From: Bacteroidota bacterium
GTDB taxonomy: Bacteria > Bacteroidota > Bacteroidia > Bacteroidales > UBA6013
Length of the DNA: 64,000 bases
NCBI GenBank assembly: GCA_020048645.1
Contig: JAIFMG010000146.1
Span: 1-64,000, forward strand
Direction: 5' to 3'
In this document: positions 1 through 64,000 of the stretch, one piece after another
Layout: each line of letters opens with the position of its first letter
Numbering within the stretch: the stretch's first letter is position 1
Position numbers and translations under genes: made by a program
Notes under the pieces: model-generated
What the model was told of the DNA's origin: nothing
Database searches by the model: none
What the model saw: the letters and a program-made list of their open reading frames with translations, nothing else

Positions 1-349
1 GGCCGCGGGCCTTCGGCAGCTCCAGCACGCCCTCCAGCAGGGCGCGGGCCAGCAGCGCAAGCCGCCCAGCCTCGTCCGAGGACAGGAACTGCTGGTAATC
101 TACGTGGCGCTGGATATAGGCCACCCCCGACTTCCTGCTAAGCTGGACTTGGTTCTTGTGCAGGAAATTGGCGTTCCCTTCGGGGAAAAGAATGAAAAAG
201 AAAGCCAACTGCGACAGCAAGCCAGCGGACCTTGATCCTATGGAACAAGAAAAGTTCCGGAAAAGCTCTTCCCAGGTGGAGAAGATTCCCAAGAAAGGCC
301 CTGATGCCGGCTCATCCAACTTCGCTGAAAAAAACAATTCCTTGCTCAT
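1..349 (-). CDS. Partial CDS running off the left edge; small immunity-protein-like hypothetical
   Basis: Manual translation from ATG at 349..347 gives MSKELFFSAKLDEPASGPFLGIFSTWEELFRNF...VQLSRKSGVAYIQRHVDYQQFLSSDEAGRLALLARALLEGVLELPKARG with no stop to base 1. ATGA overlap with the stop of the upstream gene (346-349). Not in the ORF track because it is open at the edge. Confidence 0.55.
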   Translation of the reverse strand, partial: MSKELFFSAKLDEPASGPFLGIFSTWEELFRNFSCSIGSRSAGLLSQLAFFFILFPEGNANFLHKNQVQLSRKSGVAYIQRHVDYQQFLSSDEAGRLALLARALLEGVLELPKARG

Positions 350-873
350 CTGTCTTGCTTGTTTCCAGGTGGACGTATCAAAGGCCTTGGGCGATCCAGG
401 TTCTCAGGCAGAAGGGGATAACCAATAATGCGCTTCTTCTCTTCTCTCTCGCACTCTAACAAATTGCCAGAAAATTGAGTAAGATAAACCAAGTCCATGG
501 ATCTAAGCCTGTTACCGTAGCGCCCAGGCTCGCCGTTCATGGTTACCCCATATTTACAGACCTGCCCAGTCAATAAAAAAACCGAATCCGATTCGACACA
601 AGAAAAGCAGGGGAACCATCCAGTGCGTGAAGCCACCAGCGCGTACTGCTCCGCGTTGTCGAGTTTGCGCAGGGTGCTGTCCAACTTGGCGCGCCTTTCG
701 GGCGAGAGGGTCGGCTGGCCGTCGTCGTCGAAGTGGATGAAGGGCGCCCCGGGATGCGGGCGGGCCAAGGCCCACACGCCCAAGGCCGCCAGGGCCAGCG
801 CCAGCCAGGGCCACTTCCGGTGTCCCGCGACCGCTTCGCGGGTCTGTTCGCGGATGGGGGATTCCACGCCCAT
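346..873 (-). CDS. Hypothetical protein with N-terminal TM segment and C-terminal small toxin/nuclease-like domain
   Basis: 175 aa; TM stretch WPWLALALAALGVWAL; C-term GWFPCFSCVESDSVFLLTGQVCKYGVTMNGEPGRYGNR...LLPENLDRPRPLIRPPGNKQDR; ATGA-coupled to the downstream partial ORF. Confidence 0.6.
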   Translation of the reverse strand: MGVESPIREQTREAVAGHRKWPWLALALAALGVWALARPHPGAPFIHFDDDGQPTLSPERRAKLDSTLRKLDNAEQYALVASRTGWFPCFSCVESDSVFLLTGQVCKYGVTMNGEPGRYGNRLRSMDLVYLTQFSGNLLECEREEKKRIIGYPLLPENLDRPRPLIRPPGNKQDR

Positions 874-1058
874 GATGGTTCCGATTTTGTACCTTCCCCA
901 AATTTACGGATTTCCCTCCAGCTCCATGACGCCCTTCGACACGAAAAAGCACAGCAGGGGACAGTCCGGCAGAAATGGAAATTCCCCGACGAACGCTTGT
1001 GGCTTCGTCGGGGAATTGGAAGGAAAAAGCCGGTTTGTGGCCGGCTTTGGATTTTTTC

Positions 1059-1364
1059 TCAGTAACGGTTGCTGTCGTATGAACGACGACCACCGCCACC
1101 GCCACCACCCGCTCCGGCGCTTTCGCGGGGACGAGCTTTCTTTACCACGATGTTGCGGCCTTGGATAAGCATTCCGTTGAGTGCCTCGATGGCCTGGTCG
1201 CCTTCGGCGTCGTCGTCCATTTCGACGAAACCGTAGCCTTTGGAGCGGCCGGTGTCGCGATCGGTGATGATTTTAGCAGATGACACGGCTCCGTGCTGGG
1301 CGAAAAGCGCCTCAAGTTCTTCGTTTTCAAGCTTGAAGCTCAAATTTGCTACGAAAATGTTCAT
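1059..1364 (-). CDS. RNA-binding protein with RRM domain and Gly-rich tail
   Basis: MNIFVANLSFKLENEELEALFAQHGAVSSAKIITDRDTGRSKGYGFVEM: RNP2 (IFVANL) and RNP1 (KGYGFVEM) motifs; tail GAGGGGGGGRRSYDSNRY. Confidence 0.93.
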   Translation of the reverse strand: MNIFVANLSFKLENEELEALFAQHGAVSSAKIITDRDTGRSKGYGFVEMDDDAEGDQAIEALNGMLIQGRNIVVKKARPRESAGAGGGGGGGRRSYDSNRY

Positions 1365-1502
1365 TGGAAAAAAGTTAAAAAGAGAAAATGAAAAAAAGGG
1401 TTACTCGAGAAGCTTGAAAAAGACCCAAAAGAAGAACCGTAAACCTGAAAGGAAGCTGTCGGTACGCAATCGTGCTTTGTGGGCTCAAAACTTCAATCGC
1501 TG

Positions 1503-1510
1503 CAAAGATA
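1503..1510 (-). promoter_or_regulatory. Candidate Bacteroidota -7 element (TATCTTTG) for the RRM gene
   Basis: caaagata on + = TATCTTTG on -, ~140 nt upstream of the RRM start; no clear -33 TTG at N19. Confidence 0.35.
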
Positions 1511-1611
1511 CGCTCTTTTTGATCAAAACATAGGGTCGCGGAAAAAATGTTGCGATTTATTTTGTTAATGGAATCAAAAGGGGCAAAAGCAACCCGGTAG
1601 GCGGACCGGGG

Positions 1612-2499
1612 CTAATCCTCCGAAACCCTTCCAACCACATGGCTTTCAGGCACAAAGCCCCAGAAACGCGAATCCCTGATCGCGTCGCGGTTGTCGCTCA
1701 GCACGAAGAAATAGTCTTGTTCGAACTGGTAGGTGGCAGAGGCCTGGCCGTCGAGAAAGCATTGCCCGGCCTTCATCTCGAGCTGGTGGCCCTCGTGCCG
1801 GACGATCGCGTGGCGGTAGCAGGAGTAATGCCTGGCGTCCAAGGGAATGCTCATCCCCCTTTGGGGCACGACAAGCCCCTCGATGTGGTCAGCGTTCCAG
1901 AAGGGGAACCGGAGCGCGGTGAACAGGCTGGTGTCCGAGTGGCCGGGCACCCCTCCCACCCTTTCGAGCCGAATGCCCCGCTGGGCGAGCCTTTGGGCGC
2001 TGTCCGGCTCCAGGCAGGCCAGGGAGTCGCCGCCCAGGCGGAACAGCAGCAGCCCCCTCTCGGGGAAAGCCTGGAGGTCGCCGTTGACCCAGAGGTTCTT
2101 GCCCAGGATGCTGAGGGTGTCGCCCGGCAAGGCGGCGCAGCGGCGCAGCAGCAGCGGACGCTTGTCGATGGGCGAGGGCGCGTCCTGCGGGTCGTTGAAG
2201 GCCAGCAGGTCCCCGCGCCGGGGCCTGGCCCGGCCCAGGCGATGGTAGCCCAGCCGCAGGGCGTCCCAGTAGGGCTCGCCCAGGAGGGGCATGGCCACCG
2301 GGGTCATGGGAAGGCGGATGCCATAGGCCGTCTTGTCCACCCAGACGACCGCCCCGCGGGGCAGCCCGGCCTCCATGGACTCGGAGGCCAGACGGTAGCG
2401 CTGGGCCACCATCGAGCGGAACGCGGCGGCCAGCAGCAGGCCCGCGGCCGCGGCCAAGACCCAGGACAGCAGGCTCCGCTTCCAGCCCGAGGCCGTCAT
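1612..2499 (-). CDS. Signal peptidase I-like paralogue (S26 family), possibly catalytically altered
   Basis: 295 aa; SESMEAGL (Ser motif), DKRPLLLRRCAALPGD aligns to DKRENYIKRCVGLPGD of the neighbouring LepB; C-term SDNRDAIRDSRFWGFVPESHVVGR (S26 box E). Overlaps lepB by ATGA. Confidence 0.82.
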   Translation of the reverse strand: MTASGWKRSLLSWVLAAAAGLLLAAAFRSMVAQRYRLASESMEAGLPRGAVVWVDKTAYGIRLPMTPVAMPLLGEPYWDALRLGYHRLGRARPRRGDLLAFNDPQDAPSPIDKRPLLLRRCAALPGDTLSILGKNLWVNGDLQAFPERGLLLFRLGGDSLACLEPDSAQRLAQRGIRLERVGGVPGHSDTSLFTALRFPFWNADHIEGLVVPQRGMSIPLDARHYSCYRHAIVRHEGHQLEMKAGQCFLDGQASATYQFEQDYFFVLSDNRDAIRDSRFWGFVPESHVVGRVSED

Positions 2500-3965
2500 T
2501 CGATGGAGTTGAAGATCCGGGACCAGCGCACCGAGCCCATGTCCTTGTCGTAGGAAAACCAGACCATGACGGCCTTGCCAAGCATGTGGTCCTCAGGGAC
2601 GAAGCCCCACGCGCGCGAATCGGCCGAGTTGTGGCGGCTGTCGCCCATCAGCCAGTAGTAGTCCATGCGGAAGGCGTAGCTGTCGGCCGGCTGGTCGTTG
2701 ATGAAGATCTGGCCGTCGCGGACCTCCAGCTTGTTGCCCTCGTAAACGCGGATGGCCCGCTCGTAGAGAGGCAGGTTCTGGAGGGTCAGGGGCATGGCCT
2801 TTCCTTTGGCCGGAATCTCGACCGGGCCGAAGAAGTCCTCGTTCCAGGCGAAGCCCTCGTGTTGCGGGAAAATGGACCTGGACCGCAGGCTGTCGGGCTG
2901 GATGATGGGCTCGATGGCCTTGACGAAGCCGTAGCCGCTGAAGCGCCGCACCATGCTCTCGGTCAGGGGATAGACCAGGATGTTGGTGTTGAGGATGATG
3001 CTGTCGTTGCGCAGGCTGATGAAGTCCTTCAGGCGAGGGTTGGCCGTGAGCAGGTCGGAATAGTAGCGGGTCAGGGGCGCCGAGAGGTCCTGGTCCTCGT
3101 AGGAGATGCCCATGTCGAGCAGCGAGTCGCGGCGGAAGACCAGGGTGCTGGCCAGGGCGTACTTGAACTGGGTGTCGCCGACCTTCTCCTGGGGCTGGCC
3201 GTTGACGTACAACTGCGTCCCGCGCACCTCGATGATGTCGCCGGGCAGGCCCACGCACCGCTTGATGTAGTTCTCGCGCTTGTCAACGGGCCGGACCAGG
3301 ATGGGCCCGGGCCGCTGGCCATAGTTCCGCAGCAACTGGTTCTCCAAGATGGCGGCCTGGCCGTACTCGCGGCAAAGCTGGTAGTAGCTCTTGGCCTGGA
3401 TGTCCCCGGCCACGGTGTCGCCTTCCGGATAGTTGAAGACCATCACGTCGTTGCGCTGGACCTCGCCCAGGCCCGCCAGGCGCCGGTAGGGCCAGCGCGC
3501 CCACTCCACGTAGGGCCTGCCGTACTGGGTGAAGGGCATGGTGTGGTGCGTGAAGGGGATGGCCAGCGGCGTGTTGGGCATCCGCGGGCCGTAGCTCACC
3601 TTGCTCACGAAAAGGTAGTCGCCCACCAGCAGGGTCTTCTCCATCGAGGAGGTCGGGATGGTGAAGGCCTCGATGAAGAAGGTGCGGATCAGCATGGCCG
3701 CCACCACCGCGAAGATGCCGGCGTCGATCCACTCGTTGGCCGCCGAGGGCTTCTCCTTCTTGCTCTTCCAGAAAGCCCAGCGGACCTTCTGGGTGACGTA
3801 GATGTCGAAAAGCACGCCCAGGCCCAGCAGCAGCCAGTAGTTGCCCACCCAGACCACCCAGAGCAGATAGATGAGGGCCGCGAGGCCGAACTTGACGTAT
3901 CCATTTGACCATAAGGTCTTTGGCCCAGAGGTTTCCTGAGGCTGTTCTTGTGGTGACTCACCCAT
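2496..3965 (-). CDS. lepB: Signal peptidase I
   Basis: 489 aa; IPTSSMEKTLLVGDYLFVSKVSYG, YIKRCVGLPGD, GDSRHNSADSRAWGFVPEDHMLGKA: canonical S26 boxes. Confidence 0.94.
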   Translation of the reverse strand: MGESPQEQPQETSGPKTLWSNGYVKFGLAALIYLLWVVWVGNYWLLLGLGVLFDIYVTQKVRWAFWKSKKEKPSAANEWIDAGIFAVVAAMLIRTFFIEAFTIPTSSMEKTLLVGDYLFVSKVSYGPRMPNTPLAIPFTHHTMPFTQYGRPYVEWARWPYRRLAGLGEVQRNDVMVFNYPEGDTVAGDIQAKSYYQLCREYGQAAILENQLLRNYGQRPGPILVRPVDKRENYIKRCVGLPGDIIEVRGTQLYVNGQPQEKVGDTQFKYALASTLVFRRDSLLDMGISYEDQDLSAPLTRYYSDLLTANPRLKDFISLRNDSIILNTNILVYPLTESMVRRFSGYGFVKAIEPIIQPDSLRSRSIFPQHEGFAWNEDFFGPVEIPAKGKAMPLTLQNLPLYERAIRVYEGNKLEVRDGQIFINDQPADSYAFRMDYYWLMGDSRHNSADSRAWGFVPEDHMLGKAVMVWFSYDKDMGSVRWSRIFNSIE

Positions 3966-4018
3966 GATGCGTGTGGAGATTTCGAGAAGAAAAACGCTCC
4001 TTCCCTTTTGTCAAAAGC

Positions 4019-4735
4019 TCACAAATGTAATAAATCTTTCATTCCGTAAACGCCGCGCCTGCCCAGCAGGAACTCCGCCGCCAGGACGGCCCCGTTGGCG
4101 AAGCCCTCCCGCGAGAGGGCCTCGTGGCTGACCACCAGGCGGTCGTGCGGCCCCTCGAAGAGCAGCTCGTGGAAGCCGAAGACCTCGCCCTCGCGCACGG
4201 CCTCGATGGGCAGCTTGCCCTCCGGGGCGGTCTGCCCCAAGGCCCAGCCGTCGAAGGCCCGCATCTCCTGGAGCAGGGCCTGGGCGGCCGCGATGGCCGT
4301 GCCGCTGGGCGCGTCCAGCTTGTGGACATGGTGTACCTCGCGCAGCCGCGGGACAAGCCCCGGGTGGCCGTCCATCAGGCGGGCGGCGCCCCGGCAGAGC
4401 TCGAAGAAGAGGTTGACGCCCACGCTGAAGTTGGACGCGTAGAAGAAGGCCGAGTCGCGGGCCTGGCGGAGGCGCTCCAGCTCCTCGAGGCGATGGAGCC
4501 AGCCCGTTGTGCCGCAGACCACCGGCAGGTCGGCCTCGAAGCAGGCCGCGCAGTGGGCGAAGGCCGCCTCGGGGTGGCTGAACTCGATGGCCAGGTCGGC
4601 CTGGCGCAGGCTCTGGGGCGCGAGCAGGCCGTCCTGCCCCTTCCCGACGGCCAGGACGACCTCGTGGCCGCGCGCGCGCGCGGCCCGGGCGACGGCCTGT
4701 CCCATCCTGCCGTGGCCTAGCAAGGCGATTTTCAT
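4019..4735 (-). CDS. dapB: 4-hydroxy-tetrahydrodipicolinate reductase
   Basis: Start MKIALLGHGRMGQAVARAARARGHEVV (Rossmann); ...VVCGTTGW..., FYASNFSVGVNLFFEL, EVHHVHKLDAPSGTAI are DapB signatures. Start placed at 4735 rather than the longer ORF. Confidence 0.94.
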   Translation of the reverse strand: MKIALLGHGRMGQAVARAARARGHEVVLAVGKGQDGLLAPQSLRQADLAIEFSHPEAAFAHCAACFEADLPVVCGTTGWLHRLEELERLRQARDSAFFYASNFSVGVNLFFELCRGAARLMDGHPGLVPRLREVHHVHKLDAPSGTAIAAAQALLQEMRAFDGWALGQTAPEGKLPIEAVREGEVFGFHELLFEGPHDRLVVSHEALSREGFANGAVLAAEFLLGRRGVYGMKDLLHL

Positions 4736-4785
4736 GGTGTGGCTGTTTTGGGTTGGGAAGATGGACGCCGCGGGGGACGCCCAAT

Positions 4786-4811
4786 AAAAAAAGGAAGCCG
4801 AAGCTTCCTTG
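4786..4811 (-). terminator. Rho-independent terminator after rplT
   Basis: On -: AAGGAAGC-TTCG-GCTTCCTTTTTTT, UUCG tetraloop hairpin plus T run. Confidence 0.75.
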
Positions 4812-4850
4812 TTCCTGTTTTGTGAAGAAGGCCGCGAGGCCCGGCCTCGC

Positions 4851-5195
4851 TTAACGGACCGAATCGACGACCGCCTTGAACGCATGGGGGTGGTTCATGG
4901 CCAGGTCGGCCAGCACCTTGCGGTTGAGCTGGACACCCTTCTGGTGGACCTTGCCCATGAACACCGAGTAGGACATGCCGTACTGGCGGACCCCGGCGTT
5001 GATACGCTGGATCCACAGGGCGCGGTAGTCCCGCTTTTTGAGCTTGCGGCCCACGTAGGCGTGCTGCATGGCCTTCTCGACGGCGTTCTTGGCCACCGTG
5101 TGGACGTTCTTCCTGCGGCCGAAATAGCCTTTGGCCTGCTTGATGATTTTCTTGCGGCGATGGCGCGCGGCCACTGCATATACCGATCTTGGCAT
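4851..5195 (-). CDS. rplT: 50S ribosomal protein L20
   Basis: 114 aa; [68 protein letters not shown]. Confidence 0.98.
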
Positions 5196-5300
5196 GTTGG
5201 TTGGTTTTTTTAATGTACAGCGCTCTTCATCCGAGAGACTTTGGCGTTGCTGGACATTGTAATGAAAAATGGTTGTTCTTGAGAAAAGGAAGCGCTTGGC

Positions 5301-5498
5301 CTAGTTCATGGCCAGCATGAACAGCACGTTCTTGACGTCGGCCTTGTGGACCGTCGTGAAGTGCCGCAGGTTGCGCTTGCGCTTCTTGGCCTTCTTGGTG
5401 AGGATGTGGCGCATGTTCGCGTGCTTCCTTTTGATCTTCCCAGAGCCGGTGATCCGGAACCGCTTCTTGGCGCTGGGGTTGGTCTTCATTTTTGGCAT
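5301..5498 (-). CDS. rpmI: 50S ribosomal protein L35
   Basis: 65 aa; [45 protein letters not shown]. Confidence 0.97.
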
Positions 5499-5618
5499 TG
5501 CGTGAAAAGGATTTGGTGGTTAGAGAATCAATCCGGGAAGGTGGGAAGGTGCGCTTCGCTCTTGATGGACCTTCGAGGATCTTGGCGTTTCCGCGGACTG
5601 GCCCCCGCGGCGGGCGTC

Positions 5619-6173
5619 TTACTTCTTGGTCTTCTTGGGCGAGATGAACATGATCATCCGCTTTCCTTCCAGCTTGGGCATCTGCTCGACCTTCCCTACT
5701 TCCTCTAGCTCCACCGCGAAGCGGAGCAGGACCTCGGTGCCCCTGTCCTTGAACAGGATGGAACGGCCCTTGAAGAAGACGAAGGCCTTGACCTTGGCCC
5801 CTTCGCTCAAGAATTTCCGGGCATGGATGAGCTTGAAGTTGAAGTCATGGTCATCGACGTTCGGTCCGAAGCGGATTTCCTTTATGGAAACTTTCTGGGC
5901 CTTGGCCTTGAGCTCCTTGTTCTTCTTCTTCTGCTGAAACAAGAACTTGTTGTAGTCAACAATTTTGCAAACTGGTGGTTTGGCCGTTGGCGAGATCTCG
6001 ACAAGGTCCATCTCGAGCTGCTCGGCCAGCTTTATGGCCTGCTCGATGGGCATGATGCCCTGTTCGGCGACGTTCTCGCCAACCACCCTGACCATGGGCA
6101 CACGGATTTGCTCATTTATCCGATAGCGGATCTGGTCAGCGTTGCTTTGCGATTTCTGATGCGTTTTAGCTAT
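5619..6173 (-). CDS. infC: Translation initiation factor IF-3 (apparent ATA start)
   Basis: [77 protein letters not shown]...; AGGAGG (6187..6182) 8 nt before ATA at 6173..6171; in-frame TGA two codons upstream; no ATG/GTG/TTG before GTG 6101. Confidence 0.94.
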
Positions 6174-6200
6174 GGTTCAGTCCTCCTGATTGGTTAGTAA

Positions 6201-8153
6201 TTAGTTTTCTTGATTGGTCTTCAGCTCGTTCTGGACCTCTTGGTTGAGGAAGTCGGCGAAGGCGGCGAGCTCCATGCTGCCCAGGTCTCCTTGGCCTTGG
6301 CGCCGGACGGAAACCGTCCGGGTCTGCTCCTCCTTCTCGCCCACCACCAAAAGGAAGGGGATGCGCTTGAGCTCGTTGTCGCGGATCTTGCGCCCTATCT
6401 TCTCGTTCCGGAAGTCCACCTGGCCGCGAATATCGGAATTCTTTAGGAAATCCGAAACGGTCTGGGCGTATGGGTTGAACTTTTCGCTGATGGGCAGGAT
6501 GACGATCTGCTCGGGGGTGAGCCACAGCGGGAACTTGCCGGCGGTATGCTCGATCAGGATGGCCACGAAGCGCTCCATCGAGCCGAAGGGGGCGCGGTGG
6601 ATCATGACCGGGCGGTGCGTCTGGTTGTCGCTGCCCTTGTACTCCAGCTCGAAGCGCTCGGGCAGGTTGTAGTCCACCTGGATGGTGCCCAACTGCCACT
6701 TGCGGCCCAGCACGTCGCGCACCATGAAGTCGAGCTTGGGGCCGTAGAAGGCGGCCTCGCCCAGCTCCACGGTCGTCTTGAGGCCCTTCTCCTGGGCCGC
6801 CTCGATGATGGCCTTCTCGGCCTTCTCCCAGTTCTCGTCGCTGCCGATGTACTTGTCGCGGTCGTCGGGGTCGCGCAGCGAGACCTGGGCCTCGTAGTCC
6901 TCGAACTTCATGGTCCGGAAGACGTAGAGGATGATGTCGATGACCTTCTTGAACTCGTCCTTGAGCTGGTCGGGGCGGCAGAAGATGTGGGCGTCGTCCT
7001 GGGTGAAGCCCCGCACGCGGGTCAGGCCGTGCAGCTCGCCGCTCTGCTCGTAGCGATAGACGGTGCCGAACTCGGCGTAGCGCACCGGCAGGTCCTTGTA
7101 GGAGAACTGCATGCTGCGGTAGATCTCGCAGTGGTGCGGGCAGTTCATGGGCTTGAGCAGGAACTCCTCGCCCTCGGCGGGCGTATGGATGGGCTGGAAG
7201 GAGTCCTTGCCGTACTTGGCGTAGTGGCCCGAGGTAACGTAGAGCTCCTTCTGGCCGATGTGCGGGGTGATGACCTGCTGGTAGCCCTGCTCGGCCTGCA
7301 GCTTGCGCAGGAAGTTCTCCAGACGGTCGCGCAGGGCGGCGCCCTTGGGCAGCCAGAGCGGCAGGCCCTGGCCCACCCGCTGCGAGAAGGTGAACAGCTC
7401 CAGCTCCTTGCCGAGCTTGCGGTGGTCGCGCTTCTTGGCCTCCTCTATCTTCTCGAGGTAGTCGGCCAGCATCTTCTGCTGCGGGAATGAGACGCCGTAG
7501 AGCCGCGTGAGCTGCTTGCGCTTCTCGTCGCCGCGCCAGTACGCGCCCGCCAGGCTGGTTATCTTGATCGCCTTGACCCAGCCCGTGTCGGGGATGTGCG
7601 GCCCGCGGCAGAGGTCGGTGAAGCCGCCTTGCTTGTAGAAGGTGATGCTGCCGTCCTCGAGGCCTTCGAGCAGCTCGAGCTTGTAGGGGTCGCCCTTTTC
7701 CTGGAAGTAGGCCACGGCCTCCTGCTTGGAGACCTCGCTCCGCTCGAACGCGCTCTTGCGCTTGGCCAGCTCGAGCATCTTCTCCTCGATCGCGGCGAAG
7801 TCGGAGTCGGTGAGCGACCTTCCGTCGCCCAGGTCAACGTCGTAGTAGAAGCCGCTCTCGATGGGAGGCCCGATGCCGAACTTCACGCCGGGGTAGAGCG
7901 CCTCCAGCGCCTCGGCCATCAGGTGGGCCGACGAGTGCCAGAAGGCCATCTTGCCCTGGGGGTCGTCGAAGGTGTGCAGCACGAAGGAACAGTCCGACCC
8001 GATGGGCCGGGAAAGGTCCCAGACTTGCCCGTTGACGCTACAGGCTATGACCTTCTTGGCCAAGCTGTTGCTGATGCTCTGGGCGACTTGCAGTCCGGTG
8101 GTGCCTGGCGCGTACTCGCGGCGCGAGCCATCGGGAAGGGAGATTTGGATCAT
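6201..8153 (-). CDS. thrS: Threonyl-tRNA synthetase
   Basis: 650 aa; TGS domain, [63 protein letters not shown] motifs. Confidence 0.98.
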
Positions 8154-8259
8154 GTTCTGCTGTTGTTCTGGAAAATTGGCCCGCGAATATAATCGGATTT
8201 GGGCAAATAACCCAGGGTCAAGAGGAGGAAAGTGTCGCGGGGCAAAGACAAAAGCGGGC

Positions 8260-8805
8260 TCAGCCCCGGAGGCCCAGCCGGTCGCGGAAGGCCTGCAAGG
8301 CCTGGGCGTTGCCCAGGGCGTCGTTCAGCGGGTCGTGGTCATGCGGCGCCTGGCGGAAAAGCTGCTTCCAGCGCCAGTTCATGCCCGCGTCGCGCACCAG
8401 GCCGCAGTACAGGTCGCCGATGCGCCGCCCGCTGAAGCCGAAGGGGTTGCGCCCCAGGAACCGGTGGAAGTAGTAGTTGATCCACTGCCAGTCGAAGGCC
8501 AGGTTGTCCGAGAAGAAGACCGGCCGCCCGCCCAGCGCGTCCAGCCAGGCGGCGAAATCGGCCATGACCGGGCCCGCCTCGGGGAAGGCCAGGTGCTCCT
8601 GGCGGCTGAACCCGCCCACGGCCAGGGCCTCGGGCACGAAACGCTCGGAAATCGGCGCCACCTTGGCCGCGAAGCTCCGCCCGAAGCCCGGCTCGGCCAC
8701 CACGGCCGCGAAGCTGGCCATCGAGAACAGGCCCGGGGCCGGGCCGTCGGCCTCCACGTCCACCACCACCCAGGTCGGGCGTGCCGATGGCTGCCTCCCG
8801 CTCAT
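8260..8805 (-). CDS. DEDD-type 3'-5' exonuclease-like protein
   Basis: From M at 8805: [15 protein letters not shown] (Exo I DxE), [16 protein letters not shown] (Exo II), [15 protein letters not shown] (Exo III HxxxxD). ATGA overlap with the upstream PAS gene. Confidence 0.78.
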
Positions 8806-11800
8806 GCCCCACCTTTGAGCTTGCGCAGCTCCTCTTCCAGCTCGGCCACGCGCCGGGTGAACGCCTGGAGCGCCTGCCTGTCCTCGCGTCCCCGCTCGAC
8901 GGCCTTCTTCAGCACGGCCTCGTTCGACTTGAGCTTGGCGTTGGCCTTGTCGGTCTCGCGCCGCTTTTCCTCCAGGTCCTGCTGGTACTTGACCATCTCC
9001 TCGAGGTTGGCCCGCATCATCTCCTCCTGGGCCCTCATGATCTCGTTCTGCTCGTTGATCGATTCCATCATCTGCCGAAGCTCCGCCTGCTGGTGCTGGC
9101 TGGCCGTTGTGTCGATGGAGACGACCATGACCTTCTCGACCTCGCGGCCCGTGCTGAAGATGGGCGAATAGTTCTCGTTCAGCCACAGGGCCCGCCCGCC
9201 CAGGTCGAGCTTGCGGGAGACCCGGCAAGACTTGCCCTGGTGGAGCTTCGCGAACACCTCGTCCAGCCCATCGGCGGCGCTGCCCCCAAGCTCGGCATAA
9301 GGCTGCCCGACGAGCTGGGCCAGCTCCATGCCCAGGGCGCGCAGGAAGAGGTCGTTGGCCGAAAGGACCTTGCCCCGCGGGTCGAGGTAGGCGATAAGGA
9401 ACGAGTTGTCGAGGCCATCCAGGATGCTCTTGTTCTCGGCCTGGCGCGCCTTGGACTTGTCCTGGGCCTTCTTGAGCACCGACATGTTGGCCTCGAGCTG
9501 CTTCTGCTGCTTCTGTATCCGGTCAGACTGCTGCTCCAGGGCCTGCTGCTGCTCCTTCTGCTCGGTGATGTCGGTGGCCACCCACAGTATCTTCTGCAGC
9601 TTGCCGCCGTCGCCCGTCAGGGGGATGAAGTTCTCGGAGAACCACAGGGTCTTGCCGCCCACCACCAGCGACTGCTGCTTCTTCTGCACCTTGAGGTCCT
9701 GGAGGTCCCTCCAGAACTGCTCGTAGCCCTGCGGGTAGTCCTCCGCCGAGTCGGGGTCGGTCAGGTCGCGGTGGCCCAGGCGGCCGATGTGCTCGTGGTT
9801 GATGCCCCGCGCCGAGCGCAGGGCGCCGTTGGCCGAGAGCAGGGTGCCGTTGGCGTCGAACTGGGCCACGTAGAACGACGAGTCGAGGCCGTCGAGGATG
9901 GCCTGCATCTCGGCCTGGCGGGCCTTGGACCGGTCCTGGGCCTTCTTGAGCACCGACATGTTGGCCTCGAGCTGCTTCTGCTGCTTCTGTATCCGGCCCG
10001 ACTGCTCCTCCAGGGCCTGCTGCTGCTCCTTCTGCTCGGTGATGTCGGTGGCCACCCAGAGGACCCTGCGGAGCTGGTGGCTGTCGTCGGCCAGGGGGAT
10101 GTAGCTCTCCGAGAGCCAGGTGGTCCGGCCTCCGCTGGCGATGGCCTGCTCCTTCTTCCGGACCTGCAGGTCGCGCAGGGAGCTCCAGAAATGCTCGTAG
10201 CCCTCGGGGTACTCTTCCTGCGAGTCGGGGTTGGTCCAGGCCCGGTGGTGCAGGCCCTTGAGCTGGTCGTGGGCCAGGCCGCGGGCCCGCAGCAGCGCGT
10301 CGTTGGCCGTGAGCACCCTGCCCTGGCTGTCGAACTGGGCCACGTAGAACGACGAGTCGAGGCCGTCGAGGATGGACTGCATCTCGGCCTGCCTGCGGTG
10401 CGACTCCTCCTGCGTGGCCTGGAGCTCCTCGAGGTTCTGGCGCATCTCCTCCTCCTGGGCGGCCATTTCCTCCGACTGCCGGCGCGACTGCTCGAGCAGC
10501 ATGGCCGTCTTCTCGTTGATGCGGGTGTTCGAGATGGTCGAGGCGATGTTCTCGGCCAGGGTCTCCACGAACTGGATCTGGTGCGGCTCGAAGCGCTTGA
10601 AGGAGGCCAGCTCGACGACGCCCAGCAGCCTGCCGTCGATCTTCAGGGGCACGATCAGGATCGAGTTGGGGTTGGCCGTGCCCAGGCCCGAGCGGATCTC
10701 GACGTAGTTGTCGGGCACGTTGTGCATGAAGATGGTGTCCATCTCCAGGGCGCAGGCCCCGACCAGGCCCTCCTTGAGGCCGATCTTCTTCTTGGTGTAC
10801 TTGCGCCGGTCGTAGGCCAGCGAGGCGTACAGCTCGAGGTGGGGCGGCTCGTCCGTCTCGTCGTTGTAGATGAACATGCCGCCCTGGTTGGCCTCCACGT
10901 ACCGGACCAGGTTCTGGATGACGTTGAAGCAAAGCTCCTTGAGGTTCTCGTTGTTCTGCCGGAGGATGTCCCCGAACTTGGCCAGACCCTCGGTGGCCCA
11001 GTTCCGGCGCTGGTCCTCGAGCCGTCGCTTCTCGTCGATGGCGTCGGTCTCGAGCAGGCTCGAGCGCATGGCCACGAGCGAGTTGCCCAGCACGTCGTTG
11101 GGGCTCAGGGGCGCGAACTCGGTGTCGAGCCTGCCCTGGCCGATGGCCTTGGCGAAGTCGGCCGTCTTGCGCAGCCCCTCGAGCAGGGCGTTGACCGAGG
11201 CCGTCATCTCCAGCATCTCGTCGCTGGTGCGGATGTGCATCTGGCCGGAGGCGATGTCGCCCTCGGCCAGGCGCTTGAGCATGAGGGTCGTCTGGCTGAG
11301 CGGCCGGGTTATCTGCTCGGTGATGGCCCGGACCAGCAGCAGGAGCACCATGAGGCCGACGCCCCCCCCGCCCACCAGCACCTTGAGGCTCTGGTTGGCC
11401 TCGACCAGGATGTTGTCGGTCGGGACGGCCACCCCGAAGGCCCAGGTGGCCACGTTGCCGATGTTCATCGGCACCAGCACCACGAAATGGTCCTCCTTGT
11501 CCTCGGGCATCTCGCCCGAGAAGGTGAAGGGCATGCCCGTCTTGACCTTCTGGCTGATGTCGAACTCGCGCTCGAAGAGCGGATAGACCTCCTTGTAGCT
11601 CTTGCCCAGGTAGGCCGGCTCGGGGTGGCTGACGAAGACGGCCTGGTTGGAGAGCAGGAAGCCCATGCCGCCTCCGTAGATGTTCAGGGAGTCGAGCATC
11701 TGGCCCACGCGCTCAAGGCCGATGTCGGTGGCCACGATCCCCACGGTGCGGTTCTGGCTGATCACCGGCACCACGATGCTGGTCAGCAGCACCTCGTCCT

Positions 11801-12383
11801 CGCGGTTGTTGTTGTAGCTGTTGTAGTAGGGCTCCAGCAGGACGGGCCGGCGGTCGCGCAGGGCGGCCTGGTAGTAGGGCGAGTTCGCGATGGAGCGCTC
11901 CAGCGAGGGCGTGACGAGCATCTCCTTGATGCGCTGGTCCTCCGTGGTGGCCTTGTTGTCCACGTAGAAGTACTTGACGAAACGGCCAGAGTTGCCCAGG
12001 GCGTCGTCCGCCAGCAGCGAGTCGCGGTTGTCGATCGAGCTGGGCTCCCAGAAGGTCTTGGCCGCGAGGAACTCGGTGTCGTCGAGGTAGTTGCGAAGCG
12101 TGGCCGCGTAGATGGAACGCCTCTCGGAAACCGCGCGGATGTCCTCGTAGCCCTCGAACGACTGCACCAGCAGCCGGGTGGTCTCGAGCGACTGCTCCAG
12201 GTTTCCCTTGATCTGGGCGGCATACTCCATGGCCACCGACTGCGCGGTCTCCTGCGCGGCGCGGATGGCCTTGTCCCGCGTGATCCAACCGATGTAAGCG
12301 ATCAGGACGGCGATGACCACCGAGGTGCTCAGTCCGACCAAAATGCTGATCTTGCTTTTTATGGATTTGAATTTCATCGCCAT
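8802..12383 (-). CDS. dCache-HAMP-GAF-multiPAS sensor without obvious output domain
   Basis: 1193 aa: N-term TM, Cache-like extracellular region, second TM and HAMP, GAF (NLVRYVEANQGGMFIYND..., GLVGACALEMDTIFMHNVPDNYVEIRSGLG), three PAS-like units (SILDGLDSSFYVAQFD), coiled-coil C-term; no H-box/HATPase, GGDEF, EAL or REC. Confidence 0.88.
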   Translation of the reverse strand: MAMKFKSIKSKISILVGLSTSVVIAVLIAYIGWITRDKAIRAAQETAQSVAMEYAAQIKGNLEQSLETTRLLVQSFEGYEDIRAVSERRSIYAATLRNYLDDTEFLAAKTFWEPSSIDNRDSLLADDALGNSGRFVKYFYVDNKATTEDQRIKEMLVTPSLERSIANSPYYQAALRDRRPVLLEPYYNSYNNNREDEVLLTSIVVPVISQNRTVGIVATDIGLERVGQMLDSLNIYGGGMGFLLSNQAVFVSHPEPAYLGKSYKEVYPLFEREFDISQKVKTGMPFTFSGEMPEDKEDHFVVLVPMNIGNVATWAFGVAVPTDNILVEANQSLKVLVGGGGVGLMVLLLLVRAITEQITRPLSQTTLMLKRLAEGDIASGQMHIRTSDEMLEMTASVNALLEGLRKTADFAKAIGQGRLDTEFAPLSPNDVLGNSLVAMRSSLLETDAIDEKRRLEDQRRNWATEGLAKFGDILRQNNENLKELCFNVIQNLVRYVEANQGGMFIYNDETDEPPHLELYASLAYDRRKYTKKKIGLKEGLVGACALEMDTIFMHNVPDNYVEIRSGLGTANPNSILIVPLKIDGRLLGVVELASFKRFEPHQIQFVETLAENIASTISNTRINEKTAMLLEQSRRQSEEMAAQEEEMRQNLEELQATQEESHRRQAEMQSILDGLDSSFYVAQFDSQGRVLTANDALLRARGLAHDQLKGLHHRAWTNPDSQEEYPEGYEHFWSSLRDLQVRKKEQAIASGGRTTWLSESYIPLADDSHQLRRVLWVATDITEQKEQQQALEEQSGRIQKQQKQLEANMSVLKKAQDRSKARQAEMQAILDGLDSSFYVAQFDANGTLLSANGALRSARGINHEHIGRLGHRDLTDPDSAEDYPQGYEQFWRDLQDLKVQKKQQSLVVGGKTLWFSENFIPLTGDGGKLQKILWVATDITEQKEQQQALEQQSDRIQKQQKQLEANMSVLKKAQDKSKARQAENKSILDGLDNSFLIAYLDPRGKVLSANDLFLRALGMELAQLVGQPYAELGGSAADGLDEVFAKLHQGKSCRVSRKLDLGGRALWLNENYSPIFSTGREVEKVMVVSIDTTASQHQQAELRQMMESINEQNEIMRAQEEMMRANLEEMVKYQQDLEEKRRETDKANAKLKSNEAVLKKAVERGREDRQALQAFTRRVAELEEELRKLKGGA

Positions 12384-12404
12384 GGATTGGGAGGTGGGCG
12401 TTCG

Positions 12405-15400
12405 TCATTTCTTTTTGAGACCCTTGGCCTGCTCCTTGGTCTGGGCCAGGTGCTGGCCGACTTGCTGCTGCCAGAGGGCCTGCTCCTGCCGCAGCCTGGC
12501 CTGCTCGATGGACTGCTCGCGCAGGGGGGTAACGTCCACGCCCAGGAACATGGTGTGCCCTTCGCGGCCGGGCAGCGCGGGCAGGAGGTTCCAGCTCCCG
12601 CTGAGCCAGAAGGTGCTGCCCCGGAGGCTGAAATCCTGTATCAAGGCCGTGAAATGGGCCTCGCGGGCCAGCCGCGAGACCTCCGCTCGGTCGTCGGGCT
12701 CGCGGTGCTGGAGCAGGATTTCGAGGTCCTGGCCCAGGAGCTCGTCCGGGTCGGCCCCCAGGAGGGCCAGAAGGGTGGCGTTGGCCCCCATGATGCGCCC
12801 GTGGCCATCGAGCTCGATGATGCCGGCCATGGGGTTGACGGCGGCGATGACCTGCTCCGACTCGGCCCGGCTGAGCTTGAGCTCCTCCTGGGCATGCTGC
12901 AGCTCGCTGACCTTGCGCAGCAGGTCCTTCTCCTTGCTGGCCAACGCCTTGGCGTTGGCCTCCAGCTCGGCCCGCTGCAGCTTGTCGCGGGTGATGTCGA
13001 AGCTGAAGGTGATGACCTTGGCCAGGTGGCCCTTCTCGTCGAGGACAGGGCTGAAGATCTCGGAGAGCCAGACGATGCCGCGGCTGGGCACCACGAGGCT
13101 GCGCTCGGCGCGGCGCGTCTGGCCCTGGCGCATGGCCTCCCAGAAGGCCTCGGCCTGCTCGGGGCCGTCGAAGACCCCGGCCTGGCCGAGGGTCCCGGGC
13201 ATCCGCTCCGGGTCGATGTCGAAGATGGCCCGCAGGGTGTCGTTCGTCTGGCTGATGGTGCCGTCGGGCAGGAGCTCCGAGATGCCGGCCTGCGGCGATA
13301 TGGCGTCGAGGATGGTGGCCATTTCGGACTGCTTGCGCTGCATCGCGCCTTGGACGGCCTCGAGCTTCTGCAGGTTGCGGAGCAGCTCCTCCTCCGAGTG
13401 CCTGAGCAGGAGGTTCTTCTCCTGCATCTTGATTTCCAAGTCCTTGCTCTCGCTGATGTCCTGGGCCAGGTAGAACACCGTCTTGACCTTGCCGTCGGTG
13501 CCGAAGGTGGGCGTGTAGGTGGCCAGGAACCAGCCCTCGGCGGTATGGCTGACCCTGCGGCGCATCTCGCCCCGGACGGTCTCGCCGTTGAGGACGCGCT
13601 CCCAGATGGCCCGCAGCCGTTCCAGCTCATGCCCGGCCTCCAGCTCGAAGATGTTGTGCCCGACGATCCGGTCGTGCGAGACGCCGGCGTAGTCGCAAAA
13701 CTGGTTGTTGACGTGGAGGATGGAGCCTTCGTGGTCGTACTGGGCCGCGATGATGGCCTTGTCCACGGCGTCGATGAGGCCTTGCATCTCGATCTGCTTC
13801 TGGCGCATCTGCTCCTGCACCTCCTTGAGCTTGCGGAGGTTGCCCACGAGCATGCGCTCGGTCTGCTCCAGCTTGTTCTTCTGCTCGTTGAGCTTGATCT
13901 GCTGGGTCTTGGTCTCGGAGATGTCGTAGGCTATCTTCAGGACGCGGACGACGCTCCCGCCCTCGTTGAAGATGGGGGTGTAGCTCTCGGAGAGCCAGAC
14001 CGCCCTTCCGTTGAACTCGTAGCGGTTGATCTGCTTCTTGCTGATGCCGTTGCGCAGGTCGTTCCAGAAGGCGTCGATGTCGTTGCCGGGCTGCTCGTCG
14101 CGGTCGATTCCGTCCCAGTGGTGCAGGCCGACGATGTGCTCCTTGGGCTTGCCGAAGAGGTTGGCGTAGGGGTCGTTCAGGTCGATGATGGTGCCCAGGG
14201 TGTCGTACTCCATGGTGTAGGAAGAGGAGTTCAGGGCCTGGATGAGGGCCTGGACCTGGCCCTCGCGGCGGGCGGCCTCCTCCTGGGTGGCCTGGAGCTC
14301 CTCGAGGTTCTGGCGCATCTCCTCCTCCTGGGCGCGCATGGCCTCGGCCTGCTGGTTGGACCGCTCGAGCAGCAGGGCCGTCTGCTGGTTGATCTTGGTG
14401 CTCTCGATGGTGGCCGCGATGTCGTCGGCGATGTCCTCGACGAACTGCCGCTCGCTGGGGCTGAGGATCTTGAGCGAGGCCAGCTCGAGGATGCCCACCA
14501 CGGTCTTCTCGGTCTTGAGCGGCACGATGAACAGGCAGCGCGGGCGGGCCTGCCCCAGGCCGGAGGTCAGGTCGATGTAGTCTTCGGGGACCTCCGTCAT
14601 GAAGATGCTCTTGCCCTCCTCGGCGCAGGTGCCGACAAGGCCCTCGCCCAGCAGCACGCTCCGCTTGAGGTGCTTCTGCCGGTTGAAGGCGTAGGCGGCG
14701 GTCATCTCCAGGTGCGGATGCTCCTGGCCGGGCTCGTCCACCAGGATGAACACCCCGCCCTGGTCGGCGCCCAGGTATTCCACCAGCTTCGAGACCACGG
14801 CGTAGCTCAGGGCCTTGGTGCTGTGCGAGTTCTGCCGGAGCAGGTCGGCGAACTTCGCCGCCCCTTCCGAAATCCAGCTCCGCAGCTCGGTCTCCCGCTT
14901 CTGCGAGGCCTCGATGGCCCGGGCCTGCTGGAGGCTCGAGCGCATCCGCAGCAGCGCGTTGCCCAGGGCGTCCTGCTCGCTCATGGGCTCGAACTCGGCC
15001 TCGAGGTTGCCCGAGCCGATGGCGTTGGCGAAGGCCGAGGTCTTGAGCAGGCCCTCGCGCAGGGTGTCGATGGCCTGGTTGACCTGGCCGACCTCGTCGC
15101 CCGAGGCCTTCACCCCGAGGCCCTCGAGCCGGCCCAGGGCCATCTGGCGGGCCTTCTGCGTGATGCCCGCCAGGGGCGTCGTCATGCGGTACACGAACAG
15201 GAAGATGGCCGCCAGCGCCAGCAGGCCCACCACCAGGCCCAGCAGCACGATGCGCCCCAGGCCGTCGCGGGCCTGGCCGTAGATCCGCTCGAGCGGAACC
15301 CGCACCGAGACCTGCCAGGCCTTGTCGGCCCGGCCCACCTCCAGGGGGATGTAGATCGACAGGTAGCGGTCGTCGTACTCGACCGACTGGACCCGGCGCT

Positions 15401-16241
15401 GTATCATCTCAAGCCGCTCGGCGGGGTTGTCGTAGAGGAACTTGAGGTCCTTGCCCACCAGCAGGGGCGCGTCCGAGACGGCCACCACCTTGCCCTGGTT
15501 CGAGACGATGGAGATGCGGGCCGAGCCGTCGAAGATGCTGGTCTGCTCGGCCAGCGACTGGAAGAACTGGATGGTCAGGTCAACGCCCACCATGCCGTAG
15601 AACCTGGACTTGTGGACCACGGGCACGTTCATGCCCGTCACCAGGATGCGGTTCCCATACACGTCCTTGTACTCGTTGGGCTCGTCGATGCGCTCGTGCA
15701 TGAGCTCCTTGGTCTCGTAGTACCAGGTCGAGAGCTCGTTCTGGACCTTGTAGCTCTCGAGCGGCTCCAGGACGATGAGGTTTTCGATGGTGCGCGAGAA
15801 GCCGGGGATGTAGCGCCCGGTCTCGTCGTGGTTGGGGGTCCCCTTGTGCTCGGCGTCCTTGCCGTCGAAGGCGTTCGGCTCCCAGCAGGTGTAAACGCTG
15901 TAGAAGTTGGGGTTGGCGGCCAGGACGCTGGTCAGCATGGAGTTGGCCTCCTCGCGCGTGAGCGAGAAGGTGGCGCTCCGGTCGGGGATGGTGGCGAAGG
16001 TCTGGGCCATGGTGCGGGCCGCGTCCATGGCCCGGTTCATCTCGGTGGCGATCCGCCCCCGGAAGTCGCGGGCCTCGGCGTAGATGTTCTTCTCCGCGAA
16101 CTCGACCGCCCTCTCCTTGGCCAGCGAATAGGCGAACCAGATCAGGATGAAAACCGTCAGCGACACCCCCGACAGGATGACCAAGCCGAGCTTGATCTTG
16201 ATGGAGTTGGGGTCTATTTTGGGTAGGATGCTCCGGGCCAT
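12405..16241 (-). CDS. dCache-HAMP-GAF-multiPAS sensor, paralogue of the neighbouring gene
   Basis: 1278 aa; same layout: TM, Cache (YEFGVDLTIQFFQSL-like MVGVDLTIQFFQSLAEQ), HAMP, GAF (GADQGGVFILVDEPGQEHPHLEMTAAYAF), four PAS units; no output domain seen. Confidence 0.88.
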   Translation of the reverse strand: MARSILPKIDPNSIKIKLGLVILSGVSLTVFILIWFAYSLAKERAVEFAEKNIYAEARDFRGRIATEMNRAMDAARTMAQTFATIPDRSATFSLTREEANSMLTSVLAANPNFYSVYTCWEPNAFDGKDAEHKGTPNHDETGRYIPGFSRTIENLIVLEPLESYKVQNELSTWYYETKELMHERIDEPNEYKDVYGNRILVTGMNVPVVHKSRFYGMVGVDLTIQFFQSLAEQTSIFDGSARISIVSNQGKVVAVSDAPLLVGKDLKFLYDNPAERLEMIQRRVQSVEYDDRYLSIYIPLEVGRADKAWQVSVRVPLERIYGQARDGLGRIVLLGLVVGLLALAAIFLFVYRMTTPLAGITQKARQMALGRLEGLGVKASGDEVGQVNQAIDTLREGLLKTSAFANAIGSGNLEAEFEPMSEQDALGNALLRMRSSLQQARAIEASQKRETELRSWISEGAAKFADLLRQNSHSTKALSYAVVSKLVEYLGADQGGVFILVDEPGQEHPHLEMTAAYAFNRQKHLKRSVLLGEGLVGTCAEEGKSIFMTEVPEDYIDLTSGLGQARPRCLFIVPLKTEKTVVGILELASLKILSPSERQFVEDIADDIAATIESTKINQQTALLLERSNQQAEAMRAQEEEMRQNLEELQATQEEAARREGQVQALIQALNSSSYTMEYDTLGTIIDLNDPYANLFGKPKEHIVGLHHWDGIDRDEQPGNDIDAFWNDLRNGISKKQINRYEFNGRAVWLSESYTPIFNEGGSVVRVLKIAYDISETKTQQIKLNEQKNKLEQTERMLVGNLRKLKEVQEQMRQKQIEMQGLIDAVDKAIIAAQYDHEGSILHVNNQFCDYAGVSHDRIVGHNIFELEAGHELERLRAIWERVLNGETVRGEMRRRVSHTAEGWFLATYTPTFGTDGKVKTVFYLAQDISESKDLEIKMQEKNLLLRHSEEELLRNLQKLEAVQGAMQRKQSEMATILDAISPQAGISELLPDGTISQTNDTLRAIFDIDPERMPGTLGQAGVFDGPEQAEAFWEAMRQGQTRRAERSLVVPSRGIVWLSEIFSPVLDEKGHLAKVITFSFDITRDKLQRAELEANAKALASKEKDLLRKVSELQHAQEELKLSRAESEQVIAAVNPMAGIIELDGHGRIMGANATLLALLGADPDELLGQDLEILLQHREPDDRAEVSRLAREAHFTALIQDFSLRGSTFWLSGSWNLLPALPGREGHTMFLGVDVTPLREQSIEQARLRQEQALWQQQVGQHLAQTKEQAKGLKKK

Positions 16242-16366
16242 TCGCTTGCCAATCTGTGGTGGTTTGTGGGGCCGCGTCGGGCTAAGGGCGGCATTTCGCC
16301 CCGAAACAGCCGGCCCGAGCCGCCCTCATGGATTACGAATATAGCAATTTTCGCGGAACCCGGCCT

Positions 16367-17113
16367 TTATTTCGAAGGGCCCTGCCCGGCCTCCTCCTCG
16401 CCCGGCCGGAGCTGGTCCACCCGGAGCACGAAGCCGCTCCCGTGGATGTTCTCGATCTTGACCCGGGGATCGGCCCGCAGGTGCTTGCGCAGCTTCGACA
16501 CGAACACGTCCATGCTCCGGGTCGTGAAGTAGTTGTCGTCGCCCCAGATCGCCCGCAGGGCCTCGTCGCGGGGGGTGATCCCGTTCATGTTCACGCAAAG
16601 CATCCGCAGCAACTGGGCCTCCTTGGGCGAGAGCTTGGCCTCGAAGTCGTCCAGGCTCACCGTCCGCTTGGCCGAGTCGAAGGTGAAGTGCCCTATCGGG
16701 AACACCGTCCGGTCGTCGCCCTCCTGCCGGCCCGCCTGCCGGCCCGCCTGCCGGCTCAGGATTGCCCGTATCTTGTAGAGCAGCACCTCGGCGTCGAACG
16801 GCTTGGTGATGTAGTCGTCGGCCCCCAGCTTGAACCCCTTGAGGATGTCCTCCTTGAGGGTCTTGGCCGTCAGGAAAACCAGCGGGATGTCCTTGTCGAG
16901 CCGCTTGATTTCCTTGGCGATGGAGAAGCCATCGACGTTGGGCAGCATCACGTCGAGGATGCAGATCTGGTAGTCGCCCTTCTTGAAGGCCGCCACCGCC
17001 TTGGCCCCGTCGTTGACCAGGTCCACCTCGAAGTCGCTCAGCTCAAGGTACGACTTGAGCACCACTCCGAAGTTCACGTCGTCTTCGACCATCAGTATCC
17101 GAACCGCTTCCAT
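16367..17113 (-). CDS. OmpR/PhoB-type response regulator
   Basis: MEAVRILMVEDDVNFGVVLKSYLELSDFEVDLVNDGAKA...CILDVMLPNVDGF...LTAKTLKEDILKGFKLGADDYITKPFD; winged-helix LSPKEAQLLRMLCVN...TTRSMDVFVSKLRKHLRADPRVKIENIHGSGFVL. Start chosen at 17113. Confidence 0.95.
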   Translation of the reverse strand: MEAVRILMVEDDVNFGVVLKSYLELSDFEVDLVNDGAKAVAAFKKGDYQICILDVMLPNVDGFSIAKEIKRLDKDIPLVFLTAKTLKEDILKGFKLGADDYITKPFDAEVLLYKIRAILSRQAGRQAGRQEGDDRTVFPIGHFTFDSAKRTVSLDDFEAKLSPKEAQLLRMLCVNMNGITPRDEALRAIWGDDNYFTTRSMDVFVSKLRKHLRADPRVKIENIHGSGFVLRVDQLRPGEEEAGQGPSK

Positions 17114-17370
17114 GCTTTTTTGCTTTTGTTTCTGTTTGGGTTCCACCCGGCCGCGCCCTGGGGCGGACCTTCGGGGCAACGCCACGAATTTACGAATTAT
17201 GCAGGAATCTCCCCCCAAAGGGCCCTGTTTTCGGGAAAAGGCCCCGGCTTGGAACCGGCGGCCGCGGGGCATCCCTGACGCCCCCCATCGCGTCCCGCGG
17301 CGTGAAATTGCGAAATTCTGGCTTAAACCCCAAAACGGCCCCGCCGCCGGCCGCCGGGGCCGGGCCACGC

Positions 17371-18408
17371 TCAGAATCCCAGATCCGAGAATTTCTCCTT
17401 CTTGTGGAAGAAGGCCTGCCAGACGACGCTCTTGGGATAGACCAGCCCGGGGGCGAGCTCCCGCCCTGGCCGCGCCCCGAGCAGGGCCCGGCGCTGGCGC
17501 AGCAGGCGGGGCAGACGGGCGTAGAAGGACAGGTGCGCCCGGAGCACCGCCGCGAAGAGCCGGGCCTCGCCCTGGGCCAGGAAGCGCAGGGCCGCCGGCA
17601 GGTCCAGCGCCAGGCGGACGAGCACCTTGCGCGCGGCCTGGCCCCGAGGCAGGTTCTTGACCATCATCGACAGGTTGTTGCGGAAGTTCAGGAAGGTCTT
17701 GCGCGGCGAGCCCTTGCGCAGGCTGGCGCCCCCGACGTGGAAGACCGCCGAGCCGGGGCAGAAGCCGATCCGCCAGCCGGCGTTCAGCAAACGCCAGCAG
17801 AGGTCGATCTCTTCCATGTGGGCCACGAAATCCTCGTCGAAGCCGCCCATCGCCAGGAAAAGCTCCCTGCGGATGGCCATGCAGGCGCCCGAGGCCCAGA
17901 AGCAGTCGCGCGGGTCGTCGTACTGGCCCCCGTCGGCCTCCACCCGCTCGAACAGGCGGCCCCGGCAGAAGGTGTAGCCCAGGTGGTCGATGAAGCCCCC
18001 GGCCGCCCCGGCGTCCTCGAACAGCTCGGGCGACCGCTGGCTGCGCACCTTCGGCGAGACGGCCGCCAGGTCGGGCTCGGCCTCCAGGCGGGCCAGCAGC
18101 GGCTCCAGCCAGCCCTCCGCGACCTCGACATCCGAGTTCAGCAGCACGACCCACTCGTGCTCGAGCTGGGCCAGGGCCAGGTTGTAGCCCTTGGCGAAGC
18201 CGTGGTTCTGGTCGAGCTGCAGCCAGCGCGCCCGCGGGAAGCGCTCGCTGGCCAGCTCGAAGCTGCCGTCGGTGGAGTGGTTGTCGGCCACCACCACTTC
18301 GGCCAGCCCCGGCGGGGTGTAGGCCAGCAGCGGCGGCAGGAAGCGCTCGAGCAGCGCGCGCCCGTTCCAGTTGAGCACCACCACGGCGGCGCGGGCCGTG
18401 GCGCTCAC
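17371..18408 (-). CDS. Glycosyltransferase family 2
   Basis: AVVVLNWNGRALLERFLPPLLAYT...EVVVADNHSTDGSFEL...GFAKGYNLAL...VVLLNSDVEV...WASGACMAIRRELFLAMGGFDEDFVAHMEEIDLCWRL. Probable GTG start 18408 overlapping suhB stop. Confidence 0.9.
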   Translation of the reverse strand: MSATARAAVVVLNWNGRALLERFLPPLLAYTPPGLAEVVVADNHSTDGSFELASERFPRARWLQLDQNHGFAKGYNLALAQLEHEWVVLLNSDVEVAEGWLEPLLARLEAEPDLAAVSPKVRSQRSPELFEDAGAAGGFIDHLGYTFCRGRLFERVEADGGQYDDPRDCFWASGACMAIRRELFLAMGGFDEDFVAHMEEIDLCWRLLNAGWRIGFCPGSAVFHVGGASLRKGSPRKTFLNFRNNLSMMVKNLPRGQAARKVLVRLALDLPAALRFLAQGEARLFAAVLRAHLSFYARLPRLLRQRRALLGARPGRELAPGLVYPKSVVWQAFFHKKEKFSDLGF

Positions 18409-19205
18409 GGGGCGGGGTACATGAACGAGCGCACCGTGGCGAGCATCTGCTCCGACATGGCGGCGTTGCAGGCCACGATCTCCTTGCCGAACAAGTAGTC
18501 GGTCCCGCCCCGGAAGTCGTGGACGGTGCCTCCGGCCTGGCGCACCAGCAGGATGCCCGCGGCCACGTCCCAAGGGTTGAGGCTGTACTCGTAGAAGGCG
18601 TCGAAGCGGCCGCAGGCCACGTAGGCCAGGTCGGTGGCCGCCGAGCCGGGGCGCCGCAGCCCGCGCGAGTGGACCATGAAGTGCTCGAGCGAGCGGATGA
18701 AGTTGGGCAGAAGGCTGTAGTCGTAGTACGGGAAGCCGGTGCCGATGAGGGCGTCGTCGATGCTGGCCGTGGCCGAGACGCGGATGGGCTTGCCGTTGAG
18801 CAGGGCCGGGCCGCCTTTCCAGGTGTGGAAGCACTCGTCGGCCCCGACCTCGTAGATGACGCCCACGACGATCTCGTCGCCCTCGCGCAGGGCCACGCTC
18901 ACCGCATGCGGGTAAAGGCCGTGGATGAAGTTGGTGGTGCCGTCGAGCGGGTCCACGATCCAGTCGAAGCGCTCGCCCCGGCGGTCGGAGGTGCCCTCCT
19001 CGGCGATGAAGCCGGCCTCGGGCAGGAGCTGGCCCAAGCGCTCCACCAGCATCTTCTCAGCGTGCTTGTCCACGCGCGTAACCAGGCTGTGCCTGCTCTT
19101 GGTCTCGACCTGCTCGGGCGCGACCTGGTGGCGCTCCGAGCGAATGTACTGGCCGACCTCCACGCAGACGCGGCGGGTCTCCTCACTCAACAGTTGGTAG
19201 TCCAT
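18405..19205 (-). CDS. suhB: Inositol-1-monophosphatase family protein
   Basis: FIAEEGTSDRRGERFDWIVDPLDGTTNFIHGLYPHAVSVAL (IMPase motif 1), WDVAAGILLVRQAGGTVHDFRGG (motif 2). Start at 19205 (MDYQLLSEETRR). Confidence 0.92.
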   Translation of the reverse strand: MDYQLLSEETRRVCVEVGQYIRSERHQVAPEQVETKSRHSLVTRVDKHAEKMLVERLGQLLPEAGFIAEEGTSDRRGERFDWIVDPLDGTTNFIHGLYPHAVSVALREGDEIVVGVIYEVGADECFHTWKGGPALLNGKPIRVSATASIDDALIGTGFPYYDYSLLPNFIRSLEHFMVHSRGLRRPGSAATDLAYVACGRFDAFYEYSLNPWDVAAGILLVRQAGGTVHDFRGGTDYLFGKEIVACNAAMSEQMLATVRSFMYPAP

Positions 19206-19380
19206 GGGACGTTTTTTTGGTTTTGCTGGCCGCGAAGATACGCGCCTGCCCCGAAAGGCAAAGCCCCCGCCCGCCTGCCCCCTCCGCGAAGAAAAGCGTG
19301 CCGCGATGCGGAAATAAGGTCCCGAAAAACTATCTTTGGAGCCCAACTTCGATCCATCAACCCCAAAAACGAGGAAGCCC

Positions 19381-20178
19381 ATGAGCCTTACCCGTCCCCT
19401 GCACAAGATCCTCCGACACTGGGCGCTGGTGGTCCGCGGACAAATGCGCCAACTGCCCATGGACCGGCACGGCTCGCCCTACGGGGCCTGGTCCGTGCCC
19501 CGGGGGCTGGTCAACGACCAGTCGGTCTGCTACCTGGCCGGCGCCGGCACCGACATCTCCTTCGACCTCAGCCTGGTGGCCCAGACCCGCTGCCAGGTGC
19601 TGATCTTCGACCCCACGCCCAAGGCCCGCGAACACTACGAGCAGGCCGTGCGCGACATCCGCCAGGGCCTGCCCTACAAGGCCCAAGACCGGCCGTTCGT
19701 CTTGGCCCCCTCCGTCCTCGACGACATCAACTTCGTCAACGAGGGCCTCTGGGACAAGAGCGAGCTCCTCAAGTTCTACGCCCCGGCCGACAAGGCCCAC
19801 GTCTCGCACTCGGCCCTCAACCTCCAGCGCACCGACAGCTTCTTCGAGGCCCAGGTCCGCTCCGTGGGCGAGTTCATGGAAGGCTTCGGGCACGAGGCCC
19901 TGGACTTCCTCAAGCTCGACATCGAGGGCGCCGAGTACGCCGTCCTGGACGACCTCCTGGCCCGAAAGCTCGACATCAAGGCCATCGCCGTCGAGTTCGA
20001 CGAGCTCAACCAGCCCCTCGACAAGCACTACCTCAAGCGCGTCCGCCAGCGCATCCGGGCCCTCCACCAGGCCGGATACCACACCGTCGAAGTCGATGCC
20101 AACTACAACCATACCTTCGTCCGCGCCGACGTATTCGAGCGTTTGCGCCAAAAGAACGCGAACCCCCTAGGAGCGTAA
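19381..20178 (+). CDS. FkbM family methyltransferase
   Basis: MSLTRPLHKILRHW...SVCYLAGAGTDISFDLSLVAQTRCQVLIFDPTPKAREHYEQA...EALDFLKLDIEGAEYAVLDDLLARKLDIKAIAVEFDEL. Confidence 0.85.
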   Translation: MSLTRPLHKILRHWALVVRGQMRQLPMDRHGSPYGAWSVPRGLVNDQSVCYLAGAGTDISFDLSLVAQTRCQVLIFDPTPKAREHYEQAVRDIRQGLPYKAQDRPFVLAPSVLDDINFVNEGLWDKSELLKFYAPADKAHVSHSALNLQRTDSFFEAQVRSVGEFMEGFGHEALDFLKLDIEGAEYAVLDDLLARKLDIKAIAVEFDELNQPLDKHYLKRVRQRIRALHQAGYHTVEVDANYNHTFVRADVFERLRQKNANPLGA

Positions 20179-20230
20179 GCGAAAATGATTACTTTCGCCG
20201 CCGTTTCAAAACCCCTTTAATTCCACAGAG

Positions 20231-20503
20231 ATGCTCCCTAGATTCCTCATCGCGGACAACTCACAAGAGTTGCCAGAAAAGATTTTCGTGCTGCACACGC
20301 AGACCCCCCGCTTCCTCGTGGCCAGCGACCTCGACAGCCTCGACGCGCCCCAAGGCGAGAAAGACGTCTATTGGTTGGACGGCAAGCCCTCCAGCGACGC
20401 CGAAATCGAGAAGCTCATGGCCGAGGCCGAAGAGTTCCTCTTCGCCGAGCTGGACAACCAAGACAGCATGTACGGCGACGACGAAGAGGAGGACGAGGAA
20501 TAA
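20231..20503 (+). CDS. Small acidic hypothetical protein
   Basis: 90 aa, acidic tail MYGDDEEEDEE; GC-rich codon usage like neighbours. Confidence 0.65.
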   Translation: MLPRFLIADNSQELPEKIFVLHTQTPRFLVASDLDSLDAPQGEKDVYWLDGKPSSDAEIEKLMAEAEEFLFAELDNQDSMYGDDEEEDEE

Positions 20504-20542
20504 GCCCCCTCGCCCACCCCGCTTCCCATCGCCCATCAGCCC

Positions 20543-20576
20543 AAAGGCCCGGCCGGATCCGTCCCGCCGGGCCTTT
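20543..20576 (+). terminator. Putative terminator hairpin
   Basis: AAAGGCCCGGC-cggatccgtccc-GCCGGGCCTTT; weak T tract. Confidence 0.45.
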
Positions 20577-20887
20577 CCGCTCCCCGGCAGCGCGCCCGCC
20601 CCGCCGCCCACACGGCCTTCCCGTAGGGGCTGGGCCATCTCCCCGCGACCCTCTTCCGGGCGAAGGCCTTGGTTCTGGCTTCCCCTCCACGCCTTTGCTG
20701 AACGCCTGCGACATGTCGCAGGATCCGAACGTCCGGCAGACCAGGTGAACGGGCATCGCCTTGACCGCTTGCACGACGGAGACCTCCAACAGCATCGCGA
20801 ATCCGCCCTATCTTGCCGCCTTCCGTGGGCCCACCAGCGCGCGCGCAGCACACCGCCCACGAGTTCAAAAGAATAACGGCAAAGCGC

Positions 20888-20917
20888 TTGTTTTTCAAAG
20901 TGCAGTTTGTATCTTTG
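20888..20917 (+). promoter_or_regulatory. Bacteroidota-type promoter TTG-N19-TATCTTTG
   Basis: cTTG tttttcaaagtgcagtttg TATCTTTG; followed by ATG at 20941 of a short ORF. Confidence 0.6.
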
Positions 20918-21157
20918 GCTATCCTCAATTCCACCACCCGATGAACAAGCTACCCTTCAAAACCGCGGATGTCCAGGGCCAAAGCAGGCAGCCAAACTTC
21001 CAAAACCTGTCAATTCGAATTTTGACGGATTGGCTTGGCTGCTGGAGCTGTGCATAAAATTCGTACTTGCACAATTGTGCTTTTGGGTAGGAATTGAAGA
21101 TGGTGGAAGTAATGACGTTAGCGGTCAGCTTAATACGACATTGTAACTACAAACAAA

Positions 21158-21874
21158 ATGATTAAAGAAAAGATAGTTTCTGCTTATGAAATAATGGCTG
21201 ATAAGTATAACGAACTTATTGACCACAAACCTCACAACGCGTATTATGACAGACCAAACACTCTACAATTGCTACCAGATGTGAATGGAAAAGCAATTCT
21301 TGATGCAGCTTGTGGACCTGGAAAATATGCTGAAATTTTAATTGATAAAGGAGCGATAGTCAAAGGATTTGATATAAGTCCAAAAATGGTTGAATTAGCA
21401 ATCATTAGGAACAAAAACAAGGGGGAATTTTTTGTTCATGACTTCTCTACACATTTCTCTATGATAGAAGATAATTCGTGTGACATAGTGCTTTGTGCAT
21501 TAGCACTTCATTACACCGAAAACTGGTCATTTACTATCAAAGAATTTAATAGAGTTTTAAAAAACAAAGGAATACTTGTAATATCAATTGAGCATCCATT
21601 TTTTGAATACAATTATTTCAAGTCAAAGAAATATTTCGAAGTTGAAAATGTAAAATGCACTTGGAAAGGTTTCGGACAACCAGTTGAAGTGAATAGTTTT
21701 AGAAGACCTCTGCAAGAGTGTATAACGCCATTGACAGATAACGGTTTTTACATTGACAAACTAGTTGAACCTAAACCAACAATAGAATTTGAACAATTAG
21801 ATCCAAAACATTTTAAAGAACTAAATGAATTTCCTGCATTTATGTGTATTAGAGCCATTAAGAGAGATGACTGA
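21158..21874 (+). CDS. SAM-dependent class I methyltransferase
   Basis: NGKAILDAACGPGKYAEILIDKGAIVKGFDISPKMVELA...; AT-rich, foreign composition. Confidence 0.88.
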   Translation: MIKEKIVSAYEIMADKYNELIDHKPHNAYYDRPNTLQLLPDVNGKAILDAACGPGKYAEILIDKGAIVKGFDISPKMVELAIIRNKNKGEFFVHDFSTHFSMIEDNSCDIVLCALALHYTENWSFTIKEFNRVLKNKGILVISIEHPFFEYNYFKSKKYFEVENVKCTWKGFGQPVEVNSFRRPLQECITPLTDNGFYIDKLVEPKPTIEFEQLDPKHFKELNEFPAFMCIRAIKRDD

Positions 21875-22109
21875 AAATGATAAAAAAGCCGAACCGCTAA
21901 CAGTGTTTATAAGAAATAGCGGGTTCAGTGCTAAATCAAAGGACAGTAATTAAAAAAAAAGTCAGTACCAAACTGAAAGTGAATTGCTTTTAATCCACCA
22001 ATTCTCATACACTCAACGTTATGCTCAATTTAAAATGAGGTAAACCATCCCAATCAAAGAGAATTTCGTAAATTTGGAATTTAATTCTTGAAATAAAATA
22101 CAAAGTGAA

Positions 22110-23831
22110 ATGACAGGCAGGAAAAAACTAAATTTGGGCTATTCTGATTTTAAAAACATAATTGTATCAAATTCATATTTTGTTGATAAAAGTCTGTTTG
22201 TAAAAGAGATAATTGATACGGAGCAAAGCGTCTTATTGTTTCCCCGTCCTCGCCGTTTCGGAAAGACATTGAATTTATCAATGATAAAATATTTTTTTGA
22301 TAAAAATGAAAGCGAAAACGAGAACCTATTTCAAAATCTGAAAATATGGCAATCCGAAGATTATATTAAAGAGTTCTACAGAAAATATCCAGTAATAAGC
22401 CTAAGTTTTAAAGATGCGAAAAAAGAAACTTGGAATGAAACTCTGAAACATATCAAAATAGAAATTTCAGAAGAATTTAAACGACATAGATATTTACTAA
22501 ATGGGGACGCTTTGTACGAGGATGAAAAAGTAAAATATAACAACATCATTTCTGGAAAAGGCGATGCTATTGATTTTGAAGTAAGTATAAAATATTTATG
22601 CAAGTACCTTGAAAGACACCACAAGGAAAAGGTTGTTGTTTTAGTAGATGAATACGACACACCCATTCAATCTGGATATGGAAAATTTTACGATGAAGTA
22701 GTTTCTTTTATGCGAAACTTGTTAAGCGGTGCATTTAAAGATAATTCGACTCTTTACAAAGGTGTAATTACAGGAATATTGAGAGTGTCGAAAGAAAGTA
22801 TTTTTTCGGGTTTAAATAATTTGAGCGTTTATTCAATTTTAAACAATCAATTCTCTGACAAATTCGGGTTTACAGAGCAGGAAGTAAGCAAAATTATTGA
22901 AGATTTTGAAGTTAAAACCGAATACAGTCAAATTAAGAAATGGTACAATGGATATAAATTTGGTAAAACGGAAGACATATACAACCCTTGGTCTATTTTA
23001 AATTATGCGCTACACCCCGAAGACGGTTTCAATACATTTTGGACAAATACTAGTTCCAATGAGCTAATGAAAAGTCAAATAAAGAAAAAGGACGCAGCTT
23101 ATATCCGACAAGAAATAATGAAATTGATCAATGGCGAAACTATTGTCAAGGATATTGAAGAAAATTTTGTTTTTTCCGATTTAGATACGCCAAAAGAAAT
23201 ATTGTGGACATTGCTGACTTATAGCGGATATTTAACGACTCGAAACAATGTTTCAAGAAAGGAATATGAACTAATTATTCCGAATTATGAACTAAAAACA
23301 GTTTTTCAAGATACAATTGTTGAATGGTTGCAAACCGATATTAAAATCATTAAATCACTGCTGCAAAATACTGCGAATTATTTAATTTCTAATAAAATAA
23401 ACGAATTTGAAAAAGGATTTAAACAAATAATCGGCGATACATTCAGCTATTACGATACGGCCAAGAATAATGAATATATTTATCATTCCTATGTTTTGGG
23501 ATTGCTTGCAATTGTTGGCGATGATTATATCATAAAATCAAACAAAGAAAGCGGAGAAGGAAGATATGATATTATGCTAATTCCTCACGACAAATCAAAA
23601 AATGGAGTCGTAATTGAAATCAAACAAATTGAAAAACAGAAAGATAACGAAAGCGATAGTCATTTCGCTAAACGAATTAATGAAATGATTGAAAGAGCCT
23701 TAGCACAAATAGATAAGAATCAATATTACAAAGAGCTAATTGAGAATAAAATAAGAATTGAAAATATTATTAAAATTCCAATAGTTTTTGCAGGAAAAGA
23801 ACCGTATATAACGTTGCTCAAAGAAAAATAA
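22110..23831 (+). CDS. AAA-ATPase-like / PD-(D/E)XK nuclease family protein (PF09820 + PF08011 type)
   Basis: LNLGYSDFKNIIVSNSYFVDKSLFVKEIID...LFPRPRRFGKTLNLSMIKYFFD...VVLVDEYDTPIQSGY; C-term GEGRYDIMLIPHDKSKNGVVIEIKQ. Confidence 0.92.
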   Translation: MTGRKKLNLGYSDFKNIIVSNSYFVDKSLFVKEIIDTEQSVLLFPRPRRFGKTLNLSMIKYFFDKNESENENLFQNLKIWQSEDYIKEFYRKYPVISLSFKDAKKETWNETLKHIKIEISEEFKRHRYLLNGDALYEDEKVKYNNIISGKGDAIDFEVSIKYLCKYLERHHKEKVVVLVDEYDTPIQSGYGKFYDEVVSFMRNLLSGAFKDNSTLYKGVITGILRVSKESIFSGLNNLSVYSILNNQFSDKFGFTEQEVSKIIEDFEVKTEYSQIKKWYNGYKFGKTEDIYNPWSILNYALHPEDGFNTFWTNTSSNELMKSQIKKKDAAYIRQEIMKLINGETIVKDIEENFVFSDLDTPKEILWTLLTYSGYLTTRNNVSRKEYELIIPNYELKTVFQDTIVEWLQTDIKIIKSLLQNTANYLISNKINEFEKGFKQIIGDTFSYYDTAKNNEYIYHSYVLGLLAIVGDDYIIKSNKESGEGRYDIMLIPHDKSKNGVVIEIKQIEKQKDNESDSHFAKRINEMIERALAQIDKNQYYKELIENKIRIENIIKIPIVFAGKEPYITLLKEK

Positions 23832-23855
23832 CAAAGTGCATTCCCGTTATCGCCA

Positions 23856-24110
23856 GTGTGCCACCCGCAGCAGGATTCCACAGGTCGTCGAGGTGGCCAG
23901 GGCCACCAAAGGGCATTGGGCTGGCGCAGTCAACTGGGCGGAAAACCGTATCAACAACGGGATACCCGAGGGCTTCAACTCGCTCTTCCAGGCCGCCAAA
24001 GCCAGGGGCTACAGGAAAACAGAGACCTCAAGGCGGTCATCCACACATTCACGGAAAACTAGATTTTGCCCGTGTCAATCCTTTTTGCGCTACCCGCACA
24101 CTCGTATAAA
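23856..24110 (+). pseudogene. ISL3-type transposase C-terminal remnant, frameshifted
   Basis: Homologous-looking pieces in three frames: HWAGAVNWAENRINNGIPEGFNSLFQAAKARGYRKTE; LKAVIHTFTEN; GKLDFARVNPFCATRT. Resembles the ISL3 DDE C-terminus pattern INNG..EGxNSxxQAAKAxARGYR...GKLDF. Confidence 0.65.
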
Positions 24111-24114
24111 GAAC

Positions 24115-24185
24115 CTACAATCATGGCACCCCTTCGGGCTTGGTCGAGTCTTCAAGGCAATCCACTACGTTTGAACGCGACTTGG
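24115..24185 (+). repeat. Dispersed repeat copy A (pairs with 63605-63675)
   Basis: ctacaatcatggcaccccttcgggcttggtcgagtcttcaaggcaatccactacgtttgaacgcgacttgg aligns without gaps to 63605-63675, about 60 of 71 positions identical by hand count. Confidence 0.75.
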
Positions 24186-24204
24186 TATCAACACTGAAAT
24201 TGAA

Positions 24205-27200
24205 ATGCCAATATTTCGAAAATCAATCGTAGAAAAACACCTTCAAAACCTTGACGAAAACAAGGTGGATTGGGCCTTTGGGAAATTCCGTAGCTTCTAC
24301 GGTGACCCCTTGAGATTGCGCAATATCATGCAGCTCAAGGAAGAGAACTATCAAGAAGGATTCCTGCGCGAAATCTTCGTGCAGGTCTTGGGCTATACCC
24401 TCAACCCAGACAAGGAATACGACCTGACCACCGAGTTCAAAAACCTGAAAGACAGCAAAAAGGCGGATGGCGCGATCCTCAAAGACGGAAAAGCGATTGG
24501 CGTGATCGAACTGAAATCGACAAAGACAAAAGACCTGGAAAGCATCAAAGAACAAGCCTTCGGCTACAAAATAAACCAACCCGATTGCAAATACGTCATC
24601 ACCTCGAACTTCCAGAACATCCGCCTTTACATCGACAACGCGACCGAATACGAAGAATTCAACTTGTTCGACCTGTCCAAGGAACAATTCCGTGTTTTCT
24701 ACCTGTTGCTGAACCAAGAAAGCATCACCAACCATCTGCCCGAAAAACTCAAACAGGAGACCCAATTCCACGACAAAGAAATCACGGAAAAGCTCTACAA
24801 AGACTACAAGACCTTCAAGGACAGAATCTTTGACTTCCTGGTCAGCGGAAACCCGCAATATGACAAGATCACCTTGTTCAAAAAGTCGCAAAAACTTTTG
24901 GACCGGTTCCTGTTCGTCTTCTTTGCCGAAGACAGCGGGCTCATTCCCCCCAACGCGATAAGCAAGATCATCGACCAATGGAAAATGTTCGTTGAAAACG
25001 ATGAAAACTTCTCGCTTTACAGCCGATTCCAGAAATTTTTCCAGCATCTCGACAAAGGGCACGTTTACAAGCAATGGGGAGAAATTCCTGCGTACAATGG
25101 CGGGCTTTTCCGGCACGATGAGATCTTGGACGACCCCAACCTGGTCCTGCCCGATGGCCTTTTGCAAAGCCACGCCTTGTCGCTTTCCGCCTACGATTTC
25201 GGCAGCGAGGTGGATGTCAACATCTTGGGGCATATCTTCGAGCACTCGCTTTCGGAAATCGAAGAAATGGAAAAAGCCCTCCTCGAAGAATCTCCCTCCC
25301 TGCAAGCGTCGAAGCCTGTCAGCAAGCGGAAAAAAGACGGGATTTTTTACACGCCCAAGTACATCACAAAATACATTGTCGAGAACACCGTCGGCACGCT
25401 CTGCTCCGAAAAGAAAACTGGACTGGGGATCGACGGCCTGCTGATCGATGAGGGCTTCTACCTGAAAAATGGCAAGCTCAACCCAAAAGGGAAAGCCCTT
25501 TTTGAAAGCCTGCAAGCCTACAAAAGCTGGCTTTTGACCCTCAAGATACTCGATCCCGCCTGCGGGAGTGGCGCGTTCCTGAACCAGACGCTCGACTTTC
25601 TGATCGCCGAGCACAAGGCCATCGACAATCTGATCTCGGAGCTGACAGGCGACCGGATGAGGATTTTCGACACGGACAAGCACATCCTCGAAAACAACAT
25701 TTACGGTGTCGATATCAACGAGGAAAGCGTCGAAATCGCCAAACTCTCGCTTTGGTTGCGAACCGCGCGCCGCGGCCGAGCACTTTCCGACCTTTCGGGC
25801 AACATCAAATGCGGCAACTCCCTGATCGACGACCCCGCGGTGGCGGGCGAAAAGGCTTTCGACTGGGAAAAAGAATTTCCCCCTGTCTTCGACCCCGACG
25901 CCAAGGGAAAGGCCGCCCCCAAAGCCCCGGAAAGCCCTGCCCACTACGGAGCCAAGACTGGAGGCTTTGACGTGGTCCTGGGCAATCCGCCTTATGTTGA
26001 CATCAAAGGCTTGGAAAAAATCATGGTCAAGGCGTTGTTCAAGAAGTACGAAACAGCGGAGAATCGAATCAATTTGTACTCCATTTTCATTGAAAAGGCC
26101 TACCACTTGGCAAAAGACAACGGGTTCGTGTCATTCATCACTCCCAACTCTATTCTCGTCAATTCTTCATACACCAAAATCAGAACCCTGCTGCTCAACG
26201 ACATGGCAACCATCATCAAATTGCCAGACAATGTTTTCTCGGATGCGAAAGTTGAAACCATTGTGTTCGCCTTCAGAAAAAACTCGCCCTCGCCCAATGC
26301 TAAAGTTATGGTGTATGACAAAGGCGCAACCCTGGACATGATTGACGATAGAATGATGAAAACCATCAGCAAGGAGGCTTGGGAAAAATCGAATGAACAC
26401 ATTTACAATATTTTTGTTGGCCGCGATGAGCTTCAAATTCTGCAAAAGATTGAATCCCAATCCATCGAATTGAAGCAAATCGCTAATTTTTCATTGGGCA
26501 TCACTCCCTACGACAAGTACAGAGGACATTCCGAGGAAACGATCAAGAACCGGAGATTCCACTCGCCTCGGCAATTGAACCCTGATTACAAACCCCTGAT
26601 CGCGGGTGAAAACATCACAAGATACCATGTCAGCAGCGAGGTCAAAGAGTACATCCACTACGGCGATTGGCTTGGAGCCATGCGGGAAGCAAAGTTTTTC
26701 ACGCAGCCCAGGCTTATCGTCAGGCAGATAGTCTCGGGCCATCCTCCTCGGATTTACGCGGGTTTCACGGAAGAAGAATTGTACTTCAGCCAAATCGGCT
26801 TTTCCATCCTTCCCAACACAAAAGATGTCGAGGTCAAATTCCTGGCTTGCCTGCTGAACTCCAAGCTGATGACTTTTTACCACAAGCATAAATTTCTCGA
26901 TCAGGAAAAATCCCTTTTCCAAAAGATATTGATCGCCAATTGCAAGCAATTTCCCATCCGAATTGCCGACGCGCAACAGGCCTTCATCGAAAAAGCCGAC
27001 GCGATGCTTGCCTTGAACAAGGCACTGCAAACCGAAAAAAGAAACTTCATCAGCAGCCTGCAAGAAGACAAGGGTGTCGAAAATGTTACCCGCGCGCTGG
27101 AAAACTTTCATGAATTGGAATATGACGCCCTCAAAAAAGAATTGCTCAAGCAAAAAGTAAGCATCAGCCTGGGCAAGGAAAACAACGAATGGCGGGAGTA

Positions 27201-27339
27201 TTTCAACGCCACGAAAAACACCGTAAATAAAATCCTAGCGCGCATCGGCCAGACCGACAGCGAAATTGACCGCATGGTCTATGAACTGTACGAGCTCAGC
27301 CCCGAAGAAATCGAAACCGTCGAAAATTCGACGCGCTAG
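24205..27339 (+). CDS. Type IIG restriction-modification-like enzyme (nuclease + N6-adenine MTase + TaqI-like specificity domain)
   Basis: 1044 aa; N-term EYDLTTEFKNLKDSKKADGAILKDGKAIGVIELKSTKT (PD-(D/E)XK-like), MTase LDPACGSGAFLNQTLDFL and FDVVLGNPPYVDIKG, C-term specificity region. Confidence 0.9.
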   Translation: MPIFRKSIVEKHLQNLDENKVDWAFGKFRSFYGDPLRLRNIMQLKEENYQEGFLREIFVQVLGYTLNPDKEYDLTTEFKNLKDSKKADGAILKDGKAIGVIELKSTKTKDLESIKEQAFGYKINQPDCKYVITSNFQNIRLYIDNATEYEEFNLFDLSKEQFRVFYLLLNQESITNHLPEKLKQETQFHDKEITEKLYKDYKTFKDRIFDFLVSGNPQYDKITLFKKSQKLLDRFLFVFFAEDSGLIPPNAISKIIDQWKMFVENDENFSLYSRFQKFFQHLDKGHVYKQWGEIPAYNGGLFRHDEILDDPNLVLPDGLLQSHALSLSAYDFGSEVDVNILGHIFEHSLSEIEEMEKALLEESPSLQASKPVSKRKKDGIFYTPKYITKYIVENTVGTLCSEKKTGLGIDGLLIDEGFYLKNGKLNPKGKALFESLQAYKSWLLTLKILDPACGSGAFLNQTLDFLIAEHKAIDNLISELTGDRMRIFDTDKHILENNIYGVDINEESVEIAKLSLWLRTARRGRALSDLSGNIKCGNSLIDDPAVAGEKAFDWEKEFPPVFDPDAKGKAAPKAPESPAHYGAKTGGFDVVLGNPPYVDIKGLEKIMVKALFKKYETAENRINLYSIFIEKAYHLAKDNGFVSFITPNSILVNSSYTKIRTLLLNDMATIIKLPDNVFSDAKVETIVFAFRKNSPSPNAKVMVYDKGATLDMIDDRMMKTISKEAWEKSNEHIYNIFVGRDELQILQKIESQSIELKQIANFSLGITPYDKYRGHSEETIKNRRFHSPRQLNPDYKPLIAGENITRYHVSSEVKEYIHYGDWLGAMREAKFFTQPRLIVRQIVSGHPPRIYAGFTEEELYFSQIGFSILPNTKDVEVKFLACLLNSKLMTFYHKHKFLDQEKSLFQKILIANCKQFPIRIADAQQAFIEKADAMLALNKALQTEKRNFISSLQEDKGVENVTRALENFHELEYDALKKELLKQKVSISLGKENNEWREYFNATKNTVNKILARIGQTDSEIDRMVYELYELSPEEIETVENSTR

Positions 27340-27603
27340 CGGCTGCGCCGCACGGGGAAGCCTTGCCCCGCAGTCCAACAAACTGGAAACAATGCCCGCA
27401 CGCCGCTGCTTTCGTGGCGTTTGGCGGCAGCGCCTGGCTTCGCGCACCCGGGCCTGCCGCGCGCCGCGGGGCACGATATGGCCCCATTGTTGCGTTTTGG
27501 CGCGGAAACCGCGCTGCTCCGGGCGAAGCCGGCCCAAGGGCGGCTTTGGGCGGACGCGCGGCCCAACCCAACAAACAACATCAACCCAACAGCACATCTT
27601 GAC

Positions 27604-28956
27604 ATGAAAAAATGGCTTTTCCTGACGGCGGCGGTGGCCGCGAACAGCCTGGCCTGGGCCGCGGGCGGAATGAAGATCGAAGTGCAGATCCAAGGCGGGC
27701 AAGACCGCATGGCCTACCTGGGCTACTACTACGGCGACAAGCAGTTCCTGCAAGACTCGCTGGTGCTCGACAGCCGGGGCAAGGGAACCTTCGCCGCGCC
27801 CGAGCCGCTGCCCGCGGGCATCTACTTCCTGGCCCTCAAGAACAAGGGCTACTTCGACCTGCTGCTCTCCGACGACCAGGCCTTCGCGCTCAGCGCCGAC
27901 ACGGCCGACTGGGCGGGCAGCCTCAAGGCCGTCGGCTCGCGCGAGAACGAGCTGTTCTTCGACTTCCAGGCCTTCATGCGCGCCAACCAGCCGCGGCAGA
28001 GCGAGCTCATGGCCGAGCTGGAGACCGCGCAGGACGCCCAGGAGCAGGCCCGGCTGCGCGCGGAGCTCGACCAGGTGAACGCCCGGCTGGAGGCCGAGTG
28101 GCGCCGCGTGGTGGCCGAAAACCCCGGCACCTTCTTCGCCGTCCTGCTCGAAGCCATGAACGGCTACACCGAGGAGGACCGCTTCTTCGCGCACATGGAC
28201 TTCGGCCACCCCGGGCTCCTGCGCACGCCCCTGATACACAAGGCTTGCCAGATGGTGCTGGCGCGCAACCTCAACAACTACAGGCCCAACGAGCTGCTCA
28301 TCGCGGAGCTGGACTCGCTGATCGCCAAGGCACGGCCCAACCCGGAGGCCTACCAGTTCGTCACGACCCATTTCCTGAACTTCTTCAACACGTTCCAGCG
28401 GCTGGGCATGAACGAGGTCTTCGTGCATCTGGCCGACAACTACTTCCTGGGGGGCAAGGCCGACTGGTTCACGCCCGAGGCCACCGAGCAGCTCGCGGCG
28501 CGGACCCAGGAGCTGCGGGCCAGCATGGTGGGGCAGGTGGCCAAGCCTTTCGAGATGGAACGGACCACGGGCGAGTTCGTCGCGCTCGACGAGCTGCCGC
28601 ACCACTACGTGCTGCTCTTCTTCTGGAAGACCGGCTGCGGGCACTGCGAGACGGCCTCGGAGCTGCTGAGCGAGTTCTACCAGGAGGCCCGCGCGGCGGA
28701 TGCCGACCTGGAGCTGGTGGCCATTTACACCTACCAGAACCGCGACGACTGGAACAAGGCCATCCAAGAATATGGCGACCCCGACTGGATCAACGTCTGG
28801 GATCCCGAGGACAAAAACAACTACCACTTGAACTACTACATCGTCAGCACGCCCATCGTCTATCTGCTCGACCAGGACCGGAAGATCGTGGCCAAGCGGG
28901 CGGGCGAGGACGCCATCAAGGCGCTGCTCGACGATCTGCGCGCCTGGATGCGCTGA
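27604..28956 (+). CDS. Periplasmic thioredoxin-like/TlpA family protein with DUF4369/DUF5106-like N-term
   Basis: MKKWLFLTAAVAANSLAWA signal; YVLLFFWKTGCGHCETASELLSEFY (CxxC); start ATG 27604. Confidence 0.85.
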   Translation: MKKWLFLTAAVAANSLAWAAGGMKIEVQIQGGQDRMAYLGYYYGDKQFLQDSLVLDSRGKGTFAAPEPLPAGIYFLALKNKGYFDLLLSDDQAFALSADTADWAGSLKAVGSRENELFFDFQAFMRANQPRQSELMAELETAQDAQEQARLRAELDQVNARLEAEWRRVVAENPGTFFAVLLEAMNGYTEEDRFFAHMDFGHPGLLRTPLIHKACQMVLARNLNNYRPNELLIAELDSLIAKARPNPEAYQFVTTHFLNFFNTFQRLGMNEVFVHLADNYFLGGKADWFTPEATEQLAARTQELRASMVGQVAKPFEMERTTGEFVALDELPHHYVLLFFWKTGCGHCETASELLSEFYQEARAADADLELVAIYTYQNRDDWNKAIQEYGDPDWINVWDPEDKNNYHLNYYIVSTPIVYLLDQDRKIVAKRAGEDAIKALLDDLRAWMR

Positions 28957-28965
28957 TCGCCAGGC

Positions 28966-30849
28966 TCATGTGGCCGGATGGGCGGGCAGGCGGAGGATGA
29001 ACTCACTGCCCTGCCCCACCTGGCTTTCGAGCTCGATCTGGCCACCCAGCCGCTGGACCAGCGCCCAGACGATGGACAGGCCCAGGCCCGACGAATGCTC
29101 GCCCCCGGTGGGCCGCGCGCTGAGCCGCTGGAACTTGCCGAAGATCTTGCGCTTGTCGTCGGGCGTGAAGCCCGGGCCTTCGTCCTTGACGCGCAGCACG
29201 AGCCGCTGGGCATCGGCCTCGGCCTTGAGCCAAACGCGGCGGCCGGGCGGCGAGAACTTCACGGCGTTCGAGAGCAGGTTCTCGAGCACGCGGCGCAAGT
29301 AGTCCTCGTCGCTGACAAAGTCGGGGCTTGCCAAGCTGAACTCGGTGAGCAGTCTGATCTGCTTCTCCTCGGCCCGGGGCGCGTGCGCGCTGGCCAGCCT
29401 CTCCAGGAAAGGCTCGAGCCGCAGGGGCGCCACGCGCAGGGGCGAGCGGTGCTCCTCGACGGCTCCCAGGTCGAGCAGGTCCTGCACCAGCCGCGAGCCG
29501 GACTCGACCACGCCGAAGATCATGGCGAAAAGCTCGTCGCGCTCCTGGCCGTCGTTGGTCTCGCGGAGCAGCTCCAGGATGGAGAAGATGTTGTTGAGCG
29601 GGGTCTTGAGGTCGTGGGCCACCACGCGGGTCATCTGCACCTGCTCGTCGAGCAGGGCCTTGAGCTGCTCGTTCTTCTGGCTGACCAGCTCGTTGGCCTC
29701 CTGGAGGCTCTCGCTCTGGGTGAGGATTTCCTCCTTCTGCATCTCCAGCTCGTTGTTCTGGAGGAGCAGCTCGTGGCTTTGCTCCTGTATCTGGCGCTTG
29801 GCCGAGCGCATGCCGGTGAACAGCTCGTGGAAGTCGCGCGAGAGCTGGGCTATCTCGTCCCTGCCCTCGAAGGTGCGCAACTGTCCGTGGTCGTGGCCGT
29901 CGCGCAGCAGGCCGTGGACCGACTCGGAAAGCCGGGCGATGGGCAGGCCGACCTTGCGGAAGACGAGCCAGACCAGGGTGAGCAGGGTGAGCAGCACCAG
30001 GGCCAGCAGGCTGAGGAAGATGAGCGTTGCCCTGCTCCTTCCGCGCTCGAGCTTCTGGCCGACCAGCGCCTCGACCTGGGCGATCTGCCGGTCGAGCCGG
30101 GCCTTGCGGGCCTTGAGGGTTCCCATGAGGCCGTCGTCGCGGCCCAGCCCGATGGCCTGGTGGGCCTTGACCATCTCGCCGAAGATGGAGCGGTACTGCT
30201 GGCAGAGGCTGAGGGCGGCGGGCACTCGTGGGTCGGCAGTGGTCTTGAGCAGGGCCTCCAGCTCGGCCAGGGCCAGCATCGCGCCGCGCCAGTAGGCGGT
30301 ATCGAGGCGGAGCTGGTAGTCCTTCTCGGGGCGGCGGACGCGCAGGATGGCGAGCTCGGCCCCGGGCAGGCGCATGTCCTCGAGCTGGTGCATCTTGCCG
30401 CGCATCTGCCCGACCAGGCCGTGGTCCTTGAAACCGAGGGTCTGGGCGGTCTCGATCAGGCTGCGCAGGGCCAGGCGGTAGGCGTCGAAATCGGCGGCCA
30501 GGGCGTTCTGCTGGCGGACGGAGTACTCCTGCTCGGGAATCTCGCGGGTCAGGCCCAGGAGCAGGTGCTCGAGGCTGTCGGTCTCGCGGCGCAGCTCCTC
30601 GAGCCTCGGGCTTTGGCGCGCGATGAAGAAGTTGGTGTCGCGCAGGTCCTCCAGGAAGAAGGACTGCTGGGCGGCGCCGGCCCGGGCCAGGGTCAGGCGG
30701 GTTTCGTGCAGCAGCCGCTCCAAGTGGTCCGCGCGGGCCTGTCTCCGGTCGTATTCCTTGAAAAGCCCGAAGCTGGCCACGCTGAGCGCCAACACCACGG
30801 CCAAAAGAACGAGAAGCCGGAACTTTATGCTGTGGGTTTGCAATGGCAT
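28966..30849 (-). CDS. Membrane sensor histidine kinase
   Basis: TM + HAMP-like + H-box VVAHDLKTPLNNIFSILELL + N-box ENLLSNAVKFSP + DEGPGFTPDDKRKIFGKFQRLSARPTGGEHSSGLGLSIV. Confidence 0.93.
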   Translation of the reverse strand: MPLQTHSIKFRLLVLLAVVLALSVASFGLFKEYDRRQARADHLERLLHETRLTLARAGAAQQSFFLEDLRDTNFFIARQSPRLEELRRETDSLEHLLLGLTREIPEQEYSVRQQNALAADFDAYRLALRSLIETAQTLGFKDHGLVGQMRGKMHQLEDMRLPGAELAILRVRRPEKDYQLRLDTAYWRGAMLALAELEALLKTTADPRVPAALSLCQQYRSIFGEMVKAHQAIGLGRDDGLMGTLKARKARLDRQIAQVEALVGQKLERGRSRATLIFLSLLALVLLTLLTLVWLVFRKVGLPIARLSESVHGLLRDGHDHGQLRTFEGRDEIAQLSRDFHELFTGMRSAKRQIQEQSHELLLQNNELEMQKEEILTQSESLQEANELVSQKNEQLKALLDEQVQMTRVVAHDLKTPLNNIFSILELLRETNDGQERDELFAMIFGVVESGSRLVQDLLDLGAVEEHRSPLRVAPLRLEPFLERLASAHAPRAEEKQIRLLTEFSLASPDFVSDEDYLRRVLENLLSNAVKFSPPGRRVWLKAEADAQRLVLRVKDEGPGFTPDDKRKIFGKFQRLSARPTGGEHSSGLGLSIVWALVQRLGGQIELESQVGQGSEFILRLPAHPAT

Positions 30850-31107
30850 GGGCAGGGGGGTGAAATGCGGGAGCCTTTCCAGGCGCTTTCCCCGCGAAGG
30901 TAAGCAAAGGCTGTCAAGCCAAAATTATCTTTGTGTTACCATTCGCGCCAGGTGGACGCCGCCTCTGAAGACTTGCTCAAGCCAGGGCGGCCTTTCGCGG
31001 GCAAAGATTCGCCGTCCGTCATGGAAATAAAACCCAATGAATTATCTTTACGAAAAAGAAAACGCCGCCGCGTTCCGCTCCGGACAGGCCCCAAAGACAC
31101 CCGCACC

Positions 31108-32700
31108 ATGAAAAACAAGCTGCTATTTCCCTGCCTTCTGCTACTGGCCCTGGCGAGCCAACCCTCGCGGGCACAGATCCAACACGGCGGCACCGCCCCC
31201 GGCCTGCGCTATTCCCTGGCCGCGGAGCCGCGCTGGCAGGCCTTGCCCGAAGGCCCCTACGCCCAGATGCTGGAGCAGGACCTGGCCGCGGAGCGCCAGG
31301 GCGAGCGGTCCATGCGCTTCGCCCTGGAGCATCCGCTGGAGCTGGAGCCCGGCCAGGCGGGCAGCCTCACGCGCCTGCCCGACGGCTCGACGCTCTGGCG
31401 GCTGGGCATCCGCTCGGCCGGGGCCTTCTCCCTGGGGCTGGAGTTCAGCCTTTTCGAGCTCGAGCCAGGCGCCGAGGTCTTCCTGACCAGCCTCGGCGAC
31501 GGCGGCGGCCAGACCCTGGGCGCCCTGACCCACCAGAACAACAAGCCCTGGAAGAGCCTGAGCACCACCCACCTGCCCGGCGACTCGCTCCTGCTCGAGG
31601 CCTGGTGGCCCGCCGGCCTCGCCCCACAGGGCCTGCGCGTGGGCCAGGCCTTCCACGCCTACCGCGACATCTTCGGCACCGCCGGCAAGTCGTCCGGGGC
31701 CTGCCACATCAACATCAACTGCCCCGGCACCGGCGCCATGGCCGAGCAGCAGCACTCCGTCTGCCGCCTGCTCATCCAAGGCACCCGCCTTTGCACCGGC
31801 GCCCTGCTCAACAACGCCCGACGCGACGGCACGCCCTACCTCCTGACGGCCAACCACTGCGTCAGCCAGGCCAACCAGGCCCAGAACACCGTATTCCTGT
31901 TCAACTACCAGACCCCCGAGTGCGAGTGGAACGGCGCCATCGACCAGAGCCAGACCGTATCCGGGGCCGACCTCCGCGCCACCATCTTCCTGCAAGACTT
32001 CGCCCTGCTCGAAATCAGCGAGCAGGTGCCCCTGGAGTACCAGCCCTACTTCAGCGGTTGGACCCGCAGCGAGGAGCCCAGCCAGCCCCTCTACGGCGTC
32101 CACCACCCCAGCGGAGACGTCAAGAAGTTCAACCAGGCCAACGTCAGCCCCACCATCACCACCTGGCCCGGCCAGACCGAGTACGAGGAGGACACCCACT
32201 GGCACGTCAACGTCTGGTTCCTCGGAGCCACCGAGCCCGGCTCATCCGGCTCGCCCCTGTTCGACGCCGAGGGCCGCGTCATCGGAGACCTCACCGGGGG
32301 CGCCTCCGAGTGCGGCAACGCCGTCAACGACTACTACGCCATGTTCTCCAAGGCCTGGGACACCTACGGGACACCCGAACTGCGGCTACAACCCTGGCTC
32401 GACCCCGACGAGACCGGCATCACCCAGCTCGACGGCATGAGCGGCAACGCCGTGGGCCTGCCCGACGACCCGCAGCAAGGCCTCGCGCCCAGCGTCTTCC
32501 CCAACCCCACCGACGGCCCCATCGAGTTCCGGGCCAGCGCCCCTGCCACCTGGACCCTGACCGACCTCAGCGGAAAAGTCCTAGCCACCTGGACCGGCAG
32601 CCAAGGCCAAGCCGACCTCTCGCACCTGGCACCAGGCCTCTACCTCCTGCGGGCCAGCTCCCCAGAAGGAAACGCCGTCCTAAAGCTAATCCGAAGGTAA
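31108..32700 (+). CDS. Secreted trypsin-like serine protease with T9SS type A sorting domain
   Basis: Signal MKNKLLFPCLLLLALASQPSRAQ; ICRLLI...YLLTANHCVS (His), EPGSSGSPLFDAEGRVIGDLTGG (Ser); C-term VFPNPTDGPIEF...LTDLSGKVL...LAPGLYLLRASSPEGNAVLKLIRR. Confidence 0.9.
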   Translation: MKNKLLFPCLLLLALASQPSRAQIQHGGTAPGLRYSLAAEPRWQALPEGPYAQMLEQDLAAERQGERSMRFALEHPLELEPGQAGSLTRLPDGSTLWRLGIRSAGAFSLGLEFSLFELEPGAEVFLTSLGDGGGQTLGALTHQNNKPWKSLSTTHLPGDSLLLEAWWPAGLAPQGLRVGQAFHAYRDIFGTAGKSSGACHININCPGTGAMAEQQHSVCRLLIQGTRLCTGALLNNARRDGTPYLLTANHCVSQANQAQNTVFLFNYQTPECEWNGAIDQSQTVSGADLRATIFLQDFALLEISEQVPLEYQPYFSGWTRSEEPSQPLYGVHHPSGDVKKFNQANVSPTITTWPGQTEYEEDTHWHVNVWFLGATEPGSSGSPLFDAEGRVIGDLTGGASECGNAVNDYYAMFSKAWDTYGTPELRLQPWLDPDETGITQLDGMSGNAVGLPDDPQQGLAPSVFPNPTDGPIEFRASAPATWTLTDLSGKVLATWTGSQGQADLSHLAPGLYLLRASSPEGNAVLKLIRR

Positions 32701-32734
32701 GGGAGAATGGACAAGGGAGAATGGACAAATTTTC

Positions 32735-32807
32735 ATTCGTAATTCGTAATTCGTAATTCGTAATTCGTAATTCGTAATTCGTAATTCGTAATTCGTAATT
32801 CGTAATT
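32735..32807. repeat. 7-bp tandem repeat (AATTCGT)n, ~10 copies
   Basis: attcgtaattcgtaattcgtaa... uninterrupted from 32735 to 32807. Confidence 0.97.
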
Positions 32808-32839
32808 TTCATCTACAAATGAAACTTTCAGAAAAAATA

Positions 32840-32871
32840 CCATAAGTTTCATTCGTAAATGAAACTTATGG
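32840..32871. repeat. Perfect 14-bp inverted repeat with 4-nt loop
   Basis: CCATAAGTTTCATT-CGTA-AATGAAACTTATGG, 41 bp upstream of the ATPase start. Confidence 0.95.
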
Positions 32872-32912
32872 CTTATCTTCGCGGAAAGTAAGATCATGCA
32901 AACCCCTCCGCG

Positions 32913-34130
32913 ATGACGACACCCGACAACATCAGCCGCCCCTACTACCTCAAGAAGATCGAGCCATTCGCCCGGCAGAACCTGATCAAGGTGCTGACGG
33001 GCCAGCGGCGGGTGGGCAAGAGCTTCCTGCTGCGGCAGTTGATGGACAACTTCGCGCGGCAGGACCCCGGGGCCAACATCATCTTCGTGGACAAGGAGAA
33101 GTACGCCTTCGACCCGATACGGACCTACGCCGACCTGGTGGAGCACTGCCAGGCGCGCATCGTCGCGGACCGCGACAACTACATCTTCATCGACGAGGTG
33201 CAGGACGTGCAGGACTTCGAGAAGGCGCTGCGGCACCTCTACGCACTGCCGCGGGTGGACCTGTACTGCTCGGGCAGCAACGCCAACATGCTCTCGGGCG
33301 AGCTGGCCACGACCTTGAGCGGGCGCTACGTCGAGCTGAAGGTGTTCAGCCTGTCCTACAAGGAGTTCCTAGACTTCCACCGGCTGCCCGACGCGAAGGA
33401 CAGCCTCGACCGCTACCTGCGCGTGGGCGGCCTGCCCTACCTGGTCCACCTCCGCCCCGACGAGGAAGTGGTGTTCGAGTACCTGCGCAACATCGCCTCG
33501 ACCATCATCTACAAGGACATCATCAAGCGGAACAACATCCGCAACTTCAGCTTCCTGGAAAACCTGGTGGCCTACCTGGCCCTGAACACCGGCAACCTCA
33601 TCTCGGCCAAGAAGATCAGCGACTTCCTCAAGTCACAGAACCTCAAGATGTCGCCCCAGATCGTCATCGACTACCTGGGCAGCCTGCGCGACGCCTTCCT
33701 GGTCCACAAGGTGCAGCGGAGCGACCTCCACGGCAAGCAGCGTTTCGCGCAGAACGAGAAGTACTACTTCGAGGACATTGGCCTGAAAAACGTCCTCGCC
33801 GGGATCGACAACTTCCAGATCAACCAGGTGCTCGAGAACGTGGTGTTCAACCACTTGCTCATGCTCGGCTACGAGATCAGCGTGGGCATCTCGGGCGACA
33901 AGGAGATCGACTTCGTGTGCTCGAAGCCGGGCAAGAAGCTCTATGTGCAGGTGGCCTACCTCCTGTCGGACCCCAAGGTCATGGAGCGCGAGTTCGGCAA
34001 CCTGGCCGCGCTCAAGGACAACTACCCCAAGCTGGTCATCTCGCTGGATGACTATGCCCCGAACAACGTGCAAGGGATCAAGCACTTGCACCTTCGGAAG
34101 TTCCTGCTGAACTTCGAGGAGCACGCCTGA
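32913..34130 (+). CDS. AAA ATPase with DUF4143-like C-term
   Basis: YYLKKIEPFARQNLIKVLTGQRRVGKSFLLRQLMD (Walker A), NYIFIDEVQDVQDFEKAL (Walker B), SGSNANMLSGELATTLSGRYVELKVFSLSYKEFLDFH. Confidence 0.93.
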   Translation: MTTPDNISRPYYLKKIEPFARQNLIKVLTGQRRVGKSFLLRQLMDNFARQDPGANIIFVDKEKYAFDPIRTYADLVEHCQARIVADRDNYIFIDEVQDVQDFEKALRHLYALPRVDLYCSGSNANMLSGELATTLSGRYVELKVFSLSYKEFLDFHRLPDAKDSLDRYLRVGGLPYLVHLRPDEEVVFEYLRNIASTIIYKDIIKRNNIRNFSFLENLVAYLALNTGNLISAKKISDFLKSQNLKMSPQIVIDYLGSLRDAFLVHKVQRSDLHGKQRFAQNEKYYFEDIGLKNVLAGIDNFQINQVLENVVFNHLLMLGYEISVGISGDKEIDFVCSKPGKKLYVQVAYLLSDPKVMEREFGNLAALKDNYPKLVISLDDYAPNNVQGIKHLHLRKFLLNFEEHA

Positions 34131-34140
34131 CGCGGGGCCG

Positions 34141-34554
34141 CTAGTCGAGCCAGCGGAGGGCCTGCTCCTCCGACTCGAAGTAGGCCGCCTGGAAACGCTC
34201 CTGCCCGCCCTCCTCCATGGCCTGCTCGATGGAGACCTGCGTGAACAGGTCGCGGCTCAGGACGAAGGCCACGCGCCGGACGCCCAGCCTGTCGTAGCCG
34301 GGCAGGACCACTTCGCCGAACCAGGTCTGGAGGTCGGGGGTGATGGTGAAGGTATGGGCGGAGGTGTCGATGAGCAGCCGGTCGGCGGCGTGCTCGGCGA
34401 TGAGCTCGAGCCAGCGCCGGACGATGGCCTTGTACTGCTCGTGGGAAAGCTCGATGGTCTTGTCGGTCCAGGCCAGGCGGAGCAGGGGCCTGCCGGGGAG
34501 CCGGGCGAAGGCGGCGAAGCGGTCGTTCTCGAGTAGGATGAAATCGGCGGGCAT
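34141..34554 (-). CDS. STAS/SpoIIAA-like hypothetical protein
   Basis: 137 aa from M at 34554: MPADFILLENDRFAAFARLPGRPLLRLAWTDKTIELSHEQYKAIVRRWLELI...RLLIDTSAHTFTITPDLQTWFGEVVLP. Confidence 0.65.
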   Translation of the reverse strand: MPADFILLENDRFAAFARLPGRPLLRLAWTDKTIELSHEQYKAIVRRWLELIAEHAADRLLIDTSAHTFTITPDLQTWFGEVVLPGYDRLGVRRVAFVLSRDLFTQVSIEQAMEEGGQERFQAAYFESEEQALRWLD

Positions 34555-34848
34555 GGTAGGCGGGAGGTTTGGGGCGTTGCGGGAAGAGGACTGAACCGAA
34601 AGGGCGATGCCAGAACGAAAAAAAGCGCTGCTTAGTTTCGCGATGGCGGCATCCCGAGCGGGGGAATTTCCTGGCCGGATGCCAAAAAACCTTTGACGAA
34701 TGGCGAAAAACCCAGCGGGTGGCCCGTGGCCTTGCGGGCCGAATGGCAATATTGGCCGCGGAAAAAACGTTAAGCACAAAAAGTTTTCAAGTGGCAGGAA
34801 AACTTATTTTCGCGGTATAAGGGACACATCCAAAAAACCAAAAGCCAA

Positions 34849-35238
34849 ATGAAAAACTTCCTCATCAAAAATACGCTGAAGACGCCCTTCGTCAACCTCA
34901 ACGCGGACAGCGGCCTGATCGAGTTCAAGGGGCGCTCCATCCCCGAGGACGCGCGCGCCTACTTCGAGCCCATCATCGACTGGCTGAAGGATTACGCCGA
35001 CAACCCTGCCTTCAAGACCATCGTGAACTTCCAGTTCGAGTACTTCAACACCAGCACCTCCAAATGGCTGATCTCGGTGTTCAAGCTGCTCTGCGAGATG
35101 CGCGAGGCCGACAACGAGGTGGAGTTCAACTGGTTCTACGACGACGACGACCTTCTGGAGTACGCCCGCGAGATGGAGGACTTCTTCCAGATCAAGATGA
35201 ACACCCGCGAGGTGGAAAGCTGCAAGATGCCCATCTGA
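34849..35238 (+). CDS. SiaC family (DUF1987) regulatory phosphoprotein-like
   Basis: TPFVNLNADSGLIEFKGRSIPEDARAYFEPIIDWLKDYADNPAFKTIVNFQFEYFNTSTSKWLISVFKLLCEM...EFNWFYDDDDLLEYAREMEDFFQI. Confidence 0.85.
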   Translation: MKNFLIKNTLKTPFVNLNADSGLIEFKGRSIPEDARAYFEPIIDWLKDYADNPAFKTIVNFQFEYFNTSTSKWLISVFKLLCEMREADNEVEFNWFYDDDDLLEYAREMEDFFQIKMNTREVESCKMPI

Positions 35239-35357
35239 AGGCGAGGGGACGCGGCCGGGGCTTGATCGTGCGCCAAAAAAATCCATCCGCAATGGCTTTA
35301 CAATCAGCCATTTGCCGTATTTGTTTAAAAAAAACATCTTTTTTATTGAGGAAAGCC

Positions 35358-35387
35358 TTGCGCACGACGCGGAAATGTCTAAATTTG
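35358..35387 (+). promoter_or_regulatory. tRNA-Asp copy 1 promoter TTG-N19-TAAATTTG
   Basis: ccTTG cgcacgacgcggaaatgtc TAAATTTG. Confidence 0.7.
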
Positions 35388-35421
35388 CACCGCTCAAGCA
35401 AAAAACGCTTGGCAAAATCGA

Positions 35422-35495
35422 GGTGTGGTAGTTCAGTCGGTTAGAATACCGGCCTGTCACGCCGGGGGTCGCGGGTTCAAGTCCCGTCCACACCG
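35422..35495 (+). tRNA. tRNA-Asp (GTC) copy 1
   Basis: GGTGTGG...CCGGC CTGTCAC GCCGG...GGTTCAAGTCCC...CCACACC G; cloverleaf folds by eye, anticodon GTC. Confidence 0.96.
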
Positions 35496-35500
35496 CGATA

Positions 35501-35536
35501 AGAAGGCTCGCCCGAAAGGCGAGCCTTCTTTTTTTG
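35501..35536 (+). terminator. Terminator after tRNA-Asp copy 1
   Basis: AGAAGGCTCGCC-CGAAA-GGCGAGCCTTCTTTTTTT. Confidence 0.85.
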
Positions 35537-35686
35537 TGGCGCCACAGCCGCTCCGGGGTTGGCGGCTGGGCACGAAGGGCCGAGAAAGGGCATTTGCCGT
35601 TGTCCTTTTCTTCATTTTTTTTGGCTTGAAAATCAAAGGATTGCCAATTTCACCCAAAAAAATGGGCTCTTTTTTGGGCCAGGCTC

Positions 35687-35716
35687 TTGCCTGCTGCGCC
35701 GAAATGCCTATATTTG
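35687..35716 (+). promoter_or_regulatory. tRNA-Asp copy 2 promoter TTG-N19-TATATTTG
   Basis: ctcTTG cctgctgcgccgaaatgcc TATATTTG. Confidence 0.7.
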
Positions 35717-35818
35717 CACCGCTCAAAGCAAAACCGGAGGGTGGAAGCGAGAAACGGAAGGCTGCGAAACAGCCGGAAACCACCAGAAATCCATCGCCAA
35801 AAGCCAGAGCAAAATCGA

Positions 35819-35892
35819 GGTGTGGTAGTTCAGTCGGTTAGAATACCGGCCTGTCACGCCGGGGGTCGCGGGTTCAAGTCCCGTCCACACCG
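35819..35892 (+). tRNA. tRNA-Asp (GTC) copy 2
   Basis: Same sequence as 35422-35495, anticodon GTC. Confidence 0.96.
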
Positions 35893-35895
35893 CGG

Positions 35896-35928
35896 AAAAA
35901 GGCTCGCCCACAAGGCGAGCCTTTTTTT
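35896..35928 (+). terminator. Terminator after tRNA-Asp copy 2
   Basis: AAAAAGGCTCGCC-CACAA-GGCGAGCCTTTTTTT. Confidence 0.85.
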
Positions 35929-35965
35929 ATGAAAGCCCAAGCCCGGACAAATCCCCCCAAGCACG

Positions 35966-38572
35966 ATGAACAACGCATTACCCCAACTGACCCTCGACAA
36001 GACGGGGCAGGTCCTAGAATCGAACGAGCTGGCGCAGAAACTGCTGTCGCTTTCGGCGGGCGCCAGCCTGGGCGCGAGCGGGCGGCTGTCGGAAAAGTTC
36101 CGGACGCAGTTGCTGGAGCTGCTGGCGTCCTGGCCGACGCTGCTGAGCCAGACGGCCCTCGAGGCTCCGCTGTCGGACGGCTACCGGATGAAGGCCATCG
36201 TGCGGCCGCTGCACGGCGGGCAGTTCGAGCTGAGCCTGCACGAGGACGCCCCGCAGGGCTACCTGCTGGCGCTGCTGCGCTTCCTGGAGCTGCTGCACGA
36301 CGGCGAAGGCGCGAGCCTCTACCCGACCGAGGCGCTGGAGTTCCTGGGCGAGGCGGCGCGGGCCGACCGGGTTTACCTGTTCGAGCTGGAGGCGGGGGCG
36401 GCGCCGCTGGCCCAGCACAAGGCCGAGTGGTGCGCCCCGGGCGTGGCCCCGCAGTACGTTGACCGCCCGCCGCGCGCGCTGGACTTCCGCCGCCTCCTGC
36501 CCGACTGCTACGAGGCGCTGCGCAAGGGCCAGACGGTGAGCCGCCTGGCCAGCGAGTTCGAGGGCGCGGACCGGGCCTTCCTGGAAAGCCAGAGCATCCG
36601 GGCGCTGCTGCTGATTCCGGTGTTCGTGGACGGGCGGCTGCACGCCTTCATCGGCTTCGACCAGTGCCGGGTGCCCGAGCTGTGGGGCGTGGCCGAGACG
36701 CGGATGCTTCAGACGGCGGCCTACGCCTACTCGCTGTTCGTGCAGTCGCGGCTGCGCGAGATGGCCAAGGAAAGGGCCGGCGAGCGGCTCAAGCACATCC
36801 TGGAGCTTCTGCCCAACGGCTTCATGGTGCTCAAGCCCAGCGGGCGCATCCTGAACCTGAACCGGCAGGCGCTGCTGCTGCTGGGCCTCGAGGCCAAGGA
36901 GCAGGCCCTGGAGAAGAGCCTGGCCGACCTCCTGCCCGCCAGCCAGGGCCCGCACCTGCTGCGCTGCCTGGCCGAGCTGGAAAGCCAGGGAAGCCTGGCC
37001 AACGAGCGGTTCCACTTCCAGTCGGAGGGCGCGGCGGTGGCCCTGGAGCTCTCGCTGACCTACTTCGAGGAGGAGCGGGGCCGCGAGCGGCTGATCCTGG
37101 GCACCCTGGTGGACGCGACCCTCCAGGCCCGGCACGAGGAACGCCTGAACCAGGCCCGGCGCATGGCCGAGCGGGCCAACCAGGCCAAGTCGGACTTCCT
37201 GGCCAACATCAGCCACGAGATCCGCACCTCGCTGAACTCGATCCTGGGCTTCGCCCAGATCATGAAGATGGAATCGAGCCCGAGCTGGCCGCACCTGCAC
37301 CACCTGGAGAGCATCGACGCGGCGGGCCAGGCGCTGCTCTCGCTGGTCAACGACATGCTGGACCTCTCGAAGATAGAGGCGGGCAAGACCGACATGAAGC
37401 CGGAGTGGTTCGAGCTGGAGGGCCTGCTGCGCGAGGTGGGCCGGGTCTTCGAGCCGCGGGCCCGCGAGAAGGGGCTGCGGCTGGAGCTCCGGATGCCCGC
37501 GAAAGGCCCCGGGCAGGTGCTGCTGGACCCGGCCCGGATGCGCCAGGTGCTCTACAACCTGGTGAGCAACGCGGTGAAGTTCACCGAGAGCGGCAGCGTG
37601 GAGATAGCGGCCCGGGTGGAGCCGCTTGAGGCGGGCCACGCGCTGCTGCGGCTGAGCGTGCGCGACACGGGCCCGGGCCTCGACGCGGCGGACCTGGAGA
37701 GCATCTTCGAGCCTTTCGAGCAGCGGCAGCCCAGGGGAAGCTCCCCGCAGGGCGGCACGGGGCTGGGGCTGTCCATCTCGCGGCGGCTGGTGGAGCTCAT
37801 GGGCGGGCGCCTGTGGGCCAGCAGCGTGGTGGGCAAGGGGGCGGAGTTCAGCCTGGAGCTGGAGCGCGTGCGCGTGGGCGATGCCCCGCGCGAGGAAGGC
37901 GGGGCCCCGCCGGAGCAGGAGCCCAAGCTGGCCCCGGCGCGCATCCTGGTGGTGGACGACATGGCCATCAACCGCGAGATCGTCCGCGGCCTGCTGGCCC
38001 ACCTGCCCTACCAGATCGAGGAGGCCGAGGACGGCCAGCGCGCCCTGGAGGCCCTGGAGCGGGGCAGCTTCGACCTGGTGCTGCTCGACATGGAGATGCC
38101 CGTGCTCAACGGCAAGGAGACGGCCCAGGCCATCCGCGACCGCCTGGGGCGGAAGGCCCCTCCGGTGCTGGTGCTCTCGGCCCACGCCCTGGACCTGCAC
38201 CGGGCCCAGATGAACGGCCTCTGCGTGGGCTACCTGACCAAGCCGGTGGTCAAGCAGAAGCTCATCGAGTCCATCGCCGCGGCCATCGGCTCCAAGGAGG
38301 CCCCGGTCGTGCCGGTGGCCTGGCCCCTGGTGCCCCAGGAGCTGCGCGAGGCCTTCCGGCGGAGCGTGGGCCCCACCCTCGACGAGATCGGCAAGCAGAC
38401 CTCGGTGGACCTGCTGCACAAGTTCGTGCAGGACAGCCAGGCCTTCGCCCTGGCGCACGGGCTGAAAAGCCTCGAAGATTCGGCCAGCCGATGGAAAATG
38501 GAGCTGGAAAGGTTCGACTTCGAGAAAATTTTGCAACATTTGAAGCGCGTCCGCGAATTTCTCGCGGACTGA
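35966..38572 (+). CDS. Hybrid histidine kinase (GAF-PAS-HK-REC)
   Basis: H-box FLANISHEIRTSLNSILGFAQIM, NLVSNAVKFTESG, GGTGLGLSISRRLVELMGG; C-term REC ARILVVDDMAINREIV...DLVLLDMEMPVLNG. Confidence 0.93.
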   Translation: MNNALPQLTLDKTGQVLESNELAQKLLSLSAGASLGASGRLSEKFRTQLLELLASWPTLLSQTALEAPLSDGYRMKAIVRPLHGGQFELSLHEDAPQGYLLALLRFLELLHDGEGASLYPTEALEFLGEAARADRVYLFELEAGAAPLAQHKAEWCAPGVAPQYVDRPPRALDFRRLLPDCYEALRKGQTVSRLASEFEGADRAFLESQSIRALLLIPVFVDGRLHAFIGFDQCRVPELWGVAETRMLQTAAYAYSLFVQSRLREMAKERAGERLKHILELLPNGFMVLKPSGRILNLNRQALLLLGLEAKEQALEKSLADLLPASQGPHLLRCLAELESQGSLANERFHFQSEGAAVALELSLTYFEEERGRERLILGTLVDATLQARHEERLNQARRMAERANQAKSDFLANISHEIRTSLNSILGFAQIMKMESSPSWPHLHHLESIDAAGQALLSLVNDMLDLSKIEAGKTDMKPEWFELEGLLREVGRVFEPRAREKGLRLELRMPAKGPGQVLLDPARMRQVLYNLVSNAVKFTESGSVEIAARVEPLEAGHALLRLSVRDTGPGLDAADLESIFEPFEQRQPRGSSPQGGTGLGLSISRRLVELMGGRLWASSVVGKGAEFSLELERVRVGDAPREEGGAPPEQEPKLAPARILVVDDMAINREIVRGLLAHLPYQIEEAEDGQRALEALERGSFDLVLLDMEMPVLNGKETAQAIRDRLGRKAPPVLVLSAHALDLHRAQMNGLCVGYLTKPVVKQKLIESIAAAIGSKEAPVVPVAWPLVPQELREAFRRSVGPTLDEIGKQTSVDLLHKFVQDSQAFALAHGLKSLEDSASRWKMELERFDFEKILQHLKRVREFLAD

Positions 38573-38598
38573 AGCCCACGCCCTCCAAAGCCTCGCCC

Positions 38599-39807
38599 AT
38601 GGAAGAACCGCCCAAAAGCCGGGTGCTGGTGGTCGATGACATGATGCGGAACATCCAGCTCATCAGCAGCCTCCTGTACTCGTTGGAAGTCGATGTCAGT
38701 TTCGCCACCAGCGGGCAGGACGCCCTGCGCGCGGTGGAGCACGCCCCGCCAGACCTGATCCTGCTGGACGTCAACATGCCGCAGATGAACGGCTTCGAGC
38801 TGTGCGACCGGCTGAAGGCCGAGCCGCGGCACCGCGACATCCCGGTGATCTTCCTGACGGCCCAGGCCCAGAAGCAGGACCTGGTGCGGGGCTTCGAGCT
38901 GGGCGCGGCCGACTACGTGACCAAGCCTTTCCACGCGCCCGAGCTGCTCTCGCGGGTCAAGACCCACCTGGAGCTGGCCCGCAAGCGCGAGGAGCTCAAG
39001 CGGCTCAACCAGTCGCTGGCCCAGAAGGTGGAGCACAAGACCCAGGAGCTGCGGCAGCGCAACGCCGAGCTGGCCGAGGCCAACGCGAAGCTGGCCGTGC
39101 TGGACCACGCCAAGAACGACTTCCTGCTGCTGCTCAACCACGAGATGCGCACGCCCCTGAACACCATCCTCAGCCTGGCCGAGACGCTGGAGGTGCGCCT
39201 GAAGGAGACCCTCAAGAAGGACAGCCTCAAGCCGATCTACAGCGCCGTGGAGCGGCTGGGGCGCATGTCCGAGATGGCCATGCTGCTGACCTCGCTCAAG
39301 GCCGAGGGCTACCGCCGGCACGACAGCCCCTTCAACCTGCGCAGCCTGGCCCAGGTGGCCTACCAGAGCCTCGCGGGCGAGTACGCCGGCAAGGAAATCG
39401 CCCTGCGCGAGAGCTTCCCCGAGGGGCCGATCGACCTGCACAGCGACGAGCAACTGGCCTACCAGTGCCTGCGCATCGTCCTGGGCAACGCCTTCAAGTT
39501 CAGCCCCAAGGGCGGAAGCGTGGAGCTGAGCGCCAGCCTCAAGGACCGCATGGCCGTGGTCTGGGTGCGCGACAGCGGCCCGGGCTTCTCGCCCAAGGTC
39601 ATGGCCAACCTGTTCGACTACTTCCTGACCGAGCGCATCGACCACCACAGCCAGGGCTTCGGCCTGGGCTTGGCCACGGCCCACCTGATCATGAAGACCC
39701 TCCAGGGCAAGATCCAGCTCGACAACCCGCCCGGAGGCGGCGCCCAGGTGCGGCTCTGCTTCCCGCTGGCCCCGCCCGCCGCGGGCCAGGCCCCAGAAAA
39801 TCCCTGA
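38599..39807 (+). CDS. Response regulator-histidine kinase (REC-HK)
   Basis: RVLVVDDMMRNIQLISSLLYSLE...LILLDVNMPQMNG...GAADYVTKPFHAPELL; H-box FLLLLNHEMRTPLNTILSLAE; HATPase NAFKFSPKGG...GLGLATAHLIM. Confidence 0.92.
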   Translation: MEEPPKSRVLVVDDMMRNIQLISSLLYSLEVDVSFATSGQDALRAVEHAPPDLILLDVNMPQMNGFELCDRLKAEPRHRDIPVIFLTAQAQKQDLVRGFELGAADYVTKPFHAPELLSRVKTHLELARKREELKRLNQSLAQKVEHKTQELRQRNAELAEANAKLAVLDHAKNDFLLLLNHEMRTPLNTILSLAETLEVRLKETLKKDSLKPIYSAVERLGRMSEMAMLLTSLKAEGYRRHDSPFNLRSLAQVAYQSLAGEYAGKEIALRESFPEGPIDLHSDEQLAYQCLRIVLGNAFKFSPKGGSVELSASLKDRMAVVWVRDSGPGFSPKVMANLFDYFLTERIDHHSQGFGLGLATAHLIMKTLQGKIQLDNPPGGGAQVRLCFPLAPPAAGQAPENP

Positions 39808-39909
39808 GCAGGAGAGCCGACGGAAGGCCCAGGCCCGATTCGCGGAGATTCTTGGGTGGGATTCTGCAAAAATTGTTACTTTCGTGGCAATTGATAATGG
39901 TTCTAAATT

Positions 39910-40374
39910 ATGCCAATGGAAGACAAGAAAGAGAAGGTCAAGAAGATCTTCACCGAATACCTGGAGCAGAAGGGCCACCGCAAGACCCCCGAGCGGTTCG
40001 CCATCCTCGACGAGATCTACTCGCGCAGCGGCCACTTCGACATCGAATCGCTCTATGTCTTCATGAAGAACAAGAACTACCGGGTGAGCCGGGCCACCCT
40101 CTACAACACCATCGAGCTGCTGATGGACTGCGCGCTGGTGGCCAAGCACCAGTTCGGCAAGAACATGGCCCAGTTCGAGCGGGCCTACGAGACCCGGCAG
40201 CACGACCACTTCATCTGCGAGGAGTGCGGCAAGGTCAAGGAGTTCTGCGACCCCCGGCTGCAAGAGATCACCACCACGGCCGAGGAGCTGCTCAACGTGA
40301 AGGTCTCCTTCCACTCGCTCTACCTCTACGGCAAGTGCCTGGACCCCGACTGCGTCGAACGTCCCCAAAAATGA
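39910..40374 (+). CDS. Fur family transcriptional regulator
   Basis: [28 protein letters not shown]...[21 protein letters not shown]...[15 protein letters not shown]. Confidence 0.94.
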
Positions 40375-40431
40375 CCCTTGGGCGCCCGCGCCCCGAGCGG
40401 GGCAGGCCCAAGGTCCCAACCCTACCCAAAA

Positions 40432-41712
40432 ATGCGTGACTACAGCAACAAAGCCGATGTTCTCCTGGGCCTCCAGTGGGGCGACGAGGGCAAAGGCAAG
40501 GTCGTTGACATCCTGGCCGAGCGCTACGACATGGCCAGCCGTTTCCAAGGAGGGCCCAACGCCGGGCACACCCTGGAGTTCGACGGAAAGAAGTTCGTCC
40601 TGCACACCATCCCCTCGGGCATCTTCCGCCCGCAGGTGCTCAACCTGGTGGGCAACGGCGTGGTGATCGACCCGGCCATCTTCAAGCAGGAAATCGAGGA
40701 GCTCGTGGCCGCGGGCGTGGACCCGCTGCGCAACCTCTTCATCTCGAAGAAGGCCCACCTGATACTGCCCTCGCACCGCGCGCTCGACGCGGCCTCCGAG
40801 GCCTCGAAGGGCAAGACCAAGATCGGCTCGACCCTCAAGGGCATCGGCCCGGCCTACATGGACAAGACCGGCCGCAACGGCCTGCGCGTGGGCGACATCC
40901 TGGCCCCCAACTTCGCGGAGCGCTACCAGGCCCTGCTCGAAAAGCACCAGTGGCTGCTGCGCCAGTACGATTTCGCCTACGACATCCGCGACTACCAGGC
41001 CCGCTGGTTCGAAGGCATCGAGCTTCTGCGCCAGGCCCGAGTCGTGGACAGCGAGAACCTGGTCAACCAGATGCTCGACCAGGGCAAGACCGTGCTGGCC
41101 GAGGGCGCCCAGGGAACCCTGCTCGACATCGACTTCGGGACCTTCCCCTACGTCACCTCGTCCAACACCATCAGCGCGGGGGCCTGCACCGGCCTGGGCG
41201 TGCCGCCCAACCGCATCGGCAAGGTCTTCGGCGTGTTCAAGGCCTACACCACCCGCGTGGGCAGCGGCCCCTTCCCCACCGAGCTGTTCGACGACGACGG
41301 CGCCCGCATCCGACGGGTCGGCCGCGAGGTGGGCGCCACCACCGGCCGCGACCGCCGCTGCGGCTGGCTGGACCTGCCCGCGCTCAAGTACGCCGTGATG
41401 GTCAACGGAGTTACCGACCTGGTCATGACCAAGGCCGACGTGCTCAGCGGATTCGCCCAGGTCAAGGTGGCCGTGGAGTACCACGACGGCCCCGACCGCC
41501 TCGACAACCTGCCCTACGACATGAACAACACCACGGCCCTGCCCGTCTATCGGAGCTTCGAGCCTTGGAGCGGAGACCTGGGCGGGCTGCGCCGCGTCGA
41601 GGACTTCCCCGCCGCGCTGCGCTCCTACATCGACTTCATCGAGCAGGAGCTGCAAGTGCCCATCCGCGTGGTCTCCCTCGGCCCCGACCGGTCCCAAATC
41701 GTCTTCACCTGA
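40432..41712 (+). CDS. purA: Adenylosuccinate synthetase
   Basis: DVLLGLQWGDEGKGKVVDILAERYDMASRFQGGPNAGHTLEFDGKKFVLHTIPSGIF...GKTKIGSTLKGIGPAYMDKTGRNGLRVGD...EGAQGTLLDIDFGTFPYVTSSNT. Confidence 0.98.
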   Translation: MRDYSNKADVLLGLQWGDEGKGKVVDILAERYDMASRFQGGPNAGHTLEFDGKKFVLHTIPSGIFRPQVLNLVGNGVVIDPAIFKQEIEELVAAGVDPLRNLFISKKAHLILPSHRALDAASEASKGKTKIGSTLKGIGPAYMDKTGRNGLRVGDILAPNFAERYQALLEKHQWLLRQYDFAYDIRDYQARWFEGIELLRQARVVDSENLVNQMLDQGKTVLAEGAQGTLLDIDFGTFPYVTSSNTISAGACTGLGVPPNRIGKVFGVFKAYTTRVGSGPFPTELFDDDGARIRRVGREVGATTGRDRRCGWLDLPALKYAVMVNGVTDLVMTKADVLSGFAQVKVAVEYHDGPDRLDNLPYDMNNTTALPVYRSFEPWSGDLGGLRRVEDFPAALRSYIDFIEQELQVPIRVVSLGPDRSQIVFT

Positions 41713-41725
41713 AAAAAGCCCAGAG

Positions 41726-43267
41726 ATGAAAAGAACCTCTTGGACCGCCCTGGCGCTCTGGCTGGCCGTGGCCAGCGGATGCTCGGGCCCTAGCTGCCCC
41801 GAAGCCCTGCACCCCATCGAGGGCGCCCTGCTCGAACGGTACCACGCCGAAAGCCTCCCGGCAGAGGCGCCGGCCGCGCCCGAAGCGCCAGACAATGGCA
41901 AGTTCTCGATCTTCCTCGACTACTCCAGCGGCATGAAGGTCGCCTTCGCGGACGCCACCACGGCCAAGTTCTACGAGATCTTCATCAACTCCCTGAAAAT
42001 CACGCAGGCCGACTTCCACGAGGTGGACAAGCTGGACGTGGTGAAGCTGCCCGACCTGCCGAAGTCCGAACTTTACAAGAAGATCAAGGACTTCAGTCGC
42101 TTCTCGGGCATCAACGCCCCCCTGGGCAAGGCCCTCGACCAGATGGTGCTGCTCGACGGCCAGTCGGTGCTGATCACCGACGGCGAGCTCTGGGACAACG
42201 GCGAGCGCAACGACCCCTGGGCCCGCGAGGCCTTCAGCGCCTGGCTCAAGGCCGGAAACCAGATTGACGTCTGGGTTACGGACCACGTCGAAAAAGACAA
42301 GAGCAAGCACCTGTTCTACCTGTTCTTCACGCCCGCCCGCTACGTGGACGACCGCGAGGGCGTGGCCAACCAGTTCCGCTTCCACCTGGAGAACTCGTCC
42401 GAGGCCCGCGGGCTTAGCTTCGAGCATTTCTCGTTCTCGAACCAGCGCTTCCGGATGGTCAACCGCTACCCGAGCCGGACAGAGGCGGGGGCCAACCCCA
42501 ACCTGGTGCTCGACCAGGAGCGCTACGCCATTTCCGAGGAGCTGGGCTTCGAGTTCCAGAGCTACTTCCTGGGCTGGAGCGACATGGTCAAGTACGTCCG
42601 CGACGCCTACGACGAGCAGGGCCGGCCCGTGCCCAACGGCGAGGCGGTGCTGCAAGGCCTCTTCCTGGACGCCACGGCCTCGCAGTTCTACCGGGCCGAG
42701 GAGCTGGAAATCCGCGTGCAGGACCTCAAGGAGGACTGGCTGGCCTACCAGTTGGCCGACCGCTGCCGCAAAGGCCCCGGCCCGACCTTCGCCCTCGACG
42801 ACAACGGCAAGCCGCTGCTCGACGAGGCCGGACTGCCCATCGTGGAGCAACCGGGCGAGCCCGACTGCTACGACGAGAACGGCCGCCTGCTGGTGGACAC
42901 CGCGCGGGGCCCCGCGGCCAACCTGCCCCTGGTGCAGGAGCTCTTCTGGCTCGACGACGAGGCCTTCCGCGCGGGCCTCGACAAGGACGGGCTGGGCCAA
43001 GTGGTCATCAAGATGCACCCGCAGTTCAACGGCAGCCAGCTTTCGGGCGAGTGCTCCAACCTGCACCGGGTGCAGATCTTCCTCAAGCGGGCCAGCCCCA
43101 TGACGGACAACCCGGCGCTCGAGAAGCTCAAGTGGGACGGCCTCCAGGTGGCCCGCAACACGTCCCTCTACGACAGCGTTCTGGGCGCGTTGAACGACGC
43201 CAACCCGCAGGGCCGTCTGCTCTACACCTTCTACATCGAGACACCTGCCAACGACTACTATCCCTGA
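41726..43267 (+). CDS. vWA-like lipoprotein
   Basis: Lipobox LWLAVASGC; FSIFLDYSSGMKVAF (degenerate DxSxSM MIDAS), SVLITDGELWDNG, QIDVWVTDHV. Confidence 0.75.
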   Translation: MKRTSWTALALWLAVASGCSGPSCPEALHPIEGALLERYHAESLPAEAPAAPEAPDNGKFSIFLDYSSGMKVAFADATTAKFYEIFINSLKITQADFHEVDKLDVVKLPDLPKSELYKKIKDFSRFSGINAPLGKALDQMVLLDGQSVLITDGELWDNGERNDPWAREAFSAWLKAGNQIDVWVTDHVEKDKSKHLFYLFFTPARYVDDREGVANQFRFHLENSSEARGLSFEHFSFSNQRFRMVNRYPSRTEAGANPNLVLDQERYAISEELGFEFQSYFLGWSDMVKYVRDAYDEQGRPVPNGEAVLQGLFLDATASQFYRAEELEIRVQDLKEDWLAYQLADRCRKGPGPTFALDDNGKPLLDEAGLPIVEQPGEPDCYDENGRLLVDTARGPAANLPLVQELFWLDDEAFRAGLDKDGLGQVVIKMHPQFNGSQLSGECSNLHRVQIFLKRASPMTDNPALEKLKWDGLQVARNTSLYDSVLGALNDANPQGRLLYTFYIETPANDYYP

Positions 43268-43307
43268 TCGAATCAACTTCAGCCTCTCACCAAATCCGCA
43301 GAAAAAA

Positions 43308-43688
43308 ATGTACGAAAACAGCTACAACATGGCCACTGTCAAGGACTTGGCCACGCACACCTACGTCCTGGGCGTCGTTCTGGCCCTGTTCTTCGTGGTG
43401 CTGTCGCTGGTAGTGGCCAGCGCCATCGACTACGAGGGCGGCAAAAACCCGACCGACGCCAAGCGCCGCCGAATGTGGTTCTTCATCTTCGCGGCCCTGG
43501 GCCCTGTCCTGTTCTTCTTCTGGAACTTCTTCTACGTGTCCGAAAAAGTCAAGGGCGAGCCCGCCGTGGCCGAGTTTCTCAAGCAGAACGCCATCGCCAC
43601 GGTGATCTGCCTGGTGGTCTATCTGGGCCTGGGCTTCGTGCTGAGCAAGGCCATGAAAAAGAGCAAGTACGGCACCCTTTTCCCATGA
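43308..43688 (+). CDS. Small integral membrane protein (3 TM segments)
   Basis: 126 aa; TYVLGVVLALFFVVLSLVVASAI, MWFFIFAALGPVLFFFWNFFYV, AIATVICLVVYLGLGFVLS. Confidence 0.8.
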   Translation: MYENSYNMATVKDLATHTYVLGVVLALFFVVLSLVVASAIDYEGGKNPTDAKRRRMWFFIFAALGPVLFFFWNFFYVSEKVKGEPAVAEFLKQNAIATVICLVVYLGLGFVLSKAMKKSKYGTLFP

Positions 43689-43700
43689 GAAAAAGAGCGG

Positions 43701-43736
43701 CCTGGCGCGCAAGATCGCCAGGCGTCTTTTCTTTTT
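43701..43736 (+). terminator. Terminator after membrane protein gene
   Basis: CCTGGCG-cgcaagat-CGCCAGGcgtCTTTTCTTTTT. Confidence 0.7.
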
Positions 43737-43870
43737 GTTGAAAATAGGCCATATTTGCCCTCCGTTCTTTTCAAAAACCCTTCCGCGAGGAAGGCGATTC
43801 TGGGCCAGAAAGAGCTATCGTTCTGGCAGTTTGAGATTTTTTCTTAGTTGAATTTGCTAAACCAACGCGC

Positions 43871-44860
43871 ATGATTAGGTACAACGAACCCAGCAAGGGA
43901 CTCACGAGGATTGGCGTCTTCTATGATGGTAATTACTTTTTGCACGTAAGCAACTACTACAATTATCAACACCCCCGAAGATCGAGGATTGACATTGGTG
44001 GATTGCACGACTTCATCCGCCACAAGGTCGCCCAGCTCGAAGGCACCGACTACCGCCGCTGCCAAGTGGTGGACGCCCACTACTTCCGCGGGCGGCTGAA
44101 CGCTTACGACGCGAAGAACTCCAACAAGCTCTTCACGGACCGCCTCTTCGACGACGTGCTGATGAACGAGGGAGTGGTAACGCACTACCTGCCCCTGAAG
44201 ACCCGCGGCGGCCACCGCGAAGAAAAAGGCATCGACGTATGGCTGGCCCTCGAGGCCTACGAACTTTCCATCTACAAGCAGTTCAACGTGCTGGTGCTGG
44301 TGGCCTCCGATGGCGACTACGTGCCGCTCATCCGCAAGCTCAACACCCTGGGCACCCGCGTGATGCTGCTGGGCTGGGACTTCGAGTACACCACCGACAC
44401 CGGGCGGCTCATGGTCACGCGCACCTCGCAAGACCTGCTCGAGGAGGTTACCTACCCCATCGCGATGCAGAAGGAAATCGACGACCGCGTCCGCCGCAAC
44501 GACATCACCATCAACAACATGTTCATCAACACCAAGCCCAACTACTACCACGAGGAAAACCGCCTGGGGCAGAAGGGCAAGGGCCGCACCCTGAACATGA
44601 AGAACGGCTACGGCTTCATCGCGAAGCCACCGAACAACCTGTTCTTCCACTTCGAGGACGTCGTCGAGGGCGACTTCTACGACATCTCGAACGGCGACTG
44701 GGTGGAGTACGAGATCGGCAAGAACGACCGGGGCGAGGACGTGGCCAAGAACGTCCGCAAGATCACGCCCAACGATTCCGAGAAGTCGGACTACGCGCAG
44801 GCCGACAGCGACTACCTCGACCAGACCAGCGGAGTGGAACAAGACTTCGAGCAGGAATAG
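43871..44860 (+). CDS. NYN-domain ribonuclease-like protein fused to a C-terminal cold-shock-like domain
   Basis: IGVFYDGNYFLHVSNYYN...KGIDVWLALEAYELSIYKQFNVLVLVASDGDYVPLIRKLNTLGTRVMLLGW (NYN acidic residues); C-term KGRTLNMKNGYGFIAKPPNNLFFHFEDVVEGDFYDISNGDWVEYEI (CSD). Confidence 0.88.
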   Translation: MIRYNEPSKGLTRIGVFYDGNYFLHVSNYYNYQHPRRSRIDIGGLHDFIRHKVAQLEGTDYRRCQVVDAHYFRGRLNAYDAKNSNKLFTDRLFDDVLMNEGVVTHYLPLKTRGGHREEKGIDVWLALEAYELSIYKQFNVLVLVASDGDYVPLIRKLNTLGTRVMLLGWDFEYTTDTGRLMVTRTSQDLLEEVTYPIAMQKEIDDRVRRNDITINNMFINTKPNYYHEENRLGQKGKGRTLNMKNGYGFIAKPPNNLFFHFEDVVEGDFYDISNGDWVEYEIGKNDRGEDVAKNVRKITPNDSEKSDYAQADSDYLDQTSGVEQDFEQE

Positions 44861-44903
44861 CCCCGCCGCCGCTGGCCAAACGCCCGCGCCACGCGCCCAC
44901 ATC

Positions 44904-44947
44904 GCCGCCCCTCCAAGCCCACTTGGCGGGGCGGCCTGTTTTTTTTG
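44904..44947 (+). terminator. Terminator between the NYN-CSD and tubulin-like genes
   Basis: GCCGCCCCtCCAAGccca CTTGGcGGGGCGGCctgTTTTTTTT. Confidence 0.7.
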
Positions 44948-45019
44948 GAATGGCGTTTTCGCTTTTGGGCAAATGTTCGTAAATTCATGGCTTCAACGCC
45001 AACATAGAGACCCCACAAA

Positions 45020-46612
45020 ATGGAAGATAAACTTTTCGTCATCGGCATAGGCGGCACCGGGATGCGCTGCCTCGAGGCCCTGGTCCACTCGTGCGCGATG
45101 GGCTTGTACGACAAGACCCAGATCAACATCCTGGCCCTGGACACCGACTTCGACAACGGCAACTTCTCGCGCCTGAAAGACCTGGTTCTGGACGTTTACC
45201 TCAAGGCCAAGGGCAACAACAAGCCCCACGTGGCCCTGGAGAACACCTTCTTCAGCGCCAAGCTCAACTTCTTCACCTTCAGCCCCGATTATTCCCAGAT
45301 CGGCAAGAACGGGAAGTTCTCGAGCCTGGCGAACTCATCCTTCGCCCCCAAGCACGAGCAAGACCTGGCCAGCCTCCTGCTGACCGAGAACGTCCGCGAG
45401 TTCGACCTCAAGCACGGCTACCGCGCCCAGACCCACCTCGGCTCGCTGCTCATGTACCACGCCATCCTCGAGGACGTCGAAAAGAACACTGCCGGGCAAC
45501 TGCGGAACTTCGTCAACGAGCTGCACAACGCCAGCGAATCCGGCAACGCCAAGCTCTTCATCATGGGTTCCGTCTTCGGCGGAACCGGCGCCTCCTCCAT
45601 CCCCATCCTGCCCAAGGCCCTCAACGACGCCATGGGCATCATCGACGCGGGGAAAAACCTCGCCAAGGTCTTCTTCGGAGCCACCCTGCTCACCAGCTAC
45701 TTCAAGTTCCCCGCGCCCGACGACAAGCAGCGCCAAAGCCAGAAGGTCATCGCCAGCGCCAAGAACTTCGCCCTCAACTCGCAGATGGCCATGATGTTCT
45801 ACAACGAGGACCCCACCGTCCGCTCTACCTTCCAGAAGTTCTACATGCTCGGCACGCCTTCCAACGACTACGAGACCAAGCAGGCCGGCACGGAGACCGT
45901 AACCGGCGGGCGGCAGCAGAAGAACGACGCCCACTACATCGAGCTGCTCTGCGCCTCCGCCGCCTACGACTTTTTCAAGACCCCGGCGCAGGAGCTCGAA
46001 AAGACCAAGAAGGAAGACAAATCCGTCCGCTACTTCTACCGCGCCATCGACGACAGCGGACGCCTCGAGTTCAAGGACTTCGCCTCGCCCGACTTCGTCA
46101 ACGAGTTCGCCAAGCGCTTCGCCATGATGGTGGCCTTCTCATTCCTGGTCCTGCCCGAACACACCGACTTCTACGCCGCAGCCCAGGCCGGGGTGCTGAT
46201 CAAACACAAGATCGAAGGGTACGAGGACATCGACCCCGCCGAGGTCTCCGCCATGAAGAAGTACTGCGCCTACTTCCACTTCGACATCGACGCCCAAGGG
46301 CAGCTCACCGACGGCTGGTTGCGCCAACTGCACCGCTCGGCCAACGGCACGGCCAACTTCCTCTTCCACCCCGAGCTCTTCGGCATCCAGAACAAGCGCG
46401 AGCTCGAAAAGTACAAGTACAACGAGGACATTTTCCGCGAAGATGAGAGCTTCGTCGCCCGCAAGACCTTCAAAACCAGCTTCTTCGGGAAGCCTTACAA
46501 CAGTTTCATGGAAGCCTTCATCCAGCGCACCGAGGATCCTTCGCTGACCAACAAGTGCGAAAAGCTCACCAAGCGGATGTTCCAGACCTTGGAGACCCTC
46601 TACGGCTTCTAG
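45020..46612 (+). CDS. Tubulin/FtsZ-superfamily-like GTPase (Tubulin_2 type)
   Basis: MEDKLFVIGIGGTGMRCLEALVHSCAMGLYDKTQINILALDTDFDNGN; GSAKLFIMGSVFGGTGASSIPILPKAL (GGTG signature loop). Confidence 0.78.
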   Translation: MEDKLFVIGIGGTGMRCLEALVHSCAMGLYDKTQINILALDTDFDNGNFSRLKDLVLDVYLKAKGNNKPHVALENTFFSAKLNFFTFSPDYSQIGKNGKFSSLANSSFAPKHEQDLASLLLTENVREFDLKHGYRAQTHLGSLLMYHAILEDVEKNTAGQLRNFVNELHNASESGNAKLFIMGSVFGGTGASSIPILPKALNDAMGIIDAGKNLAKVFFGATLLTSYFKFPAPDDKQRQSQKVIASAKNFALNSQMAMMFYNEDPTVRSTFQKFYMLGTPSNDYETKQAGTETVTGGRQQKNDAHYIELLCASAAYDFFKTPAQELEKTKKEDKSVRYFYRAIDDSGRLEFKDFASPDFVNEFAKRFAMMVAFSFLVLPEHTDFYAAAQAGVLIKHKIEGYEDIDPAEVSAMKKYCAYFHFDIDAQGQLTDGWLRQLHRSANGTANFLFHPELFGIQNKRELEKYKYNEDIFREDESFVARKTFKTSFFGKPYNSFMEAFIQRTEDPSLTNKCEKLTKRMFQTLETLYGF

Positions 46613-46653
46613 GCGCTCCGCACCGCTGGCCCGAGGGCCTTGGGCCTACGCAA

Positions 46654-46690
46654 AAAAGCGGCTCCCCTTTCGAGGGGAGCCGCTTTTTCT
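46654..46690. terminator. Bidirectional terminator between convergent genes
   Basis: AAAAGCGGCTCCCCT-TTCG-AGGGGAGCCGCTTTTT. Confidence 0.9.
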
Positions 46691-46713
46691 TTGCGGGATA
46701 GAAGCCCGCCCGG

Positions 46714-49700
46714 CTAGGGGCTGAGCACAATGGCCCGGGTCGTGGTGCCCGACGCGCTCGAAAGGCGCAGCCAGTAGGTTCCCGCCGGCAGGTGGCCCAG
46801 CTCCAGGCGGCCCTCGGGGCCGAGGGCCGGCAGTTCGAGCGGGCGACCCAGGCCGTCGAACAACTGCGCCGAGCGGATGGGCTGGCCCGAGACGTCGCGC
46901 AGCCAGACGGTTCCGCTGCTCGGGTTGGGGAAGATGTCCCAGCGCAGGTCGTCCGGCCCTTCCACGCCGACGACGGGGCCGACGCGCAGCGTGAAGGTGT
47001 CGGCTGCGCTGGCCAGGCTGGGGTCGTGCGCCACCAGCAGAAGCTCCACCTGGCCGCGCACCCGCGAAACGCCCGAGAGGTGGCGGCTTTCGGGGCTGAA
47101 AGACAGCCAAGAGGGAACGGGCAGTCCGTTTTTCAGGCTGAGGCTGAAGACCAGCGGATCCTGGTCCTCGTCGAAGAAGATCGCCTCGGCGAAAGTCAGG
47201 TCCAGCGGTTCGTCCACGCCAATGGCCACATCGGCCAAGGGCTGGGCCAAGACGGGCGGATCGTTGCGGTCGAGCACCTGGACCACCAGCTCGCGCTCGA
47301 ACGAGTTGGGCGGCAGGCCGTTGTCGGTAGTGCGCACCCGCAGGCGCAGCTCGGGCGTCTGCTCGAAGTTGAAGGGCCTGCTGGCCAGCAGCTTGTCGCC
47401 CGAAATCTCGAACCACGCGTTGTGCGTGTCGCCCTGGCCCGGCACGAGCTCGTAGAAATGCAGGTCGCCCAGGTTCAGATCGGCGCTGCGCAGGGTGTCG
47501 ATGGGCGAGCCAGCGGGAAGGTTCTCCGCCAACTGCGGATGCGGCAGCAGAATGTCGGTGGGCGGATGGTTGAGGTCGAGCAAGGCGATGGGGAAGGCCT
47601 GCCAAGTGGACAAGGACGGCACGCCGTCGTCGCTGACTTGGATGTGCAGGTCGAAGGACTCCCTGTCGCTGTACGAGAAAATGGCGTTGGTGCGCAGTTC
47701 GTTTCCTTGGATGCTGAAGAGTTCGTTGTCGTTTTCGCCCCCGAGCAGGATGAACTGGTGCTGCTGGTCGAAATCGGGGTCCTGCGCCGCGAGGATGCCC
47801 ACCAGCGAGCCGAGCGGGGCGTTGGCATCCACCCAGTTCTGGGAAAGGGCGATTGGCCCCGGCACCTCGTTGAGGTCTTGGACTTCCAAGAGGAAATCCT
47901 GCTCAAGGCCCAGGCTGGGCGTGCCATTGTCGAAAGCCGCCAAACGGATGGAAATCTGCTGCTGCTGCTCGAAGTCGAAGGCCCGGGCGGTGAAAAGGCT
48001 GTCGCCCCGGATCAGGAAATCCTGCTCAAGGCCCGGCCCGGCCAGTTCGTAGCGATGCTCCTGGCCAGCGTCCTGGTCAATGACGGAAAGCAGCCCGATG
48101 AAAAAGCCGGCCGGCTGGTTCTCTGGAAAGCCCCTGCCCAGCAGGCCGAGGTCGTGCGGCGCGTCGTTGAGGTCGTTGACGCGAAAGACGAGGGTATCCG
48201 AATGGCTGGCCCCCTGCGCGTCGGTGGTGGCGAGCCAGAGCCAGAGCGAATCGGCCAGCTCGAAGTCAGCCGAAGCCAGGACGCGCAGCGCTTGGCCCTC
48301 GATTTCCAGCCCATCGAAAGGCCATTGCCCGAGGATCTGGTAGGCGTGGGCGTCCCAGGTGTCTTGGTCGAGGGTGGAAAGCAGGGCCACGGGCTGGCCG
48401 GGCGCCAGTTTCTCGTCGAAGTCGCCAACGGAAGCCCAGAGCTGGGTCGGCGGATCGTTGTCGTCGAGCACCTCCACCCCGAAGGCGTCTCGGCGGGCCA
48501 GGTTTCCGGAGCCGTCGTCGCGGGTCTCGACCAGGATCGAGAACTGGTCCTGCTGCTCGAAGTCGAAGACGACATTCGAGAACAGGCTGTCGGCGCGGAG
48601 GCTGAACGCGGCGTTGGCCGGATGCTCGACGGGCAGGCTGAAGGCAAGGCGGTCGTGCAGATCAATGTCTTGGCCCAACAGAAGGCCGATGAAAGTGCCT
48701 ACGGGCAGATTCTCGGCCAGGCTTGCGCCCAGCAGTTGTGTCGCGCCGGGCGGGCGGTTGTGGTATTCGACCAGGCCAATGTCGATGGTATCGTTGAAAA
48801 AGCGCGTCTGCCCCTCGAGGTCGAAGGCCAGGCCCTCGGCGGGAGTCAGCGGCCAGCCGCCGTCGATCAAGGGCGAATCGGAACGGGGCGCAAAATCGGA
48901 ACCTTCGCGCAGGAGCGGGTCCTGGCCGAGGTTGTGGTGGGCTGTGGCGTCCTGTTCGAGGCGCAGTTGGCTGGGCAAGCCGGGCAGCAGGTTGTGGCCA
49001 AAAACAGAGGCGGCGCCCGAGATTGCCACCTGGACCGGAGCCGCGGAGGCGTTCGGGGCGAAGAAGTTGTTCATCACCCGAACCTGCCCCGTGCCCACGG
49101 AAGACAGCGTGGCCACCGAATCGGCCTGGTTGCCGAGGAATGCGCAGTTGAACACATCGGCCCCGGCCTGGCGCGCCCGCAGCACGCCTGCCAGCAGACC
49201 GCTGTTTTCGCGGAAAATGGTCTGCCGCGCGAGCAGCTCCGCCTGCCAGAGGTCGATGGCCCCAGCGTCCTGGCCGTGGTTTCGGAGGAACTGGCACTGG
49301 TCCAAGACCAGCGAGCCGTCCTCGACGGCGATCGCGCCCGCGGCCTGTCCGCGGTTGCCGCTGAAGGTCGAGTTGGCCACGGCGAGCTGCCCGTAGCCTT
49401 GGAGGCTCAGGGGCGCCGGGATGCCCTGGGCGTGCTCCACCTGGCAATGCTCCATGCGCGACGAGCCGTCGGCATCGCCCGTGAAGAGGATTCCCCGCCA
49501 GGGCACAAAGCCTTCGTCCTCGGGCAAGTTGCTGGGGCGCGAACCGAAGCGGATGCTGTCCGTCGGACTGCCCAAGGCCAGCATTTGGCCTTGTATTTCA
49601 AGGGAATAGGGCCCATAGAACTCGACGAAGGCACCCGGCTCGATGGTCAGGACCTGGCCCTGGGGAATGAGCACATCGCAAAAGACCTTGACATGCCCGG

Positions 49701-52700
49701 CCCAAGTGGTATCGGCACTGGGGCTACCCAGAACGGCCCCTGCGGCCAACTGCTGGAACTCGAAGGCGCCCATGTCGGGAATGTCGCAGGGATTGACCGT
49801 CCCGATGGAGCGGGGCGCGCCGAGGAAGTCGATGGGCAGGCTGTCGAGGTCGAGGCCCCACGCGGCGGCGTTGATGCCCGGGGAGTCTTCGGTCAAAGCC
49901 CAGTCGGCGACGGGCGAGACGCCCATCCACCCGGCGGCGTGGCCTTGCCCGACGAAGCGGGCAGAGTCGGCCAAGTTGGTGGGGCCGAAGCGTAGGCTGG
50001 CATCGGCCAGGCCGGACATGGCAGTGGTTCCGCCGGAGATGAGGTTGTGGGAGAAGTCCGTGGCGGCCAGGCCCTCGAACCAAAGCTGCTGGCCAAGGCC
50101 AAAGGCCTGGTTCTGGTCGAGGAGGTTGCCTTGCCAGATTCCCCGCGAATCAATGGCCGCGACGGCTCCGCCCAGGTGCGCCTGGTTGGCCACCAGGGTA
50201 TTCTGCCGGAGGTAGGATGTGCCATCCACCATGAAAAGGAATCCGCCGTGAAGGCCGGCGGAGTTGTGCTTGGCCAAGGAGGTGCTCATGCGCAGGGATC
50301 CTTGGTTGACGAACAGGGCTCCGCCTCGGAAGGCGATGTTGTTCGAGAAGAGGCAATGCTCGAAAGTGGCCGGCGCGCCGTTGAGGGCCAGCGCCCCGCC
50401 CTTGCCGGAAGCTGCCTGGTTTCCGAAGAACTCGCAGGCAGTGGCCCGCAGAAACCCGCGGGAGGAGGCTACCGCGCCCCCATCGACCTGGCTGGCGTTG
50501 AAAAAGAAGCCGCAAGTATCGAGCGCCAGGCTATCGGCGAGCGAGAAGAGAGCTCCGCCCGTCTGTTGGGCCTGGTTTCCCTCGAAACGGCAGTGGGCGA
50601 AAGAAAGGCTCGGAGCGAAAACAGCCTCAATGGCGCCGCCCCTGGGCCTTCGCCCGTTGGCCAGGCGCAAGTACTGGAAATGGTGGGCTTCCTGCGACTC
50701 GACGCGGATGCCCAGGTGGCCCTGGCCGGGCTCCAGCTCGTCGAAGAGGATGCTGTCGGTGGGCGTTCCCTGGGCCATGAGGCTCCCCTGGACGTCCAGC
50801 TCGGCCCCGGGCGCCAGCAGCACGACGGTTCCTGGGAAGATGCGCAGCCGCGCGCCCGGCTTCACGACCACGGGACAGCCCACCACGACGGTGTCGGCGT
50901 TCCAGATGGTGTCGCCGCGCAAGGTGCCGCAGACCTCGATGCGCTTGGGCAGTTCGAGCATGCCCATGTCGATGGGGCCGGCCAGCCTTGGCGCCCCCAG
51001 GTAGTCCAGCTCCCAGACGGAGCCGATGTCGGACAAGGTTCCGGCATCGACGCAAGGCGAATCCTTGAAAAGGGCGAATCCCTGGTCGAAATCGAGGAAG
51101 ACCTGCCCTTGGGCGACATTCTGCTCGTAGGTTCCGGCGAAGGCTCCCGAAGGCAGGTGCTGGGCGGCGAGGCCACCGTCGATGAAGTTGTTGCTCCAAC
51201 GGCTTGCTCCGGCCTGGTCGAGCAGCAGGTCGTTGGGGGCGGCTTTGGCCAGGTTTTGCCAGAAGATGTTGTTCTGGACCAGCGGCCCAGCCTGGAGCAC
51301 CTGGAAGGCGCCCCCGCTGCTGTCGGCCTGGTTCTGGATGAAGTTGTTGTTGAAGAAGCGGCTCTGGTCCGATTGCCAGGACAAGGCCGCCCCCCCAAGC
51401 CGGGCCAGATTGTGCCGAAACAGGCTGTTGACCAAGAGGGCCTGGGCCTGCTGCCCGGCGAAGGCGCCACCCGCCAGGAGGGCGTCGTTGCGCTCGAAAA
51501 GGCAATTTTGGAAAGAAGGCTGGCTCTGGAGCGCGAAGACCGCCCCGCCCCGCTCTAAGGCGTGGTTGCCCACGAACTGGCATTCGGTGAAACTGGGAGC
51601 GGCCCCCAGTTCGGCATAGATGGCCCCGCCGCTTCTTGCCGAATCGTTCAGGAACAGGCAGCGCTCGAAGACCGGCGCGGCCGCGCTGACCCAGGCGGCC
51701 CCTCCCCGTTCGGCGGCGTTGTAGTCGAACACGCAATCGGCGAAATGGGCCTGGGCCGCCGATCGGATTTCGAACATCCCGCCGCTGGCACCTTCGGCGC
51801 TCGAAAAGTGGCAGTGCTCGAAGCGGTTGCCCACCGAGTTGGCCGCCAGGGTGATGCCTTTCCAGAAGATGCCCGCCGACAAGGCCCTGTCGGTGACCAG
51901 GTTCGAGAATTGGATGTCGTTTTGCGCAGTGCCCAGCGCCAGGAGGCTACCTTCGACGTTCAAGTCATTGATGCCCAGGGAGAAAACCCGAGTACCGGGC
52001 AAGATCGTCACGGTGGCCGGGGCGCGGACATTGACCGGGCAGGCGAAGAAGACGGTATCCTGCCAGATCTGGTCAGCGGTGATTTCCTGGGGAAGCAGCT
52101 CCATGCCTTCGTATTGGAACTCGTAGGCGCCGACATCGTAGGCATCGCAGCCCAAGGGCGACTTGGGGTTGCCCTCGAGGTCGAAATTGAAGGCGCCAGT
52201 CGTGGCGTTGACCGCGCCGATGTTGATCACGGGCGAGAACTTGGAAAGCCGCCAGTCGTGCTCCATCTCGAAGAAAGTGTTGCCGTAGTAGTCGGTAGGC
52301 CGGACGAACTGGGGATTGATGTCCCAGATTTGGGACACGTTTCTTGCCCAGTTAACTGTCAGGGTGCTGCTTTGTGGATACCCTTGAATGACACAGTTTT
52401 GCACCGTAAAGTTCAGGGCACCGCCCTCAAAGCTGGTCTCGGAAACGTTGTCCCAGTAGATGCAATTCTGGATGTTGAGGTGGGTATGGTTGGCGCCCAT
52501 GAAGGAGGAAATATTGCGCGTGACAGTGCAATGCGCTATCGTGACGGTTCCGCCCTCTCGAACGAAGAATGCGCCGTAGTTGCTTTTGTTGTTGAATACC
52601 AGCAAGTGGTGGGCCGTGTAGCCCGACGACATCGAAAAGACGGCCGTGGCGCCAAGACGGCTCAGGTTGTTGTAAAACTGGCTGTGCGAAACCCGGATTC

Positions 52701-53238
52701 CAGGGCTGTTGATCAAGGCCACCCCCGAGGCATAGCGCGAATTGTTGTAGCGGAAGGTGCATCCGAAGACCTTGGCCCTGGAATAGCCGTTGAAAGTAAT
52801 CGCCCCCTGCGGCGCGAGGAAAGTGCCTGCGTTATCAAGCCAGACCCGCTCGATGACCACATGCTCGAACAGGCTGGAATCCGTGCCCGCGTAGTTGTTC
52901 AGCCGGATGCCCAGCCAACCCTGGCTGGCCGTCGCGTTGGGCGAGGTCAGGACGATGGGCTCGGAAGCGGTCCCCCGGGCCACGATGGTGCCTCCATTGG
53001 TGGACAGCAGGACGCCACTCCCGAACAGGACCGTGACGCCCGCTTGGATTTCCAGGCGCGCGCCGGAAGCCACCGATATGTTGCCCGTAACGTTGTAGGG
53101 CGAGCCTGCCTGGGTCCAGACTTGGCCGGACACGTCGCCGCCCGCGATGGTGGTTTGCGCGAAGCCTCGGGAAGATAGGGCCATGAGCAAGCCCAAGAGC
53201 AGGGCCGCCCAACAAAATGGCGATAGACACGTTTTCAT
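46714..53238 (-). CDS. Giant secreted parallel beta-helix / cadherin-like protein with T9SS type A sorting domain
   Basis: Signal MKTCLSPFCWAALLLGLLMALSSRGFAQ (start 53238, ORF extends further without signal); repeated polymorphic-outer-membrane-like units (NSAGLHGGFLFMVDG, GGAIYAELGAAPSFTECQFVGNHALERGGAVFALQSQPSFQNC); cadherin-like repeats (ENQPAGFFIGLLSVIDQDAG...); C-term WDIFPNPSSGTVWLRDVSGQPIRSAQLFDGLGRPL...LPAGTYWLRL. Confidence 0.92.
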   Translation of the reverse strand: MKTCLSPFCWAALLLGLLMALSSRGFAQTTIAGGDVSGQVWTQAGSPYNVTGNISVASGARLEIQAGVTVLFGSGVLLSTNGGTIVARGTASEPIVLTSPNATASQGWLGIRLNNYAGTDSSLFEHVVIERVWLDNAGTFLAPQGAITFNGYSRAKVFGCTFRYNNSRYASGVALINSPGIRVSHSQFYNNLSRLGATAVFSMSSGYTAHHLLVFNNKSNYGAFFVREGGTVTIAHCTVTRNISSFMGANHTHLNIQNCIYWDNVSETSFEGGALNFTVQNCVIQGYPQSSTLTVNWARNVSQIWDINPQFVRPTDYYGNTFFEMEHDWRLSKFSPVINIGAVNATTGAFNFDLEGNPKSPLGCDAYDVGAYEFQYEGMELLPQEITADQIWQDTVFFACPVNVRAPATVTILPGTRVFSLGINDLNVEGSLLALGTAQNDIQFSNLVTDRALSAGIFWKGITLAANSVGNRFEHCHFSSAEGASGGMFEIRSAAQAHFADCVFDYNAAERGGAAWVSAAAPVFERCLFLNDSARSGGAIYAELGAAPSFTECQFVGNHALERGGAVFALQSQPSFQNCLFERNDALLAGGAFAGQQAQALLVNSLFRHNLARLGGAALSWQSDQSRFFNNNFIQNQADSSGGAFQVLQAGPLVQNNIFWQNLAKAAPNDLLLDQAGASRWSNNFIDGGLAAQHLPSGAFAGTYEQNVAQGQVFLDFDQGFALFKDSPCVDAGTLSDIGSVWELDYLGAPRLAGPIDMGMLELPKRIEVCGTLRGDTIWNADTVVVGCPVVVKPGARLRIFPGTVVLLAPGAELDVQGSLMAQGTPTDSILFDELEPGQGHLGIRVESQEAHHFQYLRLANGRRPRGGAIEAVFAPSLSFAHCRFEGNQAQQTGGALFSLADSLALDTCGFFFNASQVDGGAVASSRGFLRATACEFFGNQAASGKGGALALNGAPATFEHCLFSNNIAFRGGALFVNQGSLRMSTSLAKHNSAGLHGGFLFMVDGTSYLRQNTLVANQAHLGGAVAAIDSRGIWQGNLLDQNQAFGLGQQLWFEGLAATDFSHNLISGGTTAMSGLADASLRFGPTNLADSARFVGQGHAAGWMGVSPVADWALTEDSPGINAAAWGLDLDSLPIDFLGAPRSIGTVNPCDIPDMGAFEFQQLAAGAVLGSPSADTTWAGHVKVFCDVLIPQGQVLTIEPGAFVEFYGPYSLEIQGQMLALGSPTDSIRFGSRPSNLPEDEGFVPWRGILFTGDADGSSRMEHCQVEHAQGIPAPLSLQGYGQLAVANSTFSGNRGQAAGAIAVEDGSLVLDQCQFLRNHGQDAGAIDLWQAELLARQTIFRENSGLLAGVLRARQAGADVFNCAFLGNQADSVATLSSVGTGQVRVMNNFFAPNASAAPVQVAISGAASVFGHNLLPGLPSQLRLEQDATAHHNLGQDPLLREGSDFAPRSDSPLIDGGWPLTPAEGLAFDLEGQTRFFNDTIDIGLVEYHNRPPGATQLLGASLAENLPVGTFIGLLLGQDIDLHDRLAFSLPVEHPANAAFSLRADSLFSNVVFDFEQQDQFSILVETRDDGSGNLARRDAFGVEVLDDNDPPTQLWASVGDFDEKLAPGQPVALLSTLDQDTWDAHAYQILGQWPFDGLEIEGQALRVLASADFELADSLWLWLATTDAQGASHSDTLVFRVNDLNDAPHDLGLLGRGFPENQPAGFFIGLLSVIDQDAGQEHRYELAGPGLEQDFLIRGDSLFTARAFDFEQQQQISIRLAAFDNGTPSLGLEQDFLLEVQDLNEVPGPIALSQNWVDANAPLGSLVGILAAQDPDFDQQHQFILLGGENDNELFSIQGNELRTNAIFSYSDRESFDLHIQVSDDGVPSLSTWQAFPIALLDLNHPPTDILLPHPQLAENLPAGSPIDTLRSADLNLGDLHFYELVPGQGDTHNAWFEISGDKLLASRPFNFEQTPELRLRVRTTDNGLPPNSFERELVVQVLDRNDPPVLAQPLADVAIGVDEPLDLTFAEAIFFDEDQDPLVFSLSLKNGLPVPSWLSFSPESRHLSGVSRVRGQVELLLVAHDPSLASAADTFTLRVGPVVGVEGPDDLRWDIFPNPSSGTVWLRDVSGQPIRSAQLFDGLGRPLELPALGPEGRLELGHLPAGTYWLRLSSASGTTTRAIVLSP

Positions 53239-53298
53239 TCTTATGCTTAGTTTTGTGGGGCTCGACGCCCCGGCGTTTTCATCCATCAACACCTTGCC

Positions 53299-54756
53299 AT
53301 GCTCCGCAACTCCTTGCTTCTGCTCGCGTTCACCTGGCTCTTGGCTTCTTCCTGCCAAAGGGAGCTGCTTTCGACCGACCCCACCGACAAGCTGGCCTTC
53401 TCGCTGGACACCCTCCTGTTCGACACCGTCTTCACGACCATCGGCTCGACCACCTTGCAGCTCAAGGTGTATAACCCCAACGAGAGGGCCGTGGAAATCG
53501 AGCGCGTCAAACTGGGCAACCCCAACGGCTATTTCCGCCTGAACGTGGACGGAATCGCCGCGAACGAGGTCCGGAACCTGACCATAAGGGCCAAAGATAG
53601 CATTTTTGTTTTTGTTGAGGTAACCGTCGATCCGCGGCAGGCGAACGCCCCGATGCTGGTCCACGACTCGATCGAGTTCTTCACCAACGGCAACCTCCAG
53701 GACGTCCACCTCGTGGCCTTCGGGCAGGACATGCACCTGCTCCGCGAGGCCATCGCCTGCGACATCCGCCTGCCCGCCGACAAGCCCTACCTGGTCTATG
53801 GATACCTGCTGGTCGATTCGGCCTGCACGCTCGAGCTTGCCCCTGGCACTCAGATGCACTTCTACCGCGACGCCGGCCTGTACGTGGCCGGCAGGCTCCT
53901 GGCCGAAGGCACGCTCGAGCAGCCCGTGGTCTTCGAGGGCTCGCGGCTCGAGTACGTTTACAGCGACGTGCCCGGCCAGTGGCGCGGCCTGGTCTTCCTC
54001 GAAGGCAGCCAAGGAAACGTCATGCGCCACGCCATCGTCAAGAACGCGACCGTGGGCATACAGCTCGGAGCCCTGCTCCCCGGGCCAAGCCCCGACCTCC
54101 TGCTCGAAAACTGCCGCATTGAGCACCACTCGGCGCACGACATCTACTCCCTCGGGGCCTCCTTCACGGCCCGAAACACCGTCCTGGGCGACTGCGGGCA
54201 GAATGCGCTGCGCATGCTGCGCGGCGGATACTGCTTCCTCAACCACTGCACCATCGGAAACCACTGGGCCTACGGCTCGCGGCAGCAGCCCTCCCTCCTG
54301 TTCAACAACTTCATCGAGGTGACGGGCATCACCCCCGAGGGCGACACCGTCGAGTACGAACTGCCCGGCGACCTCAACGCGCGGCTCACCAACTCCATCG
54401 TCCACGGAACCCGCGCCAACGAGCTCGGCTTCTCATTCGACCCGCGCGGCGGCGACTTCGACTTCAGCTTCGAGAACTGCCTGATCCGCGCCGACCAAGA
54501 AGAGCTGGACGAAATAGAGGAGATCCGCGTGCGGCTGGACGATCCCGAACGGTTCGCCGAATGCCTGATCAACCCGCCAGGATTCCGTTTCAAGAACCCC
54601 AACTCCTACTCCTACGACTACCGCCTCGACACCCTTTCGCCCGCCAAGGACGCCGGGCGCCGCGCCTTCGCCCTGGGCCTGCCCCGCGACTTCTTCGGCA
54701 ACTCGCGGCTCGACGACCTCGGACCCGACATGGGCGCCTTCGAACGGATCGAGTAG
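53299..54756 (+). CDS. Beta-helix lipoprotein
   Basis: Lipobox LLASSC; RAVEIERVKLGNPNGYFRLNVDG; right-handed beta-helix-like repeats; ends DFFGNSRLDDLGPDMGAFERIE. Confidence 0.82.
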   Translation: MLRNSLLLLAFTWLLASSCQRELLSTDPTDKLAFSLDTLLFDTVFTTIGSTTLQLKVYNPNERAVEIERVKLGNPNGYFRLNVDGIAANEVRNLTIRAKDSIFVFVEVTVDPRQANAPMLVHDSIEFFTNGNLQDVHLVAFGQDMHLLREAIACDIRLPADKPYLVYGYLLVDSACTLELAPGTQMHFYRDAGLYVAGRLLAEGTLEQPVVFEGSRLEYVYSDVPGQWRGLVFLEGSQGNVMRHAIVKNATVGIQLGALLPGPSPDLLLENCRIEHHSAHDIYSLGASFTARNTVLGDCGQNALRMLRGGYCFLNHCTIGNHWAYGSRQQPSLLFNNFIEVTGITPEGDTVEYELPGDLNARLTNSIVHGTRANELGFSFDPRGGDFDFSFENCLIRADQEELDEIEEIRVRLDDPERFAECLINPPGFRFKNPNSYSYDYRLDTLSPAKDAGRRAFALGLPRDFFGNSRLDDLGPDMGAFERIE

Positions 54757-54795
54757 CCTGCCCAACGCCCAACAACAAGCCCAACCGACCTGACC

Positions 54796-55866
54796 ATGCG
54801 CCTGAAAACCCTGACCACAAGACTGCTCGCCTGCCTGGCCCTCGGCATCGCGGCCCAGACTGCGGCCGCGCAAGACGCCCCGGGAGCGCCGCCCCCCTTC
54901 CGCGTCATGTTCTACAACTGCGAAAACCTCTTCGACAACCTGGACGACCCGGGCACGATCGACCAGGAGTACCTCCCCGGGGGCGAGCGCGGCTGGACCC
55001 CCTGGCGCATCCACGACAAGCAGTTCAAGATCGCCCAGGTCATCCTTTCCGTCGGAGGCTGGGAGCCGCCCGCCGTCGTCGGCCTCTGCGAAGTCGAAAA
55101 CCGGGCCGTGCTGGAGCAACTGCTCGACAAGACCGGCCTCCGAAGGCTCGGGTACCAGCTCGTCCACCAGGAATCGCCCGACCGCCGCGGCATCGACGTG
55201 GCCATGTTCTACCGCCCCGAGGCCTTCCAACTGCTCGACTTCCGCTACCACCGCGTCATCAACCCCGCCGACTCCGCCTGGGCCACCCGCGACGTCCTCC
55301 ACGCCCGCGGAACGACGCCCTGGGGCGACACGCTGCACCTCTTCTTCAACCACTGGCCCTCGCGCTGGGGCGGGCAGTTCGACACCCAGGACAAGCGGCA
55401 GCTCGCCGCCAACACCGTCCGCGCCGCCCTCGACAGCGTCCTGGCAAGCGAACCCCAGGCCCGCGTCGTCATCATGGGAGACCTCAACGACTACCCCGAC
55501 GACCTCAGCGTTACCCAGACCCTGGGAGCCCTGCACCACTACGACCAGCCCCGCTTCGACAAGCTCTACAACCTTTCCGCCGAGCTCGAACGGCAGGGCC
55601 TCGGCTCGCACAAGTACCAGTACGAGTGGGGAGTGCTCGACCAGACCATCGTCTCCGGCGCGCTGCTCCTGGGCCACGGAAGCCGCTGCGCGCCCAGCGA
55701 CGCCCACATCCAGAACGCCGACTTCCTGCTCGAAGACGACCCGACCTACCTGGGCCAAAAAGTCTCCCGCACCTACATCGGATTCCGCTACCACGGCGGA
55801 TTCAGCGACCACCTGCCCATCTACCTCGAGCTCCGGCCTCCGGCCAACAGCCAGGCCGCCAACTGA
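54796..55866 (+). CDS. Secreted endonuclease/exonuclease/phosphatase family protein
   Basis: RVMFYNCENLFDNLDDP, VVGLCEVENRAVLEQLL, LHLFFNHWPSR, RVVIMGDLNDYPDD. Confidence 0.92.
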   Translation: MRLKTLTTRLLACLALGIAAQTAAAQDAPGAPPPFRVMFYNCENLFDNLDDPGTIDQEYLPGGERGWTPWRIHDKQFKIAQVILSVGGWEPPAVVGLCEVENRAVLEQLLDKTGLRRLGYQLVHQESPDRRGIDVAMFYRPEAFQLLDFRYHRVINPADSAWATRDVLHARGTTPWGDTLHLFFNHWPSRWGGQFDTQDKRQLAANTVRAALDSVLASEPQARVVIMGDLNDYPDDLSVTQTLGALHHYDQPRFDKLYNLSAELERQGLGSHKYQYEWGVLDQTIVSGALLLGHGSRCAPSDAHIQNADFLLEDDPTYLGQKVSRTYIGFRYHGGFSDHLPIYLELRPPANSQAAN

Positions 55867-55967
55867 GCCACGTTGGATACAGAATCAAAAAGAGAAGCCC
55901 TCCCGACACCGCTCAACCGTTCCAAGCTCCAGGCCCGACAACAACTTGAAACAAGACCCTACGCAAC

Positions 55968-56792
55968 ATGCCACCAGCACCCGAAGCGACCACCATTGAC
56001 GCCAAGATCTTCGACCAAGCCAGGCACTTCCACGGCTACGCGACGGCCAACGACAGCCGCTGGCACGTCATCGACCTGCTCAACCTGCTGCGGATCAGAA
56101 AATTCGACCCTGGCGTGAAAAAGGTCTTCCTCCTCGTGGCCATCAGCCTGGTGAAGCCGGCCGACTGGCGCGACAGGCTTTTCGTGCGCGTGGCCAAGGC
56201 CTTGTTCCGGAAATCGCCCAAGGTCGAGCTGCTCGAGGTCTTCTTCAAGCCCAATGTCGGCCGCGATTTCAGCTCGTTCCAGGCCATGCTCCAGAAGGCG
56301 CAGGCCAAAGCCCAGGCCCGCGATTTCATGCTGTTTCAGAACAGAAGCGGACATGGCCCCTTTCGCGCGGGCTGGTATTCCCAGTTCGTGGAACAATTCG
56401 AAAGGTTCGACCGCGTGGCGATCTGCGGCAGCACGATCACCTTTTTCGACCATCCCTCGCGGGCGCAGGGCAAAATCATGCCGCACGTGCAAACCTACGC
56501 CTTCCTGAGCAGCTTCGCGCGCCTGCAAATGCTTGGCACTGAATTCCCTGGCGCCAAGGAGACCCAGCGCCTGGAGGTCATCACGCAAGGCGAAATCGGC
56601 CTGAGCCAGTTCTTCCTCGAAAAAGGACTGGCCATCACCTGCGTCGAATGGCCCGAAGCCCCCATCGACAACCAAACCCGCCCCGCGCGGGTGGGCGATG
56701 TGCGGAAAGTTTCGGCCAAACACTGTTTTTACCACCGCCGCTATTTCCGAAAATGGAACTATTGGAAGCTCTGGTTCGGCATGAAGCCTTGA
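55968..56792 (+). CDS. Hypothetical protein, RgpF/glycan-biosynthesis-like
   Basis: 274 aa; EVFFKPNVGRDFSSFQAMLQKA (NxGRD-type motif), HVQTYAFLSSFARLQ. Confidence 0.6.
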   Translation: MPPAPEATTIDAKIFDQARHFHGYATANDSRWHVIDLLNLLRIRKFDPGVKKVFLLVAISLVKPADWRDRLFVRVAKALFRKSPKVELLEVFFKPNVGRDFSSFQAMLQKAQAKAQARDFMLFQNRSGHGPFRAGWYSQFVEQFERFDRVAICGSTITFFDHPSRAQGKIMPHVQTYAFLSSFARLQMLGTEFPGAKETQRLEVITQGEIGLSQFFLEKGLAITCVEWPEAPIDNQTRPARVGDVRKVSAKHCFYHRRYFRKWNYWKLWFGMKP

Positions 56793-56830
56793 ACCGCGCT
56801 TCACCTACCCCACACCCTAAAAACATCGGC

Positions 56831-57775
56831 ATGAAGATCCTTTTCATCGGCTCCAAGCGGTTCGACTACGTGCAGGACCTGAGCTACTCGGGCCTGGTCA
56901 AGATCCTGGGAACCAAGAACGTCATCGAATACCAGTGGAACCCGAAATACCACTTCAAGCTCAAGGAATACCCCAAGAACCTCGGCTACCAGCCCGGATT
57001 TCCGCTCAAGGGCATTTTCAGGCGCAAGACGGACTACGACATGGTGCTGGTGGCCTCGAACAAGCCCGACGCCATCAAGGCCTACCTGGCTCTGGTCCAG
57101 CGGATTCCGGCCAAGGTTCCCGTGGTGTTCGTCGATGGCGGCGACCGTCCGGAGCTGGGCGGCGACATTGTCAGGACCTCCGGCCAGGCGCTTCACGACG
57201 CATTTTTCGGGGCGCGGGAGCTCGATTTCGTCTTCAAGCGCGAAATGCTGAAGGAGGCCGCCTATCCGGCCCATGTCTTTCCCTTTCCGATCAGCGTGAA
57301 CCTCGACCGGATTCCCAAGTCCTTGGCCACCAGCAAGAAGTACGAAGTCGCCTTCTGGGCCGGGGCCGGCTCGCACCCCATCCGGCAGCGTGTTTTCGAG
57401 CGGCTCGAAGGCCAGTTCGACTGCCAGGCCAACGGCACACTGCCCAACCAGAGCCTGGGCAAGTTCGCCGCCACCCGCGTCTCGCTCAACTTCCGCGGCG
57501 GCGGCTGGGACACCCTGCGCTACTGGGAAATCCCCGCCACGGGCGCCTTCATGCTCAGCCAGCCGCCGGGCATCCTGATTCCCAACGACTTCCAAGACCG
57601 GCAGCACGTCGTCCACTGCCAGGAGGACCTCTCGGACCTGCTCGACCTCTGCGTCTATTACCTCCGCCACGAAAGCGAGCGCGAAGCCATCGCCCGCGCC
57701 GGGCACGAGCACATGCTCCGCTTCCACACCGACCGCGCCCGAGCCCAGTTCCTGCTCGAAACCGTCGGGCGATGA
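56831..57775 (+). CDS. CgeB/glycosyltransferase family 1-like protein
   Basis: MKILFIGSKRFDYVQDLSYSGLVKILG...FPFPISVNL...AFWAGAGSHPIRQRVFERL...DTLRYWEIPATGAFMLSQPPGILIPNDFQDRQHVVHCQEDLSDLLDLCVYYL. Confidence 0.82.
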   Translation: MKILFIGSKRFDYVQDLSYSGLVKILGTKNVIEYQWNPKYHFKLKEYPKNLGYQPGFPLKGIFRRKTDYDMVLVASNKPDAIKAYLALVQRIPAKVPVVFVDGGDRPELGGDIVRTSGQALHDAFFGARELDFVFKREMLKEAAYPAHVFPFPISVNLDRIPKSLATSKKYEVAFWAGAGSHPIRQRVFERLEGQFDCQANGTLPNQSLGKFAATRVSLNFRGGGWDTLRYWEIPATGAFMLSQPPGILIPNDFQDRQHVVHCQEDLSDLLDLCVYYLRHESEREAIARAGHEHMLRFHTDRARAQFLLETVGR

Positions 57776-57883
57776 GCCGAAGGCAATGCCCCGAGAGCGA
57801 TCGCCCGAAGGCTGGCCAAGCCCGAGTTTTTCGCTATCTTTGAACTGAAATCCTACCCGCGAAACCAACAGCGCCCCCCGGCC

Positions 57884-60673
57884 ATGAACGACAAGATCAA
57901 AGAACTGCTGGCCAAAGCAGCCAAGCTCGAAGCATCCGAAGACCACGAACAACTCGCCGAAGTCTATCGCGAGCTGGCCAGGCTGTACCACAAGGCCAAA
58001 AACAAAGAGAAAAACGAGGAGTATTTGGCGAAAGCGAAGGAGGAAAAGGAGAAAGCACCGGGACAAGCCAAAAGCGATGACCCATTGGCCAAGCTCGACT
58101 CTATCGCCAAAATGGAAGATTCACCCCGAAAATCGGCCCTGCTGGAAGAGCTTATTGCAAAAAATCCACAGAACGTGATTTTGAACTCCTTGTTCGCTGA
58201 GGCCAACTTCAGTCTCAGGCAATTTACCGAGGCCAAGCACTACTATGAGGTAGTTTTTAAGGAATTGGAGTCAAGCGGAGCAAATCCTGAACTTAGTGCC
58301 ATAACCGCATTTCGATTGGCTACGATTTATGAAGATAATGACATCGAACAATCAAAAACGTTCTACGAAAAAGCGATTTCACTAAAACCGAACTTTGCAG
58401 AGGCTTATTCCAATTTGGGAAATTTACTTGCAACGCATTATCAGGATTCCGAAAACGCCAAAGAATGCTATGAAAAAGCAATTTCGTTAATGCCTGATTA
58501 TCCAGAAGCCCTTTTCAATTTGGGTTATATTCTAGCAAATCATTACCATGAGAACGAAGAAGCCGAAAAAAACTTCGAAAAAGTAATAACCTTAATGCCT
58601 GACAATGCATTTGCTTACAGTAACTTAGGCGCCACACTAATACTTGACTACAACAAACGAGAAAGAGCAAAAGTGACCCTCGAAAAAGCTATTTCACTTA
58701 ATCCTGACTTCGCAACAGCTTATTCAAATTTAGGCATAGTATTGACAAAGCATTTCAAAGAACACGAGAAGGCCAAAGAAAACTTTGAAAAAGCGATTGG
58801 GCTAAATCCTGATTTCGCAGAGGCTTATTTCAATTTGGGCAATCTACTGGCAAGCCATTACAAGGAATACGAAAAATCCAAAGAAAATTACGAAAAAGCA
58901 ATTTCACTTAAGCCCGACTACGCAGAAGCTTATTCATATTTGGGTGAATTATTCACAACCCAACTACAGGAACATGATAAAGCCAAGGAGTGCTTCGAAA
59001 AAGCAATTTCTTTAAAGCCAGAAGACCCAGAAGCATTAATAAACTTTGGGTATCTATTGACAACACATTTTGAGGAGCATGAAAAAGCCAAAAAATGCTA
59101 CGAAAAAGCAATTTTGTTAAAGCCTGACGCTGCAGACGCAATTTTCGATTTAGGGTATCTATTTACAATACATTTCAAGGAGTATGAAAAGGCCAAGGAA
59201 TGCTTCGAAAGAGCAATTTCGTTAAAGCCTGACGATGCAGAAGCTTTTTCCAACTTAGGGTATTTATTGACAACACATTTCCAGGAGCACGAAAAGGCAA
59301 AAGAATGTTTCGAAAAAGCAATTTCGTTAAAGCCTGACATCTGGAGAGCACACCACTTTTTAGGAGTCACCCAGTATTTCATCGGTCAAATCGATGAAGC
59401 CAAATACCACATCACAAAAGCCATCGAACTGAACAAAGAATCGACTTTTTCGCGGCACGCGCTCGGTGAAATCATCGAGAAAGAACCTTTCATCACGGGG
59501 CTTACCATCCAGAAGCTGAGGCATTTGAGGGACTTGGAGATCGATTTGGATGAAAACGAGCCCAAGCACCTGATGCTGACGGGCATCAACGGCAGCGGGA
59601 AGACGACGGTCTTGCGGGAATGCAAGGAGTACCTGAAACGGGTGCTCGAAATGCCCATCGACGAGCTGTTCACGGAAAAGGCCCGGCAGGAGCTCCTGTT
59701 TCCTAAGGACTACGCGCTGATAGTCAAGCTCAACGGCAAGAGCCCGCTGGACCTGCGCTACGCCTACGAAAGCGGCAGGCTGATTGTCAAGTACCTGGGG
59801 GCCAACACGGGCCTGGAGGGCAACCGGGCGCTGAACGCGCGGGGCGTCGAAACGGTGGAGAAGGTGGCCCTGCCCTGGATCAACCGCATCGAGGAGAACC
59901 TGGCCGACAAGATCGTGTCCTACCTGGTGGACCAGGACTACAACAGGCTGCGGGCCTTCCGCAACAAGGACGAGGCGACCTACAAGGCCATCGACGCCTG
60001 GTTCGAGCGGTTCTTGGAAATCCTCCAGTCGTTCGACGAGGGCATCGAGGGGCTGGAGTACGCGGAGGCCGACAAGCGGCACAGCTTCATCCTGAAGGTG
60101 AAGAACCCGCTCAACCCCAACGAGTTGACCCCGGTGGAGTTCCACGAACTGCCGGACGGCTTCAAGGCCATGTTCAAGATCGTCTTCGAGGTGATGCTTC
60201 AGATGCAGAGCAAGGTCGAGCTGAGCTACTTCTTGCCGGGCATCGTGATGATCGACGAGCCGGAGCTGTTCCTGCACGTGCGCCTGCAAGAGCGGGTCCT
60301 GCCGACGCTGACCAAGCTGTTTCCGAACATCCAGTTCATCGTGGCCACGCATTCGCCCTTCGTCCTGCGCTCGATCCCGAACGCGGTGATCTACGACCTG
60401 GGCAAGAAAATCCGCCTCGAAAACCTCTCGGAGGTGCCCGTCAGCTACCTGAACGACTACTACTTCCGGCAAAGCCCAGAGGATGTGGCGAATATCTTGT
60501 CGAAGCTGAAAGAGTTTGAGCGACTGATCGAGGGCTACCGCGAGGGCAAGCTGACGCAAGAGGAGCGCGAGCGCCTGGCGGAGCTGGAGGTCTTCCTCGA
60601 TGAAAACGCGCCCTACGTCTCGGATAAGGACTACACCCGGTTCAAGGAAAACCAGAAATTCCTCTACGAATGA
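57884..60673 (+). CDS. TPR-array protein fused to ABC/RecF-OLD-type ATPase (PtuA-like)
   Basis: N-term MNDKIKELLAKAAKLEASEDHEQLAEVYRELARLYHKAKNK; ~10-11 TPR-like units of 35 aa; ATPase HLMLTGINGSGKTTVL (Walker A), GIVMIDEPELFLHVRLQERVLPTL (Walker B), IQFIVATHSPFVLRSI (H-loop); no TOPRIM seen. Confidence 0.9.
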   Translation: MNDKIKELLAKAAKLEASEDHEQLAEVYRELARLYHKAKNKEKNEEYLAKAKEEKEKAPGQAKSDDPLAKLDSIAKMEDSPRKSALLEELIAKNPQNVILNSLFAEANFSLRQFTEAKHYYEVVFKELESSGANPELSAITAFRLATIYEDNDIEQSKTFYEKAISLKPNFAEAYSNLGNLLATHYQDSENAKECYEKAISLMPDYPEALFNLGYILANHYHENEEAEKNFEKVITLMPDNAFAYSNLGATLILDYNKRERAKVTLEKAISLNPDFATAYSNLGIVLTKHFKEHEKAKENFEKAIGLNPDFAEAYFNLGNLLASHYKEYEKSKENYEKAISLKPDYAEAYSYLGELFTTQLQEHDKAKECFEKAISLKPEDPEALINFGYLLTTHFEEHEKAKKCYEKAILLKPDAADAIFDLGYLFTIHFKEYEKAKECFERAISLKPDDAEAFSNLGYLLTTHFQEHEKAKECFEKAISLKPDIWRAHHFLGVTQYFIGQIDEAKYHITKAIELNKESTFSRHALGEIIEKEPFITGLTIQKLRHLRDLEIDLDENEPKHLMLTGINGSGKTTVLRECKEYLKRVLEMPIDELFTEKARQELLFPKDYALIVKLNGKSPLDLRYAYESGRLIVKYLGANTGLEGNRALNARGVETVEKVALPWINRIEENLADKIVSYLVDQDYNRLRAFRNKDEATYKAIDAWFERFLEILQSFDEGIEGLEYAEADKRHSFILKVKNPLNPNELTPVEFHELPDGFKAMFKIVFEVMLQMQSKVELSYFLPGIVMIDEPELFLHVRLQERVLPTLTKLFPNIQFIVATHSPFVLRSIPNAVIYDLGKKIRLENLSEVPVSYLNDYYFRQSPEDVANILSKLKEFERLIEGYREGKLTQEERERLAELEVFLDENAPYVSDKDYTRFKENQKFLYE

Positions 60674-61308
60674 TCCGCATCGAAAGAAGCACCAAGCCAA
60701 GGGCTCCGTTCAAGTGCACCGATTCCGAAATTAAGGAACGGATCCACGACGACTTCCTTCACCTTTGCTATGTTTGTGAGGAGTATGTAGCCACAAGCTA
60801 CGAGATTGACCATTTCTTCCCCAAAGGCCAGGTGGAGTTCAAGCATTTGGAGCACGATTGGGACAATCTTTTTTGCATCTGCCCCAAATGCAACCAGCAG
60901 AGGCCGAAGGATATCAACACGAAGGGCAAAGAGGTGCTGGACAGTTGCAAGGACGATGTGGAAACCCGGCTGCGCTTGCGGTTTGTTGGGCAACGGGTGG
61001 AGGTGCTGGCCACCGACCCAGGGGACGAGAAGGCCAAAAACACGAAAAATCTGCTGGATCGGATCTACAATGGCATCGGCGCCACGCCAGGCACGCGCGC
61101 GCACCTCGACAGACGGGAGGCGATTCAGAAAATCATAAAGAAATTTGAAGAACAGGTCGAAAAGTTCAAAAAGAACGACGTGTTCAAAAGCGAAGTCGTG
61201 GAGCGGCTGGCGAAGGATTCGCGAAGCGATTACAGCTCCTTCGTAACGTTCAAGCGGCAGTGGATACGGGACCACCACCCGGAGCTGGCGGAGCTGATTC
61301 CGGATTGA
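60670..61308 (+). CDS. HNH endonuclease (PtuB/TIGR02646-like)
   Basis: LCYVCEEYVATSYEIDHFFPKGQVEFKHLEHDWDNLFCICPKCNQQR (CxxC...DHF..K...WDNL...CxxCN); ATGA overlap with the upstream ATPase gene. Confidence 0.9.
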   Translation: MIRIERSTKPRAPFKCTDSEIKERIHDDFLHLCYVCEEYVATSYEIDHFFPKGQVEFKHLEHDWDNLFCICPKCNQQRPKDINTKGKEVLDSCKDDVETRLRLRFVGQRVEVLATDPGDEKAKNTKNLLDRIYNGIGATPGTRAHLDRREAIQKIIKKFEEQVEKFKKNDVFKSEVVERLAKDSRSDYSSFVTFKRQWIRDHHPELAELIPD

Positions 61309-61524
61309 GCGCTGGCTCGGACGGCGATAACCTGACGACGGGAAAGCAGAAAAACACAGGCTGACCAGACGCCTACAATGTGCCGAGAAGAAATACCGCA
61401 CAATTTTTGATGGCAAAAAGCGATGGCGTGAATGAAGAACACAATTCAATCGGACATTTCAACCATCAACCTGTTGATAATCACCAATACGAAAAACGTT
61501 TTTCCATCATTCTAAAACTCTGAA

Positions 61525-62085
61525 ATGGAAAATTTAGAACCGTATAGAATAGAGGGCTTGGATTTAAGCCTCCAACGCAAAGGTGATCTTTTGTACCACG
61601 AGGGGCCCCTATTGTCTCACTTTGTGAACGCGCAAAACCCTGATGAACACTACTTCTACAAGTGGAGTGATTGCGATGACCTGCACAATCGCTGGCTAAT
61701 TTTTGGTATCTCCACCGAAAACTTGAGCTTCTTTTTTGATGAAAAATTGTCATTGTTGGCCTTGATTCAGAAAACCAACTTCTTGTTTTTTGTGGACCTT
61801 GACACCAACCTGAATACCGTCAACACATTCGTTTGTCCAACACAAAAAATACCTTCCGATTACCTTCCTTCAGAAAGGTCATTTTTTAAGGAAAGCCAAT
61901 ACGAACAATACGCAATATCCCTTAGAAACGATTTGAAGCAGGAAAAAAAAGATGCGAGCGAACATAACTTTTACCCCATTTTACTCAAAGAAATGATTTC
62001 CATCAAGGAAACCCAAGAGCGGCAAAATTTGTTGCTGAACTTGATCATGAAAAATCTTGATAAAAAACCGCATCTTTCCGACTAA
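61525..62085 (+). CDS. Hypothetical protein (possibly DUF6575-like)
   Basis: 186 aa; DEHYFYKWSDCDDLHNRWLIFGIST...; AT-rich. Confidence 0.65.
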   Translation: MENLEPYRIEGLDLSLQRKGDLLYHEGPLLSHFVNAQNPDEHYFYKWSDCDDLHNRWLIFGISTENLSFFFDEKLSLLALIQKTNFLFFVDLDTNLNTVNTFVCPTQKIPSDYLPSERSFFKESQYEQYAISLRNDLKQEKKDASEHNFYPILLKEMISIKETQERQNLLLNLIMKNLDKKPHLSD

Positions 62086-62230
62086 TTCTGCTTTGCAAAT
62101 TCATGGATTCAAATAAGGTAATAAGGTTGTTTTGACTCCGGCAATTGATTTTCTACTAAGGTTTTACCCAAAAATAAGGTCTTATCATCCCATCTGCAAC
62201 GATAACCTTGTGCCATGTTGCTTTCGATGA
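62086..62230. repeat. Intergenic repeat copy 1 (pairs with 63247-63390)
   Basis: ttctgctttgcaaattcatggattcaaataaggtaataaggttgttttgactccggcaattgattttctactaaggttttacccaaaaataaggtctt... nearly identical to the second copy. Confidence 0.93.
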
Positions 62231-62300
62231 TGCAATGTCCCAATTTCCCATTCCCGAAAAGTTTGGGACGTTCTGACAATGCCCATCGCAGGATTATCTC

Positions 62301-62850
62301 GCCCCATCCGGCAGCGTGTTTTCGAGCGGCTCGAAGGCCAGTTCGACTGCCAGGCCAACGGCACACTGCCCAACCAGAGCCTGGGCAAGTTCGCCGCCAC
62401 CCGCGTCTCGCTCAACTTCCGCGGCGGCGGCTGGGACCCCCTGCGCTACTGGGAAATCCCCGCCACGGGCGCGAGCGCGAAGCCATCGCCCGCGCCGGGC
62501 ACGAGCACCTGCTCCGCTTCCACACCGACCGCGCCCGAGCCCAGTTCCTGCTCGAAACCGTCGGGCGATGAGCCGAAGGCAATGCCCCGACACCGATCGC
62601 CCGAAGGCTGGCCAAGCCCGAGTTTTTCGCTATCTTTGAACTGAAATCCAACCCGCTCAACCAACATCGCCCCCCGGCATGAACGACAAAATCAAAGAAC
62701 TGGAGGCCAAAGCCGCCAAGCTCGAAGCATCCGAAGACCACCCACAACTCCCCGAAGTCTATCGCGAGCTGGCCCGGCTGTACCACAAGGCCAAAAACAA
62801 AGAGAAAAACGAAGAGTTTCTGGCGAAAGTGAGGGCGGCTAAGGAGAAAA
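62301..62850 (+). pseudogene. Decayed duplicate of the 57375-58053 segment (glycosyltransferase 3' end + promoter + 5' end of TPR-ATPase gene)
   Basis: Near-identical DNA from ccccatccggcagcgtgttttcgagc onward with an internal 130-bp deletion relative to the original (57547-57676), then truncated MNDKIKELEAKAAKLEASEDHPQLPEVYRELARLYHKAKNKEKNEEFLAK. Confidence 0.92.
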
Positions 62851-63246
62851 TTGAGGGAACCCAAGCCTGGATTCAAGTCATTAACGCAATAGGTGATTCT
62901 TGATTTTGATATTGGCTTGCGCCCCTTCGGGGCTTTCGGGGCGAAGTCTGCGCGTTCGAAAGGGGCGTAGCCCTGGCATCTTATGCCAAGTTGCGTTCAA
63001 CGGTGATGGATACGAATCGTCGGCATCCTGCGAAATTAGGGTCGGAAGGGAGGCGGATGAGTCGGTTTTGATGAATAAGGGAATCTTCCTCAAAACTTGA
63101 GTCCAGTATAAAAACCATTAGGGGATTTGTCCACGAAAGGCACGAAGGGCACGAAAATTTTTTGAAATCAAAATTGGGTCCAGCATAAAGAAAGGGAATT
63201 TTGAAATGACCTTTTTGGACCGCGCCCAAACTTAATTTTCATCCGT

Positions 63247-63390
63247 TCTACTTTGCAAATTCATGGATTCAAATAAGGTAATAAGGTTGTTTTGACTCCG
63301 TCAATTGATTTTCTACTAAGGTTTTACCCAAAAATAAGGTCTTGTCATGGCATCTGCAATGATAACCTTGTGCCAAGTTGCTTTCGGTGG
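63247..63390. repeat. Intergenic repeat copy 2 (pairs with 62086-62230)
   Basis: ttctactttgcaaattcatggattcaaataaggtaataaggttgttttgactccgtcaattgattttctactaaggttttacccaaaaataaggtctt... Confidence 0.93.
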
Positions 63391-63513
63391 CAACAAATTC
63401 AAGTCGTCAGCAGCCTGCGAGATTTGGATGAAAAGGCAGGCTTATGGCACGGATTCCGGGCGAATCCCGAAGGGATGGAATGGTTGTAGCCAGCCAAGCG
63501 TGCGATGGAGGGA

Positions 63514-63579
63514 AACCCCGGAGGGGTGGCATTACCTGTTCCATCCTGCCGAGGTAGATAATGTCACCCCTTCGGGGTT
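63514..63579. repeat. Long imperfect inverted repeat (21-nt arms)
   Basis: AACCCCGGAGGGGTGGCATTA (63514-63534) pairs with TAATGTCACCCCTTCGGGGTT (63559-63579), 19/21 by hand count; 24-nt loop. Confidence 0.9.
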
Positions 63580-63604
63580 CTCTTATTGGGCTTGGCTCCG
63601 CTTT

Positions 63605-63675
63605 CTACAATCATGACACCCCTCCGGATTTGGGCGCGGCTTCAAGGCAATCCATCGCGTTTGAAAGCGACTTGG
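63605..63675 (+). repeat. Dispersed repeat copy B (pairs with 24115-24185)
   Basis: ctacaatcatgacacccctccggatttgggcgcggcttcaaggcaatccatcgcgtttgaaagcgacttgg. Confidence 0.75.
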
Positions 63676-63677
63676 GC

Positions 63678-64000
63678 TCAGTAGCCTTCTTCGCCGAAGA
63701 TTCCGCCGCCGCCTCCGTTGCCGCCGCCTTGGCCGCCGCCGCCGTTGTAGAAGTCGTCGTTGTTGAACTGGGTGGAGGGCTCGGGGATCTTGCCGACGTT
63801 CTCGTGCATCTGGCGGAACCACTCGGCCTCGCGCTCGAGGAGCTCGTCGTTGTTGGTGGCCACGCCCAGGACGTACTCGATGGTCTCTTTGACGGAGCCG
63901 TCTTCGTTGTAAACGGTCCAGGTGCCGTGGCGGAGGTTCTGGGCGTAGGTTCCGATCATGTAGAACTTGTTGCCGCGCTGGGGGCTTTCGTTGAAGTAGT
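63678..64000 (-). CDS. Partial CDS: C-terminus of MORN-repeat-like / gliding-associated hypothetical protein
   Basis: ...FNESPQRGNKFYMIGTYAQNLRHGTWTVYNEDGSVKETIEYVLGVATNNDELLEREAEWFRQMHENVGKIPEPSTQFNNDDFYNGGGGQGGGNGGGGGIFGEEGY*; open at the right edge. Confidence 0.7.
   Translation of the reverse strand, partial: YFNESPQRGNKFYMIGTYAQNLRHGTWTVYNEDGSVKETIEYVLGVATNNDELLEREAEWFRQMHENVGKIPEPSTQFNNDDFYNGGGGQGGGNGGGGGIFGEEGY

What the first reader, a model, noticed from the sequence alone, without database searches (positions are those of the whole stretch)
57884..61308. Septu-like ATPase + HNH pair with a TPR-array fused to the ATPase
Seen: a 929-aa ORF with ~10-11 TPR-like units followed by an ABC/RecF-OLD-type ATPase (GINGSGKTTVL, IVMIDEPELFLH, ATHSPFV). 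Its stop overlaps by ATGA (60670-60673) the start of an HNH protein with CxxC...DHFFPK...WDNL...CPKCN. Knowledge: Septu anti-phage systems pair an ATPase (PtuA) with an HNH nuclease (PtuB). Inference: this is a PtuAB-type module in which the ATPase has gained a large N-terminal TPR array, perhaps a protein-sensing or oligomerisation domain. I do not know a standard Septu subtype with this architecture, so it may be a new variant.
Basis: partly seen in the sequence, partly recalled or inferred. Interest (0 to 1): 0.87.

Follow-up and report, generated by a model that had tools for sequence, protein, structure and literature searches.

The report
Septu defence with swappable TPR array
This two-gene bacterial locus is a version of the Septu anti-phage system whose ATPase carries a long, fast-changing repeat domain at its front, apparently an interchangeable sensor, and the same kind of repeat is joined to several other ATPase-nuclease pairs in related bacteria.

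Summary
In detail: a 929-aa ORF (57884-60673) with 11 TPR units plus an ABC ATPase overlaps by ATGA an intact HNH gene (60670-61308). Both match Septu models (PtuA 1e-61, PtuB 7e-28), and the PtuB model matches solved PtuB structures. The fusion is not unique: 14 TPR-PtuA proteins, with 1-17 units, were found in the same GTDB order (Bacteroidales). They form one 100/100-supported group, and all 13 with readable downstream DNA are followed by PtuB. About 790 genomes sampled by class and phylum gave no other. Arrays track genus rather than ATPase type. Close relatives keep the ATPase (97% identical) while the array differs (dS 0.72 versus 0.11). In the window the array has GC3 0.38 inside a gene whose ATPase is 0.85-0.98. 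Best reading: an exchangeable TPR sensor gating a Septu ATPase-HNH effector. Sensing and phage defence are inferred. I found no description of this architecture in the open-access library. New variant of a known kind; most relatives are metagenome-assembled genomes.

The parts
57884..58054 (+). N-terminal three-helix cap of TPR-PtuA (residues 1-57); its DNA is duplicated at 62670-62849
   Evidence: AlphaFold2 helices 2-18, 21-37, 41-57 at pLDDT ~94; direct repeat D4, 90%; alignment
58343..59494 (+). TPR array, 11 units of 35 aa (residues ~154-537), AT-rich (GC3 0.38)
   Evidence: Pfam TPR hits; unit positions; GC3; TPR superhelix model
59492..60673 (+). PtuA-type ABC ATPase domain (residues 537-929); Walker A GINGSGKT 567-574, Walker B VMIDEPE 788-794, ATHSPF 821-826
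   Evidence: PADLOC PtuA1 1e-61; invariant motif columns; PDB PtuA hits
57884..60673 (+). TPR-PtuA gene (929 aa)
   Evidence: intact ORF; family members
60670..61308 (+). PtuB, HNH nuclease (212 aa), overlaps the PtuA stop by ATGA
   Evidence: PADLOC PtuB1 7e-28; Pfam HNH 1.2e-5; conserved Cys/His/Asn; fold match to solved PtuB
62679..62903 (+). relic of a second TPR-PtuA-type gene: copy of the N-cap, then a stop after 74 codons
   Evidence: alignment of left and right copies
57371..58054 (+). left copy of flank repeat (end of glycosyltransferase gene + intergenic + N-cap)
   Evidence: direct repeats D2-D4; own-genome DNA search; alignment
62297..62849 (+). right copy of flank repeat, with a ~117-bp internal deletion
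   Evidence: direct repeats D2-D4; alignment

Best explanation
It is a Septu-type anti-phage module in which PtuA has a long N-terminal TPR superhelix that works as the exchangeable recognition part. Proposed steps: (1) TPR-PtuA and PtuB are co-translated and form an inactive PtuA-PtuB oligomer, as in known Septu/Ec78 complexes; (2) the concave face of the TPR array binds a protein or peptide that signals infection; (3) binding changes the nucleotide state or packing of the ATPase oligomer; (4) this licenses the PtuB HNH domain to cut nucleic acid (tRNA or DNA in known relatives) and stops phage production. Between lineages the array is replaced, expanded or shrunk while the ATPase-HNH core stays, giving new specificities on one effector chassis. 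Shown here: gene architecture, intact active-site motifs, family recurrence with PtuB, a single origin of the PtuA-TPR fusion, array exchange. Inferred: complex formation, ligand sensing, gating, defence and the substrate.
For: PtuA/PtuB identity. TPR-PtuA is followed by PtuB wherever the sequence is readable (L018 keeps the PtuB tail after a 100-N gap). 14 TPR-PtuA proteins lie on one side of a 100/100 branch from 43 non-TPR PtuA (106-row tree). Unit number 1-17 among the fused ATPases. The same array type sits on about five other ATPase types, nearly all with an HNH gene next door. L166/L167: ATPase 97% aa, dS 0.11, PtuB dS 0.06, array dS 0.72, and no array unit above 0.81 DNA identity against >=0.95 in the ATPase, so it is not an alignment artefact. 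The L166 N-cap is 73% like L233, whose ATPase is another type (26%), but 44% like L167. Window array GC3 0.38 versus ATPase 0.85-0.98 and other TPR genes of the genome 0.97. The four most variable unit positions (canonical 12, 2, 9, 13) are among the TPR ligand-contact positions of PMC1261162; differences between relatives concentrate there in two of four pairs.
Against: No phage, binding or biochemical data. Positions 2, 5, 9, 12, 13 vary in TPR families generally, so that test cannot separate a sensor from any other protein-binding role. PtuA without TPR defends in known Septu, so the array may be regulatory or for assembly. The window lies beside a glycosyltransferase gene, not in an obvious defence island. 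Most relatives are metagenome-assembled genomes, where repetitive arrays can be misjoined.
Confidence: 0.7

Rival explanations
1. The TPR array is an oligomerisation or scaffolding domain that arranges PtuA-PtuB complexes or docks them on a host protein; it does not read a phage signal.
For: Long TPR superhelices often build complexes (best fold hits include OGT, APC/C, BBSome). Unit number varies widely, which a loose scaffold would tolerate.
Against: A scaffold should co-evolve with its ATPase; instead arrays follow the genus and are shared across ATPase types and are replaced while the ATPase stays at 97%. Variation peaks on the concave face while several helix-B positions stay nearly fixed.
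Confidence: 0.15
2. The array is an inhibitory antitoxin-like domain (as RT-msDNA is for retron Eco7): it holds PtuAB off, and its release rather than ligand recognition activates the nuclease.
For: PtuAB of retron Eco7 is toxic when its RT-msDNA partner is absent (PMC11555353), and no reverse transcriptase was seen among the neighbouring genes read here, so another part must restrain or gate it.
Against: Does not by itself explain hyperdiversification of the array. It is compatible with sensing, since binding could relieve inhibition.
Confidence: 0.25
3. The locus is a decaying or non-functional Septu remnant whose array is junk expansion.
For: A truncated second copy (62679-62903) and a truncated PD-T4-10_B-like ORF lie next to it; dispersed repeats flank them.
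Against: Both ORFs are full length with all catalytic motifs; in L166/L167 ATPase dN/dS is 0.11 and PtuB 0.03, i.e. purifying selection in relatives.
Confidence: 0.07
4. The low-GC array inside the high-GC gene is an assembly chimera.
For: The genome is in 242 contigs and unnamed; repeats are prone to misassembly.
Against: The ORF is open across both junctions; units are only about 60-70% identical at DNA level, not long exact repeats; the last unit-to-ATPase junction (KAIELNKES..SR.AL) matches L166/L167; TPR-PtuA fusions recur in about ten genomes.
Confidence: 0.05

Closest known systems
Septu type I (PtuA + PtuB; E. coli PtuAB, PDB 8ee4/8eea)
   Same: ABC ATPase + HNH gene pair, same order, conserved Walker and HNH motifs; PtuA and PtuB hits by sequence and PtuB by fold; no reverse transcriptase found nearby
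   Different: Solved PtuA chains that match are 456-552 aa without a TPR array; the ~90 non-TPR relatives retrieved are mostly ~370-490 aa; the window protein has a 536-aa N-terminal extension
Septu type II / retron I-A (Ec78, Eco7)
   Same: Homologous PtuA and PtuB; PtuAB from Eco7 depletes tRNA-Tyr (PMC11555353)
   Different: No RT gene beside it; scores below NCBIfam cut-offs for Ec78 PtuA/PtuB; a TPR array stands where the retron has the RT-msDNA gate
AVAST (Avs) / bNACHT STAND NTPases
   Same: Repeat sensor (often TPR) joined to an NTPase that drives an effector; described in PMC10907252
   Different: Not a STAND NTPase; the array is N-terminal and the nuclease is a separate gene
Fungal NLRs with high-internal-conservation WD40 repeats (het-d/het-e)
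   Same: Homogenised repeat units with hypervariable contact sites and length changes (PMC12222747)
   Different: Eukaryotic, different repeat and NTPase; analogy only
DGR-diversified antigen sensors of multicellular bacteria
   Same: Proposed hypervariable immune sensor on a conserved chassis (PMC10907252)
   Different: No reverse transcriptase seen nearby; diversification here looks like repeat turnover and recombination

Membership tests
Septu (PtuAB) | PtuA: ABC/AAA_15/21-type ATPase homologous to PtuA | tested here: met
   PADLOC PtuA1 1e-61; PDB PtuA 8ee4 5.2e-19; Walker A/B and His intact
Septu (PtuAB) | PtuB: HNH nuclease encoded directly downstream | tested here: met
   ATGA overlap; PADLOC PtuB1 7e-28; fold match to PtuB in 9nnb/8eea
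Septu (PtuAB) | PtuA of ordinary architecture, without a large extra domain (not a formal requirement; marks a variant) | tested here: not met
   536-aa TPR-bearing extension; ~90 other PtuA lack it
Septu (PtuAB) | Protects against phages | not testable with these tools
   needs plaque assays
Septu type II / retron I-A | Reverse transcriptase (PtuC) gene next to ptuAB, with an msr-msd RNA | tested here: not met
   no RT among ORFs read from 53 kb to 64 kb and on to contig position 80 kb; no dedicated msr-msd search was run
Septu type II / retron I-A | PtuA/PtuB above the Ec78 equivalog cut-offs | tested here: not met
   NF041760 91 bits (cut-off 500), NF041761 32 bits (150), TIGR02646 29 bits (52)
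AVAST / STAND NTPase | STAND/NACHT NTPase domain | tested here: not met
   Pfam gives AAA_21-type ATPase and TPRs, no NACHT/NB-ARC
TPR-Septu clade (proposed here) | N-terminal TPR array of 35-36-aa units on a type A PtuA, PtuB downstream | tested here: met
   14 members in one 100/100-supported group

The most novel reading that the evidence does not exclude
A modular bacterial immune-receptor family: one type of homogenised but contact-site-hypervariable TPR array is shuffled by recombination among at least six ATPase-HNH effector pairs, in tandem clusters of up to five, so that a genome carries a repertoire of swappable sensors comparable to NLR gene clusters.
Probability: 0.45. Interest if true: 0.9.

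Novelty: new variant of a known kind. Interest (0 to 1): 0.78.

Why it matters
How Septu senses phage is open: the papers read describe effector activity, and for Eco7 the trigger is called unknown. A natural fusion of a fast-changing, protein-binding repeat array to PtuA marks where a signal could enter and makes the question testable by array swaps between close relatives (L166/L167 are nearly identical in ATPase and PtuB but have different arrays). It would also add a non-STAND ATPase family with NLR-like sensor turnover, and shows that Septu-like pairs are multi-copy, recombining gene families in some Bacteroidales.

Tried and rejected
Close relatives in plasmids and phages: one weak plasmid PtuB hit (Persicobacter), none in phages; the L017 ATPase in plasmids gave only weak, ordinary matches. 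Viral contigs: no TPR-fused PtuA recognised in the first scan; the second gave only distant ATPase matches and was not analysed further. Class- and phylum-wide samples (about 790 genomes) gave only non-TPR PtuA. Own genome: no second full TPR-PtuA and no donor for the array. The idea that the flank repeat is a transposon target-site duplication was dropped: it includes the gene's own start and looks like a tandem-duplication relic. The stand-alone TPR ORF in L168 was rejected as an artefact of a scaffold gap; the one in L165 (3545-4204) has no gap but resembles a truncated copy of its neighbour. Literature searches for TPR with Septu or retron found no description; the library is open-access only, and two key papers (Septu structure, ABC-ATPase classification) are not held. 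The dN/dS ratios above 1 in L169/L164 and L168/L172 rest on few or shuffled sites and are not used as proof of positive selection.

Full report
What is there. The window holds a 929-aa ORF (57884-60673) and a 212-aa ORF (60670-61308) overlapping by ATGA. The first has 11 TPR units with a 35-aa period, then an ABC ATPase; the second is an HNH protein. Against PADLOC the ATPase scores PtuA1 1e-61 and the HNH PtuB1 7e-28; NCBIfam's retron Ec78 PtuA/PtuB and TIGR02646 match only below their cut-offs. Profiles find solved PtuA (8ee4, 5e-19) and PtuB of the Ec78 complex (8e-9). The PtuB model (pLDDT 89) has PtuB chains as its seven best PDB hits, TM-score 0.56-0.63. The PtuA model (pLDDT 90, pTM 0.70) shows a three-helix cap, a TPR superhelix and the ATPase; its best fold hits are TPR superhelices. 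Walker A, Walker B, the His motif and the HNH/zinc residues are conserved across homologues.

Is the fusion unique? No. Nearest PtuA proteins in a phylum-wide sample are ordinary, about 400-460 aa. In a scan of 85,462 species genomes the two best-scoring loci, L017 (Bacteroidales bacterium) and L018 (a MAG labelled Rikenella microfusus), also carry TPRs; in the other retrieved loci no comparable TPR array was seen. A sample of 295 genomes of the same GTDB order gave more, for 14 usable TPR-PtuA proteins in all. Of these, 13 have readable downstream DNA and all 13 are followed by PtuB; L018 shows only the PtuB tail after a scaffold gap. In a tree of 57 ATPase domains the 14 TPR-PtuA lie on one side of a 100/100 branch; a 106-row quick tree agrees apart from one long-branch row of a different ATPase and one row cut at its 5' end by the contig edge. 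So PtuA and this array were most simply joined once in this lineage.

The array is shared. A TPR-array query against ten of these genomes found the same 35-36-aa unit at the N-terminus of other ATPases. By Walker A context these fall into about five further types (B-F), mostly with different best PADLOC PtuA models; the grouping is mine. Of 16 such proteins, 13 are followed by a PtuB- or HNH-family gene; two of the rest (L226, L229) are cut by contig ends and one (L227) has none. One 16.3-kb contig (G746:C36, read as L221 and L165) carries five such units in tandem, of types D, C, D, B and A.

The array is exchanged. (i) N-terminal caps often resemble those of other ATPase types in the same genome or genus more than those of the same type elsewhere; for example L166 (type A) shares 73% with L233 (type F, ATPase 26%) but 44% with L167, whose ATPase is 97% identical. 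(ii) L166 and L167: dS is 0.06 in PtuB, 0.11 in the ATPase and 0.72 in the array, with 7 versus 9 recognised units; no array unit of one exceeds 0.81 DNA identity in the other (0.77 away from the ATPase-proximal unit), while ATPase stretches reach 0.95-0.96. (iii) In L168/L172 array blocks are mostly 92-100% identical but in another order, while parts of the ATPase are strongly diverged. (iv) In the window gene, third-position GC is 0.67 in the cap, 0.38 in the array and 0.85-0.98 in the ATPase, against 0.97 in the matched TPR stretches of two other genes of the genome. The simplest reading is that the array was brought into a resident gene, or lags in amelioration.

Local history. The DNA from the end of the glycosyltransferase gene to the N-cap (57371-58054) is repeated at 62297-62849 at 90-98% with one internal deletion; there the N-cap continues to a stop after 74 codons. 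This is best read as the relic of a second, tandem TPR-PtuA-type gene, in line with tandem copies elsewhere. A copy of a dispersed repeat (over 40 copies in the genome) lies on either side of it, and a truncated PD-T4-10_B-like ORF lies between it and PtuB.

How it may work. Known PtuAB assemblies pair an ATPase oligomer with the HNH protein; activity of Septu EcB88 needs Walker and HNH residues and cuts the tRNA-Tyr variable loop; Eco7 PtuAB depletes tRNA-Tyr; another Septu was reported to target DNA (PMC13096335, PMC11555353). The trigger is described as unknown for Eco7. Here the array would be the input: the unit positions with the highest entropy are canonical 12, 2, 9 and 13, which PMC1261162 lists among the specificity-determining concave-face positions. 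Differences between related arrays are enriched at positions 2, 5, 9, 12, 13 in two of four pairs tested (odds ratios 6.6 and 13). TPRs vary at these positions in general, so this supports ligand binding but not a phage ligand specifically.

Limits. No phenotype was tested. Most relatives are MAGs; intact ORFs across junctions and recurrence in about ten genomes argue against chimeras but do not exclude some. The absence of a description holds for the open-access library searched; PADLOC-DB here is the 2023 release.

Noticed in passing
window 61525-62085: 186-aa ORF matching the first 142 of 353 positions of PD-T4-10_B (4e-29): probably a truncated second defence gene, ending just before a dispersed repeat.
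   Followed up: partly
window 62086-62229 and 63246-63389: Members of a dispersed ~100-144-nt repeat with over 40 copies in this genome, on both sides of the TPR-PtuA relic.
   Followed up: partly
L221 2042-2464 and G746:C36 10967-11377: A 136-140-aa ORF with near-identical start and end present twice between TPR-ATPase-HNH units of the tandem cluster; identity unknown.
   Followed up: no
L174 3624-4190; L176 4780-5531: PtuA-family proteins with other N-terminal domains: L174 has an extra ~150-aa region before 12 TPRs, L176 has ~200 aa without TPR; Pfam names neither N-terminal part.
   Followed up: partly
L166 5811-8182: A type F ATPase without a TPR array (6425-8182), with its own PtuB-like gene (5811-6428), sits directly upstream of a TPR-PtuA/PtuB pair.
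   Followed up: no
L182 3134-4932: TPR-PtuA split in two overlapping ORFs: frameshift or sequencing error; PtuB still follows.
   Followed up: no
L187 12710-14410 (G000 contig C48, downstream of the window): 566-aa AAA-ATPase_like + PDDEXK_9 protein, another possible mobile or conflict gene in the same contig.
   Followed up: no
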